Shown: positions 1 to 64,000 of the stretch, one piece after another
Layout: each line of letters begins with the position of its first letter
Position numbering within the stretch: position 1 is the first letter of the stretch
Source: Tenacibaculum aquimarinum
GTDB lineage: Bacteria; Bacteroidota; Bacteroidia; Flavobacteriales; Flavobacteriaceae
DNA: 64,000 bases
Assembly: GCF_022478115.1 (NCBI RefSeq)
Contig: NZ_JAKGSC010000001.1
Coordinates: 1,054,001-1,118,000, forward strand
Direction: 5' to 3'
Notes under the pieces: model-generated
The model's database searches: none
What the model saw: only the letters and a program-made list of their open reading frames with translations
What the model was told of the DNA's origin: nothing
Position numbers and translations under genes: made by a program

Positions 1-1
1 A

Positions 2-628
2 TTAGGAGACTTTAAAGAATTAAACATTATCTTAAAAGGAGATGTAGATGGTTCTGTAGAAGCCTTAACAGATTCGTTCCAAAAACTGTCAACAGAAGAA
101 ATTCAAGTTAATATTTTACATAAAGGAGTTGGAGCCATTACAGAAAGTGATGTGTTATTAGCAACAGCTTCAGATGCAATTGTAATCGGATTTAACGTTC
201 GACCACAAGCAAACGCTAGAGTTATAGCAGATAGAGAAGAAGTAGATATTAGAATGTACTCAATTATTTACGATGCAATTAACGATCTTAAAGATGCAAT
301 GGAAGGTATGTTATCTCCAGACATTAAAGAAGAAGTTACCGGTAACGTAGAAATTAGAGAAATCTATAAAATCTCTAAAGTTGGTAATATTGCAGGATGT
401 ATGGTTATGTCAGGTAAAATATTCAGAAACTCATTAATTAGAATTATTAGAGACGGTATTGTAGTTCATACAGGTACTTTAGAAGCTTTAAAACGTTTTA
501 AAGACGATGTAAAAGAAGTTGCAAAAGGGTACGATTGTGGTGTTCAGATAAAAGGATACAACGATATACAACAAGGTGACGTTATTGAAGCTTACCAAGA
601 AGTAGCCGTTAAGAAAAAACTGAAATAA
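2..628 (+). CDS. infB: Translation initiation factor IF-2, C-terminal part (5' truncated by window edge)
   Basis: The reading frame is open from base 2 and gives the last 208 residues of IF-2, the GTPase that brings initiator tRNA to the 30S subunit. It contains domain IV-type beta-barrel sequence: [12 protein letters not shown] near the start, then [20 protein letters not shown], and a final EVRE-like barrel with [23 protein letters not shown]. This is the standard C-terminal half of bacterial IF-2 and ends at the usual place ([11 protein letters not shown]). GTP-binding motifs lie upstream of the window. A strong terminator follows 23 bases after the stop, so infB ends its transcription unit. 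Identification is from family knowledge of the conserved C-terminus. Confidence 0.96.
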
Positions 629-650
629 ATTCAGTAGTTCAATAAAATTA

Positions 651-678
651 AAACCGATACGAAAGTGTCGGTTTTTTT
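651..678 (+). terminator. Intrinsic terminator after infB
   Basis: A 10-bp stem (AAACCGATAC with GTGTCGGTTT, one G-U pair) closed by a GAAA tetraloop runs into seven T. It lies 23 bases past the infB stop. Confidence 0.9.
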
Positions 679-777
679 GTGCGTTACGGTTTTTAGCGAG
701 TTTTTTTAAACGTTATTCTAAACTTGATAAAGAATCTTATTTCATGTATTAACTAGCTATAATTAATTCAAAAACCG

Positions 778-878
778 CCCGCGCTTTCCGCTATATCTTT
801 TTGTAAAAAAAAAACAAAAAGGTTAAGAATATCAACAGTTATTCGAACGGCTACAATCGCTAACGCGCCTACTTGCTA
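778..878 (+). repeat. Dispersed intergenic repeat, copy 1 (diverged)
   Basis: This is the first of four related stretches in the window (others near 22118, 34947 and 56378). All share the order CTTTCCGCtATATCTTTTT, an A/T-rich inverted stretch, AAAAAGg, then CAATCgCTAACGC and TACTTGC. It lies between the convergent infB and SPOR genes. It is non-coding, and its internal T-run/A-run can fold into a hairpin. Copy 1 has an extra stretch before CAATCGCTAACGC. The 629-1015 gap holds only this and two terminators. Confidence 0.7.
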
Positions 879-965
879 TTGAATGATGTTTCGAGTTTTG
901 TTAATGTTTTTTAAGGTTGTTTATTGATTTTGAGTAACGAAAAATTGTTTCAAAACTTAATTCAA

Positions 966-996
966 AAAAAAAATCCGAAGCAATAGCTTCAGATTT
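966..996 (-). terminator. Intrinsic terminator for the SPOR gene
   Basis: Read on the minus strand, AATCTGAAGC pairs with GCTTCGGATT around a TATT loop and is followed by nine T. It lies 20 bases after the SPOR gene stop. Confidence 0.85.
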
Positions 997-1015
997 TAAA
1001 ATTTGTATTTTTTAT

Positions 1016-1384
1016 CTAATCATTTTTTTTAATAACAATAGCGCCGGAAAACTTCTCTCTAATTTTATTAATAGCTTTATCGGCTTCTAATCTTGTTTTG
1101 TAATTTCCAACTTGTACTTTCCATTCTGGAGCATCATAATCTAACTTGTTATAAACACCAGGAAATTCTACTTGAAATTTACCTTTTGTGCTTCTTGCTC
1201 GTTTTTCTAAACCATTGTATAGCTGAATTCTAAAACCATGACCATAGCTTTTATTATAGTCTCTTTTTTTGGCTAATAAGCTAGAAATCTTATCGTTATC
1301 TTGAGTGCTGGTTTGTGCATTCACTGTAGAAATTCCAAGAAACGCAAAAAGTAGTACAGCGGAAAAATATATCTTAATTTTCAT
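1016..1384 (-). CDS. Small secreted SPOR-domain protein
   Basis: 122 residues with a typical N-terminal signal peptide (about residues 1-23, ending VNAQ). The remainder fits one SPOR domain: WKVQVGNYKTRLEADKAINKI matches the conserved second half, in which SPOR proteins read an odd-length beta strand and an Ala-rich helix. SPOR domains bind denuded septal glycan, so a periplasmic envelope or division role is expected, but nothing more specific can be said. It is transcribed alone, divergently from the act operon, and is flanked by its own promoter and terminator. The position between infB and actA is, from memory, common in Flavobacteriaceae. Confidence 0.85.
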   Translation of the reverse strand: MKIKIYFSAVLLFAFLGISTVNAQTSTQDNDKISSLLAKKRDYNKSYGHGFRIQLYNGLEKRARSTKGKFQVEFPGVYNKLDYDAPEWKVQVGNYKTRLEADKAINKIREKFSGAIVIKKND

Positions 1385-1401
1385 TATTATTTTAGTTTAT
1401 A

Positions 1402-1409
1402 CAAAAGTA
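1402..1409 (-). promoter_or_regulatory. -7 box of the SPOR gene promoter
   Basis: The minus strand reads TACTTTTG, a match to the Bacteroidota -7 consensus TAnnTTTG, 18 bases before the start codon. No clear -33 TTG was found. Confidence 0.55.
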
Positions 1410-1508
1410 ACGACTTGTTTCTGAATAAATTGAAATAAATCTTTATTTAGAATTAATATAAATTATAATTAACATTCTTTTAGCATTTCAAAATCTGAAC
1501 AGAATTAG

Positions 1509-1516
1509 TACTTTTG
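1509..1516 (+). promoter_or_regulatory. -7 box of the act-cox operon promoter
   Basis: TACTTTTG matches TAnnTTTG. The predicted transcription start is about 1521-1524, which would place the first base of the mRNA at or just before the hairpin at 1524-1545. The -33 region (about 1486) is T-rich but lacks a clean TTG. Confidence 0.6.
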
Positions 1517-1523
1517 TGCAACT

Positions 1524-1545
1524 GTATGAGGTGCAAACCTCATAC
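1524..1545 (+). promoter_or_regulatory. Perfect 9-bp hairpin at the 5' end of the act-cox mRNA
   Basis: GTATGAGGT pairs perfectly with ACCTCATAC around a GCAA (GNRA) tetraloop. No T-run follows, so it is not a terminator. A second, 12-base perfect palindrome (AAACTATAGTTT) lies at 1564-1575, just before the actA start at 1583. A 5'-terminal stem-loop of this kind could stabilise the long mRNA or control translation; that function is inferred. Confidence 0.7.
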
Positions 1546-1582
1546 CAAAAATACATAGATTTTAAACTATAGTTTGTAAAAT

Positions 1583-2869
1583 ATGAAGAGTGTAGCACTA
1601 CACAATAGACTAACCAACGTATTCTTAAAGAGTCTTACTTTACTTTTAATATTATCTTTTAGCTTCTCGTCTCAGGCGCAAGAAGTAGACGCAGCGCGTC
1701 AAAAAGAGGGTAGAAAATTATTTAGATCACTTTGTGCATCGTGTCATAAACTAGATAAAAAACTAGTTGGGCCAGCATTAGGAGGTGTTGAAGATAGAAG
1801 AGAAAACGATTGGTTGCAAAGCTGGATTAAAGATAATACAGCCTTAATTAAATCTGGAGATGCTGATGCAATTGAGGCAGCAGAATTCAGTCCAACAGCA
1901 ATGACGGCTTTTCCTCAATTAGACGAAAAGCAAATAAACGATATTCTTTATTATACCACAGTTGGTGATCCTGTTAAGCCAGGAGCAGTTGCTGATGTTG
2001 CTTCTGCAAGTGAGCAAGGTGCGGCGCCAGGTTGGTTAATTTATATACTAGCGGCAGCAATTATTGTAGCCTTTTTAATTATTGCGAGTTTATTAAAAAC
2101 AATTAGCGAATTAAAAGGAGCGCCAAAAACACCAGGAGCTGTAGCTACAATTAATGAAGTTTGGGAAGGCGTAAAGAAAAATACTTTCTTAAAAGTTTTA
2201 ACTGTAATATTTGGAGCATTAGTTGCTGCATATTTCTTATTCGGAACTTTATTTAAAATTGGAGTTGAAGAAGGGTATCAACCAATTCAACCAATTGCAT
2301 TTTCACATAAAATCCACGCAGGAGACAATAAAATAGAATGTCAATATTGTCACTCTTCGGCAAAACATAGCAAAACATCTGGAATTCCTTCGGTAAATGT
2401 ATGTATGAACTGTCATAAAGGAATTTCTGAAGTAGCAGATGACACTAAAGTTGTTTTTGAAGATGGAACTTTAGGTAAATCAGAATTAGATTCAGAAATC
2501 GCTAAGATTTACGATGCTGCAGGTTGGGATGCCGATAAATTAGAGTACACAGGAGAAACAAAGCCAGTAAAATGGGTTCGTGTACATAACTTGCCGGATT
2601 TTGCATATTTTAATCACTCGCAACACGTAACTGTTGGAGGTTTAAAATGTCAAAAATGTCACGGTCCAGTTGAAGAAATGGAAGAAGTGTATCAATATTC
2701 TCCATTAACAATGGGTTGGTGTATCGATTGTCATAAAGACACAAAAGTAGATTTAAAAGGTAACGAATATTACGCAAAAATACACAAAGAGTTGGCTGCC
2801 AAATTTGGCGTTGAGCAAGTAACAATTGCACAACTTGGAGGTAAAGAGTGTGGTAAATGTCACTATTAA
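1583..2869 (+). CDS. actA: Alternative complex III subunit ActA, fused to an N-terminal monoheme cytochrome c
   Basis: 428 residues. A signal peptide (about 12-33) is followed by a monoheme cytochrome c domain with CASCH at 51-55, a membrane segment at about 151-171, a second at about 203-222, then a multiheme domain with CQYCH (253-257), CMNCH (274-278), CQKCH (356-360), CIDCH (380-384) and CGKCH (423-427). That is six c-heme sites, whereas the characterised Rhodothermus ActA is pentaheme; the extra one belongs to the fused front domain. ActA relays electrons from the quinol-oxidising part of complex III in the periplasm. It is the first gene of an eight-gene operon and sits behind a structured leader. 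Confidence 0.92.
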   Translation: MKSVALHNRLTNVFLKSLTLLLILSFSFSSQAQEVDAARQKEGRKLFRSLCASCHKLDKKLVGPALGGVEDRRENDWLQSWIKDNTALIKSGDADAIEAAEFSPTAMTAFPQLDEKQINDILYYTTVGDPVKPGAVADVASASEQGAAPGWLIYILAAAIIVAFLIIASLLKTISELKGAPKTPGAVATINEVWEGVKKNTFLKVLTVIFGALVAAYFLFGTLFKIGVEEGYQPIQPIAFSHKIHAGDNKIECQYCHSSAKHSKTSGIPSVNVCMNCHKGISEVADDTKVVFEDGTLGKSELDSEIAKIYDAAGWDADKLEYTGETKPVKWVRVHNLPDFAYFNHSQHVTVGGLKCQKCHGPVEEMEEVYQYSPLTMGWCIDCHKDTKVDLKGNEYYAKIHKELAAKFGVEQVTIAQLGGKECGKCHY

Positions 2870-2949
2870 TATAAATTAAAAAATTTAAAGATTCAGTAAA
2901 TTGTAGTTTTCAATTTTTAAATCTTTTAATCATTAAATAAAAAGCATAA

Positions 2950-5900
2950 ATGGCTTCAAACAAAAAATACTGGAAAAGCGTCGAAGAACTAAAAGATAGT
3001 TCTGTAGTTGAGACGTTAAGTAAAAATGAGTTTGTAGAAGAAATTCCAACTGATGATTTTTTAGGCGATAAAGAAACGCTTGAAAACTCTTCAACTTCTC
3101 GTAGAGATTTCTTAAAATATGTAGGGTTTACAACAGCAGCCGCTTCTTTAGCAGCCTGTGAAGGTCCAGTAAGAAAATCTATTCCTTATGTAGTAAAACC
3201 AGAAGACACTGTTGCAGGTGTTGCAGATTGGTATGCAACTACAATGGCAGATGGTTACGATTTTGCAAATGTGTTAGTAAAAACACGTGAAGGTCGTCCA
3301 ATTCAAATAATGCCAAATAAAGAAGCAAACGGAACAACAAATGCACGTGTGCAAGCTTCTGTACTTTCTTTATATGATGAGGCGTTAAGATTAAAAGAAC
3401 CAACAAAAGGTTCAACTGTAATTTCTTGGGCAGATGCTGATAAAGAAATTGGAGCAAAATTAAACGAATTAAAAGATGCTAACCAACCTGTTGTATTATT
3501 AACAGGAACTATGGCGAGTCCATCTACAGATAAAATCATTTCTGAATTTACTACAGTATATCCAAACGTAGAACACGTTGTGTATGATGCAATTTCAGAA
3601 AGCGGTGCTGCCGATGCTTTTGAAGCTATGTATGGTAAGCGCGCATTACCAAATTACGATTTAAGCAAAGCGAAAGTAATTGCTTCTTTTGGGGCAGATT
3701 TCTTAGGAGATTTCCACGGTGGATTCGAAAAATCTTACATAGCAGGTCGTAAACCAGAAACGGGGCACATGTCTTACCACGTTCAAGTGGAAAGTAATAT
3801 GTCTTTAACTGGAGCAAATGCAGATAAACGTGTGGTTGTAAAACCATCTGATCAAGTATTCGCTTTATTAAACCTATACAATGCTGTAACGGGAGCAAAT
3901 ATTCCTTCTAAAGCGACCCCAATTGATGCTGTTGTAAAAACACTTTCTGAAGACCTTCAAAAAGCAGGTTCTAAAGCAGTTGTTTTAACAGGGTTGAATG
4001 ATAAAAACGCACAATTAATAGCATTGGCAATTAACAAAGCATTAAGTAGTGATGTTATTGATGTAAACAATACATTAAATACGCGTCAAGGAAACGATGC
4101 TAAAGTTGCTAAAGTTGTAGCAGATTTAAAAGCAGGTAAAGTAGCAGGTCTTATTACGTATAATGTTGATCCTGTTTATACACTTGCTAATTCAGCAGAT
4201 TTTTCAGAAGGATTAAAGAAAGCTAAATTATCAGTTGCAATTTCTACGGAAAATAGCGCAACGGCAATGGCTTCTGAATTTGTATTACCAGCGCCTCATT
4301 ATTTAGAATCTTGGGGAGATGTTATGATTTCTGAATCTAACTTCGGATTAATGCAACCAACTATTCAGCCATTATTTAATACACGTCAATTACAAGACAC
4401 GTTATTAACCTGGTCAGGAAACTCAACAAAATATTATGATTATTTAAAAATAAATTCAGCAGCTATTTTAGGAACAACTTCTTGGAATACAGTTTTACAT
4501 GATGGTTCTTTTAATAAAGAAGTAACTGCAAGTAATACAGCTGGAGATGTTGATATTAATGCAGTTGCTGTAGCATTAAATAAAGCTACAAAAGCATCAG
4601 CATTTGAATTAAATTTATATGCCAAAGGTGGTATGGGAGACGGTAAACAAGCGAATAATCCTTGGTTACAAGAATTTCCAGATCCAATTACTCGTGCAGC
4701 ATGGGATAATTACTTAACTGTTTCTATGGCAGATGCCAAAACATTAGGTTTTGAAAATCCTGTAAAAGATAATGGTGCAATTAATGGTAATTATGCAAGT
4801 GTAACTGTAAACGGTGTAACTATTAAAAATGTTCCAGTAATGGTTCAACCAGGTCAAGCAAATGGATCTCTAGGTTTAGCATTTGGTTACGGAAAATTAG
4901 CAGGCTTAAAAGAAGAAATGCAAGTTGGGGTAAATGCTTACTCTTTATATGCAAACGGAAATAATGTTCAGTATAATGTTTCTATTGAAAAAACATCTGA
5001 AGCAGTACACAAGTTTGCTTGTACTCAAGTACAAAAAACAATTGCAGGTCGTCACGATATATTAAAGGAAGCTACGTTAAAAGAATATTTAACTGTAGAT
5101 CCTAAAGATCATAAAAATGGATGGAACGTTCCTGCTATGGTTTCTTATGACCATCAAGAAGTAGAAGCAAAATCTATCGATTTATGGGATGAGCATAACA
5201 GAGAAGTAGGTCATCACTTTAACTTATCTATAGACTTAACATCTTGTACAGGATGTGGTGCTTGTGTTGTTGCATGTCATGCAGAGAACAATGTGCCAGT
5301 TGTAGGTAAAAATGAAGTAAGAGTTGGTAGAGATATGCACTGGTTGCGTATTGATAGATATTACTCTTCTGAAGTTGAAACAAGAGAAGAAGCTAAAGAA
5401 TTAGGTTTAAGTAGAGCAGAAATGTATTCAGCTTTAGAAACTGAAGCAGAAAATCCTTCTGTTACCTTCCAACCAATGATGTGTCAGCACTGTAACCACG
5501 CTCCGTGTGAAACGGTTTGTCCAGTTGCAGCAACATCTCACGGTCGTCAAGGTCAAAACCAAATGGCTTATAATAGATGTGTTGGTACTAGATATTGTGC
5601 AAACAACTGTCCTTATAGAGTTAGACGTTTTAACTGGTTTAACTATGCAGAGAACAAAGAGTTCGATTTCAACATGAATAATGAATACGGTAAAATGGTG
5701 TTAAATCCAGATGTTGTAGTTCGTTCTCGTGGAGTTATGGAAAAATGTTCTATGTGTATCCAAATGACACAAGCAACAATTTTAAAAGCTAAGAAAGAAG
5801 GAAGAGCAGTTAATAAAGATGAATTCTCAACTGCTTGTTCATCAGCTTGTACAACAGGAGCTATGGTTTTTGGAGATGTTAACAACAAGAAAGACGAAGT

Positions 5901-6006
5901 AGCTGCATTAGCAGAAGATAAAAGAGCATTTCACGTATTAGATTACCTACAAACGAAACCGAATGTAGTGTATCAAGTGAAAGTTAGAAATACAAACGAA
6001 GCATAA
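2950..6006 (+). CDS. actB: Alternative complex III iron-sulfur subunit ActB (Tat-exported, molybdopterin-oxidoreductase-like)
   Basis: 1018 residues. A Tat-type motif TSRRDFLKYVGF at 49-60 marks folded export, displaced from the extreme N-terminus by about 45 residues, as is usual in this family. The large middle part resembles the molybdopterin oxidoreductase fold, which in ActB binds no cofactor (family knowledge). The last third is a ferredoxin-like module: CTGCGACVVACH near 766, MCQHCNHAPCETVCP near 843, CVGTRYCANNCPYR near 877, CSMC near 933 and CSSACTTGAM near 962, expected to hold three 4Fe-4S and one 3Fe-4S cluster. It links the quinol-oxidising NrfD-like subunits to the hemes of ActA. 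Confidence 0.94.
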   Translation: MASNKKYWKSVEELKDSSVVETLSKNEFVEEIPTDDFLGDKETLENSSTSRRDFLKYVGFTTAAASLAACEGPVRKSIPYVVKPEDTVAGVADWYATTMADGYDFANVLVKTREGRPIQIMPNKEANGTTNARVQASVLSLYDEALRLKEPTKGSTVISWADADKEIGAKLNELKDANQPVVLLTGTMASPSTDKIISEFTTVYPNVEHVVYDAISESGAADAFEAMYGKRALPNYDLSKAKVIASFGADFLGDFHGGFEKSYIAGRKPETGHMSYHVQVESNMSLTGANADKRVVVKPSDQVFALLNLYNAVTGANIPSKATPIDAVVKTLSEDLQKAGSKAVVLTGLNDKNAQLIALAINKALSSDVIDVNNTLNTRQGNDAKVAKVVADLKAGKVAGLITYNVDPVYTLANSADFSEGLKKAKLSVAISTENSATAMASEFVLPAPHYLESWGDVMISESNFGLMQPTIQPLFNTRQLQDTLLTWSGNSTKYYDYLKINSAAILGTTSWNTVLHDGSFNKEVTASNTAGDVDINAVAVALNKATKASAFELNLYAKGGMGDGKQANNPWLQEFPDPITRAAWDNYLTVSMADAKTLGFENPVKDNGAINGNYASVTVNGVTIKNVPVMVQPGQANGSLGLAFGYGKLAGLKEEMQVGVNAYSLYANGNNVQYNVSIEKTSEAVHKFACTQVQKTIAGRHDILKEATLKEYLTVDPKDHKNGWNVPAMVSYDHQEVEAKSIDLWDEHNREVGHHFNLSIDLTSCTGCGACVVACHAENNVPVVGKNEVRVGRDMHWLRIDRYYSSEVETREEAKELGLSRAEMYSALETEAENPSVTFQPMMCQHCNHAPCETVCPVAATSHGRQGQNQMAYNRCVGTRYCANNCPYRVRRFNWFNYAENKEFDFNMNNEYGKMVLNPDVVVRSRGVMEKCSMCIQMTQATILKAKKEGRAVNKDEFSTACSSACTTGAMVFGDVNNKKDEVAALAEDKRAFHVLDYLQTKPNVVYQVKVRNTNEA

Positions 6007-6100
6007 TCGAGTTGATTTTTTTGAAGTATTAAGTTGAAGAGCTTAATAAACTTTAAAAATATTCAAACTTTAAACTAAAATTAAATTAAGTAATAAAAAT

Positions 6101-7528
6101 ATGTCTCATTACGAAGCACCCATAAGGGAACCTTTAGTATTAGGTAATAAAAGTTACCACGACATTACCGAAGACATTGCTAAACCTATAGAAGGTAAAG
6201 CAAACAAAAACTGGTATATAGCATTTTATATTTCTTTAGCAGCAATGTTATGGGGATTTGGATGTATTTTCTATACAGTTGGAACAGGTATTGGAGTTTG
6301 GGGATTAAGCAAGAACATTGGATGGGCTTGGGATATCACAAACTTTGTATGGTGGGTAGGTATTGGTCACGCCGGTACATTAATCTCAGCGGTACTACTT
6401 TTATTCCGTCAAAAATGGAGAATGGCAATTAACCGTTCTGCAGAAGCAATGACAATATTTGCAGTATTCCAAGCAGGATTGTTTCCAATTATTCACATGG
6501 GACGTCCATGGAATGGTTACTGGGTATTACCAATTCCGAATCAATTTGGTTCTTTATGGGTAAACTTTAACTCGCCATTACTTTGGGATGTATTTGCAAT
6601 TTCAACATATTTATCTGTATCATTAGTTTTCTGGTGGACAGGTTTATTACCAGATTTTGCAACGATTAGAGATAGAGCAGTTAAACCTTTTCAAAAGAAA
6701 ATTTATTCTTTATTATCTTTCGGATGGTCAGGTAGAGCAAAAGATTGGCAACGTTTTGAAGAAGTATCTTTAGTACTTGCAGGTTTAGCAACACCATTAG
6801 TACTTTCTGTACACACAATTGTATCGATGGACTTTGCTACATCGATCAATCCAGGTTGGCACTCAACAATTTTCCCTCCTTATTTCGTAGCTGGAGCAAT
6901 CTTTTCTGGATTTGCAATGGTACAAACGTTATTAGGTATTATGAGAAAAGTAACTAATATGGAAGCATATATTACACGTTTACACGTAGAGTATATGAAT
7001 ATTGTAATTATTGTTACTGGAGGAATAGTAGCAGTAGCCTATGCAACAGAATTCTTTATTGCATGGTATACAGGTTCTCCATATGAATACTATACATATT
7101 TATCAATTGGTGCAGAAACTGGACCTTACGGATGGGCTTTCTGGTCATTATTAATATGTAACATCTTTACACCACAATTACTTTGGATTAAAAAGATAAG
7201 AAGAAGTTTTATTTGGTCATTCATTATCTCTATTGTAATTAATATTGGTATGTGGTTTGAGCGTTTCGATATTATTGCAATTGTATTAAGTAAAGGTCAC
7301 TTACCATCAACATGGTGGCGTTTTGAACCAACATTTGTAGATGTAGGTATCTTTATTGGAACTATCGGTTTCTTCTTTGTATTATTCTTATTATATGCAA
7401 GAACATTCCCAGTAATTCCTATTGCAGAAATGAAAACAATATTAAAATCTTCAGGAGAAAATTATAAGAAGCAAAGAGATGGAATTTCTACTTCTCAAGT
7501 TGAAGATAATAACACTATAAACGGATAA
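6101..7528 (+). CDS. actC: Alternative complex III quinol-oxidising membrane subunit ActC (NrfD/PsrC family)
   Basis: 475 residues with about ten membrane helices, in the NrfD/PsrC family. Family-typical segments are visible: WWVGIGHAGTLISAVLLLFRQKWR near 88 and HMGRPWNGYW near 132. ActC carries one of the two putative quinol-binding sites of alternative complex III and sits beside ActB in the membrane. The gene lies 94 bases after actB in a gap without any recognisable terminator, and its stop is followed two bases later by actD, so the two are co-translated. The charged C-terminal tail is short and lies outside the membrane. Confidence 0.94.
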   Translation: MSHYEAPIREPLVLGNKSYHDITEDIAKPIEGKANKNWYIAFYISLAAMLWGFGCIFYTVGTGIGVWGLSKNIGWAWDITNFVWWVGIGHAGTLISAVLLLFRQKWRMAINRSAEAMTIFAVFQAGLFPIIHMGRPWNGYWVLPIPNQFGSLWVNFNSPLLWDVFAISTYLSVSLVFWWTGLLPDFATIRDRAVKPFQKKIYSLLSFGWSGRAKDWQRFEEVSLVLAGLATPLVLSVHTIVSMDFATSINPGWHSTIFPPYFVAGAIFSGFAMVQTLLGIMRKVTNMEAYITRLHVEYMNIVIIVTGGIVAVAYATEFFIAWYTGSPYEYYTYLSIGAETGPYGWAFWSLLICNIFTPQLLWIKKIRRSFIWSFIISIVINIGMWFERFDIIAIVLSKGHLPSTWWRFEPTFVDVGIFIGTIGFFFVLFLLYARTFPVIPIAEMKTILKSSGENYKKQRDGISTSQVEDNNTING

Positions 7529-7530
7529 TT

Positions 7531-8067
7531 ATGGGAGCACACGAAGCATCAAAAGTTATTCATGCACTTTACAATGATGACGAAATCCTAATGGATGCAG
7601 TTAAAAAAGTAAAAGGAGAACACCATCATATAGAAGAAATATTTTGTCCTTTTCCAGTTCATGGACTAGACAAAGCAATGGGTTTAGCGCCAACGCGTTT
7701 AGCAATTACAGCTTTTATGTATGGAATTACAGGTTTGTCTGTAGCAATATGGCTTACTTGGTATACAATGATACACGATTGGCCGCAAGATATTGGTGGT
7801 AAACCAAACTTTTCTTGGGCAACAAACATGCCAGCATTTGTGCCAATTATGTTTGAATTAACTGTATTTTTTGCAGCTCACTTAATGGTAATTACTTTTT
7901 ACATGAGAAGTAAGATTTGGCCATTTAAAGAAGCAGAAAACCCAGATCCAAGAACAACCGATGACCATTTCTTAATGGAAATTCCAGTTCACGGAAACGA
8001 AGAAGAATTAAAAACGTTATTAGCAGCTACAGGAGCTGTAGAAATTAACGTAGTAGACAAGCATTAA
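7531..8067 (+). CDS. actD: Alternative complex III subunit ActD (DUF3341)
   Basis: 178 residues, DUF3341 family. The N-terminal soluble stretch contains a conserved EIFCPFPVHGLDKAMGL segment (about 39-55), followed by two membrane helices (about 58-80 and 106-128) and a cytoplasmic tail with the family-typical DDHFLMEIPVHG. It is a small integral subunit of the quinol:cytochrome/acceptor oxidoreductase; in known structures it supports ActC and ActF and carries no cofactor. It starts two bases after the actC stop and precedes actE by 11 bases. Confidence 0.93.
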   Translation: MGAHEASKVIHALYNDDEILMDAVKKVKGEHHHIEEIFCPFPVHGLDKAMGLAPTRLAITAFMYGITGLSVAIWLTWYTMIHDWPQDIGGKPNFSWATNMPAFVPIMFELTVFFAAHLMVITFYMRSKIWPFKEAENPDPRTTDDHFLMEIPVHGNEEELKTLLAATGAVEINVVDKH

Positions 8068-8078
8068 TCAATAGATAA

Positions 8079-8624
8079 ATGAAGAGTTTAAAAATAATAT
8101 TCAGTTTAGTAGTACTTACAAGTATAGTTTCTTGTGGTAACAAACGAGAGCCAAGTTTGCAATATATGCCAGATATGTATGTGTCTGTACCTTATGATGT
8201 AAATGGAGCTGAAGGTGTAAATGGAAAACCAGTTAACTCTAAACCAGTTGCAGGTACCGTTAAAAGAGGAGGATATCCTGCTTATGACATTTTAGACACT
8301 AATGAAGGTTACGAGAAAGCTAAAAATGAATTGCAAAATCCGTTAGAAGTTACTGAAGATAACTTAACAAACGGAAAAGCAATGTACGATATTTACTGTG
8401 CAGTATGTCATGGTAAAAAAGGTGATGGAAACGGAATTTTAACTGAACGTGATAAGTTTGCAGGAATTCCTAATTATAAAGACAGAGAACTTACTGAAGG
8501 AAGCATTTACCATGTAATTATGCACGGTAAAAACTTAATGGGGTCTCACGCATCTCAAATGACACCAACTGAGCGTTGGCAAGTTGTTCAGTACGTAGAA
8601 AAATTAAAAGCAGATTTAAAATAA
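8079..8624 (+). CDS. actE: Alternative complex III monoheme cytochrome c lipoprotein ActE
   Basis: 181 residues. A lipobox ending SIVSC gives an acylated Cys at residue 19, anchoring the protein to the periplasmic face. The heme c site is CAVCH at 107-111, followed by the class I pattern GKKGDGNG; a likely Met ligand is M154 in KNLMGSHASQM. ActE is the terminal electron carrier of alternative complex III and probably hands electrons to the caa3- or aa3-type oxidase encoded two genes downstream. It lies between actD and actF with gaps of 11 and 13 bases. Confidence 0.93.
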   Translation: MKSLKIIFSLVVLTSIVSCGNKREPSLQYMPDMYVSVPYDVNGAEGVNGKPVNSKPVAGTVKRGGYPAYDILDTNEGYEKAKNELQNPLEVTEDNLTNGKAMYDIYCAVCHGKKGDGNGILTERDKFAGIPNYKDRELTEGSIYHVIMHGKNLMGSHASQMTPTERWQVVQYVEKLKADLK

Positions 8625-8637
8625 ATCTATAATAGAT

Positions 8638-10203
8638 ATGTATCAATTTTCAGGTAGATTAAAAACACTCGCTATTGCATTTATGGTTCTTGGAGCCTTA
8701 GGAGTTGCTTTAGGTTTTTACAATGCACCAAAAACTTTAGAAGACGCTAAAGAAATTATGGCTAACCAAGCTGCTCACGGAGCACACGGTAATGACCATG
8801 GTGAAACAAAACATGTTGAGGAAACTCATACAGAAAAGAAAGAAGATGCTCATGCTGAAGAAAATCATTCAGCAGAGAATTCTCATTCAGAAGTTATAGT
8901 TGAAGAAGTGCAAGCTGATTCTCATATTGAAGATGAATCTCATTCAGAAGAAATAAAAGAGGTTTTAGAAGTTGAAAAAGTACATGTAGCAACATTAGAT
9001 ACTCATGATTCAGACAATGCGCACGGCGCAAGTCATGATGATGCACACGCAGAACATGTATTTCACCAATTACAAAACAGACCTTGGGCTGCACTTTATG
9101 TAGCTTTACTATTCTTTTTAGGAGTTACTTTATTGGTTTTAGCATTTTACGCAATCCAAAGAGTTGCGCAAGCAGGTTGGTCTATTGTTTTGTTTAGAGT
9201 AATGGAAGCTATAACTGCAAACTTATTACCAGTTAGTTTAATTTTATTAGCGGTTTTAGTTGCATCACTTTTGCACATGAATCATTTATTCTCTTGGATG
9301 ACACCAGGAACTTTTACTCCAGGTCACGAGAATTACGATCCAATTGTAGATGGTAAATCAGGATGGATAAACGCTCCTTGGTGGATGATTAGAAGTATCA
9401 TTTACTTAGTAATATGGAATGCTTACCGTTGGTTTATTAGAAGAAACTCTATTAAAGAAGATACTGCTGAAAACATTTCAACATATAAAAAGAATTATAA
9501 CGTTTCAGTAATATTCTTATTCTTATTCATGATTACAGAAAGTATGGCTGTTTGGGATTGGATTATGGGATTAGATCCTCACTGGTTCTCAACGTTATTT
9601 GGATGGTATGTTTTAGCAACTTTCTTAGTAAGTGCTGTAACTACAATTACATTTGTAACAATTTACTTACGTTCTAAAGGGTATTTACCAAAAGTAAATG
9701 ATAGTCATATACACGATTTAGCTAAATTTATGTTTGGTTTCTCTGTATTCTGGACATACTTATGGTTTGCTCAGTTTATGTTAATATGGTATGCAGATAT
9801 TCCTGAAGAAACTACGTATTACGCAATGCGTTTTAACGAATATAAAGGACTATTTTTAGGAATGGTTGTAATGAATTTCGTTTTCCCAATTTTATTATTA
9901 ATCAATAGTGATTTTAAGAGTATACCTTGGTTTGTAGTTATGGGAGGAATAGTGATTTTAGCAGGGCATTATGTAGATGTATTTGTTATGATTATGCCAG
10001 CTACAGTTGGTGCTCAATGGGCAATTGGTATTCCAGAAATTGGTGCTATACTATTTTTCTTAGGATTACTAATTTGGACAACCTTTAGTGCATTTGCAAA
10101 AGCAGATCCTGTTGCAAAAGGAAATCCATTCTTAGGAGAAAGTGAACACTTTCACTATTATAATATTGAACATAGAGGTGAAGACGCAGATGCGCACCAT
10201 TAA
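8638..10203 (+). CDS. actF: Alternative complex III membrane subunit ActF with a His-rich insertion
   Basis: 521 residues, second NrfD-like subunit of alternative complex III, with about ten membrane helices from residue 150 on (for example MITESMAVWDWIMGLDPHWFS). One helix (about 8-28) precedes a hydrophilic stretch of roughly 100 residues (44-143) rich in His, Glu and Asp: 17 histidines, often in HxH or HS patterns. That stretch is longer than I expect for the family and looks low-complexity; it could bind metal (copper or zinc) beside the oxidase genes, which is inference. ActF provides the other putative quinone site. Confidence 0.9.
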   Translation: MYQFSGRLKTLAIAFMVLGALGVALGFYNAPKTLEDAKEIMANQAAHGAHGNDHGETKHVEETHTEKKEDAHAEENHSAENSHSEVIVEEVQADSHIEDESHSEEIKEVLEVEKVHVATLDTHDSDNAHGASHDDAHAEHVFHQLQNRPWAALYVALLFFLGVTLLVLAFYAIQRVAQAGWSIVLFRVMEAITANLLPVSLILLAVLVASLLHMNHLFSWMTPGTFTPGHENYDPIVDGKSGWINAPWWMIRSIIYLVIWNAYRWFIRRNSIKEDTAENISTYKKNYNVSVIFLFLFMITESMAVWDWIMGLDPHWFSTLFGWYVLATFLVSAVTTITFVTIYLRSKGYLPKVNDSHIHDLAKFMFGFSVFWTYLWFAQFMLIWYADIPEETTYYAMRFNEYKGLFLGMVVMNFVFPILLLINSDFKSIPWFVVMGGIVILAGHYVDVFVMIMPATVGAQWAIGIPEIGAILFFLGLLIWTTFSAFAKADPVAKGNPFLGESEHFHYYNIEHRGEDADAHH

Positions 10204-10242
10204 TTAAATAATTGAATTAAAAATAAATAAGACAAAATAAAT

Positions 10243-11250
10243 ATGTTAGCTCTATTTTATATTTTTATAGCTGTTGCAATCGGGGTAAGCTTTTGGCAAA
10301 TTACCCGTGTAATGAACTTGAGAGAAGTTATTGCTACAGATAAAGACAATAATTCGCAAGGTAAAATTGCCATTGGTTTTATGGTGTTTTTCTATGCAAT
10401 GATGGTTTATTGTTTAATAGCAATGAATGTGTTAATGTTACCAGAATCTGCCTCAATTGAAGGAGAACATGACGATAATCTTTTCAATATTACTTTTTGG
10501 TTAATTGGTATTGTACAGTTTATCATGCAATTTTTAATTTTCTTTTTTACGTACAAGTATAGAGGGAAGAAAGAAAATAAAGCAAAATTCTATGCAGATA
10601 GTCATAAATTAGAGATGATTTGGACTATAATCCCTGCTTTTACTATTGTAATCTTAATAGGTTATGGTTTATGGGCTTGGAATAACATTATGTATGTTGG
10701 TGATGATGAAAACCCAATTGTTATTGAAGTATATTCAAAACAATTTCAATGGGAAGCTCGTTATGCAGGAGAAGATAATACTTTAGGTTTAGGAAACGTA
10801 AACTATATTAAAGGAATTAATACAATGGGAGTTGATATGTCTGATAAAAACTCTCAAGACGATAAACAAGTAACTGAATTATACTTACCTAAAGGAAAAA
10901 AAGTATTGTTCAAGTTCCGTTCACAAGACGTATTGCACTCAGCTTATATGCCTCACTTTAGAGCACAAATGAATTGTGTTCCTGGTATGGTTACACAGTT
11001 TGCTTTTACACCTAAGTTTACAACAGAAGAAATGCGTGTGCAATCTGAAGTAGTTGCTAAAACAAACGGAATCAATAAGATAAGAAAAGCTAAAGGTGAA
11101 GATCCTTATGTTTTTGATTACTTACTTTTATGTAATAAAATATGTGGAGCATCTCACTATAACATGCAAATGAAAATTACAGTTGTAGAAGAAGCACAAT
11201 ATAAAGAATGGTTAGCTGAACAGCCAGCATTAGCCCAAGTTGTTAAATAA
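10243..11250 (+). CDS. coxB: Cytochrome c oxidase subunit II (CuA)
   Basis: 335 residues. Two to three N-terminal helices, then an aromatic-rich stretch and a periplasmic cupredoxin domain. The binuclear CuA site is complete: C297, C301, H305 and M308 in CNKICGASHYNM, with the upstream His in DVLHSAYMPHFRAQMN. No fused cytochrome c domain follows, so electrons should arrive from ActE or a soluble cytochrome. The insertion between QFQWEARYAG and ELYLPKGKKV is longer than in E. coli-type subunits, as in other Bacteroidota. It is encoded 39 bases after actF and 30 before coxA, so respiratory complex III and IV genes share one operon. Confidence 0.95.
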   Translation: MLALFYIFIAVAIGVSFWQITRVMNLREVIATDKDNNSQGKIAIGFMVFFYAMMVYCLIAMNVLMLPESASIEGEHDDNLFNITFWLIGIVQFIMQFLIFFFTYKYRGKKENKAKFYADSHKLEMIWTIIPAFTIVILIGYGLWAWNNIMYVGDDENPIVIEVYSKQFQWEARYAGEDNTLGLGNVNYIKGINTMGVDMSDKNSQDDKQVTELYLPKGKKVLFKFRSQDVLHSAYMPHFRAQMNCVPGMVTQFAFTPKFTTEEMRVQSEVVAKTNGINKIRKAKGEDPYVFDYLLLCNKICGASHYNMQMKITVVEEAQYKEWLAEQPALAQVVK

Positions 11251-11280
11251 TAATTAAAGAGACTACAAATAAAATAGATT

Positions 11281-13062
11281 ATGTCAGAGCATCATCACAA
11301 AGAAACATTTGTAACAAAATATATTTTTAGTACAGACCATAAAATGATTTCTAAACAATTCCTAGTTACAGGAATGTTTATGGGAATTATTGGAGTATTC
11401 ATGTCAATGTTATTCCGTATGCAAATTGCATGGCCAGAAAAATCATTTTCTATTATAGAAGCATTTTTAGGGCATCATCAAACAGATGGTATAATGAATC
11501 CAGATATGTATTTGGCATTAGTTACCATTCATGGAACAATAATGGTATTCTTTGTACTAACTGCAGGTTTAAGTGGTACATTTTCTAACTTATTAATTCC
11601 CTTACAAATTGGTGCTAGAGATATGGCATCTGGTTTCTTAAATATGGTTTCGTATTGGTTATTCTTTTTATCAAGTATAATCATGGTTATATCTTTATTT
11701 GTTGAAGCAGGACCAGCATCTGCAGGATGGACAATTTACCCACCACTTTCAGCATTACCACAAGCAATTCCAGGTTCTGGAGCAGGTATGACGTTATGGT
11801 TGGTTTCTATGGCGATTTTTATTGCTTCATCTTTAATTGGATCATTAAACTATATAGTTACAGTTTTAAACTTACGTACAAAAGGAATGAAAATGACGCG
11901 TTTACCACTTACAATGTGGGCGTTTTTTATCACAGCAATTATTGGTGTGGTTTCTTTCCCAGTATTATTGTCAGCAGCATTATTATTAATTTTTGATAGA
12001 AGTTTTGGTACATCATTTTACTTGTCAGATATATTTATTTCTGGTGAAGTATTACATTATCAAGGAGGATCACCAGTATTATTTGAACACTTATTTTGGT
12101 TCTTAGGTCACCCAGAGGTTTATATTGTATTGTTACCGGCTTTAGGTTTAACTTCAGAAATTATTTCAACACATTCAAGAAAACCAATTTTTGGATATAG
12201 AGCAATGATTGGTTCTATTATGGCAATTGCATTTTTATCTACAATTGTTTGGGGTCACCACATGTTTATCTCAGGAATGAATCCATTTTTAGGATCTGTG
12301 TTTACCTTTACAACTGTATTAATTGCAATTCCTTCAGCGGTAAAAGCATTTAACTATATAACAACATTGTGGAAAGGAAATCTTCAACTAAATCCTGCCA
12401 TGTTATTCTCAATCGGATTAGTTTCTACATTCGTTACAGGAGGTTTAACAGGATTAGTTTTAGGGGATTCTGCATTAGATATTAATGTACACGATACGTA
12501 TTTCGTAGTAGCGCATTTCCACTTAGTAATGGGAGTATCTGCAATTTTTGGAATGTTTGCTGGTGTCTATCACTGGTTCCCGAAAATGTATGGTAAAATG
12601 ATGAATAAAACTATGGGGTATTGGCACTTCTGGATAAGCATTATTTGTGCTTACGGAGTATTCTGGCCAATGCACTTTATTGGCTTAGCAGGTTTACCAC
12701 GTAGATATTATACAAATACAAACTTTCCAATGTTTGATGATTTAGCTGATGTAAACGTTGTAATTACAATTTTTGCTTTAGTTGGAGGTTTAGGTCAAAT
12801 AATATTCTTAGCTAACTTTTTTATCTCAATTTATAGAGGGAAAAATGCAACTCAGAATCCTTGGAATTCAAACACAATTGAATGGACTACACCAGTAGAG
12901 CATATTCACGGTAACTGGCCTGGAAAAATTCCAGAAGTACACCGTTGGCCTTATGACTATAGTAAAAGAGTAGATCCTAAAGATGATGATAGTGATTACT
13001 TAGGAGGTAAAGACTTTATACCTCAAGTAGTACCATTATATGATGGAGAAGAGCCGTCTTAA
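11281..13062 (+). CDS. coxA: Cytochrome c oxidase subunit I (heme-copper oxidase)
   Basis: 593 residues, about twelve membrane helices. Diagnostic residues are present: CuB ligand H277 with the cross-linkable Y281 in GHPEVYI, the CuB pair H326/H327 in GHHMF, heme a3 ligand H412 and heme a ligand H414 in AHFHLVMG, and H404 in the HDTYFVV segment. It reduces oxygen to water and pumps protons. It ends the operon: a strong terminator follows at 13110-13140. No subunit III gene is found next to it in this window, so coxC must lie elsewhere or be dispensable. Confidence 0.97.
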   Translation: MSEHHHKETFVTKYIFSTDHKMISKQFLVTGMFMGIIGVFMSMLFRMQIAWPEKSFSIIEAFLGHHQTDGIMNPDMYLALVTIHGTIMVFFVLTAGLSGTFSNLLIPLQIGARDMASGFLNMVSYWLFFLSSIIMVISLFVEAGPASAGWTIYPPLSALPQAIPGSGAGMTLWLVSMAIFIASSLIGSLNYIVTVLNLRTKGMKMTRLPLTMWAFFITAIIGVVSFPVLLSAALLLIFDRSFGTSFYLSDIFISGEVLHYQGGSPVLFEHLFWFLGHPEVYIVLLPALGLTSEIISTHSRKPIFGYRAMIGSIMAIAFLSTIVWGHHMFISGMNPFLGSVFTFTTVLIAIPSAVKAFNYITTLWKGNLQLNPAMLFSIGLVSTFVTGGLTGLVLGDSALDINVHDTYFVVAHFHLVMGVSAIFGMFAGVYHWFPKMYGKMMNKTMGYWHFWISIICAYGVFWPMHFIGLAGLPRRYYTNTNFPMFDDLADVNVVITIFALVGGLGQIIFLANFFISIYRGKNATQNPWNSNTIEWTTPVEHIHGNWPGKIPEVHRWPYDYSKRVDPKDDDSDYLGGKDFIPQVVPLYDGEEPS

Positions 13063-13075
13063 AAATTAAATTGTA

Positions 13076-13096
13076 ACCTTGAGCGTAGCTAAAGGT
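13076..13096 (+). repeat. Short imperfect palindrome of the CTTGAGCGTAG type
   Basis: ACCTT and AAAGGT flank GAGCGTAGCT just after the coxA stop. Similar short palindromes containing CTTGAGCG and GTCGAAAGG are very common between genes in Bacteroidota (from memory). This looks like a single worn copy. Confidence 0.4.
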
Positions 13097-13109
13097 CATT
13101 ATAAATAAC

Positions 13110-13140
13110 AAAAAAACCTTTCCATTGGAAAGGTTTTTTG
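13110..13140 (+). terminator. Terminator of the act-cox operon
   Basis: AAAAAACCTTTCC and its complement GGAAAGGTTTTTT form a near-perfect stem around ATT. The same bases abut the ruvB promoter. Confidence 0.92.
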
Positions 13141-13156
13141 CTTCTTATCAAATTGT

Positions 13157-13164
13157 TATCTTTG
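13157..13164 (+). promoter_or_regulatory. ruvB promoter -7 box, implying a near-leaderless mRNA
   Basis: TATCTTTG matches TAnnTTTG exactly. A TTG at 13138-13140 (16 bases upstream, slightly short) could be the -33 element and lies in the T-run of the preceding terminator. The ATG at 13171 follows the box by six bases, so the transcript would start within a few bases of the start codon. Confidence 0.65.
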
Positions 13165-13170
13165 TTAAGT

Positions 13171-14193
13171 ATGAATGAAAATTTAAATCCTGAAAACACA
13201 AATCTTTCTAATGAAGATATTGATGTAGAAAAAAAATTGCGTCCACTTTCTTTTGAAGACTTTAGTGGTCAAGATCAGGCAATTGAAAACCTTAAGATTT
13301 TTGTTGAAGCAGCAAATCAAAGAGATGAAGCTTTAGATCATACACTTTTTCATGGACCTCCAGGTTTAGGGAAAACTACTTTAGCACATATTTTGGCTAA
13401 TGAATTACAAGTTGGTATAAAAGTAACTTCTGGACCAGTTTTAGATAAACCAGGCGATTTAGCAGGTTTACTTACAAATCTAGATGAACGAGATGTTTTG
13501 TTTATTGATGAAATCCATCGATTAAGCCCTATTGTTGAAGAATACTTGTATTCTGCAATGGAAGATTATAAAATTGATATTATGATTGAATCTGGACCAA
13601 ATGCGCGTACAGTTCAAATCAATTTAGAACCATTTACATTAATAGGAGCAACCACCCGTTCAGGATTATTAACTGCGCCAATGCGTGCACGTTTTGGAAT
13701 AAGTAGTCGTTTACATTATTATTCAACAGAATTATTAACCACAATTATACAACGAAGCGCACAAATTTTAGGCGTTCCAATTTCTATGGAAGCGGCAATT
13801 GAAATTGCAGGGAGAAGTAGAGGAACACCAAGAATTGCCAACGCATTATTGCGTAGAGTTCGAGATTTCGCACAAATAAAAGGTGATGGAAATATTACTA
13901 TTGAAATAGCAAAGTATGCTTTAAAAGCATTAAATGTAGATGCACATGGTTTAGATGAAATGGATAATAAAATTTTAAAAACCATTATAGATAAATTTAA
14001 AGGAGGTCCAGTTGGTTTGAGTACAATTGCTACAGCAGTTTCCGAAAACACAGAAACTATTGAAGAAGTGTACGAACCTTTCTTAATTCAACAAGGTTTT
14101 ATAATGAGAACACCTCGTGGAAGAGAAGTTACAGATTTAGCTTATAAACATTTAGGTTTAATTAAAGGGAGAAATCAAGGCGAATTATTTTAG
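13171..14193 (+). CDS. ruvB: Holliday junction branch-migration helicase RuvB
   Basis: 340 residues from the ATG at 13171. An upstream in-frame TTG at 13138 lies inside the terminator and before the promoter, so it is rejected. Walker [10 protein letters not shown], Walker [10 protein letters not shown], sensor 1 GATTRSGLL and arginine finger ARFGI are all present, followed by the lid domain [20 protein letters not shown] and the winged-helix tail ending [10 protein letters not shown]. RuvB is the AAA+ motor that drives Holliday junction branch migration with RuvA. Length and motif order match the family. The next gene begins 13 bases later. Confidence 0.97.
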
Positions 14194-14206
14194 GCATAAA
14201 TTTTAA

Positions 14207-15520
14207 ATGGAACAACAAGAAGTAAATAACACGATAGCTAAACCTTCCACAAAAGGTTGGTTGCAAAGGTTAAAAGATGAAAGTTGGGAAGCTGAATTAC
14301 TAGTTTCTGCAATTGCTATTTTTGGTACATTTAAGATGTTTGATGTTATAAATTGGGGGACAAACTTTTTTATAGATGTTTTAAATCCTAATCAATACTT
14401 AATTGGCTACTTTATAATGGCAATTGGTCTTTTAGCAATAAGTATTTTGGCTGCAATGTTTTTAATCCATTTTTTTTTAAGAGCATACTGGATTGGTTTA
14501 GTAGGTTTAAATTCGGTTTTTCCTGATTATAGTATAGAAGATAGCGCTTATTCAAAAATATATACTGAGAAAATCTTAGGCATTCTCCCTAAGTTAAAAG
14601 ATTCCATTCAAAAAGTAGATGAACTTTGTAGTGTTATTTTTTCGGTGGCTTTTACGCTTTTACTGATTTATGCATACATGTCAATATTTGTAAGTGTCTA
14701 TTTACTAGTTTACAATCTGTTGTCTGCTTACATTCCGTTTTATATATTATTAATCCCTGCAGTATTAATGGGAGTTTTTATGTTAGTACAAATGGTAATA
14801 ACCTTTAAAGCTAATTTTAAGTCAAATAAAGAAAAAGAAGGTTTACAAAACTTGTCATTTAAGGTAAATAAATTTGTTTCTAAGATTATTTATGGGCCAT
14901 TTTATAAGTCAATACTCCAAGTAACAATGATTTTTGGATCTAATTTTAAGAAGAAAAAATCACTTATTTATCTTGTATTATCATTTATTTTAGTAGGATT
15001 ATTAGTCTTTGGAAAGCAAATAACAAATACAAATATCTTTTATTTAATAGTTCACAAAAAATACTTTAATACTACAAAAGTATATTCAAGTTTTTATAAT
15101 GATGAAAATAAAAACAATACTTTTTTATTAACGCCAGAAATAGAATCAGACAAAGTTGAAGCTAATGTGTTAAAAATATTTATTCCTGTTTTTAAGCATG
15201 AAGAAAATATGAAAACTGAATTTTGTGGAGATGATAATGAAAATTCTGAGCTATCTTTAGAAGTTCGTAGAGAAGAGTGGAATACTTTTATTTTAGATTG
15301 TTATAATCAATATTATCATATTTATATTAATGATAAAAAAATTGACGTTGAATTTTTAAGACTTAATGCACATTCAAGAACGAAGCAATCTGGAGTAATT
15401 TCTTATTTAGATATTTCAAACCTTAAAAAAGGTGTTAATTCTATTGAAGTAAAAAAAGAGTTTGGAGAGACTAAGATTTTAAATTGGAAAATTCCATTTT
15501 ATTACATACCTAAAAATTAG
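14207..15520 (+). CDS. Unrecognised multi-pass membrane protein with a C-terminal soluble domain
   Basis: 437 residues, family not recognised. Residues 1-30 are hydrophilic; helices are predicted near 30-46, 62-90, 140-170, 173-200 and 256-275. Between the second and third helix lies a soluble stretch (YSIEDSAYSKIYTEKILGILPKLKD). The last 160 residues are hydrophilic with beta-like strands (LKIFIPVFKHEEN, SGVISYLDISNLKKGVNSIEV) and a single-domain look, probably periplasmic or cytoplasmic. Cysteines are few. It follows ruvB by 13 bases and precedes the SulP gene by 10, so it is probably co-transcribed with them. No function is proposed. Confidence 0.75.
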   Translation: MEQQEVNNTIAKPSTKGWLQRLKDESWEAELLVSAIAIFGTFKMFDVINWGTNFFIDVLNPNQYLIGYFIMAIGLLAISILAAMFLIHFFLRAYWIGLVGLNSVFPDYSIEDSAYSKIYTEKILGILPKLKDSIQKVDELCSVIFSVAFTLLLIYAYMSIFVSVYLLVYNLLSAYIPFYILLIPAVLMGVFMLVQMVITFKANFKSNKEKEGLQNLSFKVNKFVSKIIYGPFYKSILQVTMIFGSNFKKKKSLIYLVLSFILVGLLVFGKQITNTNIFYLIVHKKYFNTTKVYSSFYNDENKNNTFLLTPEIESDKVEANVLKIFIPVFKHEENMKTEFCGDDNENSELSLEVRREEWNTFILDCYNQYYHIYINDKKIDVEFLRLNAHSRTKQSGVISYLDISNLKKGVNSIEVKKEFGETKILNWKIPFYYIPKN

Positions 15521-15530
15521 TTTTTATAAA

Positions 15531-17258
15531 ATGAATTTTAAAAAACTCATACCAATTTTAGAGTGGTTACCTAACTACAATAGCGCTCGTTTTAAAGGAG
15601 ATTTTATTGCAGGAGTTACTGTTGCTATTGTGTTAATTCCTCAAGGAATTGCGTATGCATTAATTGCAGGTTTACCTCCAATTTACGGTTTATATTGTGC
15701 GTTAGTTCCGCAAATAATGTATGCTATTTTTGGTTCATCAAGACAAGTGGCAATTGGGCCAGTTGCCATAGATTCTTTAATTGTAGCATCTGGAGTTTCT
15801 GCTTTGGCTTTAGCAGGGTCAGAAAGTTATATTGCCATTGCAATTTTGTTGGCACTTATAGTTGGTGCAATTCAATTTTTAATGGGTGTTTTTAGGCTCG
15901 GTTTTATTGTAAACTTCTTATCAAAACCTGTAATAACGGGTTTTACATCTGCTTTAGCGCTTATTATTGGTGCAAATCAGTTTAAAAATTTATTAGGAGT
16001 AGATTTTATTCAGAGTGATCAAATACACATTTTAATACAAGATATTTGGCAGCAAGTAGCAACTTTTAACTTTAATACATCTGTTATTGGTTTAGTAACT
16101 GTACTAATTATTATAGTGTTTAGAAAGATAAATAAGAAATTACCCAGCGCACTTTTTGTGGTAATTTTAGGAATTTTAATAATGTATTTTTTTGGAAAAA
16201 ATTTGATTGATGTTTCTATAGTAAAAGAAATTCCTTCAGGATTACCAAAATTTACAATACCCGAAATTGAGTTTTATCAAATTAGAGAATTATTACCAAT
16301 TGCATTAACTTTAGTAATGGTGGGTTATTTAGAAACGATATCTATCGGTAAATCATTGGAAGCTAAACAAAATGAATATCGCGTAAATGCCAATCAAGAA
16401 CTAATTGCTTTAGGATTAAGTAATATGGCTGGGTCATTGTTTAAAGCATATCCAACAACATCAAGTTTTTCCCGTTCAGCAATAAATCAAGAAAATGGAG
16501 GAACTACCGGTATGTCGGCAATTGTTTCGGTTATAATGATTGTAATTTCTTTACTCTTTTTAACACCAGTATTTTACTATTTACCTAAAACAGTATTAGC
16601 TGCAATAATTATTGTAGCAGTTTTTGGTTTGATAAATTTTAAAGAGGCAGCTTATTTATGGAAAGCTAATAACCTAGATTTTTGGTTAATGATGGCAACA
16701 TTTTTAGCAACCTTGATTTTTGGCGTTGAATACGGAATTATAACAGGAGTAGGTTTGTCTTTAATAATATTAATATTTAGAACATCTAGACCTTATGTTA
16801 CCGAATTAGGTAAGGTACCAAACTCTAATTTTTATAAAAATAAAAATAGGTTTGATGAAGTTGTAATAGATCACGATGTTTTGGTTTTTAGATTTGATGC
16901 TCAGTTATTTTATGCCAATTCAAGTTATTTTAGAGATAATCTAGATGAAATGGCATGTAAAAAAGGTGCGGCATTAAAATTGATAGTTATAGATGCAGAA
17001 AGTATTAATAGAATAGATAGCACTGGAGTAGAAATGCTTAAAGAGCGAGTTAAGTTTTATCAAAATAAAGGAATAGCCTTTTATTTTGCAGGGGTAAAAG
17101 GGCCTGTAAGAGACTTACTATTTAGAGGTGGGCTTTTAGAAATTATTGATGTAAATCATTTTTTTATGAGAGCAAATGAAGCAGTAAAATTTTATAAAAC
17201 AGGTGATAGAAAGCACCAAGAAAAATATGCGAAATATATACATCAAGCATATAAATAA
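15531..17258 (+). CDS. SulP-family anion permease with STAS domain
   Basis: 575 residues. The membrane part (about 10-420) begins with the SulP signature run DFIAGVTVAIVLIPQGIAYALIAGLPPIYGLY (residue 23 on, here split only by function) and includes the ATSSFSRSAINxxNGGTTG-like segment TTSSFSRSAINQENGGTTG near 318. A cytoplasmic STAS domain follows, with LIVIDAESINRIDSTGVEML near 484-503. SulP proteins move sulfate, bicarbonate or other oxyanions, so the substrate is not certain. The persulfide-oxidation genes start 81 bases downstream, which makes sulfate, sulfite or thiosulfate attractive as substrate; that is inference. Confidence 0.9.
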   Translation: MNFKKLIPILEWLPNYNSARFKGDFIAGVTVAIVLIPQGIAYALIAGLPPIYGLYCALVPQIMYAIFGSSRQVAIGPVAIDSLIVASGVSALALAGSESYIAIAILLALIVGAIQFLMGVFRLGFIVNFLSKPVITGFTSALALIIGANQFKNLLGVDFIQSDQIHILIQDIWQQVATFNFNTSVIGLVTVLIIIVFRKINKKLPSALFVVILGILIMYFFGKNLIDVSIVKEIPSGLPKFTIPEIEFYQIRELLPIALTLVMVGYLETISIGKSLEAKQNEYRVNANQELIALGLSNMAGSLFKAYPTTSSFSRSAINQENGGTTGMSAIVSVIMIVISLLFLTPVFYYLPKTVLAAIIIVAVFGLINFKEAAYLWKANNLDFWLMMATFLATLIFGVEYGIITGVGLSLIILIFRTSRPYVTELGKVPNSNFYKNKNRFDEVVIDHDVLVFRFDAQLFYANSSYFRDNLDEMACKKGAALKLIVIDAESINRIDSTGVEMLKERVKFYQNKGIAFYFAGVKGPVRDLLFRGGLLEIIDVNHFFMRANEAVKFYKTGDRKHQEKYAKYIHQAYK

Positions 17259-17338
17259 TTAGAAATAAAACTGATAAATATCATATGTCAAATACAGACA
17301 AATGAGTTATTTTAAAGTTAGAAAAGAATACAAGAATA

Positions 17339-18745
17339 ATGATAATAGAACAAATATATACAGGTTGTTTGGCTCAAGGAGCTTATTATATAGAAAGTAA
17401 CGGAGAAGTTGCTATAATAGACCCATTACGTGAAGTAGAAGATTATATTACTAAAGCTGATAAAAATGAAGCGAAAATTAAATATATTTTTGAAACACAT
17501 TTTCATGCAGATTTTGTGAGTGGCCACGTTACATTGGCAGAAAAAACTGGAGCAGAAATAGTTTATGGACCAACAGCAAAAACAAGTTTTAATGCTATAA
17601 TTGCTGAAGATAACCAAGTTTTTAAAATTGGTGATATAACAATTACAGCTTTGCATACGCCAGGACATACAATGGAAAGTACTATATATTTACTTAAAGA
17701 TGAAAACGGAAAAAACCATGCTGTTTTTAGTGGAGACACTTTGTTTTTAGGAGATGTTGGAAGGCCAGATTTAGCTCAAAAAGGAGATTTAACACAAGAA
17801 GACTTAGCTGGATATTTATTTGATAGCTTGCGTAACAAGGTTATGGTTTTAGCAGATGATGTAATTGTGTATCCTGCACATGGAGCAGGTTCTGCTTGCG
17901 GTAAAAATTTAAGTAAAGAAACTGTAGGTACAATTGGAGATCAAAAGAAAACCAATTACGCACTTAGAGCAGATATGACTAAGGCAGAGTTTATAAAAGA
18001 AGTAACTGACGGATTATTGCCGCCACCTGCATATTTCCCCTTAAATGTAAAATTAAATAAAGAGGGTTATAAATCGTTAGATCAGGTTGTTAGTATTTCT
18101 AAAAAACCACTTTCTGTCAGTGAATTCGAATTAGTTGCAAACGAAACGGATGCTATTATTTTAGATGTCCGTCATCAATCCGAATTTATAAAAGGTTTTA
18201 TTCCACAATCAATTTTTATTGGCTTAGGAGGAACCTTTGCACCTTGGGTTGGTGCATTAATAAAAGATATTACACAACCAATATTATTGGTTACTCCAAT
18301 TGGAGAAGAAGAAACTACAATTACACGTTTATCTCGTGTTGGTTTCGATAATGTTTTAGGATATTTAGAAGGTAGTTTTGATGCTTGGGAAAAAGCAAAT
18401 AAAGAAATTGATACATTAGAATCGGTTTCTGCAGCTACTTTGGAAGAAAAAATAAATGAAAATGCACTTGTCTTCGATGTTAGAAAACCTGGAGAATACG
18501 ACAATGAACATATTGAAAATGTACCAAGTACACCATTAGACTTTTTAAATAATCATATTTCTGAATTTCCAAAAGATAAAGATTTTTATGTGCATTGTGC
18601 TGGTGGTTATCGTTCTGTAATTGCTTCTTCAATTTTAAAAGCACGTGGATTTCATAATGTAATTGATGTTGCAGGTGGTTACGGAGCAATAAAACAAACT
18701 GCCATTAAAAGAACTGCAACAGTTTGTCCTTCAACTTTAAAATAA
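17339..18745 (+). CDS. CstB-like persulfide dioxygenase fused to two rhodanese domains
   Basis: 468 residues. The N-terminal metallo-beta-lactamase fold has THFHADFVSGH (H54, H56, D58, H63), HTPGHTMES and FSGDTLFLGDVGRPDL, typical of ETHE1-type persulfide dioxygenases. It is followed by a first rhodanese domain (about 260-355), whose active-site loop VTPIGEEETT lacks Cys, and a second (about 365-460) with the catalytic loop VHCAGGYRS, C420. This order, with only the last rhodanese active, matches staphylococcal CstB, which oxidises persulfides and yields thiosulfate. The protein is cytoplasmic. Two small sulfur or metal-related genes follow within six bases each. Confidence 0.88.
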   Translation: MIIEQIYTGCLAQGAYYIESNGEVAIIDPLREVEDYITKADKNEAKIKYIFETHFHADFVSGHVTLAEKTGAEIVYGPTAKTSFNAIIAEDNQVFKIGDITITALHTPGHTMESTIYLLKDENGKNHAVFSGDTLFLGDVGRPDLAQKGDLTQEDLAGYLFDSLRNKVMVLADDVIVYPAHGAGSACGKNLSKETVGTIGDQKKTNYALRADMTKAEFIKEVTDGLLPPPAYFPLNVKLNKEGYKSLDQVVSISKKPLSVSEFELVANETDAIILDVRHQSEFIKGFIPQSIFIGLGGTFAPWVGALIKDITQPILLVTPIGEEETTITRLSRVGFDNVLGYLEGSFDAWEKANKEIDTLESVSAATLEEKINENALVFDVRKPGEYDNEHIENVPSTPLDFLNNHISEFPKDKDFYVHCAGGYRSVIASSILKARGFHNVIDVAGGYGAIKQTAIKRTATVCPSTLK

Positions 18746-18750
18746 TTAAG

Positions 18751-19116
18751 ATGAAAAGAGTATTTACTTGTTTTGTGTTAACACTATTTTTTATCTCATG
18801 TGGAAATTCACAAGAAATAAAATCGATAACAACTGCTGAATTAAAAGAGGTTTTATCAAATGATAAAATTCAGTTATTAGATGTTAGAACAGCAGCGGAA
18901 ATTAAAGACGGGGCAATAGAAACTGCAATTTTTGTAGATTTTTATTCGGACAATTTTACTTCAGAAGTTTTAGCACAATTAAATAAAAACAAACCTGTTT
19001 ATATTTATTGTAGAAGCGGTAATAGAAGTATGAAAGCTTCTAATATTTTACAAGAAAAAGGTTGCAAAGTAATTAATGTTTTGGGCGGATATAACGCGTG
19101 GAAACAAGAAAATTAA
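18751..19116 (+). CDS. Rhodanese-domain lipoprotein
   Basis: 121 residues from the ATG at 18751, five bases after the previous stop; an in-frame TTG upstream overlaps that gene and is not needed. The lipobox FFISC puts the acylated Cys at residue 17, so it is a periplasmic or outer-membrane lipoprotein. A single rhodanese domain follows, with LLDVRTAAEIKDG and the catalytic loop YIYCRSGNRS (C87). Rhodaneses carry sulfane sulfur as a Cys persulfide; here it would handle persulfide outside the cytoplasm, complementing the CstB-like enzyme encoded upstream. Confidence 0.88.
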   Translation: MKRVFTCFVLTLFFISCGNSQEIKSITTAELKEVLSNDKIQLLDVRTAAEIKDGAIETAIFVDFYSDNFTSEVLAQLNKNKPVYIYCRSGNRSMKASNILQEKGCKVINVLGGYNAWKQEN

Positions 19117-19120
19117 AAAA

Positions 19121-19387
19121 ATGAAAGCAAAAATAGAAATAGAAAACCTTAAATGTGGTGGTTGCGCGGCAACTATTAAAAAAGGCTTATTAAGCTTAGA
19201 TTCAATTTCAGATGTTGAAGTAGATGTAGAAAAGTCTATCGTTTCTGTAACTTCAGAAAATCAAAATTTAGAAATTGTAAAAGAGAAATTATCTAAATTA
19301 GGATATCCAGAAGTGGGTGATAAAAACACAATAGTACACAAAGCAAAATCTTTTGTTAGTTGCGCTGTTGGTAGAATAGATTCATAA
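19121..19387 (+). CDS. Heavy-metal-associated (HMA) domain protein
   Basis: 88 residues from the ATG at 19121, four bases after the preceding stop. An HMA/CopZ-like ferredoxin fold with KCGGCAATIKKGL (C12 and C15) and the usual VEVDVEKSIVSV strand. Members bind Cu(I) or other soft metals for delivery. An extra C-terminal tail (KAKSFVSCAVGRIDS) carries a further Cys at about residue 82, which is unusual for a plain CopZ. It ends the sulfur operon before a strong terminator. Why a metallochaperone sits with persulfide genes is unknown; copper-sulfide toxicity is one link. Confidence 0.85.
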   Translation: MKAKIEIENLKCGGCAATIKKGLLSLDSISDVEVDVEKSIVSVTSENQNLEIVKEKLSKLGYPEVGDKNTIVHKAKSFVSCAVGRIDS

Positions 19388-19417
19388 AAAAAAAGCGAGC
19401 TTAATGCTCGCTTTTTT
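19387..19417. terminator. Bidirectional terminator between the HMA gene and the thiamine TonB receptor
   Basis: AAAAAGCGAGC and GCTCGCTTTTTT form an 11-bp stem around TTAAT, with A-runs and T-runs on both sides so it can serve both convergent genes. Confidence 0.92.
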
Positions 19418-19467
19418 AGTTTTAGTAATTCTATAAATTGATTTTCCCTTCCCAAGAACTCTAATTT

Positions 19468-21813
19468 CTAAAATTTTAAAGTAGCACCAATTAAGAAATT
19501 TCTTGTTGCTTGTGGGTAATAACCAGCACCATCAACAGTAGTTGTTGTTCCTGGGTTAGACCAAGTATCATCATATGTGTAATAATAACCTCTGTCTACA
19601 TATTCTTTATTAAAGATGTTGTTTACTAAAGCTGTAAACACTATAGACTTAAATATTTTATTAGTTTGTATTTCATAGACCAAGTTTAAATCACTTGTAA
19701 AAAAACCTTCTAAAACATCTAAATCAGAAACCTTACTATCTAAATTGCTCATTAATTGTTTACCAACGTATTTAGATAATAATGCTACTTGAAAGTTGTC
19801 TACCGGACTATACGTTATTGCGTTTCCAAAAACTATATCTGGAGAAAATGTTATTGGCGTGTTTCCTAAGTTTTGTAAAACTCCGTCAATTTTTGCATTA
19901 TAATCTTGATTGATATTTTTGCTAAAAGAAACATTTGGTCTAATTGAAACTTGTTCAGATAATTTAATAGCTGCATCAATTTCTAAACCTAAACGGTAAC
20001 TTTTTCCGCTAGAAGCACGTAATGGTTCACCAGTATTTTGATCGATTGCACCTGTTAAAATTAACTGATTCTGGTAATCCATATAATATAAATTGGTGTT
20101 TAATTTCACTTTTTCATTTTTTAAACGCCAACCTAACTCATAATCATCTAAACTTTCATGTTGAGAGTTTCCGCCTTCAAAATCGGTTCTGTTTGGTTCT
20201 CTATTTGCACGTGCATAAGAAGCGTACAAACTGTTTTCTTCGTTTAAAGTATATGTTAAACCTAATTTCGGATTAAAGAAACTGTAATCTGCATCAACAT
20301 CAATTGGATCTCTATCAGAAGTTAAACCTGCAGTTGTATAGTTTACAAATCTTCCTTGTAAATCAACAAAAGCTTTTAAATCTTCAGCGATATTAAAAGT
20401 TGCTTTAGAAAAAATGCTAAAGTCGGTTTTAGTTGAATTACTTTCGTAATAACGATCATAAATTGATGTATTTGTAGCTAAATCATTCCCCCAAAGAATT
20501 TCTCCGTAATGATCATTTTTGTAATTATTATATGAAACTCCAGAAATTAGATTAAAATTGTCGCCTTTATAATCAGCATTAAAATTAGCAACATAAAAAT
20601 GATTATCTAACCAACGTTGCACAATAACATCACTTCCGTCTACAATTAAATTATTGTAATCTGCAGCGTCTCTACCAGCTTTATATTGCTCAAAATAACC
20701 TTTTCCTCTTGTGTAGTTTAAACCCAAGTTTGTAGACCATTTTTCATTCAACTGCTCATTCCAATGTAATTGATAGTGATCTTGATTGTAATTGTCTGTT
20801 TCATTATCATACGTATATGGATTTTGCCTTCTGTCTTCTGCTAATTCCTCGGCAGTTAAACCAAACCAAGCTTGGTAAGTATGTTCTTCACCTCCAAAAA
20901 CAATTGCTTTAACTAGTGTGTTTTCATCCGTATAACTTCCTTGCAAAAAGTACGATTTTAAATCAGAAAAAGCTCTATCTACATAACCATCCGAATAAAT
21001 ATTAGACAAACGTCCAGCCAATTCAAAATGCTCATTTATTTTTCCCGTAGTAAATTTTACGGTGTGTTTTCTTATTCCGTAAGAACCAAAAGAATTAGAA
21101 ATTTCTCCACCTGCTTCTTCAGAAATAGCATCGGTTAAAATGTTTAAACTTGCACCAAAAGCACCCGAACCATTTGTTGATGTTCCAACACCACGTTGTA
21201 GTTGTAAACTTTCTGTTGACGAGGCAAAATCACCCATATTTACCCAAAAAGAACCTTGACTTTCAGAATCGTTAAAAGGAATTCCGTTTAAAGTTACATT
21301 AACTCTAGAAGCGTCTGAACCACGAACACGAAGGTATGTATAACCAATTCCTGCACCAGCGTCAGATGATGAAATTACGTTTGGCATATAGTTCATTAAC
21401 ATTGGTATGTCTTGCCCTAAATTACGTTTAGCAATTTCCTTTTTTGTAAGATTAGAATGTGTTACAGGCGCATCTGATTGTACACGAACTGCAGAAACTA
21501 ATACTTCATCTAATTTAGATAAATCAGAAAATAATTCAACAAAAACATTCTCGTTTTTAAGAATTTCTTGCGTAAAATAACCTGTTCTAAAGCCCAAGAA
21601 AGACACTTCAATTTTGTGAGTACCTTTCGGTAAACGTAGTTTAAAATTTCCTTCAAAGTCCGAAGTAGTTCCTTTTTTTAATGCGCTAACGGCAATAGTA
21701 GCACCAACAAGTGGTTCTTGATTTTCATCTACAACCTTTCCTGAGAAAGTGTAGTTCTGGGAGTTTGCAACTGTTGTTACAAACAAGAATAAAAAAATGA
21801 TAGATTTTTTCAT
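19468..21813 (-). CDS. TPP-riboswitch-controlled TonB-dependent receptor (probable thiamine or thiamine-precursor uptake)
   Basis: 781 residues. A signal peptide (1-18) is followed by a carboxypeptidase-regulatory-like beta domain (about 21-105), a plug domain (about 125-235 with VRGSDASRVNVTLNGIPFND) and a 22-strand barrel ending in F (GATLKF), the outer-membrane assembly signal. TonB receptors import scarce ligands across the outer membrane at the expense of the proton-motive force. The ligand is inferred from the TPP riboswitch in its leader (21970-22058) and from the nearby PnuC/PnuT gene; this corresponds to receptors called OMR1 in Bacteroidota. The leader is about 160 bases long downstream of the aptamer. 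Confidence 0.9.
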   Translation of the reverse strand: MKKSIIFLFLFVTTVANSQNYTFSGKVVDENQEPLVGATIAVSALKKGTTSDFEGNFKLRLPKGTHKIEVSFLGFRTGYFTQEILKNENVFVELFSDLSKLDEVLVSAVRVQSDAPVTHSNLTKKEIAKRNLGQDIPMLMNYMPNVISSSDAGAGIGYTYLRVRGSDASRVNVTLNGIPFNDSESQGSFWVNMGDFASSTESLQLQRGVGTSTNGSGAFGASLNILTDAISEEAGGEISNSFGSYGIRKHTVKFTTGKINEHFELAGRLSNIYSDGYVDRAFSDLKSYFLQGSYTDENTLVKAIVFGGEEHTYQAWFGLTAEELAEDRRQNPYTYDNETDNYNQDHYQLHWNEQLNEKWSTNLGLNYTRGKGYFEQYKAGRDAADYNNLIVDGSDVIVQRWLDNHFYVANFNADYKGDNFNLISGVSYNNYKNDHYGEILWGNDLATNTSIYDRYYESNSTKTDFSIFSKATFNIAEDLKAFVDLQGRFVNYTTAGLTSDRDPIDVDADYSFFNPKLGLTYTLNEENSLYASYARANREPNRTDFEGGNSQHESLDDYELGWRLKNEKVKLNTNLYYMDYQNQLILTGAIDQNTGEPLRASSGKSYRLGLEIDAAIKLSEQVSIRPNVSFSKNINQDYNAKIDGVLQNLGNTPITFSPDIVFGNAITYSPVDNFQVALLSKYVGKQLMSNLDSKVSDLDVLEGFFTSDLNLVYEIQTNKIFKSIVFTALVNNIFNKEYVDRGYYYTYDDTWSNPGTTTTVDGAGYYPQATRNFLIGATLKF

Positions 21814-21878
21814 TTTAAAAAATTTTAAAACGAATAAAAAGAGGTAATTATTCTTGTGATTAATATTGAATAATTAGT

Positions 21879-21951
21879 GTCATTACGATGAGTTTACAAC
21901 TTGGTAATCTCTTCAATATAAAGATTGCTTCAGACAAATCTTCGCAATGAC
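21879..21951. repeat. 73-bp imperfect palindromic element (MITE-like) in the riboswitch leader
   Basis: The ends GTCATTACGATGAG and TTCGCAATGAC are inverted (9 of 10 terminal bases match), and an inner pair GGTAATCTC / AAGATTGCT is also inverted. Elements with GTCATTGCGA ends and inner AGCAATCT arms are widespread non-autonomous palindromes in many genomes (from memory). It lies between the TPP aptamer and the receptor start. Confidence 0.7.
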
Positions 21952-21969
21952 TTGTTACAAAATGGCGAT

Positions 21970-22058
21970 TATCGCCTCCCTAAACAGCATTATCTGTTCT
22001 AGGTTCATTGGGTATGATCTCAGCTTTTTAAAGCACCCCTTTATGAGAACGTGGCAAA
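21970..22058 (-). promoter_or_regulatory. TPP riboswitch (THI element)
   Basis: Read on the minus strand, the conserved core appears in order: GGGGTGC, GCTGAGA, ATACCC, GAACCT, then CAGATAATGCTG and AGGGA. These are the thi-box elements that bind thiamine pyrophosphate. GGCG-ATAAT-CGCC directly follows and can fold into a small hairpin that would compete with closing the aptamer. Bound TPP is expected to switch off the TonB receptor downstream. Confidence 0.93.
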
Positions 22059-22117
22059 GGTATATTGGAAAAATTGATTAGAAAACAAAAAAATGATTTT
22101 TCTTTTTAGAAGCTATT

Positions 22118-22206
22118 TCCTGCTTTCCGTTATATCTTTTTTTGAGAAAGACAAAAAAAGGATGTCACTACAATCAGGGCTAAGCATACTTGCCAATTAT
22201 TAGAAA
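22118..22206 (+). repeat. Dispersed intergenic repeat, copy 2
   Basis: TGCTTTCCGTTATATC, T-run, A-run, GGATGTCACTACAATC, CTAAGCATACTTGCCAA, TTAGAAAACTT. It abuts the 3' end of arfB and lies upstream of the riboswitch. The 21814-22208 gap thus holds this repeat, the riboswitch and the 73-bp palindrome. Confidence 0.75.
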
Positions 22207-22208
22207 AC

Positions 22209-22613
22209 TTAATCTAATTTTGGTTTTCTTCTCAAAGCTTTTTTAACAGAAGTTCTTTTTTTATGTTCGGCTTTTCTTTTAATGGAAGCTTTACTTGGCT
22301 TCGTTTTTCTTCTGATTTTTGGGCGTTTTAAACCGATTTTAATAAGGTCTAAAAAACGTTTAATGGCAATGTCTTTATTCCTATGTTGAGAACGAGACTC
22401 CGAACAATATAAAATAAGAATATTCTCTTTTGTGAGTTTCGATGAAAGCTTAATTTTTAAACGTTCTTTTTCTTCATCAGACATAGAATTTGAATTCTCT
22501 AAATCGAATGACAATTCAATTTTTGAGGACACTTTATTTACATGCTGTCCTCCAGCACCAGAACTTCTGGTAGCTTTAAAAGATAACTCTTTTATGATTG
22601 TTTCAGAATTCAT
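22209..22613 (-). CDS. arfB: Peptidyl-tRNA hydrolase ArfB (ribosome rescue)
   Basis: 134 residues. The release-factor catalytic motif GGQ is at 21-23 in SSGAGGQHVNKVSSKIEL, with no codon-recognition domain before it, and the protein ends in a basic tail (KRKAEHKKRTSVKKALRRKPK). This is the ArfB/YaeJ architecture: the tail enters the empty mRNA channel of a stalled ribosome and GGQ hydrolyses the peptidyl-tRNA. Its ATG overlaps the stop of the kinase gene by one base (TAATG), so translation is coupled. It is the last gene of a minus-strand operon that begins at the phosphopantetheinyl transferase. Confidence 0.95.
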   Translation of the reverse strand: MNSETIIKELSFKATRSSGAGGQHVNKVSSKIELSFDLENSNSMSDEEKERLKIKLSSKLTKENILILYCSESRSQHRNKDIAIKRFLDLIKIGLKRPKIRRKTKPSKASIKRKAEHKKRTSVKKALRRKPKLD

Positions 22614-23272
22614 TAGTAATCAAGAGAGTTACCAAAATCACCAGTATTTTGGTGTAAAAAATGCATATCTAAATCTAATAAAGAATCTGAAAAAGAAAAT
22701 AAATCATCTTTCTCAGCAATCAATTTATCAATTGCAGTTGTAGCTTCTTTAAGGCGCGTTTCTTTATCGCCTTTTAATAAAATGTAATTTTTATTATACT
22801 TTTTCAAAGCGTTTTCAAAAGCAGTAAACATTTCCAAACGTTCTTCTGGTTTGTCGCGTAAATCATCGGCTTCCCAAGGCGTATCAATATACGTTAGTAA
22901 GTATAAATCGTATTGATTTTCTTTTGCTGCTTTATCTAATTCAGGATCTACAAAACCACCATAATATTCTTCTGAATACACTTTGGTTTCTAGTAAATCT
23001 GTATCGCAGATTAAAACTTTATCGGCTTTTTTAGCTAAAGAGTTTTCTAATTTCATTTGCCCTTTTGCAATAGGAATTATGTCTTTTTGCTCGCAGGTTT
23101 TACGTTCATTATTCCACTTGTCTTGTAGATATTCTCGCGCAAATTCTGGTGCCCAAACAGTATTGTAATGACGTGCAAGTTGTGTAGAAAGTGTGGTTTT
23201 ACCTGTGCTTTCTGGTCCAAATAAAACAATCTTTACTAGATTGATTGATTTTTGTCTAAGTTTTTTTTCCAT
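22613..23272 (-). CDS. NadR-type nucleoside kinase (P-loop), possible thiamine kinase
   Basis: 219 residues. Walker A GPESTGKTTLS at 19-29, then WAPEFAREYL and DTDLLETKVYSEEYYG, features of the ribosylnicotinamide-kinase domain of NadR. The adenylyltransferase domain of full NadR is absent. The family phosphorylates vitamins that enter as nucleosides, trapping them in the cell. The gene overlaps the PnuC/PnuT transporter gene by 37 bases, as expected for transport plus trapping. The substrate is nicotinamide riboside by homology, or thiamine by context (thiamine-binding-fold protein upstream, TPP riboswitch downstream); the sequence alone does not decide. Confidence 0.85.
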   Translation of the reverse strand: MEKKLRQKSINLVKIVLFGPESTGKTTLSTQLARHYNTVWAPEFAREYLQDKWNNERKTCEQKDIIPIAKGQMKLENSLAKKADKVLICDTDLLETKVYSEEYYGGFVDPELDKAAKENQYDLYLLTYIDTPWEADDLRDKPEERLEMFTAFENALKKYNKNYILLKGDKETRLKEATTAIDKLIAEKDDLFSFSDSLLDLDMHFLHQNTGDFGNSLDY

Positions 23273-23865
23273 GCTATGTAGCCAAATATTGCTATAAATG
23301 TAAATCCAAAATATTGAAAACTTGTAAATGTAAATCCTTTATAGAAGTATAAAGGTACAGAAATGATGTTTCCTATAATCCAAAATAGCCAATTTTCTAT
23401 TTTCCTTTTTGCCATTAACCACATACCAACAAAGAAAATTGCTGTTGTAATAGTGTCTGCATACGCAACCCAACTTGTCCATTTGTCAAAGGTTTTGTAA
23501 ACGATATAAACAAAAACTAAGGTTGCTAAAAATATGGCTATTGAAATTTTCTTTTCTTTTAATGTAGTTGTAGAAATCGGATTAACAACTTCTCCGTTTT
23601 TGGTGCGTGTCCAAATATACCAACCATAAACACTCATTATAAAATAGTAGCCATTAATCATCATATCTCCTAAAAGTTCCCACTTTAAAAGTAAATAGAC
23701 AAAAATTGCTGTGCTTATCATTCCTGTTGGGAATACCCAAATTTTATTTTGTTTGGAGAACCAAACAGATAAAAAACCAAAAATTACTGCTATAATTTCT
23801 AAAGTTGTATCAACTGTAGAGTAGTCTTTATATTGACCAAAAAGGAAATCAAAAATGTGGCTCAT
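23236..23865 (-). CDS. PnuC/PnuT-family vitamin transporter
   Basis: 209 residues, seven to eight membrane helices, with Trp-rich turns typical of the PnuC fold (IWVFPTGMISTAIFVYLLLKWELLGDM, YGWYIWTRTKNGE, WLFWIIGNIISVPLYFYKG). Facilitative PnuC proteins import nicotinamide riboside; PnuT relatives import thiamine. The start overlaps the thiamine-binding-fold gene by 17 bases and the end overlaps the kinase gene by 37, so the three are tightly coupled. Together with the TPP-regulated receptor this makes thiamine the more likely substrate, which is inference. I left the symbol empty for that reason. Confidence 0.87.
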   Translation of the reverse strand: MSHIFDFLFGQYKDYSTVDTTLEIIAVIFGFLSVWFSKQNKIWVFPTGMISTAIFVYLLLKWELLGDMMINGYYFIMSVYGWYIWTRTKNGEVVNPISTTTLKEKKISIAIFLATLVFVYIVYKTFDKWTSWVAYADTITTAIFFVGMWLMAKRKIENWLFWIIGNIISVPLYFYKGFTFTSFQYFGFTFIAIFGYIAWKKNLDKNQSI

Positions 23866-24109
23866 AATTACTTCTATCAGATTTAACTATTTTTAAATTT
23901 ACAACAACATTTTCTTGATTCTCAAACGATTTTTTAATTTCTGAGGTTAAAAAAGGCATTAATAAATCATATTCGCCATAAATCTGAGTACTCATTGGGT
24001 TTTCTAAAACAGTAAACTCAGATGTGCGTAAACGTTTTATAAACGTAATTATATGGTCCTCAAAATTATTATTGAGAGGCAACAAAGTAAGTTCTATTGA
24101 TATTTTCAT
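23849..24109 (-). CDS. Thiamine-binding-fold protein (MTH1187/YkoF family)
   Basis: 86 residues. The sequence fits the COG0011/YkoF-MTH1187 ferredoxin-like fold: an ISIELTLLPL strand, a helix with FIKRLRTSEFTVLENPMSTQIYGEYDLLMPFL, and a final VVNLKIVKSDR strand. The pattern MSTQIxGEYDxLM is the characteristic centre. Members bind thiamine or its pyrimidine (YkoF binds HMP). It is cytoplasmic. It starts the thiamine-related triplet of genes, 62 bases after the lipid synthase gene; no riboswitch is seen in that gap. Confidence 0.85.
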   Translation of the reverse strand: MKISIELTLLPLNNNFEDHIITFIKRLRTSEFTVLENPMSTQIYGEYDLLMPFLTSEIKKSFENQENVVVNLKIVKSDRSNYEPHF

Positions 24110-24171
24110 TTGATAGAAATTGAAATGTAAAAGTAACTATAATGAAATACTAAACAAGTTAAGCTTAATAA

Positions 24172-24897
24172 CTATTTTTTCAGTTGATTAAAAAATGATA
24201 CATCATTTTCAAATGCAGTTCCAATTACTACTAAATCTGCTCCTGCATTGAAAGCAGAATCTAATTGCTTTTTAGAGCGAATTCCGCCGCCAACAATTAA
24301 GGGAATAGATAGGTTTTTATTCACTAGCGTAATTACTTCTTGACTAACTGTTTCAAGTGCTCCACTTCCGGCTTCTAGGTAAATGAGTTTTTTTCCAGAG
24401 AATTCACCTGCTAAAGCTGTATTTAAAATGAATTTTAAATTTTCTTGAGAAATTGGTTTTGTATTGCTTACTTTTTGAGTTGCAGTTTTTGTTCCGCCGT
24501 CAATTAATATGTAACCAGTTGGTAAAATTTCTAAGGTTGCTTTTTTAAGAATTGGAGCAGCAGCAACTTGCTGTTCAATTAAATATTCGGGATTTCTGCC
24601 AGAAATTAAACTTAAAAACAGAATTCCGTCTGCTTTGTTTGTAATCTGTTTTACATCACCAGGAAATAAAATAATAGGTAAATCTGTTGCTTTTTTTATT
24701 GCAGAAACTACGCTTTCTGTTTGGTTGTTTTTATCGGTGCTTCCGCCAACAAAAATATGTGTTGTTATAGATTGATGTACTTTTTCAAAAAAAGAAATCG
24801 AATTTTTAACATCAAACTTTTCAGGGTCAATTAAAACTGCTAGCAGTTTTTTGTTTGCTGTTTTTGCTGATATAATGTTTTGGTAAATGTTCTTCAT
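24172..24897 (-). CDS. Geranylgeranylglyceryl-phosphate synthase family protein (bacterial group II)
   Basis: 241 residues from the ATG at 24897, which overlaps the preceding stop as TAATG; an in-frame upstream start would add six residues inside the neighbour gene. TIM-barrel prenyltransferase of the PcrB/GGGPS family: LLAVLIDPEKFD near the start, HIFVGGSTDKN, LPIILFPGD, LEAGSGA and the phosphate-binding end LIVGGGIRSKKQLDSAFNAGADLVVIGTAFE. Such enzymes add a polyprenyl chain to glycerol-1-phosphate, the archaeal-lipid type reaction; the Bacteroidota form (group II) is known to be active, but its physiological product is unclear. Confidence 0.92.
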   Translation of the reverse strand: MKNIYQNIISAKTANKKLLAVLIDPEKFDVKNSISFFEKVHQSITTHIFVGGSTDKNNQTESVVSAIKKATDLPIILFPGDVKQITNKADGILFLSLISGRNPEYLIEQQVAAAPILKKATLEILPTGYILIDGGTKTATQKVSNTKPISQENLKFILNTALAGEFSGKKLIYLEAGSGALETVSQEVITLVNKNLSIPLIVGGGIRSKKQLDSAFNAGADLVVIGTAFENDVSFFNQLKK

Positions 24898-25523
24898 TAA
24901 TAAGCAAATACACAAGTAAAACCATCAAACTCTAGAAAGTGAATTCCATATGAATTAATTTCACCTTCATATCTAATTTCACCAGTAGTTTTTTCATCTT
25001 CAAACTTAAAATCTTCAATATAAATATGATGTAAGAACAAGAGTTTTTTCTTTCCGTAGATCTTATACAAACTCTCTTTTGCACCCCAAACAATGGTCAA
25101 TTTACTAATTAAAGCATCATGATTTGCAATAGTTTTGTACTCTTCAATAGGCGTAAATTTATGCGCTATTTTCAAAATTTTATCACGTTGTTTTTCAATA
25201 TCAATTCCAACATGTTTATCATCAGAAATAATTAAACCAGAAAAAGTAAAAGAATGTGTGATAGAAATATGCTTTCCATCTTTTAAAAATGGTTTTCCAA
25301 ATTCATCATAAAACAAATCATTATCTGTGTAGCCTGCTTCTTTTAGCAAATGTCTAACACTTAGAAAACCCCTTTGATGCAGTTCAGATTTCATTCCGTC
25401 TAAACGAGTTTGACTGTTCTCTGTCAGAACAATATCTGCATTTAATGCATTAAAAGATTCTTCAATCTTCCAAATCAGAACTTTAGTGTTATTATCTACC
25501 GTTAAACTTTTGTAAAGAGCCAT
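24897..25523 (-). CDS. 4'-phosphopantetheinyl transferase superfamily protein
   Basis: 208 residues. The metal and CoA-binding motif HVGIDIEKQ (D108, E110) and the second motif WGAKESLYKIYG (K149, E150) identify the Sfp/AcpT family, which transfers phosphopantetheine from coenzyme A to a Ser of carrier proteins. The short length and FYDEFGKPFL-ISITHSF region are typical. It is the first gene of a minus-strand operon that continues into the GGGPS-like, thiamine and arfB genes, diverging from ahcY across 61 bases. The carrier-protein partner cannot be read from the window. Confidence 0.9.
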   Translation of the reverse strand: MALYKSLTVDNNTKVLIWKIEESFNALNADIVLTENSQTRLDGMKSELHQRGFLSVRHLLKEAGYTDNDLFYDEFGKPFLKDGKHISITHSFTFSGLIISDDKHVGIDIEKQRDKILKIAHKFTPIEEYKTIANHDALISKLTIVWGAKESLYKIYGKKKLLFLHHIYIEDFKFEDEKTTGEIRYEGEINSYGIHFLEFDGFTCVFAY

Positions 25524-25543
25524 AATTTTTAAAATGGATGTCG

Positions 25544-25551
25544 TAACTTTG
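25544..25551 (+). promoter_or_regulatory. ahcY promoter -7 box
   Basis: TAACTTTG fits TAnnTTTG, 33 bases before the ahcY ATG, in the 61-base divergent gap. Confidence 0.6.
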
Positions 25552-25584
25552 CAGCTCGAAAATTAGAATATAAATATACAAAAT

Positions 25585-26898
25585 ATGAGCACAACAACAG
25601 CTTACGTACCATTTAAAGTTAAAGATATTTCTTTAGCCGATTGGGGAAGAAAAGAAATTTTATTGGCTGAAGCAGAAATGCCAGGTTTAATGTCTTTAAG
25701 AGAAGAATATAAAAACGAGCAGCCTTTAAAAGGTGCAAGAATTGCTGGATGTTTACACATGACAATTCAAACTGCTGTTTTAATTGAAACATTACAAGCT
25801 TTAGGAGCAGAAGTTACTTGGAGTTCTTGTAATATTTTTTCTACACAAGACCAAGCTGCTGCTGCAATTGCTGCTGCAGGAACGCCTGTGTATGCATGGA
25901 AAGATATGACAGAAGAAGAGTTTGACTGGTGTATTGAGCAGACTTTATTCTTTGGTGAAGATAAAAAACCATTAAACTTAATTTTAGATGATGGTGGAGA
26001 TTTAACAAACATGGTGTTAGATAAATATCCAGAATTAGCAGCCGGAATCAATGGTTTATCAGAAGAAACTACAACTGGAGTTCACCGTTTATACGATAGA
26101 GTAAAAGCAGGAACATTACCAATGCCAGCAATTAATGTAAACGATTCTGTTACTAAATCTAAATTTGATAACAAGTATGGTTGTAAAGAATCTGCAGTAG
26201 ATGCAATTCGTAGAGCAACTGATATTATGTTAGCTGGTAAGCGTGTAACTGTTTGTGGTTATGGAGATGTTGGTAAAGGAACAGCTGCTTCTTTTAAAGG
26301 TGCAGGTTCTATTGTAACAGTAACAGAAATCGATCCTATTTGTGCTTTACAAGCTGCAATGGACGGTTTTGAAGTGAAGAAATTAGAAACTGTTGTTGCG
26401 AATTCTGACATTATTATTACAACTACAGGAAACAAAGATATTATTCAAGGTCGTCATTTCGAAGCAATGAAAGACAAGGTGATAGTTTGTAATATTGGAC
26501 ATTTCGATAACGAAATTGACATGGCTTGGTTAAATAAAGAGCACGGAAACACAAAAGATACTATCAAACCTCAAGTTGATAAATACAATATTGCAGGAAA
26601 CGATATTATTATTCTTGCAGAAGGGCGTTTAGTAAACTTAGGTTGTGCAACAGGTCACCCAAGTTTTGTAATGAGTAATTCATTTACAAATCAAACGTTG
26701 GCACAAATTGAATTGTGGACGAACAGAGATGCTTATGAAAATGAAGTATATATGTTACCAAAACATTTAGATGAAAAAGTAGCAAAATTACACTTAGCAA
26801 AAATTGGTGTTGAATTAACAGAATTACGTTCTGATCAAGCATCTTATATTGGTGTAACTGTAGAAGGTCCTTATAAACCAGAACATTATAGATATTAG
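25585..26898 (+). CDS. ahcY: S-adenosylhomocysteinase
   Basis: 437 residues. The protein begins with the typical [14 protein letters not shown], has [21 protein letters not shown], the substrate-site [15 protein letters not shown], the NAD-binding [12 protein letters not shown] (about 222-233), and the conserved C-terminus KPEHYRY. It hydrolyses S-adenosylhomocysteine to adenosine and homocysteine, closing the methyl cycle in the cytoplasm. Length and termini match the family. It is a single-gene transcript with its own promoter and a terminator at 26934-26968. No SAH or SAM riboswitch is visible in the short leader. Confidence 0.98.
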
Positions 26899-26933
26899 TC
26901 TTTAGTTAAAATACAAAAGATTTAAAATAATAG

Positions 26934-26968
26934 AAACCCTTACATTAAGTTGTGAGGGTTTTGTTTTA
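26934..26968 (+). terminator. ahcY terminator
   Basis: AAACCCTTACA pairs with TGTGAGGGTTT (one wobble) followed by TGTTTTA. Confidence 0.85.
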
Positions 26969-26997
26969 TGATTAGTTTTATGCTTTAAATTTTTTAT

Positions 26998-27459
26998 ATG
27001 AATACTGAAAAACTAGATTATTTATTACAACGAATAGAAGATTATATTGAAAATCATGAAGTATTAAAAACAGATATTTCTAAAGCATCTGTTGGTTGGC
27101 ATATAGATCATAGTCTTAAAGTTGTAAATAATGTTGTTGGAGCATTGCAAAAATCGGATCCAGAAACGTATAAAAATAATTTTAGTTTAATGGGGAAAAT
27201 TTTCTTCGCACTTGGTTTTTTTCCACGAGGAAAAGCAAAAGCACCAAAACATGTAAAACCGCCTGAAGTTATTTTAAAAGAAGATTTAATTTCTCAAATC
27301 GAAGTTGCTAAAAACAATATTAATGTAATTAGTGAACTAAATAAAAACGCCTATTTTAAACATCCACTATTTGGTAATGTTAATAGAAAAAGAGTAACTC
27401 GTTTTTTAGTGCTACATACAAATCATCATGTAAAAATTATAAATGAAATTACTTCCTAA
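26998..27459 (+). CDS. DinB-superfamily protein (DUF1569-like)
   Basis: 153 residues, all-helical, cytoplasmic. The pattern of histidines fits a DinB/DUF1569 four-helix bundle: WHIDHSLKVV near 38, and HTNHHVKIINEI near the end, with KHPLFGNVNRKRVTRFLVLHTNHH recalling the last two helices. Such proteins bind one divalent metal and include bacillithiol- or mycothiol-dependent enzymes as well as many of unknown role. No specific activity is claimed. Its 3' end overlaps the convergent secreted-protein gene by 11 bases, with no terminator between them. Confidence 0.78.
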   Translation: MNTEKLDYLLQRIEDYIENHEVLKTDISKASVGWHIDHSLKVVNNVVGALQKSDPETYKNNFSLMGKIFFALGFFPRGKAKAPKHVKPPEVILKEDLISQIEVAKNNINVISELNKNAYFKHPLFGNVNRKRVTRFLVLHTNHHVKIINEITS

Positions 27460-30400
27460 GTAAACTAAAATGCCCTTTTCTAGTTTTTAAATTTCCATTT
27501 CTATCTATTAATTGAACAGTAAACCAATATTCATTTGAAGGAACAGGTTTTCCATTATATAAACCATTCCATGTTGGGTTTTCTGCCGACAGTTCTGCTA
27601 TTATTTTTCCAAATCTGTTATAAATATAAATAGTACTTGACGGATAAAAAGTAGCATTAAATCCTTTAATTGTCCAAACATCGTTAATTCTATCGTTGTT
27701 TGGAGTTATAAATTTTGGATAACTAATTACAGAAACTTCTTCTTTAACCGTACCGCAGTCATTTTTATCTCTTATTTCTATTGTATAAATTCCACCTTTT
27801 AAATTTTCAAAAACTGGGCTGTCTTGGTAATCATAAACAATTAGTGAATTTTCATCCAATAAACTAAATTGATATTCTCCTTGCCCAAGATTAGCTGTAT
27901 TTATTACAATTGAATTGTTGTCAGAATCCTCAACAATTTGAATGTCATTTTGCGTTATGGTTGCAATTTCGGATTCAATTATAGTAATTGTTGCCTCATC
28001 AGAATCACAACCAAATTGAGAAGTTGCTATTACAGAATACATTCCGCCTTCATTTACAGTAATTGTTTCTCCTGTTCCTATTTGAGTCCCATTTTCATCT
28101 GTCCAAGTATAGGTGTAATTCAAGTTCGGGTTTTCTACCGAAATATCTTTTGAAGGAGAACTCGTCATACAAATTATGTCTTCTGGAGATACTTTAACAA
28201 TGGGTTTTTCTCTAACAATAAAGGCAACTGTGGTTTCTTCATAACAAACAGCATAAATCGGATTTTCAATTCTTACCGTAATAATTTGTGATGCTGTTGT
28301 AAACGGATTTGGTAACGGACTTGGTAATGTAGTTCCGTTTTCATCAACATAAGTGACAATCATTCCTGTTTGTGTGCCTAAAATAGTACTTTCTATATTT
28401 GATGTGTCAAAAGCAATTATTCCATCAGTGTCATTGTCACATTGTTCTTGTGGTGCAATTGGATTTGCAATTGGCACTGCATTTACCACAAAATCAAAAG
28501 TAGTTTCCGCATAACATTGTCCATCAGAATCTTGACTTGATGTGTTGGTTACTCTTGCTGTTATAGTTTGTGAAGCAGTAGAAAAAGGATTTGGCAACGG
28601 ACTCGGTAAACTTGCTCCGTTTTCATCTGTATAAGCAACTGTTACATTGGTTTGTGTTCCTATAAGTGTATTTTGAATAGTTGATGTATCGAAAGAAAAT
28701 AAACCGTCTCTATCATTATCACATTCTGGATCTATAGTTACTGGGTTTGCAACTGGTTGTGTTTCTACATTCAACGTAATATGATGTCCTAATCCTAAAC
28801 AATCGTTATCTACGGCGCTATCAACTCTAATATAAATTTCTTGCTGATTTGGGCTTGCTGTATTTTGATAGTTTGAAATATTCGCATCAGGAATTGCATT
28901 CATTTCCGTTAATGCATCTGCTTCAGATTGATAATATTTTATGATTAATTGTTGACCTATTGGAAAAATATTTTCAATTTCTGAGGTTACTTGACTAAAG
29001 TCAAAAGTTGCAATTCCATCTGTGGTATTTGTTCCATCATCACACTCGTAAAATTCTCTAGTATAAGTTAACGGTATTTCTGTAGTTGAAACAAATAAAT
29101 CAATTTGACTGGTTCTATAACAGCCGTCAGTGTTTTCTATTCTTGCCCAAACTACATCTGTACTTACTGTTTGGTTTTCATACGCTGTAAAGTTTGTGAT
29201 TGGCGTATCGTCATTTTGAGCTTGTGCTTCTGTTTCAAAATACGTAATTGTATAATCTGTAGAATTAGTAATAATTTCTTCATTTACTTCTGTTAAATTG
29301 AAAAAACTAAATCCATTAATATCAGAATTATCACATTGTTTTAATTGAACAAGTGGATTAACAATAGGAGCGTCGAAAATTTCTATTTCTTTAGGTATTG
29401 TATAATTTGTTCCATCTATGTGAAGAACTTCTGCTGTAACATTATAAACACCTGGATTAGAGAATTGATGAGTAACATCTATGGAGTTTGAAGTATTATT
29501 AATGCCTGAACTTGGGTCATTAAAATTCCAGACAACTGTATCAACTTCTGATTGATTAGTTAATGTGAAATCGATTTCTGAATTAATACAATTATTTGTG
29601 TTGTTAATTTCGAATGGGAATATTGTTTTTGCTTCGCCATAAACAGTTATGTAAAAATTTATTTCATTACCCCAAGTAGTTACATCGCTCATTTTTTCAT
29701 ATTCATTACCTGTATTTATGGGACATCCTCTAAACCATGATTCATCATTGTCATTTTCTGTTCCTGATACAAAAAGATGCCCATCTCCATATTCAATGCC
29801 TCTAGAAACTTCAATTAAAATTGTTTTTACATGTGCAGGAACTTTAATAGGAATGTCAAAATCTGTAGTAATAATTTTTGCACTTTGTGAATTCCATGAA
29901 AATGGATAAATAATATTTTTTTGACTACTTCCAATCAAATCGTTTTCTGAGAAAGAACTTGGAAAATTTTCATCGACTTCATATATATTAAATTTCACAT
30001 TTGCTAACCAACCAGCACCAGTTATTCCAACATCACCACTATTAATTATGAATTCCTCATTTTCAGATATGCCAAAATCTGAGAGATTAAATTTTCTTGC
30101 CCATTTCATAGAACCAAGGCTACAAGTTGGCATACTTGTTTGTATTAAATTATCATCAATATTATGTGATAAGTATGCATTATCTTGCGAATTAATAATA
30201 CTTCTCTTTTCACCTGTAACATTTATAAAAAAATTGGCATTTGGAACCGGTGTGTCTAAGTCTCCTGTTGGTGTATAGGTATATAGTTCTCTACATCCTT
30301 TAAACCAAGAAGTATCATTATCTTGTTCTGTACCGGCAATTAAAACTTTTTTATAATCAGGGTTGTAAATGTCATCATATTGATAAGCTACTACTAAAAT

Positions 30401-30802
30401 TCTTTTAACTCCAGAAGGAACGACAACGGGTGTGTTAAAATTTATTTGAACAGTTTCAGGAGAATCACCAATAATAGGTGTAGATACTGCACCACCACCA
30501 ATAAATTTAGAAGAGGAATCAGGGAAATTTTGATCAATAATATGGATACCAATACTTAAATTGGCTCCATCATAAGAATTACTTATAGCAATTTGTCCAG
30601 ATCTAATTATAAACTGTTCGTCTGTAGATATTCCAAAATCAGAAAGTGTAAATGTTCTTGCCCAGTATTCATCTTCATCACCACAAGAAACCCAGTCTGT
30701 TGCTATTGGTGTATTGCCAATGTTATGAGATAAAGTAATTTGAGAATTAGAATTGAAATAAAAAAGAAAACAAAAAAGAATTGAAAGGAATATTTTTTTC
30801 AT
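27449..30802 (-). CDS. Secreted PKD-containing protein with type B T9SS sorting domain (gliding-motility-associated C-terminus)
   Basis: 1117 residues from the ATG at 30802 (MKKIFLSILFCFLFYF signal peptide); a TTG nine bases upstream is not preferred. Two related N-terminal beta domains (about 22-200 and 205-395) each contain a WARxFxLSDFGIS motif. A PKD-like domain (about 400-480 with VVWNFNDP and HQFSNPGVYNVTAEV) follows, then several roughly 90-residue modules including two with the LPSPLPNPF signature, and the CHU_C-type C-terminus TPNNDRINDVWTIKGF to GHFSLLRK. That terminus directs export by the type IX secretion system. The role is likely adhesion or surface coating. It is paralogous in its modules to the next gene. 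Confidence 0.88.
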   Translation of the reverse strand: MKKIFLSILFCFLFYFNSNSQITLSHNIGNTPIATDWVSCGDEDEYWARTFTLSDFGISTDEQFIIRSGQIAISNSYDGANLSIGIHIIDQNFPDSSSKFIGGGAVSTPIIGDSPETVQINFNTPVVVPSGVKRILVVAYQYDDIYNPDYKKVLIAGTEQDNDTSWFKGCRELYTYTPTGDLDTPVPNANFFINVTGEKRSIINSQDNAYLSHNIDDNLIQTSMPTCSLGSMKWARKFNLSDFGISENEEFIINSGDVGITGAGWLANVKFNIYEVDENFPSSFSENDLIGSSQKNIIYPFSWNSQSAKIITTDFDIPIKVPAHVKTILIEVSRGIEYGDGHLFVSGTENDNDESWFRGCPINTGNEYEKMSDVTTWGNEINFYITVYGEAKTIFPFEINNTNNCINSEIDFTLTNQSEVDTVVWNFNDPSSGINNTSNSIDVTHQFSNPGVYNVTAEVLHIDGTNYTIPKEIEIFDAPIVNPLVQLKQCDNSDINGFSFFNLTEVNEEIITNSTDYTITYFETEAQAQNDDTPITNFTAYENQTVSTDVVWARIENTDGCYRTSQIDLFVSTTEIPLTYTREFYECDDGTNTTDGIATFDFSQVTSEIENIFPIGQQLIIKYYQSEADALTEMNAIPDANISNYQNTASPNQQEIYIRVDSAVDNDCLGLGHHITLNVETQPVANPVTIDPECDNDRDGLFSFDTSTIQNTLIGTQTNVTVAYTDENGASLPSPLPNPFSTASQTITARVTNTSSQDSDGQCYAETTFDFVVNAVPIANPIAPQEQCDNDTDGIIAFDTSNIESTILGTQTGMIVTYVDENGTTLPSPLPNPFTTASQIITVRIENPIYAVCYEETTVAFIVREKPIVKVSPEDIICMTSSPSKDISVENPNLNYTYTWTDENGTQIGTGETITVNEGGMYSVIATSQFGCDSDEATITIIESEIATITQNDIQIVEDSDNNSIVINTANLGQGEYQFSLLDENSLIVYDYQDSPVFENLKGGIYTIEIRDKNDCGTVKEEVSVISYPKFITPNNDRINDVWTIKGFNATFYPSSTIYIYNRFGKIIAELSAENPTWNGLYNGKPVPSNEYWFTVQLIDRNGNLKTRKGHFSLLRK

Positions 30803-30862
30803 AGAATTCAAAATTATGAATTTTACTTCAATTTTTCATATTCTAAAATAGCTTTAAGAATC

Positions 30863-33800
30863 TTATCTCCTTAACAAACTAAAATGCCCTTTTTCTTCTC
30901 TTTTTCTACCATAAATATCTGTCAATAAAACTAGATACCAGTAATCTGTAGATGGCATTTTTTTTCCTTTAAAAGTTCCATTCCAAGATGGATTTTCAGC
31001 AGGAAGTTTTGCCATGACTTTTCCATATCTATTGTAAATATGAATACTACTTGATGGATAAAATGAATTATTAAAACCTTCAATTGTCCAAACGTCATTG
31101 ATGCCATCTTCATTTGGCGTAAAGAAATTTGGAAAGTTTAAAATTGAGATACTAATCTCATCAGTTCCGCAATTATATAAATCTCTAACTAAAATTGTGT
31201 ACAAACCAATATCTAAATTATCAAAGAAGGGTTCAGTTTGATAATTATACATAGTATTTAAATTTTCATCTAGCAAGCTGAATTCATAATCTCCTGGTAA
31301 AAGATTAGATGTATTTATAGTAATTGAATTGCTTGTTAAATTTTCGTTTATAGTAATATCATCAATAGTAAGTACAGGAATATTAGATTCAATAACGTTT
31401 ATTTGGGCATTATTTGTAATACAACCTAAAGGCAATGTTGCACTAACATTAAATAATCCAGCATTAGAAACGTTTATAGTTGCACCAGAACCAATTTGAG
31501 TTCCGTTTTCATCTGTCCAAAAATAGGTGTAATTTGGATTTGGATTTATCACAGAAATATCTAAAGAAGGGTTTTCTGTCATACAAATTGTTGCTTCTGG
31601 ATCCAATTGAACGATGGGTTCTTGTCTGACAATAAAATCGATTGTAGTTTCAGCAAAACAAGTTGCTGAAAGACTGTTTTCAACTCTAACTGTAATTGTT
31701 TGCGTATCAGAATTAAATGGATTTGGTAATGGACTTGGAAGCGAATTTCCATTTTCATCCGTATAGAAAACCGTTATTCCTGTTTGCCCGTTTAGCAACG
31801 TACTTTCAATGGTTGAAGTATCAAAATTAGCAAAACCATCTGTGTCATCGTCGCAAACTTCTTGCGCAGGAATTGCAGTTATTGTTGGATTTACATTCAC
31901 AATAAAATCGATTGTAGTTTCCGCAAAACAAGTCGCAGAAAGACTATTTTCAACTCTCACGGTAATTGTTTGCGAATCGGAATTAAAAGGATTTGGTAAC
32001 GGACTTGGAAGTGGACTTCCGTTTTCATCCGTATAAAAAACTGTCATTCCTGTTTGTCCGTTTAACAACATGTTTTCTATGATTGAAGTATCAAAATCAG
32101 CAAAACCATCTGTGTCATCACATACTTCTTGAGCAGAAATTGTAGTTATAGTTGGATTTGTATTCACAATAAAATCGATTGTAGTTTCAGCAAAACAAGT
32201 TGCTGAAAGACTGTTTTCAACGCTCACAGTAATTGTTTGAGATTCGGAATTAAATGGATTTGGCAACGGACTTGGAAGCGGATTTCCGTTTTCATCCGTA
32301 TAAAAAACTGTCATTCCTGTTTGTCCGTTTAGTAACGTGTTTTCTATGATTGAAGTGTCAAAATCAGCAAAACCATCTGTGTCATTATCACAAACTTCTT
32401 GAGAGGGAATTGTAGTAATAGTTGGATTTGTATTCACAATAAAATCGATCGTAGTTTCAGCAAAACAAGTTGCTGAAAGACTGTTTTCAACGCTCACAGT
32501 AATTGTTTGAGATTCGGAATTAAATGGATTTGGCAACGGACTTGGAAGCGGATTTCCGTTTTCATCCGTATAAAAAACTGTCATTCCTGTTTGTCCGTTT
32601 AGTAACGTGTTTTCTATGATTGAAGTGTCAAAATCAGCAAAACCATCTGTGTCATTATCACAAACTTCTTGAGTGGGAATTGTAGTAATAGTTGGATTTG
32701 TATTCACAATAAAATCGATTGTAGTTTCCGAAAAACAAGTTGCTGAAAGACTGTTTTCAACGCTCACGGTAATTGTTTGCGAATCGGAATTAAATGGATT
32801 TGGCAACGGACTTGGAAGCGGATTTCCGTTTTCATCCGTATAAAAAACTGTCATTCCTGTTTGTCCGTTTAGTAACGTGTTTTCTATGATTGAAGTGTCA
32901 AAATCAGCAAAACCATCTGTGTCATTATCACAAACTTCTTGAGTGGGAATTGTAGTAATAGTTGGATTTGTATTCACAATAAAATCGATTGTAGTTTCCG
33001 AAAAACAAGTTGCTGAAAGACTGTTTTCAACGCTCACGGTAATTGTTTGCGAATCGGAATTAAATGGATTTGGCAACGGACTTGGAAGTGGATTTCCGTT
33101 TTCATCCGTGTAGAAAAGCGTCATTCCTGTTTGTCCGTTTAACAAGGTGTTTTCTAAATTTGAAGTATCAAAATCCGCATTACCATTTATATCAGTCTCA
33201 CAATTAGAAAAAGAAATATTTTGAGTAACTGTTGGTATTTCTAAAACTTCTACTGGATAAATCACTGAACATCCACCAATTGAAGAATAGGTTATATTAC
33301 TTGTTCCAATACCAATAGCCGTTACTAAGCCAGAATTATCTATAGTGGCAACACTTGTGTCTGAAGAGATCCAAGGATTTGTTGGAGCTGGCATTCCTGT
33401 TGCAGATAACTGTGTTGTTTCTCCTTCGCATATTTCTGAAACTCCAGATACAGAACCTTCATTTACAGTTAAATTAATAATATTACTCTGCATACAATTG
33501 TCTAAAGATTCAATCTGAAGTCTATAAAGCGAACTCGCTATAACGTTATTAGGAATTGTACAAGTTATTGTTCCACTAGCATTTGTTGTTACACTTCCTA
33601 TTTCTGTTGCATTGGTAAAATCGCCATTTTCATCACTCAAAGATGCTGAAAAAACAGAATTAGAACTAAAAATACCCGTTAACACAAAACTGATATCAAA
33701 ACTTTCGTTAGAACATAAACTTAACGACGGATTGGGTTCTAATAATTCAATATTTTTTAAGATATTATCGTAAACCGATAAAAATATTTCCCCATTAGAT

Positions 33801-34852
33801 TCATAAACAATAGATATATTATCTGTTGTTGGACTTCTTCCAATATTATGACTTTCTCCATTTGCAACAACAATTGGAGTGTCAAAACTATTACCTTGAT
33901 CGGAACTAACACTTATCATTAAATCTCCATTACTTGCTCTGTAACCATCAATTAATGTTCCTTGGTTATCTGCATATAATGTTCTTGCTTGTGCTGTAGT
34001 TGAGTTTAAACCTAATGTTAATTCTGTTGTAATTCCAGTATTTACATCTATTTTGTACCCTAAATTCGTAGAAGGATTTGTAAATCCGCCACCAACAAAA
34101 ATAAAGGTTCCGCAAGGTCCATCACTTAAGGCGTAGCTAGAAAAATATACTTGTCCTGCAGGAGTTAAATTTGTTTGTGTAATAGTAGCTCCTTCATTTA
34201 TGCTTTCAAAAAGCACTAAATCTGGATCATCCATTGGAACATAAAGCACTCCGTTTTGATCCGTTAAAACATCTGCAAAAACCATATCTAAACCCGTTGG
34301 ATTTAGCGTAAATCCGCCAACACCGTTATTGTTGTTATAATAAACATTATTCCCTTGTCGTTCTGTTAAATACACATTTTCATTGTACGTTGTCATATGT
34401 ATTTTGCTCCCAACAACTGCGCTTCCTATAATCTCTGGAGCACTAAAACTAACTCCACCATTTGTACTTAACGTAAAATAGATAGACAAACCTTCTATCC
34501 AAGCAATAAAAACATTTCCTTGGCTATTTACTGCTATTTCGGGTTCTGCATCAGAAGCATTGGCAACTAAAACACTTGGCAAGAAATTTTGCCCGTTTGT
34601 AGTACTTTTGGCAATTCTAACCTGATTAGGGTTTGCATAAACAACATAAATATTCCCGTCAAGATCAATAGCAACATTTCTGCTTGTATTTGCGCTTCCT
34701 AAATTATTATTTGAACCTGTATCACTTACAGAAACACCTCCATATAATGGTGTTTGAGCTAAAGAAGAAAAACTAAAAATCAATAGAAAACTTATAAAAC
34801 AAATTGTTGTTTTACCGCATAGATTTCCCAAGAGTTGTTTTTCACCTCTCAT
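30863..34852 (-). CDS. Giant secreted repeat protein with type B T9SS sorting domain
   Basis: 1329 residues. The signal peptide (about 15-33) is followed by a sialidase/BNR-like N-terminal region (about 35-370, with repeated short motifs such as STNGGVSFSAPEII and SSDQGNSFDTPIVV), an Ig-like BID2 stretch (SVSGVSEICEGETTQLSATG), then six nearly identical modules of 90 residues (about 545-1080), each with CDNDTDG and LPSPLPNPFNS. The C-terminus TPNEDGINDVWTIEGF to GHFSLLRR is the CHU_C sorting domain. The protein is probably displayed or released outside the cell as an adhesin-like fibre. Near-identity of the modules shows recent duplication or gene conversion. Confidence 0.9.
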   Translation of the reverse strand: MRGEKQLLGNLCGKTTICFISFLLIFSFSSLAQTPLYGGVSVSDTGSNNNLGSANTSRNVAIDLDGNIYVVYANPNQVRIAKSTTNGQNFLPSVLVANASDAEPEIAVNSQGNVFIAWIEGLSIYFTLSTNGGVSFSAPEIIGSAVVGSKIHMTTYNENVYLTERQGNNVYYNNNNGVGGFTLNPTGLDMVFADVLTDQNGVLYVPMDDPDLVLFESINEGATITQTNLTPAGQVYFSSYALSDGPCGTFIFVGGGFTNPSTNLGYKIDVNTGITTELTLGLNSTTAQARTLYADNQGTLIDGYRASNGDLMISVSSDQGNSFDTPIVVANGESHNIGRSPTTDNISIVYESNGEIFLSVYDNILKNIELLEPNPSLSLCSNESFDISFVLTGIFSSNSVFSASLSDENGDFTNATEIGSVTTNASGTITCTIPNNVIASSLYRLQIESLDNCMQSNIINLTVNEGSVSGVSEICEGETTQLSATGMPAPTNPWISSDTSVATIDNSGLVTAIGIGTSNITYSSIGGCSVIYPVEVLEIPTVTQNISFSNCETDINGNADFDTSNLENTLLNGQTGMTLFYTDENGNPLPSPLPNPFNSDSQTITVSVENSLSATCFSETTIDFIVNTNPTITTIPTQEVCDNDTDGFADFDTSIIENTLLNGQTGMTVFYTDENGNPLPSPLPNPFNSDSQTITVSVENSLSATCFSETTIDFIVNTNPTITTIPTQEVCDNDTDGFADFDTSIIENTLLNGQTGMTVFYTDENGNPLPSPLPNPFNSESQTITVSVENSLSATCFAETTIDFIVNTNPTITTIPSQEVCDNDTDGFADFDTSIIENTLLNGQTGMTVFYTDENGNPLPSPLPNPFNSESQTITVSVENSLSATCFAETTIDFIVNTNPTITTISAQEVCDDTDGFADFDTSIIENMLLNGQTGMTVFYTDENGSPLPSPLPNPFNSDSQTITVRVENSLSATCFAETTIDFIVNVNPTITAIPAQEVCDDDTDGFANFDTSTIESTLLNGQTGITVFYTDENGNSLPSPLPNPFNSDTQTITVRVENSLSATCFAETTIDFIVRQEPIVQLDPEATICMTENPSLDISVINPNPNYTYFWTDENGTQIGSGATINVSNAGLFNVSATLPLGCITNNAQINVIESNIPVLTIDDITINENLTSNSITINTSNLLPGDYEFSLLDENLNTMYNYQTEPFFDNLDIGLYTILVRDLYNCGTDEISISILNFPNFFTPNEDGINDVWTIEGFNNSFYPSSSIHIYNRYGKVMAKLPAENPSWNGTFKGKKMPSTDYWYLVLLTDIYGRKREEKGHFSLLRR
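31620..33235 (-). repeat. Six-unit tandem array of a 270-bp coding module
   Basis: The same block recurs with spacing of 270, 270, 270 and 267 bases (for example the stretch at 32411, 32681 and 32951 is nearly identical). Internal units are almost identical at DNA level, outer units diverged. The 267-base unit lacks one codon (CDDTDG instead of CDNDTDG). All units stay in frame in the secreted protein at 30863-34852. Confidence 0.95.
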
Positions 34853-34946
34853 TAATAGTAGTTTTTGGTATGTAAATTTAGGAAATTAAAAGAAGTAATA
34901 ATGCTCTCAAAATAAGGATTTTACCTGTTTTTCAGGGCGTTTTAAC

Positions 34947-35049
34947 AGGCTTTCACTACTCGCTTTTTTGTTTTTACCAAAACAAAAAGAGCTCAAACAG
35001 ACCGTTCAATCCCTAACGCTAGTATACTTGCCAACTGATTACTGAAAAC
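34947..35049 (+). repeat. Dispersed intergenic repeat, copy 3
   Basis: GGCTTTCACTACTCGC, T-run with GTTTTTACCAAAAC hairpin, CGTTCAATCCCTAACGC, TATACTTGCCAACTGATTAC. It abuts the 3' end of the YifB gene. Related to the copies at 778, 22118 and 56378 and in the same orientation. Confidence 0.7.
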
Positions 35050-35062
35050 TAGTTACTATTTT

Positions 35063-36601
35063 TTATCCTAACCAACCTTCTCTGTCTAAACTTCTATATT
35101 GTATAGCTTCGGCAATATGATCTGGAGAAATATCTTTCTCATTTGCTAAATCGGCAATAGTTCTAGAAACTTTTAAAATTCTATCGTAAGCACGTGCAGA
35201 AAGGTTTAGTTTGTCCATAGCCGTTTTTAAAAGTGTTTTACTTTCTAAAGATAATTTACAATATTTTCGAATTTGTTTTACACTCATTTGAGCATTATAA
35301 TGTACGTTTTCAAATGCTGCAAATCGCTCAGATTGAATTTCTCTACCTGATGTAACACGTTCTCTAATTTCTACCGAAGATTCTCCTTTTCGTTCATCAG
35401 AAAGTTTTTCAAAAGGAACCGGAGTAACTTCTATATGAATATCAATTCTGTCTAAAAGAGGTCCAGAAACTTTACTTAAATAGCGTTGCATTTCTTGTGG
35501 TGAAGATGTCATTGGAGAATCTGGATTGTTAAAATATCCTGATGGACTCGGATTCATACTTGCTACCAACATAAAGCTACTTGGGTAATTTACGGAAAAC
35601 CGTGCACGAGAAATGGTTACTTCTCTGTCTTCTAAAGGTTGACGCATAACTTCTAAAACACCTCGTTTAAATTCAGGTAACTCATCTAAAAACAGTACAC
35701 CATTATGTGCCAAAGAAATTTCTCCAGGTTGTGGATGACTATTTCCACCTCCAATTAATGCAATGTCAGAAATTGTATGATGTGGACTTCTAAAAGGTCT
35801 TTCATATAACAATCCGTTGTTTTTAGTTTTACCAACTACCGAATGTATTTTTGTCGTTTCCAAAGCTTCATGCAATGTCATTGGAGGTAAAATAGAAGGT
35901 AATCGTTTTGCTAACATTGTTTTTCCTGCTCCTGGAGGACCAATAAGAATAATATTATGTCCGCCAGCTGCTGCAATTTCCATACAGCGTTTTATAGATT
36001 CTTGTCCTTTTACATCGCTAAAATCAAACTCTGGAAAATCTACGTTTTTGTAAAACTCTGCACGTGTATCAACAACGGTTGGAGTTAGTTTTTCATCACC
36101 ATTAAAATGATTGATAACTTCCATAATGTTTTCAACTCCCAAAACTTCTAAATTGTCTACAATGGCAGCTTCTTTTGCGTTTTCCTTCGGTAGAATAAAA
36201 TATTTAAAACCTTCTTCGCGCGCTTTTATTGCAATTGGCAAAGCGCCTTTTATGGGTTGTAAACTTCCATCTAAAGACAATTCTCCCATAATAATGTACT
36301 CTTCAATTCCATCAGATTTAATCTGATTAGAAGCGGCAAGAATTCCCATAGCCAACGTTAAATCATAAGAAGCACCTTCTTTTCTAATATCGGCAGGCGC
36401 CATATTAATTATGATTTTCTTTCCAGGAAGTTTGTATGAATTGTTGTTAAGTGCGGCGGAAATTCGATAAGAACTTTCTCGAACGGCATTGTCTGGTAAA
36501 CCCACCAAATGATAACCAATACCTTTATCAATATTTACTTCAACAGTAATTGTGGTAGCATCAATGCCGAAAACGGCGCTACCATAGACTTTAACTAGCA
36601 T
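35063..36601 (-). CDS. YifB/ComM-family Mg-chelatase-like AAA+ ATPase
   Basis: 512 residues. An N-terminal Lon-protease-like S5 fold domain (about 1-170, GIDATTITVEVNIDKGIGYHLVG, ending MGELSLDGSLQPIKGALPIAI) is followed by the AAA+ core: Walker A GPPGAGKTMLAKRLPSILP (about 219-237), Walker B VLFLDELPEF, sensor VASMNPSPSGY, and the C-terminal CKLSLESKTLLKTAMDKLNLSARAYDRILKVSRTIADL helices shared with Mg-chelatase. ComM is a branch-migration helicase that extends heteroduplex in natural transformation; family membership is clear, but function in Bacteroidota is by analogy. It is the last gene of a minus-strand run. Confidence 0.95.
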   Translation of the reverse strand: MLVKVYGSAVFGIDATTITVEVNIDKGIGYHLVGLPDNAVRESSYRISAALNNNSYKLPGKKIIINMAPADIRKEGASYDLTLAMGILAASNQIKSDGIEEYIIMGELSLDGSLQPIKGALPIAIKAREEGFKYFILPKENAKEAAIVDNLEVLGVENIMEVINHFNGDEKLTPTVVDTRAEFYKNVDFPEFDFSDVKGQESIKRCMEIAAAGGHNIILIGPPGAGKTMLAKRLPSILPPMTLHEALETTKIHSVVGKTKNNGLLYERPFRSPHHTISDIALIGGGNSHPQPGEISLAHNGVLFLDELPEFKRGVLEVMRQPLEDREVTISRARFSVNYPSSFMLVASMNPSPSGYFNNPDSPMTSSPQEMQRYLSKVSGPLLDRIDIHIEVTPVPFEKLSDERKGESSVEIRERVTSGREIQSERFAAFENVHYNAQMSVKQIRKYCKLSLESKTLLKTAMDKLNLSARAYDRILKVSRTIADLANEKDISPDHIAEAIQYRSLDREGWLG

Positions 36602-36655
36602 ATTTTTTCTTTCTCTTTTTGTTAAAGATAAAGAAAAATATTAAATGTTTGAAAA

Positions 36656-37228
36656 CTATGCTTTTAAAGACTTTTTAAATAGCTTTTTATATAATTTTCT
36701 TATTCCAAAGAAAATCAAAACGACTAAAATAATAGCGACTATTGGGAGTAATATTGAAAAAATTGAGAGTACCATTGCTGTCCCTGTTTCTACGGTAGCA
36801 ATAATAGGGTTTGCTATTCCACCTGTTGTGGCTGTTGAGGTAAGTCTAGTAGAAGCAGTAGTTCCTTTAATAGCGGTTGCTGTTCCTCCACCAGCAATAA
36901 TAGCTAATGCCCATGTAATTACTGGAGATAAATCTGCAACTGTAGAAATCATTACTGCAGTTCCAGCAATTGCTGCTAACGGAACAGCAATAGTATCTAG
37001 TAAGTTATCGAACCAAGGAATGTAATAGGCGAAAATTTCGGCAAGCATTGCAATTCCTAGTGTTATTACTGCTGGAATACTTGCAACCCAAAGCCAACTT
37101 TCATTTAAAGGAATTACACCAGAATATCCAGCTAAACTTAAAGCGAAAAGCGGGAGAAAAACTCTAAAACCTACTGAAGCAGCAAGTCCAATTCCTAGAA
37201 AAATACTGATAAAGCTTTCTGGAGACAT
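36656..37228 (-). CDS. DUF4126 membrane protein
   Basis: 190 residues, strongly hydrophobic with five or six helices rich in Gly, Ala and Thr: ISIFLGIGLAASVGFRVFLPLFALSLAGY at the start and FEN-like AYYIPWFDNLLDTIAVPLAAIAGT in the middle match the DUF4126 pattern. A TTASTRLTSTATTGGIANP loop near 122 is small-residue rich. The end is a basic cytoplasmic tail (RKLYKKLFKKSLKA). Function is unknown. It lies six bases after the dsbD-like gene and 54 before yifB, so it is probably co-transcribed with them. Confidence 0.85.
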   Translation of the reverse strand: MSPESFISIFLGIGLAASVGFRVFLPLFALSLAGYSGVIPLNESWLWVASIPAVITLGIAMLAEIFAYYIPWFDNLLDTIAVPLAAIAGTAVMISTVADLSPVITWALAIIAGGGTATAIKGTTASTRLTSTATTGGIANPIIATVETGTAMVLSIFSILLPIVAIILVVLIFFGIRKLYKKLFKKSLKA

Positions 37229-37234
37229 TTTAGT

Positions 37235-39196
37235 TTATTTTTTAAATTGTACCAAACCTTCATCTAGCCACTGCTTATAAGTATCTCTATCTGTATATTT
37301 TTCTGGTCTATGTAAAATTTCTAAATCTGGACTTAACAAAATGTAATATGGTTGTGATGCATTTTTAAAGTTAAGTACTTGAAAAGTTGCCCATTTATCA
37401 CCAACTGTTTCTATTTTTTTAATCTTTCCGTTTGGTTTTAAAAAGTCGAATTGCTGATCTTTAGGAAGTTCTTTTTCGTTATCATCTACGTATAAAGAGA
37501 TTAATACAAAATCTTCTTTTAATGTTTGATAAATATCTGGTTCAGACCAAACATTTTCTTCCATTTTACGACAGTTTACACAAGCCCAACCTGTAAAATC
37601 TAACAAGATTGGTTTGTTGTTTTCTTTAGCATATTGTAGACCTTCATCAAAATCTTTAAAACAATTTAAACCTAATGGGCAATCACTTTCTTGCTCGTAA
37701 ATACTATAAAACTGTGGAGGTGGAAATCCGCTTAATTGATTTAAATTCCAAGTAGGATTTTTCATAACTCCAGGAATTAAATAAATAACAAAAGAAGCAA
37801 TTAATATTCCGAAGGAAATACGAGAAAAAGATAATTTCTTCAATGGACCATCATGCGGAAATTTTATTTTTCCGAAGAGATACAAAGCCAATCCAATAAA
37901 GATTAGAATCCAAATTCCAATAAAAATCTCACGTTTTAAGAAGTCCCAATGTCCAACTAAATCGGCATTTGATAAGAATTTAAAAGCAAATGCCAATTCT
38001 AAAAATCCTAATACTACTTTGGTTGTATTTAACCATCCGCCAGACTTTGGTAACGAGTTTAACCAACTTGGGAATAACGCAAATAATGCAAACGGTAAAG
38101 CCAATGCCAAACCAAAACCAACCATACCAGCTGTTAATTGCATTGCGCCACCAGTAGAGGTTAAAGAACCTGCTAACAAAGAACCTAAAATAGGTCCTGT
38201 ACATGAGAATGACACAATACCTAGAGTAAGCGCCATAAAGAAAATCCCTATAATTCCGCCAACGTTAGATGCATTATCCATTTTATTTCCCCAAGAACTT
38301 GGTAATGTAATTTCGTAAAAACCGAAAAACGAAAATGAGAAAAATGCTAAAACAGCAAAAAAGAAAATATTTAACCAAACATTGGTTGAAATAGTATTCA
38401 ATATTTCTGGATCTAAGCTATCTAAAAAGTGAAAAGGTAAGCTTAATAAAAAGTAGATTAACACAATGAAAAACCCGTATAAAACTGCATTTGTAATTCC
38501 TTTAGATTTGTTTTGAGACTGTTTTGTAAAGAATGAGACTGTTAATGGAATCATTGGAAAGACACAAGGTGTAAGTAGCGCTAGTAAACCACCAAAAAAA
38601 CCAAGAAAAAAGATAGTAGAAAGACTACTTTCTTCTTCAGGATTTTCATCAGAACTTCCTTTTAAAAGTGCTGTGTTTTTTAAGTCTAATTGCAGTTTTT
38701 CTGATAGTATTTTACTACGCTCATCTATAGTCTCAAGAATATTTAAAGCTTGTCCACTTAAAGACAAGATAAAAGATTCTTCTATCTGTAAACAAGCTTC
38801 TTTACAAACTTGTCCTTCTAAAATAATTTTAATTCTAGAAGCAGTTGGGTCTGTGATTTCTATACGTTGGGTTAGCGTTGCGCTGTTTTTAAAGAAGATT
38901 TCTTCCTTTTCCCAGATTTCTGAATATTCTTTATAAGTTTTACTCTCTTTTGCTTTGCCTATAATTTTATAAGGTGCATTTTCTTCACTTGAAATTTCTA
39001 TTGGTAAAGAGGCGCCGTCTGGATTGTATTGAGAATATACATGCCATTCTTTTAAAATTTTTGCTTTAAAGATAACATCATATTCTGTATCTGATATTTT
39101 TTTTATTTCAGCATCCCAAACTGAAGGATTGTCTTCTGTTTGAGCAAAAGTTAAAACTGAGAAAAATAGTAATAGAAAAGAAATAAACTTCTTCAT
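37235..39196 (-). CDS. Protein-disulfide reductase DsbD-like (thiol:disulfide interchange)
   Basis: 653 residues. A signal peptide (1-18), then an N-terminal periplasmic DsbD domain (about 25-150, with the CKEAC redox pair), eight membrane helices (about 190-470, with TPCVFPMIPLTVSFF and SCTGPILGSLL holding the membrane Cys pair), and a C-terminal thioredoxin-like domain with the CVNC centre (C539, C542 in GWACVNCRKMEENVW). DsbD passes electrons from cytoplasmic thioredoxin to periplasmic thiols, for cytochrome c assembly and disulfide repair. The gene begins 10 bases after tilS and precedes the DUF4126 gene by six. Confidence 0.93.
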   Translation of the reverse strand: MKKFISFLLLFFSVLTFAQTEDNPSVWDAEIKKISDTEYDVIFKAKILKEWHVYSQYNPDGASLPIEISSEENAPYKIIGKAKESKTYKEYSEIWEKEEIFFKNSATLTQRIEITDPTASRIKIILEGQVCKEACLQIEESFILSLSGQALNILETIDERSKILSEKLQLDLKNTALLKGSSDENPEEESSLSTIFFLGFFGGLLALLTPCVFPMIPLTVSFFTKQSQNKSKGITNAVLYGFFIVLIYFLLSLPFHFLDSLDPEILNTISTNVWLNIFFFAVLAFFSFSFFGFYEITLPSSWGNKMDNASNVGGIIGIFFMALTLGIVSFSCTGPILGSLLAGSLTSTGGAMQLTAGMVGFGLALALPFALFALFPSWLNSLPKSGGWLNTTKVVLGFLELAFAFKFLSNADLVGHWDFLKREIFIGIWILIFIGLALYLFGKIKFPHDGPLKKLSFSRISFGILIASFVIYLIPGVMKNPTWNLNQLSGFPPPQFYSIYEQESDCPLGLNCFKDFDEGLQYAKENNKPILLDFTGWACVNCRKMEENVWSEPDIYQTLKEDFVLISLYVDDNEKELPKDQQFDFLKPNGKIKKIETVGDKWATFQVLNFKNASQPYYILLSPDLEILHRPEKYTDRDTYKQWLDEGLVQFKK

Positions 39197-39206
39197 GTAT
39201 ATTTTT

Positions 39207-40532
39207 TTAATGCGTTGTTATTTTTAAAATATTTTCAGTGTTTTTAGTAACAAGAAATCTCTGGTCTTGTCGTTTGCTTAAAACCCAAATTATATCATTT
39301 TCAGCTGTGCAAAGTAGCCAAGTGTTTTCTTTTTCCAGGAGTGAAAATTTTTCATCTTTAAAGTATTTACTTAACTTCTTTTTGCCTTTCATCCCTGATG
39401 GATAAAGATAGTCTCCATTTTGCCATTTTCTTACTGTTAACGGAAATTTTAACAAATCTTTATCTACAAAAATAATATTATTTTTTTCGATTGATTTTTT
39501 TAATACTTCTTCAAAAATTAAGTTAATTGGGTTTGTTATTTTTGATTGATTTTCTTCAATATGAAAAACTTCATTTTCTTCGGAAGAACTAATTTTAGTA
39601 ACCAAAAGGGAATCTCGATTTTTAAGAAGTCTATGTGTTTTAGAAAACACTTGTTTTCCAGATTGGGCAGAAAGTAAATTTTCAACATCATTCCATTCAG
39701 TAAAATTACACTCTTTTAAAAGTTGATATAAATATGCTTTTGGATTTGATAATTGCTTAATTTTTTCAATATCAATTTTTGTTACTTCGAGCGCAGATGA
39801 ATTGTCAATAGAAACAACTTTATCTTTAATGTTCTCAATTCTATCTTCAATAATTTGTTGACTTTCTTGCAGGAAAAGATAAGTTTTTTCAAAAGAAGCC
39901 AGTAATCCTGTATTCAATTCCTTTAACTTCGGAATTATTTCGTGCCTAATTTTATTGCGAACATATTTTGTTTCTGCATTACTAGCATCTTCTCGCCAAT
40001 TAATATTATTCTCTAACGCAAATTGTTTAATTTCTTCACGTGAAAAAACTAATAACGGACGCACAATGTTTTTGTTAATAGCTGGAATTCCGGTTAAACC
40101 TTCCAATCCAGTTCCTCTAGATAGATTTATTAGAAAAGTTTCTAAATTATCATCTGCATGATGCGCAGTTAAAACATAATCAAAACCCTCATTTTTCGCC
40201 AATTCTGCAAACCAATTATAACGTAGTTCTCTTGCTGCAATTTGTGTAGATAATTTGTTTTCTTCGGAATATCCTTTGGTGTTAAAAGTAGTTTTAAAAA
40301 CCTCTAAATTTAGTTTTTTACCTAGATTTACTACAAATAGTTCATCTAAATCGCTCTCATTACCACGTAATTGAAAATTACAATGTGCTAAAGACGCTTT
40401 GGCAACGCTCAGTTTACTGAATAAGTGTGTTAAGATAACAGAATCTAAACCACCAGAAATGGCAATGAGTAGTTTTTTTCCTTCTAAGAAAGGAAAATTA
40501 TCTGCAATATGTTTTTTGAATTTCTGGAGCAT
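39207..40532 (-). CDS. tilS: tRNA(Ile)-lysidine synthase
   Basis: 441 residues. The PP-loop motif ISGGLDS (25-31) at the N-terminus, LRGNESDLDE and THHADDNLETFLINLSRGTGLEGLTGI segments define TilS, which converts C34 of tRNA(Ile) CAU anticodon to lysidine so that AUA is read as Ile. The C-terminal TilS domain includes RKWQNGDYLYPSGMKGKKKLSKYFKDEK. Full length for the family. It follows the hydrolase gene by 22 bases in a minus-strand operon with dsbD. Essential in almost all bacteria. Confidence 0.96.
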   Translation of the reverse strand: MLQKFKKHIADNFPFLEGKKLLIAISGGLDSVILTHLFSKLSVAKASLAHCNFQLRGNESDLDELFVVNLGKKLNLEVFKTTFNTKGYSEENKLSTQIAARELRYNWFAELAKNEGFDYVLTAHHADDNLETFLINLSRGTGLEGLTGIPAINKNIVRPLLVFSREEIKQFALENNINWREDASNAETKYVRNKIRHEIIPKLKELNTGLLASFEKTYLFLQESQQIIEDRIENIKDKVVSIDNSSALEVTKIDIEKIKQLSNPKAYLYQLLKECNFTEWNDVENLLSAQSGKQVFSKTHRLLKNRDSLLVTKISSSEENEVFHIEENQSKITNPINLIFEEVLKKSIEKNNIIFVDKDLLKFPLTVRKWQNGDYLYPSGMKGKKKLSKYFKDEKFSLLEKENTWLLCTAENDIIWVLSKRQDQRFLVTKNTENILKITTH

Positions 40533-40554
40533 TTCAGCTTCAAAAATAGGGATT

Positions 40555-41379
40555 TTAAAGTTGAGAATTCAACCAATTTACAACATCTTCTAGCATTTCT
40601 TCTTTACATAAATCGTTATGCAATTCATGATAACCACCTTTGTATAACTTTAATGTTGCTTTTTCAGATTTATTGGCAAAAGATTCGGTTCCTTTATAAT
40701 CAATAATTTTATCATCTGTTCCATGTAATAAGTACATTGGAGTTTCTAGCTTAGATGCGTTTTCAATTGCCCAATCTGCAGCATCAAAAAATGATAAAGA
40801 AAAATTAGGACTCACTTTATCATGTACTAAAGGATCGTTTGTGTATAAATCTACTTCTTCTTGAACTCGTGAAATTCCACTTGCATCTAATTCACTTGGT
40901 AGAGTTATAGATGGTGCAATTTTTTGCATAATCTTTCCAATAGATAATTTCCAGGCAGGAGGCGTAAAAGCCAGTTTTAACATTGGACTTGTAGCAATAA
41001 CACCTTTTAACGTATGGTTTTCTCTAAGAGTATAGTTTATAACCGCGTTTCCGCCCATAGAATGTCCGTATAAAAAGACAGGTTTATTTGGGTGTAGTTT
41101 TTGTGCTTTTTTTATCACTTCAGAAATACTTTCTAAGACAGCTTTAAAGCTAGGATTATGGCCTCTTTTACCTGAAGTTTTTCCATGTCCAAAATGATCA
41201 AAAGAAACTACAGAGAATTCTTTTTCTATCAATTTTGGAACTACAGAAGTTGTATACCTTGTAGAGTGTTCTCCCATTCCGTGCACTAAAACCACAACAG
41301 CTTTAGTGTTTTTTGGTTGCCAATATTGGCCAAAAAAATCTGTTTTGTAAATGTTGAAAGTAAACTCTTTGTGTGTCAT
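40555..41379 (-). CDS. Alpha/beta hydrolase, monoacylglycerol-lipase-like
   Basis: 274 residues, no signal peptide. The fold is complete: VLVHGMGEHSTRY (oxyanion region near 31), DHFGHGKTSGKRG, the nucleophile elbow GHSMGG (S107), an acid in HGTDDKIIDYKG and the His in KGGYHELHND. This Serine aminopeptidase/lysophospholipase (Hydrolase_4) type often cleaves monoacylglycerol or lysophospholipid. The natural substrate is unknown. Its promoter is divergent from that of the TonB receptor; it is the first gene of the tilS-dsbD run. Confidence 0.92.
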   Translation of the reverse strand: MTHKEFTFNIYKTDFFGQYWQPKNTKAVVVLVHGMGEHSTRYTTSVVPKLIEKEFSVVSFDHFGHGKTSGKRGHNPSFKAVLESISEVIKKAQKLHPNKPVFLYGHSMGGNAVINYTLRENHTLKGVIATSPMLKLAFTPPAWKLSIGKIMQKIAPSITLPSELDASGISRVQEEVDLYTNDPLVHDKVSPNFSLSFFDAADWAIENASKLETPMYLLHGTDDKIIDYKGTESFANKSEKATLKLYKGGYHELHNDLCKEEMLEDVVNWLNSQL

Positions 41380-41400
41380 ATCTGTTAATTACTTAAATAA

Positions 41401-41408
41401 CAAATATA
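41401..41408 (-). promoter_or_regulatory. -7 box of the alpha/beta hydrolase operon
   Basis: The minus strand reads TATATTTG, matching TAnnTTTG, 22 bases before the start codon at 41379. Confidence 0.55.
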
Positions 41409-41479
41409 ATAAAATACTAAGTGTTTGTGTTGTTGAATTGTAGTATATGTAATTTTGTTTGGTTCAAATTCGTTTTTTT

Positions 41480-41509
41480 TTAATAATAACTTGCTTATGT
41501 TAATAATAA
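41480..41509. promoter_or_regulatory. Direct repeats upstream of the TonB receptor, possible regulator site
   Basis: TTAATAATAA occurs at 41480-41489 and again at 41500-41509, exactly 20 bases apart (two helical turns), 31 bases before the receptor start. They could be tandem binding sites; the AT-richness weakens the case. Confidence 0.3.
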
Positions 41510-41539
41510 TTTAAACATTTGTTTTAAACTTAATTAATT

Positions 41540-44149
41540 ATGAAACGAAACAACTTTATTAGCAAATTACTTTTTGCGTTTGGTTTATTGCTTGTAACTA
41601 CAGCAGTTGGGCAAACAATAACAGGAAAAGTTACTGATACAAATGGTGAGTCTTTACCATATGTAAATGTCATTGAAAAAGGTACTACTAATGGTACCAC
41701 GACTGATGAGAATGGAGATTTCTCTCTTAATGTAAAAAAGATGCCTACAATAATTGTGGTGTCTTCTATTGGTTTTTCAGCTATAGAAAAACAAGTTACA
41801 AATACAAGTCCTTTAACTTTTTCGTTAGCGGAAGATAGTTTAAGTTTAGATGAAATTGTATTAACAGGTAACCGTTCTAAACCTAGAACTATATTAGATT
41901 CGGCAGTACCAATAGATAATATTAATGCAGCAGATTTAAAAACTACAGGTCAAACAAGTGTAGATCAGATGTTAACTTTTACAGTGCCATCTTATAACGC
42001 GAGTAACCAAACGGTTTCAGATGGAACTGCTCATTTTGATCCAGCAGATTTAAGAGGTTTAGGGCCAAGTAGAACTTTAGTTTTGGTAAACGGTAAGCGT
42101 AAAAACCAAAGTGCATTAGTTTATGTTAATGACACGCCTGGTAAAGGTGAAGTTGGAGTCGATATGAAAAGTATACCTACAGTAGCTATTGAAAGAGTTG
42201 AGGTTTTACGTGATGGAGCATCTGCTCAATATGGTTCTGATGCCGTTGCCGGAGTTATAAATATTATATTAAAGAAAAATGTAGATTTTACTGAAGTAAA
42301 TGTTAATTCTGGAGTTACAAAAGAAGGTGATGGATTTAATATTGCTGGAGATGTAAATCATACATTTACTTTTGGAGAAGGTGGGTTTGTAAATACATCT
42401 TTAGGATTAAGTTACCAAGACATTACAAATAGAGCTGGAGAACCAGGAAAAGATGGTTTGTTTGGGGTTGATGATCAATGGACAAACGACAATCCTGCTT
42501 TAGGAATGACAATCGGTCAGCCTGAAATGAAAAAAGGAGACTTATTTGTAAATGCAGAAATGCCTTTAAATGATAACACTAAGTTATATGCATTTGGAGG
42601 TTTTAATATGAGACAAGGAAAGAGTTTTGCATTATACAGACCTCCATATTGGGTTCAAGATCCACATAATTTATTACACGAACCAGGAACAGAATACCAA
42701 GGTTTTCAACCAACTTTTGAAACAGATATAAAAGACTTTTTATTTACTGCTGGAAGTAAATTTAAATTAGGTGAATTTAATGCAGATGCTAGTGCCAGTT
42801 ATGGTAGTAATTCAGTTGGCTATACAATTGGTAACACTCTTAACCCAAGTTTAGGTGCAAGTAGCCCAACTTCTTTTGATGCTGGAGCATATGCTTTTAG
42901 TAATATCATAGGAAATTTTGATTTAAGTCGTTCATTTGGTGATGTAAGTATAGGTTTAGGTTTAGAGGCTCGTCAAGAAAGGTTCGAAGTAACAGCAGGT
43001 GAGGAAGCTTCATATATAGATGGAGGTGCACAATCTTTTCCAGGATTACAACCAAGTAATGCTTTAAACGAAACTAGAACTAACATTGGTGGTTATGGAA
43101 CTTTAGATTGGGATATAACAGATAAATTTTTAGTTAGTGGAGCGGCTCGTTATGAAAATTATTCAGACTTTGGAGGTAATACTTCTTGGAAACTTAGCTC
43201 AAGATATAAAATCGGAGAAGCTGGTGTTTTAAGAGCTTCATATAGTACAGGTTTTAGAGCTCCTTCATTACATCAAGTGTATTTAAGTAATGTGCAAACG
43301 TTAGTTTCTGGAGGTACAATATCTAATCAAGGAACTTTTAATAACGTAAGTCCTGTAATAAAAGATTTAGGCGTAGCTTCTTTGTTTGCAGAAACTTCTA
43401 AAAGTATTTCTGCAGGTTTAACAGTTAAAGCATCTAGAAATTTTACAATTTCATTAGATTATTACAATGTTAAGGTAGAAGATAGAGTTGTTTTTTCTGG
43501 AGAAATTGGAGGAACTGATGATAACGGAAATCCAAATGCAGCTGTTCAGCAAATTTTAGATGATAACAGCGTTACCAGTATTAAGTTCTTTATTAATGCA
43601 GCCGATACTAAAACTGAAGGATTTGATTTTACTTTACGTCAAAAGAACTTAGAGGTTGGCGCTGGTAAATTGGGTATAAATTTAGCACTTAATATTAATC
43701 ATACTGAATTAGAAGGAGAGGTTAAAACTCCAGCTAAATTAGCAAATTATAGTAATGCTATTTTTAATAGAAAAGAACAATCAAGAATTATAAGTTCTAG
43801 ACCAAATACTAAATTTTTGTTTGGTGCAGACTATAAAATAAACAAGTTTACAGCTAATTTAAATAACACTTATTTTGGTGAAGTAACTTGGATGCATGCT
43901 ACAGATCCAGGAAAAGATCAAACCTTTCAAGGAAAAGTTATTACAGATTTATTTTTTGGATATGACTTAACCGATAAAATATCTATTAATGCACAAGTAA
44001 ATAACTTATTTGATGTTTATCCTGATGTAATAGACACTAAAGGAGATGTTGTTACAGATTTAGGAGGTCGTTTTAAATATCCTTGGGAAGTAAACCAATT
44101 TGGATTTAACGGAATGACTTTTAGAGCTGGATTAACATTTAAATTTTAA
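41540..44149 (+). CDS. TonB-dependent outer-membrane receptor of unknown ligand
   Basis: 869 residues. A signal peptide (1-24), a carboxypeptidase-regulatory-like domain (about 25-105), a plug domain (about 115-235) with LRGLGPSRTLVLVNGKRKN and VEVLRDGASAQYGSDAVAGVINI, then a 22-strand barrel ending with the outer-membrane C-terminus RAGLTFKF. The plug resembles the catecholate-siderophore/iron-complex type often annotated as an iron-complex receptor, but no riboswitch, Fur-like box or substrate-binding SusD partner is seen beside it, so the ligand is unknown. A strong terminator follows. Confidence 0.92.
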   Translation: MKRNNFISKLLFAFGLLLVTTAVGQTITGKVTDTNGESLPYVNVIEKGTTNGTTTDENGDFSLNVKKMPTIIVVSSIGFSAIEKQVTNTSPLTFSLAEDSLSLDEIVLTGNRSKPRTILDSAVPIDNINAADLKTTGQTSVDQMLTFTVPSYNASNQTVSDGTAHFDPADLRGLGPSRTLVLVNGKRKNQSALVYVNDTPGKGEVGVDMKSIPTVAIERVEVLRDGASAQYGSDAVAGVINIILKKNVDFTEVNVNSGVTKEGDGFNIAGDVNHTFTFGEGGFVNTSLGLSYQDITNRAGEPGKDGLFGVDDQWTNDNPALGMTIGQPEMKKGDLFVNAEMPLNDNTKLYAFGGFNMRQGKSFALYRPPYWVQDPHNLLHEPGTEYQGFQPTFETDIKDFLFTAGSKFKLGEFNADASASYGSNSVGYTIGNTLNPSLGASSPTSFDAGAYAFSNIIGNFDLSRSFGDVSIGLGLEARQERFEVTAGEEASYIDGGAQSFPGLQPSNALNETRTNIGGYGTLDWDITDKFLVSGAARYENYSDFGGNTSWKLSSRYKIGEAGVLRASYSTGFRAPSLHQVYLSNVQTLVSGGTISNQGTFNNVSPVIKDLGVASLFAETSKSISAGLTVKASRNFTISLDYYNVKVEDRVVFSGEIGGTDDNGNPNAAVQQILDDNSVTSIKFFINAADTKTEGFDFTLRQKNLEVGAGKLGINLALNINHTELEGEVKTPAKLANYSNAIFNRKEQSRIISSRPNTKFLFGADYKINKFTANLNNTYFGEVTWMHATDPGKDQTFQGKVITDLFFGYDLTDKISINAQVNNLFDVYPDVIDTKGDVVTDLGGRFKYPWEVNQFGFNGMTFRAGLTFKF

Positions 44150-44169
44150 ACAATTAGAAACTAAAATAG

Positions 44170-44200
44170 AAAAGCTGTCTTTTTTAAGACAGCTTTTTTT
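44170..44200. terminator. Terminator between the TonB receptor and the pabB operon
   Basis: AAAGCTGTCTT pairs with AAGACAGCTTT and is followed by T7. A-run and T-run on both sides let it serve both convergent genes. Confidence 0.9.
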
Positions 44201-44228
44201 ATGTTTTTTAATCAGTTAAGTTTATCAA

Positions 44229-44465
44229 TTATGAATTCTTTTTCAACCAAACCCTAATAGCAACTCTTAAAGATTGTTCAGGTCTTGGTAACGGAATAGT
44301 TTTTCCAAACTGTTTACTTCTATTAAATTTAGAAAAATTTGTTTTCAATTGTTTCCAGTCTAAAGGATATATTTTTAAAAAGGCATTAAACATATTTTGT
44401 TCAGTTTGTTTTTCTTTAATAGAATTAAAAACTGCTCTAAATTTTTCTTCTTGATCTATAATCAT
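44229..44465 (-). CDS. Small conserved-looking protein downstream of pabB, unrecognised
   Basis: 78 residues, basic and helical, no signal peptide or membrane segment. It has aromatic-rich patterns (FNAFLKIYPLDWKQLKTNFSK) and ends SLRVAIRVWLKKNS. The family is not recognised. Its start lies four bases after the pabB stop, so it is almost certainly translated from the same mRNA. No function is proposed; a role tied to folate synthesis would be guesswork. Confidence 0.7.
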   Translation of the reverse strand: MIIDQEEKFRAVFNSIKEKQTEQNMFNAFLKIYPLDWKQLKTNFSKFNRSKQFGKTIPLPRPEQSLRVAIRVWLKKNS

Positions 44466-44469
44466 AATT

Positions 44470-45774
44470 CTATTTTGAATTTAGCAAAACGTATTTCATA
44501 GCTTTTGCCTTTAATAAACATTCTTCGTACTCTTTTTCTGGTGTAGATTTGGCTGTAATTGCTCCACCAACAGAATAGGAAACGTACTTTTTCTCTTCGT
44601 TATAAAGTATACTTCTAATAACTACATTAAAATCAAAATCTCCAGCAGGAGTAAAGTAACCTACAGTTCCAGAATATAAACCACGTTTGGTTTCTTCTAA
44701 GTTTTCAATAATTTTCATTGCAGAAACTTTTGGAGCACCTGTCATGCTTCCCATCGGGAAAGTTTCTTTAATAATATCTACAGGATGTGTTGTGTGTTCA
44801 ACATCAGATACTATTGTAGAAACCATTTGGTGTACTTGTTTAAATGTATACACTTTACACAATTCTTCAACCTTTACAGAACCTTTTACAGCAGTTTTAG
44901 ATAGGTCATTTCTTACCAAATCTACTATCATTACGTTTTCTGCTTGTTCTTTTTTATCATGTGCCAAATCAAAAGCAATTTTAGCATCTTCAACTTTATT
45001 AATTAACCTTTTCGCGGTTCCTTTTATAGGTTGAGAGATAACTTTTGTTCCTTCCTTTTTAATATATCTTTCTGGCGTTGCCGATAATAAATATTGATTT
45101 TCTAGCTTTAAGAAAGTTGCAAACGGAGGTTCGGAAATTTCGTTTAAATGCTGAAAAACTTCAAACGGATTAATACTTGTGTTTTCTGCATAAAACTCTT
45201 GACAAAAATTAGCTTCATAAATATCTCCTCTATGAATATGAGCAAGCATTTTTTCTACTTTTTTATGATATTCATCTTTATGAATACGAAGCTTTATTTT
45301 GATGTCTGAATTTGATTCTTGAATTATTGGATTGCTATACTGTATTATTTCTTCAAAATCTTCCTCAATTTCATCATCAATCATTCTTAAATAATGAAAT
45401 TCAACAGTATTTCCTTTTATAAAAATTAATTTTTGAGGTTGAAAAAAATACAAATCAGAGAAGTCTAGGCCATCAAAATTTGAAGAAGAAAGTTGTTCTA
45501 TATCATTTTTAACATCGTAAGAGATATAACCAAAAATATAATCTTTTGTGTACGATTGATATTCTTTCAATTTTTCGAAAGCACCATGATAATCGGTTTT
45601 AATAGAGGTGAATTCTTCAACAGCCAAACAACCATCAAACGAAGAATATTGCTGCTGGTAATTATTAGAATCTAACCAAACTATAGTTTCAAATTGTTGC
45701 GACCATTGGAATAAGCGTTGCTTAAATTCCGAAGGAGAATCAATTGAAAATGTTTGTATGGTTCTAATTGGCAT
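44470..45774 (-). CDS. pabB: Aminodeoxychorismate synthase component I
   Basis: 434 residues. The C-terminal chorismate-binding domain (about 180-430) has the PIKGTAKR motif with the lysine typical of PabB rather than the PIAGT of TrpE, then VMIVDLVRNDLSK and SMTGAPKVSAMKIIENLE. The N-terminal part is the usual PabB/TrpE regulatory-like domain. It makes 4-amino-4-deoxychorismate for folate synthesis. The -7 box TATTTTTG lies five bases before the ATG, which suggests a leaderless message. The partner glutaminase is not in this window. Confidence 0.92.
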   Translation of the reverse strand: MPIRTIQTFSIDSPSEFKQRLFQWSQQFETIVWLDSNNYQQQYSSFDGCLAVEEFTSIKTDYHGAFEKLKEYQSYTKDYIFGYISYDVKNDIEQLSSSNFDGLDFSDLYFFQPQKLIFIKGNTVEFHYLRMIDDEIEEDFEEIIQYSNPIIQESNSDIKIKLRIHKDEYHKKVEKMLAHIHRGDIYEANFCQEFYAENTSINPFEVFQHLNEISEPPFATFLKLENQYLLSATPERYIKKEGTKVISQPIKGTAKRLINKVEDAKIAFDLAHDKKEQAENVMIVDLVRNDLSKTAVKGSVKVEELCKVYTFKQVHQMVSTIVSDVEHTTHPVDIIKETFPMGSMTGAPKVSAMKIIENLEETKRGLYSGTVGYFTPAGDFDFNVVIRSILYNEEKKYVSYSVGGAITAKSTPEKEYEECLLKAKAMKYVLLNSK

Positions 45775-45778
45775 TGGG

Positions 45779-45786
45779 CAAAAATA
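45779..45786 (-). promoter_or_regulatory. pabB promoter -7 box, implying a leaderless mRNA
   Basis: The minus strand reads TATTTTTG (TAnnTTTG) with only four bases between it and the ATG at 45774. The predicted start of transcription therefore coincides with the start codon. Confidence 0.55.
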
Positions 45787-45788
45787 AG

Positions 45789-45815
45789 AAACCCGATAGA
45801 ATAACTATCGGGTTT
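45789..45815 (-). terminator. Hairpin after the decayed hppA copy
   Basis: AAACCCGATAG and CTATCGGGTTT form a perfect 11-bp stem around AATAA. It lies between the hppA-like fragment (stop 45837) and the pabB promoter, and on the minus strand is followed by CTTATTTTT. Confidence 0.65.
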
Positions 45816-45836
45816 GCTTAAAATATAATTGAGAAA

Positions 45837-46159
45837 TTAATTTGTTTCTTCTATTTCAATCTTTACCATTTTTTTTGTTTCTCCTTTAGAAGCATCAATT
45901 TTAAAATGAGCTTTACCATGAACACCTTCGCCTTTTAAAGCTTCAACTTCCTTTAATAAATTCATATTTGGTTGTTTAAACACCATCTTTAAGATATGTA
46001 GTTGTAATTGTAGTAATTGCCATTTCACTATTATCAACTTTAACTTCAATACGAACTTCTTCTTTATTTATGTGTGAATTATCAGAAGTATGTCCTCCTA
46101 AAATTGGAGCAATTACTGAACCGATTAAACAGGTTAATTTAATTAAAATATTCATTGAT
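45837..46159 (-). pseudogene. Decayed duplicate of the 3' end of hppA
   Basis: On the minus strand this matches the last part of hppA (47586-47928): the end reads [21 protein letters not shown] against [21 protein letters not shown], and the DNA further up (CAGAAGTATGTCCTCC through ATTCATTGATGGTCCAGAAG) is nearly identical to hppA. In between, the reading frame is broken, so the fragment cannot encode a membrane domain. It begins abruptly inside the hppA-like sequence at the junction with the pxpC remnant. It is divergent from hppA (not a recent copy) and is not expected to be expressed. Confidence 0.85.
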
Positions 46160-46473
46160 GGTCCAGAAGTATCTTTAAATGATGTTCAAAAACAGCAATT
46201 AGAAAAACAAATTTTCACAATCTCTAATGATAATAATCGAATGGGATATCGGTTAAATGAAACTATTGATAACGAATTAAGTTCAATCTTAACTTCCGCA
46301 GTCTTACCAAGAACGGTTCAATTAACACCTTCAGGAAAATTGATTATTCTAATGAGAGATTGCCAAGTTACAGGAGGTTACCCAAGAATTTTGCAACTAA
46401 CAGAAACCTCAATAAATCATTATCACAAAAAACAACTAATCAATCGATTAAGTTTAAGTCGATTCTTATTTGA
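46160..46473 (+). pseudogene. pxpC: Remnant of a biotin-dependent carboxyltransferase (PxpC/KipA) gene, 3' end only
   Basis: The translation from 46160 reads GPE, then IFTISNDNNRMGYRL and LIILMRDCQVTGGYPRILQL, which are the C-terminal signatures of PxpC/KipA (5-oxoprolinase subunit C: the NRMGYRL and VTGGYPRI pattern). The first two thirds of the gene are missing. At about 46405-46411 the frame shifts: the expected family ending (NKSLSQKTTNQSIKFKSI) continues in another frame to a stop at 46471-46473. It fuses in frame with antisense hppA-derived sequence upstream, so a 150-residue open frame exists (46070-46522), but it is a chimera, not a gene. Confidence 0.82.
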
Positions 46474-46565
46474 GTTAAGAATTATTTTTATTGAGTTAAG
46501 CTATACTCTGTATTTCATATAATTTTACAGTGTAGAAAATAAGTTTAACCATTTAAAATAAAAAG

Positions 46566-46889
46566 ATGATTAATAATAGCAATACAGTAGTAGGTTTATT
46601 AGCAGGAACAGTAATTGGAGCAGCTTTAGGTGTTTTATTCGCACCTGATAAAGGAACTAAAACAAGGCAAAGAATATCTGATGAAGCTTTAGCAGCAAAA
46701 GATAAGATTTCAGAAAAAGCCTCTGAAGTTACAGATAGTGTAGCTTCTGCAGTTTCACAAAAAAAAGAAAGTTTAGACACTCAGTTAGATAATGTTGTTT
46801 CTAATGTAAGTCATAAAGCAGAAGATGTAATTACAATATTAGAGAGAAAGTTAAAAGATTTGAAAGCAAAGAGTAAGAAATTACAATAA
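46566..46889 (+). CDS. YtxH-family envelope/stress protein
   Basis: 107 residues. One N-terminal membrane helix, VVGLLAGTVIGAALGVLFAPDKG (about 7-29), is the YtxH signature (GxxxGxxxGxLFAP), followed by KTRQRISDEALAAKDKISEKASEV and a long, charged coiled-coil-like tail. YtxH proteins are small membrane-anchored general-stress proteins of unknown function. It begins a run of three small genes spaced 12 and 17 bases apart and ending at a terminator at 47520-47554. Confidence 0.87.
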   Translation: MINNSNTVVGLLAGTVIGAALGVLFAPDKGTKTRQRISDEALAAKDKISEKASEVTDSVASAVSQKKESLDTQLDNVVSNVSHKAEDVITILERKLKDLKAKSKKLQ

Positions 46890-46901
46890 ACTGTTTAACA
46901 G

Positions 46902-47249
46902 ATGAGTATTATTGATAACATAAGCGAAGCAGCGGATAAAGGAACGGAAACCAGTAAGGAATTTGTTTCTAAATCTTATGAGTATTCAAGGTTAAAAGTT
47001 TTTCAACTTGCAACTTTGTCTATGAGTATGGTTGTTAAACTATTTGTTATAGGAAGTTTAATTTCTTTAGGTTTTGTTTTTCTGTTGTTTTCTGCGGCAA
47101 TAGCTTTGGGTAGTTATTTTAAAAATATAGCTTTAGGATATTTAACAGTAGGGTTATTTATGTTGTTACTTTCCCTTTTAATTTATTTGTTTAGAAAATC
47201 TATTGATAAGAAAGTAATTATAAAGATGTCTAAAATATTTTTCGATTAA
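46902..47249 (+). CDS. Phage-holin-family/DUF1469-like small membrane protein
   Basis: 115 residues: an acidic, polar first 40 residues (IDNISEAADKGTETSKEFVSK), then two membrane helices (about 45-70, 75-98) with the conserved hairpin-turn IALGSYFKNIALGYLTVGLF, and a short basic tail. This fits the holin superfamily III/putative-actinobacterial-holin family (PF07332-like), which in cellular genomes is often next to YtxH; a lytic role is not implied. Starts 12 bases after the YtxH gene. Confidence 0.75.
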   Translation: MSIIDNISEAADKGTETSKEFVSKSYEYSRLKVFQLATLSMSMVVKLFVIGSLISLGFVFLLFSAAIALGSYFKNIALGYLTVGLFMLLLSLLIYLFRKSIDKKVIIKMSKIFFD

Positions 47250-47266
47250 TTAAAAACTAACTAGTA

Positions 47267-47467
47267 ATGAAAACATATAAAAGTTTTGACGAAATAAAAA
47301 GAGATTTAAGACAGTTGTCACTTGAAAAGCAAATAGCATTAGAGGAATTAAAAATTGTGAAAAACAATTTTGGGGAAATTATTAGACCAACAACTGTAAT
47401 ATCTAGTGTTTTAAAAATAGCAAGTAAATATGGTTTTTTAGTATTGGTTAAAAAGATATTAAAATAG
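47267..47467 (+). CDS. Small helical protein (DUF6327-like)
   Basis: 66 residues: a charged helix (MKTYKSFDEIKRDLRQLSLEKQIALEELK) followed by a possible short amphipathic or membrane-associated helix (VISSVLKIASKYGFLVLVKKILK). It matches what I recall of the Flavobacteria-specific DUF6327 family. It starts 17 bases after the holin-like gene and completes the three-gene YtxH operon; a role in the same stress function is inferred. Confidence 0.6.
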   Translation: MKTYKSFDEIKRDLRQLSLEKQIALEELKIVKNNFGEIIRPTTVISSVLKIASKYGFLVLVKKILK

Positions 47468-47519
47468 ATTTTCCATTTTATAGTAGTTAAATATACTGTA
47501 TGGAAATTGATATTAAAAT

Positions 47520-47554
47520 AAAAAAGCATCCAAATTTGGATGCTTTTTTATTTT
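47520..47554. terminator. Bidirectional terminator between the YtxH operon and hppA
   Basis: AAAAAGCATCCAAA and TTTGGATGCTTTTT form a perfect palindrome at 47521-47548, followed by ATTTTG on the plus strand and A/T-rich sequence on the other. Confidence 0.88.
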
Positions 47555-47582
47555 GTCTCTTGATTTAAAAATAAATGAAAAT

Positions 47583-50024
47583 TTAACTTTTTTTATTTAT
47601 TTCAATTTTCACCATTTTTGTTGTTTCTCCTTTAGAAGCATCAATTTTAAAATGAGGTTTACCATGAACAACTTCGCCTTTTAAGGCTTCAATTTCCTTT
47701 TCAACTTCTTCTAAAGTCCCTTCTATAATTTCATCTTTAGTTGTTTCAATACCATCTATTACATATGTTGTTGTAATTGTTGCTGTTGCTATTTCTGAAT
47801 CATTTGTTTTTATTTCAACTTTAATTTCATTTTTAGAATGAGCACCTTCAGAAGTATGTCCTCCTAAAATTGGAGCAATTACTAAACCAATTAAACACGT
47901 TAATTTAATTAAAATATTCATTGATGGTCCAGAAGTATCCTTAAATGGATCTCCAACAGTATCTCCAGTTACTGCAGCTTTGTGTGCTTCAGAACCTTTG
48001 TAGGTCATTTCTCCATTGATTTCTACACCAGCTTCGAAAGATTTTTTAGCGTTATCCCAAGCTCCACCAGCGTTGTTTTGGAAAATTGCCCAAAGAACAC
48101 CAGAAACAGTAACACCAGCCATATAACCACCTAACATTTCTGCGATAGCTAAAGTATCCATTCCAAAAATCATTGGAACAAATGCAATTATTAATGGAAA
48201 TCCGATTGTTAATAAACCTGGTAACATCATTTCTTTTAAAGATGCTTGTGTAGAAATTGCAACACATTTGTCGTATTCAGGTTTGCCAGTTCCTTCCATT
48301 ATTCCTGGAATATCTCTAAACTGACGTCTTACTTCTTGTACCATTTCCATGGCAGCTTTACCTACAGCATTCATCGCTAAAGCAGAGAATACTACAGGAA
48401 CCATTCCTCCAACAAATAACATGGCTAAAACGGGTGCTTTAAAAATGTTAATTCCGTCTATTCCTGTAAAAGTTACATAAGCAGCAAAAAGTGCTAAAGA
48501 AGTTAATGCAGCAGAAGCAATAGCAAAACCTTTTCCAGTTGCAGCGGTTGTGTTACCAACTGAATCTAAAATATCTGTACGTTCTCTTACAATTGGTTCT
48601 TGTTCACTCATTTCAGCAATTCCACCTGCGTTATCTGCAATTGGACCGAAAGCATCAATTGCTAATTGCATAGCTGTTGTTGCCATCATTGCTGAAGCTG
48701 CTAATGCTACTCCATAAAACCCAGCAAAAGCGTAAGATGCCCAAATCGCACCTGCAAATAATAATACTGAAGGAAAAGTTGAAATCATTCCTGTTGCTAA
48801 ACCTGAAATAATATTTGTTCCTGCTCCCGTTGAAGATTGCTGAACAATTTTTAAAATTGGAGATTTTCCTAATCCGGTATAATATTCTGTTACTGATGAA
48901 ATAACTGCACCAACAACTAAACCAACTAAGGTTGCATAGAAAACTCTCATAGAAGAAATTTCTTGCAAGCCTTCACCAAAGAATTCCATTTTCATAGTTT
49001 CTGGTAACATCCATTTACATAGAATAAAACAAGCAGCAGCTACCAAACCAATAGAAACCCAGTTTCCTAAGTTTAAAGCTCCCATAACTTGAGATTCTTT
49101 TGCGTCGTTGCTATTTATTTTTACTAACATTGTTCCAATCATTGAAATGATAATTCCAACACCTGCAATTGCCATTGGTAATAAAATTGGTCCAATTCCG
49201 CCAAAAGCATCAGAAATACTTCCACCCATATCTTTAATTACGTAGTTTCCTAGAACCATTGCTGCTAAAACTGTTGCAACGTACGAGCCAAATAAATCGG
49301 CACCCATACCAGCAACGTCACCAACATTGTCTCCAACATTATCTGCAATTGTAGCAGGGTTTCTTGGATCGTCTTCTGGAATACCAGCTTCAACTTTACC
49401 TACCAAATCTGCACCAACATCGGCAGCTTTTGTGTAGATTCCTCCACCAACACGTGCAAATAAAGCAATAGATTCAGCTCCTAAAGAGAAACCTGCTAAG
49501 GTTTCAAGAACAACTGTCATATCCATTGTGTTTGTCCATGTACTATCCATGAAAAACCAGAAGAAAAAGATGAAAAAAGCTGTTAAACCAAGTACTGCTA
49601 AACCAGCAACACCGAGTCCCATAACAGTTCCTCCACCAAAAGATACTTTTAAAGCATTTGGTAAACTTGTACGAGCAGCTTGTGTAGTTCTAACGTTTGT
49701 TTTGGTAGCTATTTTCATACCAATATTTCCTGCGAAAGCAGAAAAAATGGCTCCACATATAAATGCAATTACAATTAAATAACTTGTTGTTGGAACAAAA
49801 AACGCTACAATTGCTAGTAATACACTTACAATTACAACAAAAATAGCTAGTAGTTTATATTCTGCATTTAAAAAAGCTAAAGCTCCTTCGTAAATGTGGT
49901 CAGAAATTTCTTTCATTTTGCCGTCTCCAGCATCTTGTTTCATAACCCACTTTTGTTTCACAAGCATGTAAAGTAATCCAATTACAGCGGCTGCAATTGG
50001 CATCCAAATCATCATTGATTCCAT
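47583..50024 (-). CDS. hppA: Membrane-bound (ion-pumping) pyrophosphatase with a soluble C-terminal extension
   Basis: 813 residues from the ATG at 50024 ([16 protein letters not shown]); the frame upstream to 50081 contains only weak starts. The catalytic core is complete, with the diphosphate-binding segments [20 protein letters not shown] and [20 protein letters not shown], and about 16 helices. [20 protein letters not shown] has Ala and Thr-Gly at the positions that mark K+-dependent pumps. Past the last helix ([19 protein letters not shown]) an extra ~80-residue hydrophilic tail continues (about residues 735-813, containing [13 protein letters not shown]), unusual for M-PPases and duplicated in the pseudogene at 45837. 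It hydrolyses PPi to pump H+ or Na+. ppa lies upstream. Confidence 0.94.
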
Positions 50025-50080
50025 ATATTTTATGTTTTGATTAGTTTTTAACGTTCGTAAAAGTAATGAAATAAATAACA

Positions 50081-50118
50081 AAAAAAACCCTTATAATTAT
50101 ATATAAGGGTTTTTTTAT
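50081..50118. terminator. Terminator between ppa and hppA
   Basis: AAACCCTTATA with TATAAGGGTTT around ATTATA; T7 on the plus strand, T8 on the minus. It ends ppa (minus strand) just ahead of the hppA start. Confidence 0.8.
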
Positions 50119-50137
50119 GGGTTTTTTTTGCGAATTT

Positions 50138-50662
50138 CTAAATTTTGAAGTCTCCTGCTGCTTTATGTTCACTATTGTCATAACGTTCTATGCATTCTTG
50201 AACTATTTTATAAGCTTCTTCTGCATTACCCCAACGACCAATGTTTACTTTTTTCTTTTCTAAGTCTTTATAAACTTCAAAAAAGTGAGTTATTTCATGA
50301 ATACGGTGTTGATTGATGTCTCCGACATCTTTTTTAGAGTTCCAAATTGGATCTGACATTGGTACGCAAATAATTTTCTCATCTGGACCTTTTTCATCTG
50401 CCATATGGAATACTCCAATTGGCTTTACTTCAACTACACACATTGGAATTGTTGGTTCGTGACCTAACACTAAAACATCTAAAGGATCACCATCTAATGC
50501 TAATGTTTCTGGGAAAAAACCATAATCTCCAGGATACATCATTGAAGAAAACAACATTCTGTCGAAACGAATTTTATGTAAATCAAAATCGTATTCGTAT
50601 TTATTTCTACTTCCTTTAGGAATTTCTATTAACACATCAAATGTCTTTGTTTCTTTCATCAT
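50138..50662 (-). CDS. ppa: Soluble inorganic pyrophosphatase (family I)
   Basis: 174 residues. The family I pattern is clear: EIPKGSRNKYEYD, then FDRMLFSSMMYPGDYGFFP, and the metal site DGDPLDVLVLG, with DEKGPDEKIICVP further on. It hydrolyses cytosolic pyrophosphate, pulling biosynthetic reactions forward. The start could be either of two consecutive Met codons. The neighbouring gene codes for the membrane pyrophosphatase, so one locus holds a wasteful and an energy-conserving version of the same reaction. A -7 box (TACTTTTG) lies 33 bases before the start. Confidence 0.97.
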   Translation of the reverse strand: MMKETKTFDVLIEIPKGSRNKYEYDFDLHKIRFDRMLFSSMMYPGDYGFFPETLALDGDPLDVLVLGHEPTIPMCVVEVKPIGVFHMADEKGPDEKIICVPMSDPIWNSKKDVGDINQHRIHEITHFFEVYKDLEKKKVNIGRWGNAEEAYKIVQECIERYDNSEHKAAGDFKI

Positions 50663-50695
50663 TTTTTATTGTTTTTGTTACCAGTAAATATGGTG

Positions 50696-50703
50696 CAAAA
50701 GTA
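50696..50703 (-). promoter_or_regulatory. ppa promoter -7 box
   Basis: The minus strand reads TACTTTTG, matching TAnnTTTG, 33 bases upstream of the ATG. Confidence 0.55.
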
Positions 50704-50749
50704 TGAAATTATAAATGTTAATAGTATTAATTAGATGTTATTTTTCAGG

Positions 50750-53263
50750 TTATAATCCTGGTCTAATACCTATTCTAATAGCAAATTTAGGTGTAGGTGT
50801 TGCAATTGAACCAACAGGAGGCCTGTAATTACTTCTCCAAATAGCGTCAACTCTTAAAAAACGAAGGTTTCCATATCCAATATTTTCTAATCCAAAACCA
50901 TATTCATAATATAATTTTTTTGGAGTGTTGTAGTTTATGTCTGACCTATTAATATCTCTATTTTCTTCAGAAATTGAACCATAAGCAGCTCTAAAGGTTA
51001 TTAAACTTCTAAGTTTTAATTTCTTTAAAAGTGGAACTCTGTTTAAAATAAAACCATTAAAATGATGCTCAAAATGACCAGCTAAATATTCATCTGTAAC
51101 AAAATCGTAATAATTTAATAGTGAAAAGGTATTACGAACTAATGATAAAGATTGGTTTGCTGGAACTGGACTTAATAAACCAATAGGCACAGTTCCAAAA
51201 GTTTTACCACCTTCTAGTGTTGCATCTAATAAACCAAATTTACCTAGTAAAATAGGTTGTGTATATAAGAACTGTAACTTATCGTAAGAAAAACTTCCGT
51301 TTAAAAAATCTTTATACCCGTGTTTATAATTTAAAACTAGTGTTGGGAAAATATTTCTTCCAAAACGTTGAGAAACACCTAAACCATAAACAAATCTTCC
51401 TGGTGTATATGAAAAATATATGTCAGATGTTACATTTGTTAAGTTAGATTGTATTACTCCGTTTTCGTCTAGATAATTCATGTTAAAATTTTCTGGACTT
51501 GCAGATTTTATGGTTTCATATGTGAAATTTGTACCTACGTGTAAGTTTGGTGAAATAGCAAAATCAAAATTTCCAGCAGTTTTTTCTACATCAGATAAGA
51601 AAAAATTATTTCCTCTACTAAATAATGCTGTTGTTCCAAATGAACGCCCAAGTAGTTGAGTTGTGTTTAAGAGAACACTACCTAATTGTTCTATATCTTT
51701 TTGATAAGCTAAACTTGTTGTTATTCTGGGTTTGTATGATAATAGATAACTAGCTTCACCACCATATTTTAATCTTTTATCTTTAAAACCGTAGGCTAAG
51801 AAACCGTTAAATCTAAATCTATCATCTGTTGTTGTAAAATTTCTAAACCCAACACGTGTTCTAAAACCTTCTACTTCGTTGCTAGAAAAAGCAGTCCACA
51901 TTGGTCCAAGTTGCCAGTTTTTACCAACGCTAAAATAACCAGTAGTTACTGTATTTATTAAACCTGTTAGTTTTTTTATCTTACGTTTACCTTTTACGTT
52001 TTCTATTATTTTATAAGTTGCTTTATCATCTTCATTTTGTTTTCCTTCCCAATAATCATCAGGTTTTGTGAATTGATCTGGACGATATTTTTCGACACTA
52101 TTAGCGTAAAATTCTTTGGATAAAGGTTTATTTAAAATGTAATTTTCAAACTTTTCGGTTTTTTTAATTGTTAAACCTCTGTTGCTTTCATTTTTATCTA
52201 GGAATGTAAAATCTCCCTCATATTTATTTGTTGTTGGAATATATAAACTGTCGTTTTTAACAGTAAACTCTTTTTCCATCGTAAGTCCACGAACAAAATT
52301 TAAGTTAATGTTTTTATTAACTTTCATTCTAATTTTAGATAATGAAAAGTTTTTGCTGTCTACTAAGAAGTTTCCTTCAAATGCTAAATCTTCATTTCTT
52401 AGAGGGAAGTAATAGATGTTGTAGTATTTTTTGTCATTTCTAGTAATGCTGTCATATAATACGTAATCATACGTTGCAAATCCATCTGAAGAAAGTGGGC
52501 TAACAAAAGATTTTCTAAGTAAAGTGATATTGTTTTTAAAAACATCTATGTTCCTAAACGTAAAAGACATTCTATCGAAAACAAAACCTTTTGTAGTAAG
52601 ACCTTCTTTTTTCTCGGCCTCCATATCTTCTCTTAGAAGATTGTTTACGTTGTCTCCGTATATGTTTTCAACTGTTTCTGTAATGTTTATTGGAATGTAG
52701 TAATTAATACCATCACTATCGTATTTTACATTGTCCATGGCATCTTCATACTGGTTAGCAAAAAGACTTCTTAGAAAAACAGTGTCAAGATTGTTAAGAC
52801 CTAACTCTATTGATGAATGTTTTTTATATTGATAATAATTTGCCAAGTCTAACCCGTTTCGGCGTTTTCTTTTCCAAATTTCTTTAAGAATCCTAAATGC
52901 AGGGTTTTCTTTTTTCTTTAGCCTTTTTTTAGGTTTGAAAACAACTACAACTTCATCTAATTCATTGTTTTCTTCTTTTAAAACTATTGTTAAATTATTT
53001 CTTTTAGGATTTATTTTAACATCTCTAGTTATATAACCAACAAAAGAAAACTCAAGAGTACCACGCTTTTTTTTGTTTTTTAGAGTAATGTTAAATTTAC
53101 CGTTATCGTCGGTAGTTGTACCCATTGTTGTTCCTTTTACTATAACATTTACATAAGGAAGCGGCTCGTCTTGTTCATCAACAACTTTACCTTTTAAGGT
53201 TAATTGTGCGTTTACTCCTAAACTAAATAAGGCGAAAAATAAGAAAATTATGTAATTCTTCAT
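50750..53263 (-). CDS. DUF5686 outer-membrane protein with N-terminal carboxypeptidase-regulatory domain
   Basis: 837 residues. A signal peptide (1-19), then a CarboxypepD_reg-like domain (about 22-105, LKGKVVDEQDEPLPYVNVIVKGTTMGTTTDDNGKFNI in pieces), a middle region (about 110-440) with IKKLTGLINTVTTGYFSVGKNWQLGP, and a C-terminal beta barrel ending RIGIRPGL. This is the DUF5686 architecture of Bacteroidota: a surface barrel with an unknown function, possibly in envelope assembly. There is no TonB plug, so it is not a receptor. It lies downstream of pdhB across a terminator. Confidence 0.87.
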   Translation of the reverse strand: MKNYIIFLFFALFSLGVNAQLTLKGKVVDEQDEPLPYVNVIVKGTTMGTTTDDNGKFNITLKNKKKRGTLEFSFVGYITRDVKINPKRNNLTIVLKEENNELDEVVVVFKPKKRLKKKENPAFRILKEIWKRKRRNGLDLANYYQYKKHSSIELGLNNLDTVFLRSLFANQYEDAMDNVKYDSDGINYYIPINITETVENIYGDNVNNLLREDMEAEKKEGLTTKGFVFDRMSFTFRNIDVFKNNITLLRKSFVSPLSSDGFATYDYVLYDSITRNDKKYYNIYYFPLRNEDLAFEGNFLVDSKNFSLSKIRMKVNKNINLNFVRGLTMEKEFTVKNDSLYIPTTNKYEGDFTFLDKNESNRGLTIKKTEKFENYILNKPLSKEFYANSVEKYRPDQFTKPDDYWEGKQNEDDKATYKIIENVKGKRKIKKLTGLINTVTTGYFSVGKNWQLGPMWTAFSSNEVEGFRTRVGFRNFTTTDDRFRFNGFLAYGFKDKRLKYGGEASYLLSYKPRITTSLAYQKDIEQLGSVLLNTTQLLGRSFGTTALFSRGNNFFLSDVEKTAGNFDFAISPNLHVGTNFTYETIKSASPENFNMNYLDENGVIQSNLTNVTSDIYFSYTPGRFVYGLGVSQRFGRNIFPTLVLNYKHGYKDFLNGSFSYDKLQFLYTQPILLGKFGLLDATLEGGKTFGTVPIGLLSPVPANQSLSLVRNTFSLLNYYDFVTDEYLAGHFEHHFNGFILNRVPLLKKLKLRSLITFRAAYGSISEENRDINRSDINYNTPKKLYYEYGFGLENIGYGNLRFLRVDAIWRSNYRPPVGSIATPTPKFAIRIGIRPGL

Positions 53264-53281
53264 TTAGGTGTTTTTACAATA

Positions 53282-53311
53282 AAATCCTTTTAGCGTTGGC
53301 TAAAAGGATTT
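53282..53311 (-). terminator. pdhB terminator
   Basis: AAATCCTTTTAGC and GCTAAAAGGATTT make a perfect 13-bp stem around a four-base loop (GTTG as read on the plus strand); followed on the minus strand by TATTGT. It separates pdhB from the DUF5686 gene. Confidence 0.88.
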
Positions 53312-53333
53312 GTTTCAACATTTATTGTTGCTT

Positions 53334-54314
53334 TTATTTTTTGTATAAAACTTCTTTTACAGCTTTAACAACATCATTTGAGTTTGGTATCCATTTCTCT
53401 AATAAAACTGGAGAATATGGAGCAGGAGTATCTGCTGTAGTAATTCTTTTTATAGGAGCATCTAAATAATCAAATGCTTCATCCTGTATTCTATATGTAA
53501 TTTCTGTAGAAATACTACCAAATGGCCAAGCTTCTTCTAAAATTACCAATCTGTTAGTTTTCTTTACAGATTCTATTATTGCATTATGATCCATTGGTCT
53601 TACAGTACGTAAGTCAATAATCTCTATAGAAATACCTTCTTTTTCTAATTCGTCTGCAGCTTTGTATGCTTCTTTTATGATTTTTCCAAAAGAAACAACA
53701 GTTACGTCTGTTCCTGCTCTTTTTATATCTGCAACTCCAATTGGTAAAACATATTCACCTTCAGGAATTTCCATTTTATCACCATACATTTGTTCGCTTT
53801 CCATAAAAATAACTGGATCGTTATCTCTAATAGCGGCTTTTAATAACCCTTTTGCATCATAAGGGTTAGAAGGTACAATTACTTTTAAACCTGGAGTGTT
53901 TGCAAACCAGTTTTCAAAAGCTTGTGAGTGTGTTGCTCCTAATTGACCCGCAGAACCAGTAGGTCCACGAAAAACGATAGGACAGTTAAACTGACCACCA
54001 CTCATTTGTCTTATTTTTGCTGCATTATTTATAATTTGGTCAATTCCTACAAGAGAAAAGTTAAATGTCATGTATTCTACAATTGGTCTATTACCGTTCA
54101 TGGCAGAACCAACTGCAATACCTCCAAAACCTAATTCAGCAATTGGTGTATCTATTACACGTTTTTCACCAAATTCATCCAACATACCTTTAGATGCTTT
54201 GTAAGCACCATTGTATTCAGCAACTTCTTCCCCCATTAAGTAAATGCTTTCATCTCTACGCATTTCTTCACTCATTGCTTCGCAAATTGCTTCTCTAAAT
54301 TGAACCGTTTTCAT
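53334..54314 (-). CDS. pdhB: Pyruvate dehydrogenase E1 component, beta subunit
   Basis: 326 residues of the transketolase-like E1-beta family: YLMGEEVAEYNGAYKASKGM at the start, IDTPIAELGFGGIAVGSAMNG, FRGPTGSAGQLGATHSQAFE (thiamine-pyrophosphate and subunit-interface region), and EEAWPFGSISTEI near the C-terminus. With the alpha subunit, E2 and E3 it oxidises pyruvate to acetyl-CoA. The alpha and E2 genes are not adjacent here, which agrees with split pdh genes in Flavobacteriaceae (from memory). Branched-chain E1-beta is the alternative but the segments fit pyruvate better. The product diverges from etfB. Confidence 0.93.
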   Translation of the reverse strand: MKTVQFREAICEAMSEEMRRDESIYLMGEEVAEYNGAYKASKGMLDEFGEKRVIDTPIAELGFGGIAVGSAMNGNRPIVEYMTFNFSLVGIDQIINNAAKIRQMSGGQFNCPIVFRGPTGSAGQLGATHSQAFENWFANTPGLKVIVPSNPYDAKGLLKAAIRDNDPVIFMESEQMYGDKMEIPEGEYVLPIGVADIKRAGTDVTVVSFGKIIKEAYKAADELEKEGISIEIIDLRTVRPMDHNAIIESVKKTNRLVILEEAWPFGSISTEITYRIQDEAFDYLDAPIKRITTADTPAPYSPVLLEKWIPNSNDVVKAVKEVLYKK

Positions 54315-54356
54315 AAATTATTTCTTTGTTGATGTTTAGTTGTTTGTTTCGACTTA

Positions 54357-54364
54357 CAAAAATA
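54357..54364 (-). promoter_or_regulatory. pdhB promoter -7 box
   Basis: The minus strand reads TATTTTTG, 42 bases before the pdhB start. Confidence 0.5.
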
Positions 54365-54456
54365 AGAAAATTTATATCATTTTTTCTCGGTTCATTAGAC
54401 TATTTTATTTGTTTGCTGAAAACGAAAACGATTTAGTTAGGGATTTAAATATCAAA

Positions 54457-54482
54457 AATTTACTATGCATGCATAGTAAATT
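54457..54482. promoter_or_regulatory. 26-bp perfect palindrome, probable operator of etfBA
   Basis: AATTTACTATGCA followed directly by its reverse complement TGCATAGTAAATT. It ends 12 bases before the etfB -7 box (54495) and so covers the -33 region, an ideal place for a repressor or activator. Dimeric regulators of the MarR or TetR type bind such sites; the regulator is unknown. Confidence 0.75.
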
Positions 54483-54494
54483 AGAAAAAAGGTG

Positions 54495-54502
54495 TATCTT
54501 CG
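54495..54502 (+). promoter_or_regulatory. etfB promoter -7 box
   Basis: TATCTTCG, one mismatch to TAnnTTTG (TTCG variant), about 32 bases before the start codon and downstream of the palindrome. Confidence 0.5.
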
Positions 54503-54533
54503 CAGCACTTATTTTTAAATAAATCTTATAGAT

Positions 54534-55274
54534 ATGAAAATATTAGTATGTATTAGTCACGTACCGGATACCACTTCAAAAATTAATTTTACAGATAACG
54601 ATACAAAGTTTGATACAAACGGAGTTCAGTTTGTTATAAACCCATATGACGAGTTTAGTTTAACACGTGCAATGTGGTTTAAAGAAAAACAAGGAGCAAC
54701 TGTTACTGTTGTAAATGTTGGAGAAGCTTCAACAGAACCAACATTACGTAAAGCTTTAGCTATTGGAGCAGATGATGCAATTCGTGTAAATGTAAACCCA
54801 ACAGATGGTTTCTTAGTTGCAAAAGAATTAGCAGCAATAGTTAAAAACGGAGGATATGATGTTGTTTTAGCAGGAAAAGAATCTGCAGATTACAACGGAC
54901 AAATGGTCCCAGGAATGTTAGCTTCTTTAGTAGATTTTAACTTTGTAAACGGTTGTGTAGGAATGGAAGTTGACGGAACAGCAGTTTCAGCAACTCGAGA
55001 AATTGATGGAGGAGAAGAAAAAGTATCAACTTCATTACCAATTGTTATTGCAGGTCAAAAAGGTATAGTTGAAGAAAAAGACTTACGTATTCCAAACATG
55101 AGAGGAATTATGATGGCTCGTAAAAAACCTTTAAATGTTGTAGAATCTTCTGGTGTAATAGCATCAACAGAAACACAATCATTTGAAAAACCAGCACCAA
55201 AAGGAGCAGTTAAGTTAGTAGATAATGTAGATGATTTAATCAACTTATTACACAACGAAGCAAAAGTGATTTAA
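54534..55274 (+). CDS. etfB: Electron transfer flavoprotein, beta subunit
   Basis: 246 residues: MKILVCISHVPDTTSKINFTDND, DEFSLTRAMWFKEKQG, LRKALAIGADDAIRV and the signature-like VVLAGKESADYNGQMVPGMLA all match ETF beta. The ETF takes electrons from acyl-CoA dehydrogenases and passes them to ETF:quinone oxidoreductase. A 127-base gap to etfA holds a short repeat but no terminator, so both subunits form one operon. The 26-bp palindrome upstream suggests control by a regulator that senses substrate, plausibly of fatty-acid or branched-chain amino-acid breakdown. Confidence 0.96.
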   Translation: MKILVCISHVPDTTSKINFTDNDTKFDTNGVQFVINPYDEFSLTRAMWFKEKQGATVTVVNVGEASTEPTLRKALAIGADDAIRVNVNPTDGFLVAKELAAIVKNGGYDVVLAGKESADYNGQMVPGMLASLVDFNFVNGCVGMEVDGTAVSATREIDGGEEKVSTSLPIVIAGQKGIVEEKDLRIPNMRGIMMARKKPLNVVESSGVIASTETQSFEKPAPKGAVKLVDNVDDLINLLHNEAKVI

Positions 55275-55282
55275 TTGTTAAA

Positions 55283-55310
55283 TTAAATCATTCTGAACTA
55301 GATTCAGGAA
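55283..55310 (+). repeat. Short inverted repeat of the TTCTGAA/TTCAGGA type in the etfB-etfA gap
   Basis: TTCTGAA-CTAGA-TTCAGGA is a worn inverted repeat; a related ATCCTGAA/TTCAGGAT hairpin lies between pheA and the aminotransferase (61396-61416). Such palindromes are common between Flavobacteriaceae genes. Confidence 0.5.
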
Positions 55311-55400
55311 AAAAGAATTAAAATAATTTTTAGAAAAGTTTTTTAGAAAGAATCTAAAAAATCCAACAATCTAAAAATCCAATAATCTAAAATAAAAAAT

Positions 55401-56354
55401 ATGTCTGTATTAGTTTTTGCCGATTCATCGGAAGGAAAATTTAAAAAAACAGCTTTTGAAGTTGTTTCTTACGGAAAAAAAGTAGCAGAAGAGTTAGGAA
55501 CTAATTTAGTTGCTTTAACAATAAACGGAGGAGATGCGTCAGAATTATATGCTTTTGGAGCTGAAAAAGTTTTAGAAGTAAAAAACGATCTTTCAACTTT
55601 TAATGCAAAAGCTTACGCTTCAATCATTAACCAGGCAGCAGATGCACAAAGTGCAAATGTTGTAGTTATAGATTCTAGTGTAGACGGTTTGTATGTTGCG
55701 CCAATGGTAGCAGTAGCAATGGATGCTGGTTACGCATCTAACGTTGTAGCCTTACCAAGTTCAACAGCACCATTTACAGTAAAAAGAAAAGCATTCTCTA
55801 ACAAAGCATTCTCTAATACTATCGTTTCAACAGAAAAGAAAGTAATTGGAATAGCAAAAAACTCTTACGGAGCGCATGAAAATGCAGTTTCAGGAACTGC
55901 AGAAGCATTTAGCGCTAATGTACCAGAAATGGGTGTGAAATCAGAAAGTGTAGACAAAGCAACAGGTGTAATTACAATTGCAGATGCAGATATTGTAGTT
56001 TCTGCAGGTCGTGGATTAAAAGGTCCAGAAAACTGGGGAATGGTAGAAGAATTAGCATCAGTTCTTGGAGCAGCAACAGCATGTTCTAAGCCAGTATCAG
56101 ATTTAGGATGGAGACCACATAGTGAACATGTTGGGCAAACTGGTAAGCCAGTAGCGTCAAACTTATACATTGCAATTGGTATTTCTGGAGCAATTCAGCA
56201 TTTAGCAGGTATTAACGCATCAAAAGTAAAAGTAGTAATCAATACAGATCCAGAAGCGCCTTTCTTTAAAGCTGCCGATTACGGAATTGTTGGAGACGCT
56301 TTTGAGTTTGTACCCCAATTAATAGAAAAATTAAAAGCATTTAAGCAGGCGTAG
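55401..56354 (+). CDS. etfA: Electron transfer flavoprotein, alpha subunit
   Basis: 317 residues. The FAD-binding C-terminal domain is typical: VSAGRGLKGPENWGMVEELA, VSDLGWRPHSEHVGQTGKPV (the FAD signature with the invariant RPHSEHVGQTGK), and LYIAIGISGAIQHLAGINAS, then INTDPEAPFFKAADYGIVGD. Together with EtfB it carries one FAD and one AMP and moves electrons from dehydrogenases to the membrane. It ends just before a dispersed repeat copy (56378) and a terminator (56477-56518). Confidence 0.97.
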   Translation: MSVLVFADSSEGKFKKTAFEVVSYGKKVAEELGTNLVALTINGGDASELYAFGAEKVLEVKNDLSTFNAKAYASIINQAADAQSANVVVIDSSVDGLYVAPMVAVAMDAGYASNVVALPSSTAPFTVKRKAFSNKAFSNTIVSTEKKVIGIAKNSYGAHENAVSGTAEAFSANVPEMGVKSESVDKATGVITIADADIVVSAGRGLKGPENWGMVEELASVLGAATACSKPVSDLGWRPHSEHVGQTGKPVASNLYIAIGISGAIQHLAGINASKVKVVINTDPEAPFFKAADYGIVGDAFEFVPQLIEKLKAFKQA

Positions 56355-56377
56355 TGTATTTTGGACGTTCCTTTTCG

Positions 56378-56476
56378 GGTCCGCAGTTTCCGCAATATCT
56401 TTTTTAGCTGAGAAAAATTAGCAAAAAAAAGATGTCGCTTCAATCGCTAACGCAAGGTGTACTTGCAAACTAATAG
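56378..56476 (+). repeat. Dispersed intergenic repeat, copy 4
   Basis: GGGTCCGCAGTTTCCGCAATATC, T-run, A-run, GATGTCGCTTCAATCGCTAACGC, GTACTTGCAAACTAATAGAAAA. It is the clearest of the four copies and lies right after etfA, leading into a terminator. The 56355-56621 gap holds only this and that terminator plus the leader of the next gene. Confidence 0.78.
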
Positions 56477-56518
56477 AAAACCTTAAAGAAAAGTATAGTC
56501 TTTAAGGTTTTTCTTTTT
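56477..56518 (+). terminator. etfBA terminator
   Basis: AAAACCTTAAAGA pairs with TCTTTAAGGTTTT, then TTCTTTTT. Confidence 0.88.
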
Positions 56519-56621
56519 AAGAAAGTTTTAAAACCCATAAATTTTAGTAAATTGTGCCGCAGAATAATACTGATTTTAAGCACTAATTTTTAAACAGTAT
56601 TTCTCATTTTAAGAAAGATTA

Positions 56622-57230
56622 ATGAGCCTTATAAAACTTACCATTAAAGGGATTTCTTACAGCCAAACACAAAGTGGAGCCTACGCTCTAGTGTTAAGCG
56701 AGATAGAAGGAACAAGAACATTACCAATTATAATTGGCGCTTTCGAAGCACAATCTATAGCCATAGCTTTAGAAAAAGAAATTCGCCCGCCAAGACCATT
56801 AACACACGATTTATTTAAAACATTTGCAGATAGATTTGAAATAAATGTCAAGCAAGTAATTATTCATAAATTAGTAGATGGTGTATTTTTTTCTAGTTTA
56901 ATTTGTGAAAGAGATGGTATCGAAGAAATAATCGATACAAGAACTTCAGATGCAATTGCATTGGCAGTTCGTTTTAATGCTCCTATTTTTACTTATGAAA
57001 ATATTCTAGACAAAGCAGGTATTTATCTAAAGATAGAAGAAGAGCTTTTTATGGAAGAAGATTTAGAGTCGGAAGAAATTGAACTCCAATTAGAAGAAGA
57101 AATTAGCCAAGAAAGTAGTTTTTCTAACCTAACTTCAGAAGAATTACATCAACAATTAAACGATGCTGTTGCTAATGAAAACTACGAGTTAGCAGCAAAA
57201 ATTAGAGACGAAATTAGCAAACGCTCTTAA
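56622..57230 (+). CDS. Bifunctional nuclease-family protein with UVR motif
   Basis: 202 residues. The first part (about 1-140) is the DUF151/bifunctional nuclease fold (LTIKGISYSQTQSGAYALVLSEIEG, LPIIIGAFEAQSIAIALEK, TSDAIALAVRFNAPIFTYENIL). The C-terminus is a UVR helix-hairpin motif (EELHQQLNDAVANENYELAAKIRDEI), the pair-forming helices found in UvrB and UvrC. Plant BBD1 has this domain and shows DNase and RNase activity; in bacteria the role is not established. It lies 12 bases before the nucleoside transporter and may be co-transcribed. Confidence 0.85.
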   Translation: MSLIKLTIKGISYSQTQSGAYALVLSEIEGTRTLPIIIGAFEAQSIAIALEKEIRPPRPLTHDLFKTFADRFEINVKQVIIHKLVDGVFFSSLICERDGIEEIIDTRTSDAIALAVRFNAPIFTYENILDKAGIYLKIEEELFMEEDLESEEIELQLEEEISQESSFSNLTSEELHQQLNDAVANENYELAAKIRDEISKRS

Positions 57231-57242
57231 TAATATTTATTT

Positions 57243-58640
57243 ATGAAAAAACTAGTTCTATTACTATTTTGTCTTGTCTCAGTTTCAGCATTTTCTCAAG
57301 AAACAACAGAAATTACATCTCAAATTATACCAAGTCAAGGATTTTCTATGGGAAGTTTATGGCGAGGAGTTTTAGGAATGGTAGCGCTTTTAGTAATCGC
57401 ATTCCTATTTAGTTCAAATAAAAAAGCCATAGATTGGAAAACAGTTGGTTTAGGTGTAGCATTTCAATTAATAATTGCAATTGGAGTTTTAAAAGTGCCT
57501 TTTATACAAGGTATATTTGAAACAATTGGAGGTGTTTTTGTTAGTGTCTTAGACTTTACCAGAGCAGGAAGTAAATTTTTATTTGAAGGATTAGTTGTAG
57601 ATATGGACAAATTCGGATTCATTTTTGCATTTCAAGTATTACCAACAATTATCTTTTTCTCAGCATTAACATCATTGTTATTTTACTTAGGTATTATTCA
57701 AAAACTAGTAAAAGTATTAGCTTGGGCATTAACTAAAGTATTAAAAATTTCAGGTGCAGAAAGTTTATCGGTTGCAGGAAATATTTTTCTTGGACAAACA
57801 GAAGCTCCTTTGTTAATTAAAGCATATTTAGAAAAGATGAATAAATCTGAAATGCTTTTAGTTATGATTGGTGGAATGGCAACCGTTGCAGGTGCTGTTT
57901 TAGCTGCTTACATTGGGTTTTTAGGAGGAGATGATCCTGCATTAAGATTGCATTTTGCAAAACATTTATTAGCAGCGTCAGTTATGGCAGCGCCAGGAGC
58001 AATTGTAATTTCTAAAATATTATATCCCCAAACAGAAGAGGTTAATACAGATGTAAAAGTTTCTACAGAAAAAATAGGGTCTAATGTATTAGATGCTATT
58101 GCAAACGGAACAACAGAAGGTTTACAATTAGCAATGAATGTTGGAGCAATGTTGTTAGTTTTTGTAGCTTTTATTGCAATGATAAACGGAATTTTAGGTT
58201 GGTTTGGAGATGTAACATCTTTAAATACTTGGATGGCTGAAAACACAGCTTATGAGAGCTTTACTTTAGAAGCAATTCTTGGTTATATTTTTGCACCATT
58301 AATGTGGTTAATTGGAGTTGCAAAAGAAGATATGGCTCTAATGGGACAATTATTAGGAATTAAGTTGGCAGCAAGTGAGTTTGTTGGTTATATACAATTA
58401 GCAGAATTAAAGAATGTAGCTTCAGCAACACATTTAACCTATAATAAATCTATTATTATGGCAACATATATGTTGTGTGGGTTTGCAAACTTTGCATCTA
58501 TTGGAATACAAATAGGTGGAATAGGTTCTTTAGCTCCAGGACAACGTAAAACCTTATCAGAGTTTGGAATGAAGGCTTTAATTGGTGGTACAATTGCATC
58601 ATTAATGTCAGCTACAATTGCAGGAATGATAATTGGTTAA
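57243..58640 (+). CDS. Concentrative nucleoside transporter (NupC/CNT family)
   Basis: 465 residues, about ten membrane helices. The CNT signature is clear: GAESLSVAGNIFLGQTEAPL (the nucleoside-contact loop, centre about 178-197), and the C-terminal MLCGFANFASIGIQIGGIGSLAPGQR. An N-terminal signal-like segment (about 1-19, MKKLVLLLFCLVSVSAFSQ) and a periplasmic stretch precede the first core helix; this extension is common in Bacteroidota CNTs. It imports nucleosides with a Na+ or H+ gradient. Placement beside thyA fits nucleotide salvage. Confidence 0.92.
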   Translation: MKKLVLLLFCLVSVSAFSQETTEITSQIIPSQGFSMGSLWRGVLGMVALLVIAFLFSSNKKAIDWKTVGLGVAFQLIIAIGVLKVPFIQGIFETIGGVFVSVLDFTRAGSKFLFEGLVVDMDKFGFIFAFQVLPTIIFFSALTSLLFYLGIIQKLVKVLAWALTKVLKISGAESLSVAGNIFLGQTEAPLLIKAYLEKMNKSEMLLVMIGGMATVAGAVLAAYIGFLGGDDPALRLHFAKHLLAASVMAAPGAIVISKILYPQTEEVNTDVKVSTEKIGSNVLDAIANGTTEGLQLAMNVGAMLLVFVAFIAMINGILGWFGDVTSLNTWMAENTAYESFTLEAILGYIFAPLMWLIGVAKEDMALMGQLLGIKLAASEFVGYIQLAELKNVASATHLTYNKSIIMATYMLCGFANFASIGIQIGGIGSLAPGQRKTLSEFGMKALIGGTIASLMSATIAGMIIG

Positions 58641-58661
58641 TAACTTATTAATATTATTTAG

Positions 58662-58700
58662 AAGAGCATCGGTTAAATAAGCCGATGCTTTTTTATTTTT
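58662..58700 (+). terminator. Terminator after the nucleoside transporter
   Basis: AGCATCGG and CCGATGCT form the stem around TTAAATAAG, followed by TTTTTTATTTTT. Confidence 0.87.
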
Positions 58701-58721
58701 ACAAAAACCTTATAGCATACA

Positions 58722-59546
58722 ATGAAACAATATCACGACTTAGTACAACACGTTTTAGAAAACGGAAACGAAAAAGGAGATAGAACAGGAACGGGAACAA
58801 AAAGTGTTTTTGGTCATCAAATGCGATTCGATTTAAGCAAAGGTTTTCCAATGGTAACTACTAAAAAGTTACACTTAAAATCTATTATTTATGAACTGTT
58901 GTGGTTTATAAAAGGCGATACAAATATTAATTATTTACAAGAAAACGGTGTGAAAATATGGGATTCTTGGGCAGATGAAAATGGAGATTTAGGTCCTGTT
59001 TACGGGCATCAATGGCGTAATTGGAATAGCGATGAAATAGATCAACTAAAAGATGTAATTGCTACTTTAAAAACCAATCCAAACTCTAGAAGAATGCTAG
59101 TTTCTGCATGGAATCCTTCAGTTTTACCAGATAATTCAGTTTCCTTTTCAGAAAATGTAGCTAACGGAAAAGCAGCGTTACCGCCTTGTCATGCATTTTT
59201 TCAGTTTTATGTAGCTGATGGAAAATTGTCTTGTCAATTATATCAAAGAAGTGCTGATATATTTTTAGGAGTTCCGTTTAATATTGCTTCCTATGCATTA
59301 TTTACAATGATGATAGCTCAAGTTTGTGGTTATGAAGCAGGTGAATTTATACACACTTTTGGAGACGCTCATATCTATAGCAATCATATAGAGCAATTAG
59401 AATTACAATTGTCTAGAGAAGTTAGAGAGCTTCCGAAGATGAAAATAAATCCAGAAATTAAAAACATAGAAGACTTTACTTTTAAGGACTTTGAGTTGGT
59501 AGATTATAATCCACATCCACATATAAAAGGAAAAGTAGCTGTATAA
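58722..59546 (+). CDS. thyA: Thymidylate synthase
   Basis: 274 residues. [37 protein letters not shown], the catalytic [11 protein letters not shown] with Cys156, and [21 protein letters not shown] are diagnostic. An insertion of about ten residues ([16 protein letters not shown]) ahead of the active site is seen in Bacteroidota ThyA proteins. It methylates dUMP to dTMP using methylene-tetrahydrofolate. Starts 22 bases after the transporter's terminator; ends next to a strong terminator at 59546-59585. Confidence 0.97.
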
Positions 59547-59585
59547 AAAAAAGAGTTTTCTAATAATAGAAAACTCTTTTTTTCT
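59546..59585. terminator. Bidirectional terminator between thyA and the CBM48 gene
   Basis: AAGAGTTTTCTA and TAGAAAACTCTT form a long stem around ATAA with A8 and T7 ends, serving both convergent genes. Confidence 0.92.
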
Positions 59586-59607
59586 TTTTCATAACATTAA
59601 TTATATG

Positions 59608-59904
59608 TTATAAATTTAATAGACTGTTTTCTGCTCCAGCATAATCATTCCAAGCTAAACCATCAGCTTCTAATTCATTTATATAAGCACCGTCAACTAA
59701 GTATCTAAATTCATAAGAACTACCAGATTCTAAATTTACAGTTCCTTTAAAAGATCCGTTTTTTAATTTCTTTAAAGGTGTAGCTTTATCATTCCATTCA
59801 TTAAAGCTTCCTATTACCGCTACTTTTTTAGCTTCTTCTGCAGGTACTGTAAAAGTTACTTTACAAACTGGTTTGCTTTTTAAAAATTGTTTTTTAATTG
59901 ACAT
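59608..59904 (-). CDS. Small CBM48/AMPK-glycogen-binding-like protein
   Basis: 98 residues from the ATG at 59904; an upstream start in this frame would precede the promoter. The sequence is a lone E-set/CBM48 beta sandwich: VAVIGSFNEWNDKATPLKKLKNGSF and SYEFRYLVDGAYINE match the glycogen-binding domains of AMPK beta and branching enzymes. No catalytic domain is attached. In Bacteroidota such stand-alone proteins are common; the ligand is unknown but could be glycogen or an alpha-glucan. No signal peptide, so cytoplasmic. Confidence 0.86.
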   Translation of the reverse strand: MSIKKQFLKSKPVCKVTFTVPAEEAKKVAVIGSFNEWNDKATPLKKLKNGSFKGTVNLESGSSYEFRYLVDGAYINELEADGLAWNDYAGAENSLLNL

Positions 59905-59928
59905 AATAAATTGTTTTAATTTATAAAG

Positions 59929-59936
59929 CAAATTTA
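59929..59936 (-). promoter_or_regulatory. CBM48 gene promoter -7 box
   Basis: The minus strand reads TAAATTTG, 24 bases before the ATG. No clear -33 element was found. Confidence 0.5.
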
Positions 59937-60150
59937 TGGAGGCTCTTTTGATAGATACTAATTATTTTATATAAATTAAAAAGAATTATTAGTAGTTAAA
60001 AAATAAGGCTATAATTTTCTATTTCATTTAAAAAAGAGATAGTAATTTTAGTATTAATTTAAAAACGACTACTTCCTTTCTCCTTGATTTTCAGTGTTTT
60101 TACTTCGAAAACGTATTCGTAACACTCACTTTTTACGTAAAAAAGACTTA

Positions 60151-60186
60151 AAAACGTCAATTTTTTAAAATTGTGATGTTTTTTTT
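60151..60186. other. Orphan terminator-like hairpin in the 59905-60360 gap
   Basis: CAATTTT and AAAATTG (60158-60173) form an inner stem, with AAAACGT outside and ATGTTTT plus T-run following. No gene or clear promoter feeds it on the plus strand. The rest of the 59905-60360 stretch shows no gene, tRNA or repeat that I can recognise. Confidence 0.35.
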
Positions 60187-60366
60187 GAAAAGTAAAAGAA
60201 AACTATGTTTTATAGATAATAAACTGAAAGCTGAAGCTTGCTCATGTTTTGTTAATCAAGTTTTTAATAGAAAAAGATTGTTAAAATAGATATACTTTAA
60301 AATTGGCAACTAATTGAAATCAGATTTTACAGAATTCATAAAAAGTTGTAATCTTTTACCAAAAGG

Positions 60367-60397
60367 TTTGTTTATATCAATTTAATCTTTAGATTTG
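60367..60397 (+). promoter_or_regulatory. Promoter of the pheA leader
   Basis: TTTG at 60367-60370 and TAGATTTG at 60390-60397 are a -33/-7 pair separated by 19 bases, the ideal Bacteroidota spacing. The predicted mRNA starts near 60403, about 18 bases before the leader ATG. Confidence 0.8.
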
Positions 60398-60420
60398 TTG
60401 CTCAAACAGAGAGAATTAAG

Positions 60421-60501
60421 ATGTTAAATACTACTTGGACACGTTTCTATTTTTACTTTTATTTTTACAATAAGAGGAGAGGCTTTGTATCATGTTGTTA
60501 A
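60421..60501 (+). CDS. Attenuator leader peptide with eight alternating Phe and Tyr codons
   Basis: A 26-codon frame from ATG 60421 to TAA 60499-60501, translating as MLNTTWTR, then FYFYFYFY (residues 9-16), then NKRRGFVSCC. A run of four Phe and four Tyr codons is very unlikely by chance, and the frame lies between the promoter and a terminator directly ahead of pheA. In classical attenuation, scarcity of charged tRNA-Phe or tRNA-Tyr would stall a ribosome on these codons and expose bases 60479-60486. It is too short to be a protein gene in its own right. Ribosome-binding signals are weak, as is normal here. Confidence 0.88.
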   Translation: MLNTTWTRFYFYFYFYNKRRGFVSCC

Positions 60502-60527
60502 AACAATAAAAAAATATATAAAGTCTC
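60479..60527 (+). promoter_or_regulatory. Antiterminator pairing of the pheA attenuator
   Basis: GAGGCTTT (60479-60486, end of the leader frame) can pair with AAAGTCTC (60520-60527, one G-U). AAAGTCTC is also the 5' arm of the terminator. The GAGGCTTT of the terminator 3' arm (60539-60546) is an exact copy of the upstream element, so the two hairpins exclude each other. Confidence 0.75.
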
Positions 60528-60552
60528 GAATTTACTTCGAGGCTTTTTTTTT
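60520..60552 (+). terminator. Attenuator terminator ahead of pheA
   Basis: AAAGTCTCGAA pairs with TTCGAGGCTTT (one wobble) around TTTAC, followed by nine T, ending eight bases before the pheA ATG at 60561. A terminator here, with no gene upstream on this strand other than the leader frame, can only act as a regulator. Confidence 0.9.
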
Positions 60553-60560
60553 GATTAAAA

Positions 60561-61388
60561 ATGAAAAAGGTAATTGCTATTCAAGGAGCAGAAGGCTCAA
60601 ATCATCATAAAGTTGCTCGCGACTTTTATGGAACGTCAATAGCATTAAAAGAATGTATGTCTTTTGATGTGTTGGTAGATAGTTTGTTAGACGGTTCTGC
60701 AACTCTTGCTGTTATGGCTTTAGAGAATACAATTGCGGGTTCAATTATTCCTAATTATGCTTTAATTGATAATAACAATCTTCATATAGTTGGAGAAGAA
60801 TATTTAAATATTCATCATCATTTAATGTGTTTAAAGGGTCAGGAATTTAAAGATATTAAAGAGGTTTGGTCGCATCCAATGGCATTGTTACAATGTAAAG
60901 AGTTCTTCAAAAAGCATCCTCATATTAAATTAGTAGAAGATGTAGATACAGCTGAAGTTGCAAAACGAATAGCAAATAAAAAATTGAAAGGAATTGCTGC
61001 AATTGCACCAAAAATAGCCGCAGAAATATTTGATTTAGATATTATTGAAGATGAAATTCAAACAATAAAAGATAATTCAACAAGATTTGTAATTGTTCAG
61101 ACAGAAGAACCAAATAACGGAATAGATCAAATTAATAAAGCGTCGTTAAAATTTCAATTAAATCATAAAAGAGGAAGTTTAGCAGCAATATTAAATGTGT
61201 TAAGCGATTGTAAAATGAGTTTAACAAAAATTCAATCGTTGCCAGTTATAGAAAAACCTTGGAAGTATTCATTCTTTGTAGATGTTACTTTTGACGATTA
61301 TAAAGAATATAAAAAAGCAGAGGCAATTTTAATGATAATGGCAGAAGAATTTAAAATACTAGGAACCTACAAAAACGGCAGAAAATAG
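60561..61388 (+). CDS. pheA: Prephenate dehydratase with ACT domain
   Basis: 275 residues. The PDT domain (about 1-180) has AIQGAEGSNHHKVARDFYG, the catalytic Thr in DNSTRFVIV and conserved IAGSIIPNYALI. An ACT domain (about 195-270) follows, with KRGSLAAILNVLSDCKMSLTKIQS and the FFVDV strand; its normally conserved ESRP motif, which binds Phe in the feedback-inhibited enzymes, reads QSLPV here, so classical Phe inhibition is uncertain. No chorismate mutase domain is fused to this protein. The enzyme converts prephenate to phenylpyruvate. First gene of the aromatic operon. Confidence 0.95.
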   Translation: MKKVIAIQGAEGSNHHKVARDFYGTSIALKECMSFDVLVDSLLDGSATLAVMALENTIAGSIIPNYALIDNNNLHIVGEEYLNIHHHLMCLKGQEFKDIKEVWSHPMALLQCKEFFKKHPHIKLVEDVDTAEVAKRIANKKLKGIAAIAPKIAAEIFDLDIIEDEIQTIKDNSTRFVIVQTEEPNNGIDQINKASLKFQLNHKRGSLAAILNVLSDCKMSLTKIQSLPVIEKPWKYSFFVDVTFDDYKEYKKAEAILMIMAEEFKILGTYKNGRK

Positions 61389-61395
61389 CGAAGCT

Positions 61396-61416
61396 ATCCT
61401 GAATGAGTTTCAGGAT
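61396..61416 (+). repeat. Short hairpin (ATCCTGAA/TTCAGGAT family) between pheA and the aminotransferase
   Basis: ATCCTGAA pairs with TTCAGGAT around TGAGT in the 44-base gap. A smaller hairpin, ATAGC-GAA-GCTAT, lies at 61385-61397. Related to the worn copy at 55283; could modulate mRNA processing between the two genes. Confidence 0.6.
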
Positions 61417-61432
61417 TTTATTATAAAAAAGG

Positions 61433-62575
61433 ATGATACAACCAGCTAAAAGATTAGATACAGTTCAAGAATACTATTTCTCTAAAAAATTAAGAGAAGT
61501 ACGTGGTTTAGTAGCTGCAGGAAAACCAATTATTAATATGGGAATTGGGTCTCCAGATTTACAACCACCGGCAAAAGTTTTAGAAGCAATTTCTGATAGT
61601 TTGGGAGATGCAAGCGCACATAAATATCAATCATATCAGGGTTTACCGGAATTAAGAAATGCAATTTCAACTTTTTATAAAAACAAATTTTCTGTAGAAT
61701 CTAATCCGGAAAATGAGGTTTTACCATTAATGGGAAGTAAGGAAGGAATTATGCATATTTCTATGGCTTTTTTAAATGAAGGCGATAAAGTTTTAATTCC
61801 TAATCCAGGTTATCCAACATATACTTCAGTTACAAAATTAGTAGGAGCAGAACCACTTTTTTATAATTTAAGTTCAGAAAGTAATTGGCAGCCAAATTTT
61901 GAGGAATTAGAAAGTCAAGATTTAGAAAATGTAAAAATTATGTGGGTAAATTATCCGCATATGCCAACAGGAACAAATGCAACATTAGCAACGTTTAAAA
62001 AACTGGTTGCCTTTGGTAAAAAGCATAACATTTTAATTATAAATGACAATCCATATAGTTTTATTTTAAATGATAAACCTATTAGTATTTTACAAGTTGA
62101 AGGCGCAAAAGACATCGCTTTAGAGTTAAATTCATTAAGTAAAACCTTTAATATGGCAGGTTGGCGCGTTGGTATGTTGTTAGGTAATTCAACGTTTATT
62201 AATGAAGTTTTAAAGGTAAAATCTAACATGGATTCAGGTATGTTTTACGGAATTCAAAAAGGAGCAATTGAAGCTTTACAACTATCTGACGATTGGTTTT
62301 TAAAGCAAAATAAAATTTACGAAGAACGAAGAAATCTAATTTGGCAATTAGCCGATAAATTAGAAGCAACGTATAATAAGAATTCAACAGGATTATTTGT
62401 TTGGGCAAAAATTCCTGCAGGAAAAAAATCAGAAGAAGTTACAGATTCGGTATTATATAATAACGATATTTTTATAACACCAGGAACTATTTTTGGTTCA
62501 CGAGGAGAAGGATATATTCGTTTTTCTTTATGTGTAACAACAGCTGTAATTAAAGAAGCAATATCAAGATTATAG
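61433..62575 (+). CDS. Class I aminotransferase, aromatic or aspartate type
   Basis: 380 residues, PLP-dependent fold type I. NMGIGSPDLQPPAKVLEAI, the PNPGYPTYTSV substrate loop and LNSLSKTFNMAGWRVGMLLG with the PLP lysine (in SLSK, about 239) are clear. No signal peptide. In this position between pheA and tyrA it most likely transaminates phenylpyruvate and 4-hydroxyphenylpyruvate (or prephenate), the last step of Phe and Tyr synthesis; sequence alone would also allow other amino acids. It starts 44 bases after pheA and ends two bases before tyrA. Confidence 0.92.
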   Translation: MIQPAKRLDTVQEYYFSKKLREVRGLVAAGKPIINMGIGSPDLQPPAKVLEAISDSLGDASAHKYQSYQGLPELRNAISTFYKNKFSVESNPENEVLPLMGSKEGIMHISMAFLNEGDKVLIPNPGYPTYTSVTKLVGAEPLFYNLSSESNWQPNFEELESQDLENVKIMWVNYPHMPTGTNATLATFKKLVAFGKKHNILIINDNPYSFILNDKPISILQVEGAKDIALELNSLSKTFNMAGWRVGMLLGNSTFINEVLKVKSNMDSGMFYGIQKGAIEALQLSDDWFLKQNKIYEERRNLIWQLADKLEATYNKNSTGLFVWAKIPAGKKSEEVTDSVLYNNDIFITPGTIFGSRGEGYIRFSLCVTTAVIKEAISRL

Positions 62576-62577
62576 GT

Positions 62578-63429
62578 ATGAAAAACATTTACTTAATTGG
62601 TGTTGGTTTAATTGGCGGTAGTTTTGCCATCGATATAAAAAAGAACAATCCAGAAACTGTAATTTACGGAATAGATGCCAGTGAAGATCATTTAGATAAA
62701 GCGATAGCATTAGGTGTAATTCAAGAAAAAGCAGTTTTAGATGATATTGAAAAAGCAGACTTGGTAATTGTGTCAATTCCGGTAGATGCAACGGTAAAAT
62801 TATTACCAATTATTTTAGATAAAATATCAGATAATGGTTTAGTAGTAGACGCAGGATCCACAAAAGAAGCAATTTGTAAAGCGGTTGAACATCATCCTAG
62901 AAGAAGAAATTATTTAGCATGTCATCCAATTGCAGGAACAGAAAATTCTGGACCAACAGCAGCCATTTCTGGCTTATACGTTGGTAAAACGAATATTATT
63001 TGCGAAGTTGAAAAGACAACTTTTAAATTACAAGAGAAAGCTTTAAAGCTTTTTACCGACATTGGAATGCGTATTAGATACATGGATGCAGTTTCGCATG
63101 ATAAACATATTGCCTATGTTTCGCACTTATCTCACATAAGCGCATTTATGTTAGGTAAAACAGTTATAGATAAAGAAAGAAATGAGCGCGATATTTTTGA
63201 TATGGCAGGTTCAGGTTTTGCCTCAACAGTTCGTTTGGCAAAAAGTAGTCCAGCAATGTGGACACCAATTTTTGAGCAGAATAAAGAAAATGTAATAGAA
63301 ACATTAGAAGAATACATCAATAATTTAGAACATTTTAAAAAATTGATGCAACAAGATAATTTCTCCGAAATTTTTAACGAAATGGAGAATACAAATTATA
63401 TAAAACAAATATTAAACGGCATAAATTAA
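62578..63429 (+). CDS. tyrA: Prephenate dehydrogenase
   Basis: 283 residues. NAD-binding IGVGLIGGSFAIDI at residues 6-19, the DAGSTKEAICKAV motif, the substrate loop CHPIAGTENSGP, and the helical dimerisation part with HDKHIAYVSHLSHISAFML are typical of TyrA. No chorismate mutase or ACT domain is attached. It oxidatively decarboxylates prephenate to 4-hydroxyphenylpyruvate for tyrosine. It begins two bases after the aminotransferase gene and is followed, 20 bases on, by the DAHP synthase gene. Confidence 0.96.
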   Translation: MKNIYLIGVGLIGGSFAIDIKKNNPETVIYGIDASEDHLDKAIALGVIQEKAVLDDIEKADLVIVSIPVDATVKLLPIILDKISDNGLVVDAGSTKEAICKAVEHHPRRRNYLACHPIAGTENSGPTAAISGLYVGKTNIICEVEKTTFKLQEKALKLFTDIGMRIRYMDAVSHDKHIAYVSHLSHISAFMLGKTVIDKERNERDIFDMAGSGFASTVRLAKSSPAMWTPIFEQNKENVIETLEEYINNLEHFKKLMQQDNFSEIFNEMENTNYIKQILNGIN

Positions 63430-63449
63430 AAGCCAAAACAAGTAGAAAG

Positions 63450-64000
63450 ATGAAGAATACAAAAGAATTAAGAACATGGTTGGACGATATGAAATTAGAT
63501 CATCCACTAGTAATAGCAGGGCCTTGTAGTGCAGAAACCGAAGAGCAGGTTTTAAAAATTGCACACGAATTAAAAGATTCTGATGTAAATTATTTCCGTG
63601 CAGGAATTTGGAAACCAAGAACAAGACCAGGAAACTTTGAAGGAGTTGGTGCGTTAGGTTTAAAATGGTTACAAAAAGTAAAAGCAGAAACAGGAATGAA
63701 AACCTGTACAGAAGTTGCAAATACAGCACACGTAAAGTTAGCTTTAGAGCACGATATCGATTTATTGTGGATTGGTGCACGTACAGCAGTTTCTCCTTTT
63801 ATTATGCAAGAATTAGCAGACGCTTTACACGGTACAGACAAAATTGTATTGGTTAAAAACCCAATAAACCCAGATTTAGCTTTATGGTTAGGCGGTATTG
63901 AAAGATTATACACTGCAGATATTAAAAATTTAGGAGCAATTCACAGAGGTTTTTCTACGTATGAAAAAACTAAATATAGAAATACTCCAGAATGGCAAAT
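63450..64000 (+). CDS. DAHP synthase (type I-beta), probably fused to chorismate mutase; 3' end cut by window edge
   Basis: 183 residues of the N-terminal part are visible, beginning MKNTKELRTWLDDM. The KDO8P/DAHP synthase barrel is marked by HPLVIAGPCSAETEEQ, YFRAGIWKPRTRPGNFEGVG, LDLL-like DIDLLWIGARTAVSPF, and LVKNPINPDLALWLGGIER. The enzyme condenses phosphoenolpyruvate and erythrose-4-phosphate, the first step of the shikimate pathway. In Bacteroidota the homolog usually carries a C-terminal AroQ chorismate mutase, which would supply the missing mutase of this operon; that part lies beyond the window and is inferred. Confidence 0.93.
   Translation, partial: MKNTKELRTWLDDMKLDHPLVIAGPCSAETEEQVLKIAHELKDSDVNYFRAGIWKPRTRPGNFEGVGALGLKWLQKVKAETGMKTCTEVANTAHVKLALEHDIDLLWIGARTAVSPFIMQELADALHGTDKIVLVKNPINPDLALWLGGIERLYTADIKNLGAIHRGFSTYEKTKYRNTPEWQ

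Follow-up and report, generated by a model that had tools for sequence, protein, structure and literature searches.

A predicted ribosome-mediated attenuator with a Phe/Tyr leader peptide ahead of the pheA operon of Tenacibaculum aquimarinum and its relatives

Results

The pheA locus

The window, that is, the whole 64,000-nucleotide stretch of Tenacibaculum aquimarinum DNA that was analyzed, ends in four same-strand genes of aromatic amino acid metabolism, preceded by a short reading frame and by overlapping RNA structure elements (Table 1). The genome measures 2.83 Mb, and the closest named relatives of its pheA belong, among the matches listed, to Polaribacter (family Flavobacteriaceae). Aminotransferase, tyrA, and DAHP synthase genes followed pheA on the same strand at each of the 75 related loci for which 3 kb or more of the downstream region was available, and their order was seen in the 14 complete rows. 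A second DAHP synthase was not found in the genome, from which the type II family PF01474 is absent; the other PF00793 match is presumably KdsA, judging from its ORF. Elsewhere in the window, the minus strand carries a gene resembling a chorismate-binding enzyme (pabB/trpE-like; 44470-45774, with a weak PF04715 match inside) and a Flavo-1 RNA (22112-22185; RF01705, 73.3 bits), an RNA whose function stayed unclear according to the section of PMC9723704 that mentions it.

Table 1. Features of the pheA leader and operon (positions within the window)
Feature	Position	Strand	Basis
Putative Bacteroidota-type promoter: TTTG (60367-60370), 19 bases, TAGATTTG (60390-60397)	60367-60397	+	Sequence; loci versus shuffles
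Leader peptide ORF, MLNTTWTRFYFYFYFYNKRRGFVSCC, with TAA stop (60499-60501)	60421-60501	+	Sequence; family conservation
Trp codon in the leader frame (residue 6), perhaps also regulatory	60436-60438	+	TGG frame bias; family leaders
Eight Phe/Tyr codons, FYFYFYFY (residues 9-16), putative regulatory codons	60445-60468	+	In-frame excess; family leaders
Segment 2, antiterminator 5′ arm (GAGGCTTTGTAT)	60479-60490	+	Fold of 60469-60530; local MFE at family loci
Small predicted hairpin within the antiterminator loop, spanning the stop codon	60493-60508	+	Fold
Antiterminator 3′ arm (ATATAAAGTCTC), overlapping the terminator 5′ arm	60516-60527	+	Folds; partner swaps
Segment 3, terminator 5′ arm (AAAGTCTCGAA)	60520-60530	+	Hairpin scan; covariation
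Segment 4, terminator 3′ arm (TTCGAGGCTTT)	60536-60546	+	Hairpin scan; covariation
Nine-T tract of the terminator	60544-60552	+	Sequence
pheA, prephenate dehydratase, 275 aa	60561-61388	+	NCBIfam, E 7e-55, 186 bits, below the cut-off of 219
PLP-dependent aminotransferase	61433-62575	+	Family models, below cut-offs
tyrA, prephenate dehydrogenase	62578-63429	+	NCBIfam PRK08507, 382.7 bits, above the cut-off of 295
DAHP synthase with C-terminal chorismate mutase part, 360 aa, extending past the window	63450-64000	+	Models, below cut-offs

The preliminary description of this DNA had listed a leader ORF with FYFYFYFY at residues 9-16, which was recovered base for base, as well as a promoter with -33 and -7 elements 19 bases apart and a terminator whose nine T end eight bases before pheA, both of which lie where it had placed them. 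Its two 8-base pairing elements, GAGGCTTT (60479-60486) and AAAGTCTC (60520-60527), are also present, but the antiterminator to which they belong is longer than described, extending over 12 bp. A T-box or metabolite riboswitch reading of the leader was rejected, Rfam having no match of that kind there.

Conservation of the leader and its architecture

A family set of 110 pheA loci was assembled from the best 30 of 268 matching genomes and the best 80 of 164 contig matches. These loci are near relatives: 106 of 109 were distinct in sequence, some of them still representing the same genome twice. The genera covered included Polaribacter, Tenacibaculum, Algibacter, Flavivirga, Wocania, Lutibacter, Kordia, Formosa, Xanthomarina, Gelidibacter, Flavobacterium, Flagellimonas, Oceanihabitans, Bizionia, and Lacinutrix. 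An F/Y-rich leader followed by a terminator was found at 109 of the 110 loci, the remaining one (L103) having only 150 bases upstream, so the search for conserved aromatic short frames in relatives that the preliminary description had proposed gave a clear answer in its favor.

Full architecture was defined as an aromatic leader ORF, a terminator, a competing antiterminator, and the right geometry between them. All 109 usable family loci passed, whereas none of 327 shuffled regions did. A leader-like frame by itself turned up in 34 of these shuffles and in 9 of the 340 made from the class set described below. Nine of ten further family loci passed the test as run; at the tenth (L290), the unrestricted scan picked another frame first, and the locus passed once the scan was limited to 250 bases. 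When twelve other residue sets were substituted at the same loci, at most 3 of 109 family loci and at most 3 of 68 class loci passed. One of the 44 other ORF starts in the window (120 aa or more) also passed, its hairpin of -5.3 kcal/mol lying antisense to a gene, and single hits therefore require comparison. Two further candidates in the window were dismissed as false positives, one at 41194-41289 and the other a Thr-rich frame at 45976-46023.

For the wider class, 295 genomes were drawn, 78 of which had a match; 68 upstream regions (28 loci and 40 stretches) were read, two of the 78 being already in the family set and eight not included. A leader was present in 48 of the 68, a terminator in 46, and the full architecture in 44, versus 0 of 340 shuffled regions; 24 failed. 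No leader was found within the 276 upstream bases available for L213. Seven of the 68 belong to the own family and all of these passed, which leaves 37 of 61 passing outside it. Two loci from other families of the class (L239 and L243) carry two aromatic-rich frames in tandem ahead of pheA. At L207 to L211, where a further ORF on the same strand shortly precedes pheA, the search gave no aromatic leader; one may lie upstream of that preceding gene instead. Beyond the class, 4 of 21 loci passed (L299, L303, L304, and L305), with the pheA genes most like that of T. aquimarinum (42-45% identity), and no leader was found at the other 17.

Within the leaders, the aromatic codons follow the reading frame. 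Over the 106 distinct family leaders, F/Y codons made up 955 of 2341 in frame, versus 352 of 2235 and 425 of 2235 out of frame. Of the 739 ORFs with an ATG start and a length of 10-45 aa on the two strands of the window, the pheA leader alone has a stretch with at least seven F/Y residues in eight. Eight consecutive F/Y codons (TWY ×8) occurred three times in the whole genome; outside the pheA leader, the pattern fell once in a TAT repeat and once in a T-rich stretch. As a control, the reversed pattern was counted and occurred six times, so that an F/Y run is by itself no proof of a leader.

Promoter and translation start

TTTG, with at most one mismatch, was found 17-21 bases 5′ of TANNTTTG at 57 of 106 distinct loci (own locus included), versus 13 of 530 shuffles; the exact -7 motif was missing from the interval 4-60 bases before the ATG at 45 of the 106. 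Judging from the promoter motif, transcription would start at about 60403. The ribosome would then initiate at 60421 without a Shine-Dalgarno site, trailing RNA polymerase. A Shine-Dalgarno-like motif preceded only 2 of 106 family leaders, and position -3 was occupied by A in 76% of them and position -6 in 75%, in agreement with the Kozak-like translation starts reported for F. johnsoniae in the pertinent part of PMC6847099.

Terminator and antiterminator

The terminator (60520-60530 with 60536-60546) comprises 11 bp with a predicted energy of -12.2 kcal/mol. Scanning of the own locus gave two sites versus a shuffle mean of 0.1, the second being the identical inverted repeat on the opposite strand. 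A predicted intrinsic terminator was located between leader and pheA at all 109 family loci. Following alignment of 39 diverse rows, changes on both sides were seen at 7 of 11 pairs, in 34 cells, with 99.2% of cells remaining paired. None of 500 shuffles reached all three values, and sliding the partner by 1-3 columns left at most 58.7% of cells paired.

Since the MAFFT alignment shifts segment 2 by one column between clades, covariation was counted for the terminator only, and the antiterminator was tested by partner swapping. Segment 2 paired with its own segment 3 at a mean of -10.96 kcal/mol, versus -8.43 kcal/mol for swapped partners, and in 37 of 39 cases its own segment 3 paired at least as well as the median foreign one. 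The paired segments differ by clade, mostly as CGAGAC/GTCTCG, CGGGAC/GTCCCG, CGGAAC/GTTCCG, and GGGATT/AATCCC; G-U pairing occurs in some cases (CGGGAC with GTTCCG) and a mismatch in one (L062). Compensatory stem changes, the other comparison suggested in the preliminary description, were thus detected, the terminator covarying and the antiterminator arms matching the terminator arm of their own locus.

In T. aquimarinum, the antiterminator (60479-60490 with 60516-60527) forms 12 bp, and the fold containing it was predicted at -14.0 kcal/mol versus -12.2 kcal/mol for the terminator hairpin. The antiterminator was part of the local MFE structure at 109 of 109 family loci (mean z -3.9; below -2 at 98 of 109). 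In a simpler test, which scored how well the terminator arm complements the spacer relative to shuffled spacers, the value fell below 0.05 at 88% of the 109. By these predicted folds, the two structures would exclude each other through the shared segment 3, as had been proposed.

In equilibrium folds computed for the ribosome-free leader, the terminator prevailed at 104 of 109 loci, the antiterminator being favored at the other 5, and antitermination must therefore depend on timing. Segment 2 was mostly predicted to pair with the leader coding region in these folds (with the run at 60 loci and with sequence before the run at 34), which would resemble the 1:2 helix of classical attenuators. When folding extended from near the 5′ end to segment 3 only, the antiterminator was present at 85 of 109 loci and absent at 24. 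The full leader of T. aquimarinum showed no unusual stability (z -1.43).

Position of the codons relative to the switch

A footprint model was used in which the 3′ edge of the ribosome lies 12 bases beyond the P-site codon; edges of 10 and 14 bases were also run. The antiterminator of the own leader would survive a stall that placed Trp-6, or any of the codons for residues 9-16, in the A site; it became weaker one codon past the run and was lost two codons past. The second Phe codon, at residue 22, is situated beyond this switch point and would not act. Across the 109 family loci, the +12 edge left every run codon permissive and the stop codon permissive in no case, and the last permissive A-site codon was situated 0-3 codons beyond the final F/Y of the run. 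The corresponding range over the 109 loci was 1-4 codons after the run with the +10 edge, and one before to two after with the +14 edge, at which 99.7% of run codons were permissive. Among the class loci, permissive codons ended between three before and six after the run, mostly one to three after. The proposal that a stall on the Phe/Tyr codons would free 60479, and that a ribosome at the stop codon would cover it, therefore holds in the model.

Trp codons in the aromatic leaders

A Trp codon was found in 78 of the 106 distinct family leaders and was absent from 28. TGG occurred 78 times in frame, whereas the two other frames gave counts of 2 and 4. At the position three residues ahead of the run, 85 of 105 leaders carried W, Y, or F (57, 15, and 13, respectively), as if the three were interchangeable there. 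Trp enrichment as a class-wide rule was rejected, the excess being weak (14 in frame versus 5 and 11) among 41 class leaders that were chosen by F/Y alone and include a few family loci.

Leaders ahead of other amino acid operons

The same genome carries a His leader, MTFIQAHHHHFYNCTRAI, ahead of hisG (L112), a Trp leader, MNKQQNISWWWNSLN, ahead of trpE (L139), and an Ile/Val leader, MKNRIINIISIIVFVIFLQG, ahead of ilvD (L164). For comparison, 20 genomes from the own genus and the order were searched per gene family. The full architecture was present at 16 of 16 hisG loci. At trpE, represented by 14 strong PF04715 matches after exclusion of 17 weak ones, a leader with two or three Trp residues was found at 14 of 14 loci and the full architecture at 8; at the own trpE locus, no antiterminator was found by the code. 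For ilvD, the leader was seen at 9 of 13 loci and the full architecture at 8, a count that leaves out L162, with 293 upstream bases, and L171, which is a fragment of the gene. Tandem pairs of short frames were observed ahead of ilvD (Ile/Val-rich; L157, L158, and L161) and ahead of trpE (each containing WWW; L128).

Thr/Ile-rich short frames ending in TITL stand ahead of thrA in T. aquimarinum (L272) and four relatives (L275, L276, L280, and L283). GGG follows the stop codon in five of five (CCCTTTAAGGG in the own copy, which has a GTG start only). No U-tract terminator was seen in the stretches inspected from these five genomes, and a Thr leader of the same design was therefore left out of the claim; the thrA frames are possibly another kind of attenuation.

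Comparison with Rfam families and the E. coli leader

The E. coli pheL-pheA system (Rfam RF01859, Phe_leader) shares with the present locus a leader with control codons before pheA, mutually exclusive antiterminator and terminator, and the geometry from codon to switch. E. coli pheL passed the same code, with its last permissive codon three past the run. It differs in its Phe-only peptide, whereas the T. aquimarinum leader alternates Phe and Tyr and the family leaders often add Trp. Membership in RF01859 was rejected (28.6 bits versus a gathering threshold of 55; E 0.0077), and our guess is that the likeness to the E. coli leader reflects convergence.

RF01692 (Bacteroid-trp), which derives from a survey published in 2010 (PMC2864571, in the part concerned), is likewise a leader-peptide element and from the same phylum. 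It matched the trpE leader of T. aquimarinum (51 bits; cut-off 49). It differs from the pheA leader in operon and codons (WWW), and no RF01692 match was found at the own pheA locus.

Discussion

Conservation, covariation, and the geometry of the modeled footprint together make it very probable that the region ahead of pheA is a ribosome-mediated transcription attenuator of the operon encoding prephenate dehydratase, the aminotransferase, TyrA, and DAHP synthase/chorismate mutase. The steps of stalling, termination, and response to the supply of Phe and Tyr, and perhaps Trp, are inferred from the sequence. With ample charged tRNA-Phe and tRNA-Tyr, the ribosome would reach the stop codon and cover segment 2 (60479-60490), whereupon the terminator (60520-60546) and its U tract would end the transcript. 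If either tRNA ran short, the ribosome would stall at 60445-60468, and perhaps also at the Trp codon at 60436; segment 2 would remain free, would pair with segment 3 once this had been made, and polymerase would continue into pheA.

Other explanations account for parts of these observations. The end of the hairpin lies only 14 bases from pheA in T. aquimarinum, as might be expected if the structures governed access to the pheA start codon instead of termination. Such translational attenuation has, however, no need of a U-tract hairpin, which is present at 109 of 109 loci; the detector requires the U tract, yet 0 of 327 shuffled regions pass the whole test. The distance from the hairpin to the pheA match, moreover, ranges from 5 to 239 bases, and we regard control of translation as very unlikely. 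That the ORF is conserved across genera would also suit a functional small peptide beside an incidental terminator. Against this, the parts of the leader outside the aromatic run differ greatly in sequence and length from genus to genus, members of the class have little in common beyond the aromatic codons, and what stays constant is the presence of these codons and their spacing from the antiterminator, so that a peptide function is less likely still. An A+T-rich genome, in which F/Y codons are composed of T, A, and C and the reversed control pattern turns up six times, could in principle produce an F/Y frame next to an ordinary terminator by chance. This we consider the least probable of all, close to negligible, given the shuffled controls (0 of 327 and 0 of 340), the in-frame excess of F/Y codons, the near failure of other AT-rich residue sets, and the conservation found in relatives.

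A further reading refines the attenuator rather than opposing it, namely that the aromatic leader senses Trp, Phe, and Tyr, with all three codon types regulatory. Its starting point is that no DAHP synthase other than that of the operon was found in the genome. The frame bias of TGG, the preference for W, Y, or F three residues before the run, and the footprint model, in which a stall on the Trp codon keeps the antiterminator open, all speak for it. Leaders lacking Trp in the family, the weak excess outside it, and the separate Trp leader already standing ahead of trpE in the same genome speak against it, and we consider it plausible while stopping a little short of calling it probable. The original view of a leader sensing Phe and Tyr is supported as far as the F/Y run is concerned, and may have to be widened to Trp, at least in the Flavobacteriaceae. 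The E. coli thr and ilv leaders, each of which reads more than one amino acid, are alike in this respect and differ in the pathway served.

Leader-peptide attenuation had been called little described in Bacteroidota, a statement that needs qualification. An article of 2010, in the passage concerned, knew of no leader-peptide system outside Proteobacteria and Actinobacteria before adding Firmicutes (PMC2965389). RF01692 is one precedent; another is a 2021 study of F. psychrophilum, whose section on the subject reports strong clues for leader-peptide attenuation upstream of amino acid operons and names 5′ elements of pheA and hisG among those found in other genera (PMC9723704). From gene position and taxon, the pheA element in that section is very likely the same as ours. 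It concerns the same gene and the same bacterial family, and the section gives neither peptide nor codons nor antiterminator (PMC9723704). Among the matches listed from the open-licence literature, no description of the anatomy of a pheA attenuator in Bacteroidota was found. The kind of attenuator and the existence of a pheA element are already known; codon content, switch geometry, covariation, class-wide spread, and the Trp codon are new as far as the literature search shows. A survey of attenuation by Lopatovskaya et al. from 2010 may extend to Bacteroidetes.

Attenuation of this type needs a ribosome that follows RNA polymerase closely. Conserved in Flavobacteriaceae and at many loci of the class, in bacteria whose leaders are almost free of Shine-Dalgarno sites, the predicted attenuator provides a defined site at which the coupling of transcription and translation in Bacteroidota can be tested, and the leaders offer codon-specific sensors for this phylum. 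The presence of Phe and Tyr, and possibly Trp, in one peptide suggests that a single leader is able to serve a branched pathway. Tentatively, and at slightly less than even odds, we propose that Bacteroidota may possess a general layer of ribosome-paced attenuation, comprising aromatic, His, Trp, Ile/Val, and in some form Thr leaders that nearly lack Shine-Dalgarno sites; such a layer would imply close coupling, and its aromatic member would integrate Trp, Phe, and Tyr supply for the only DAHP synthase.
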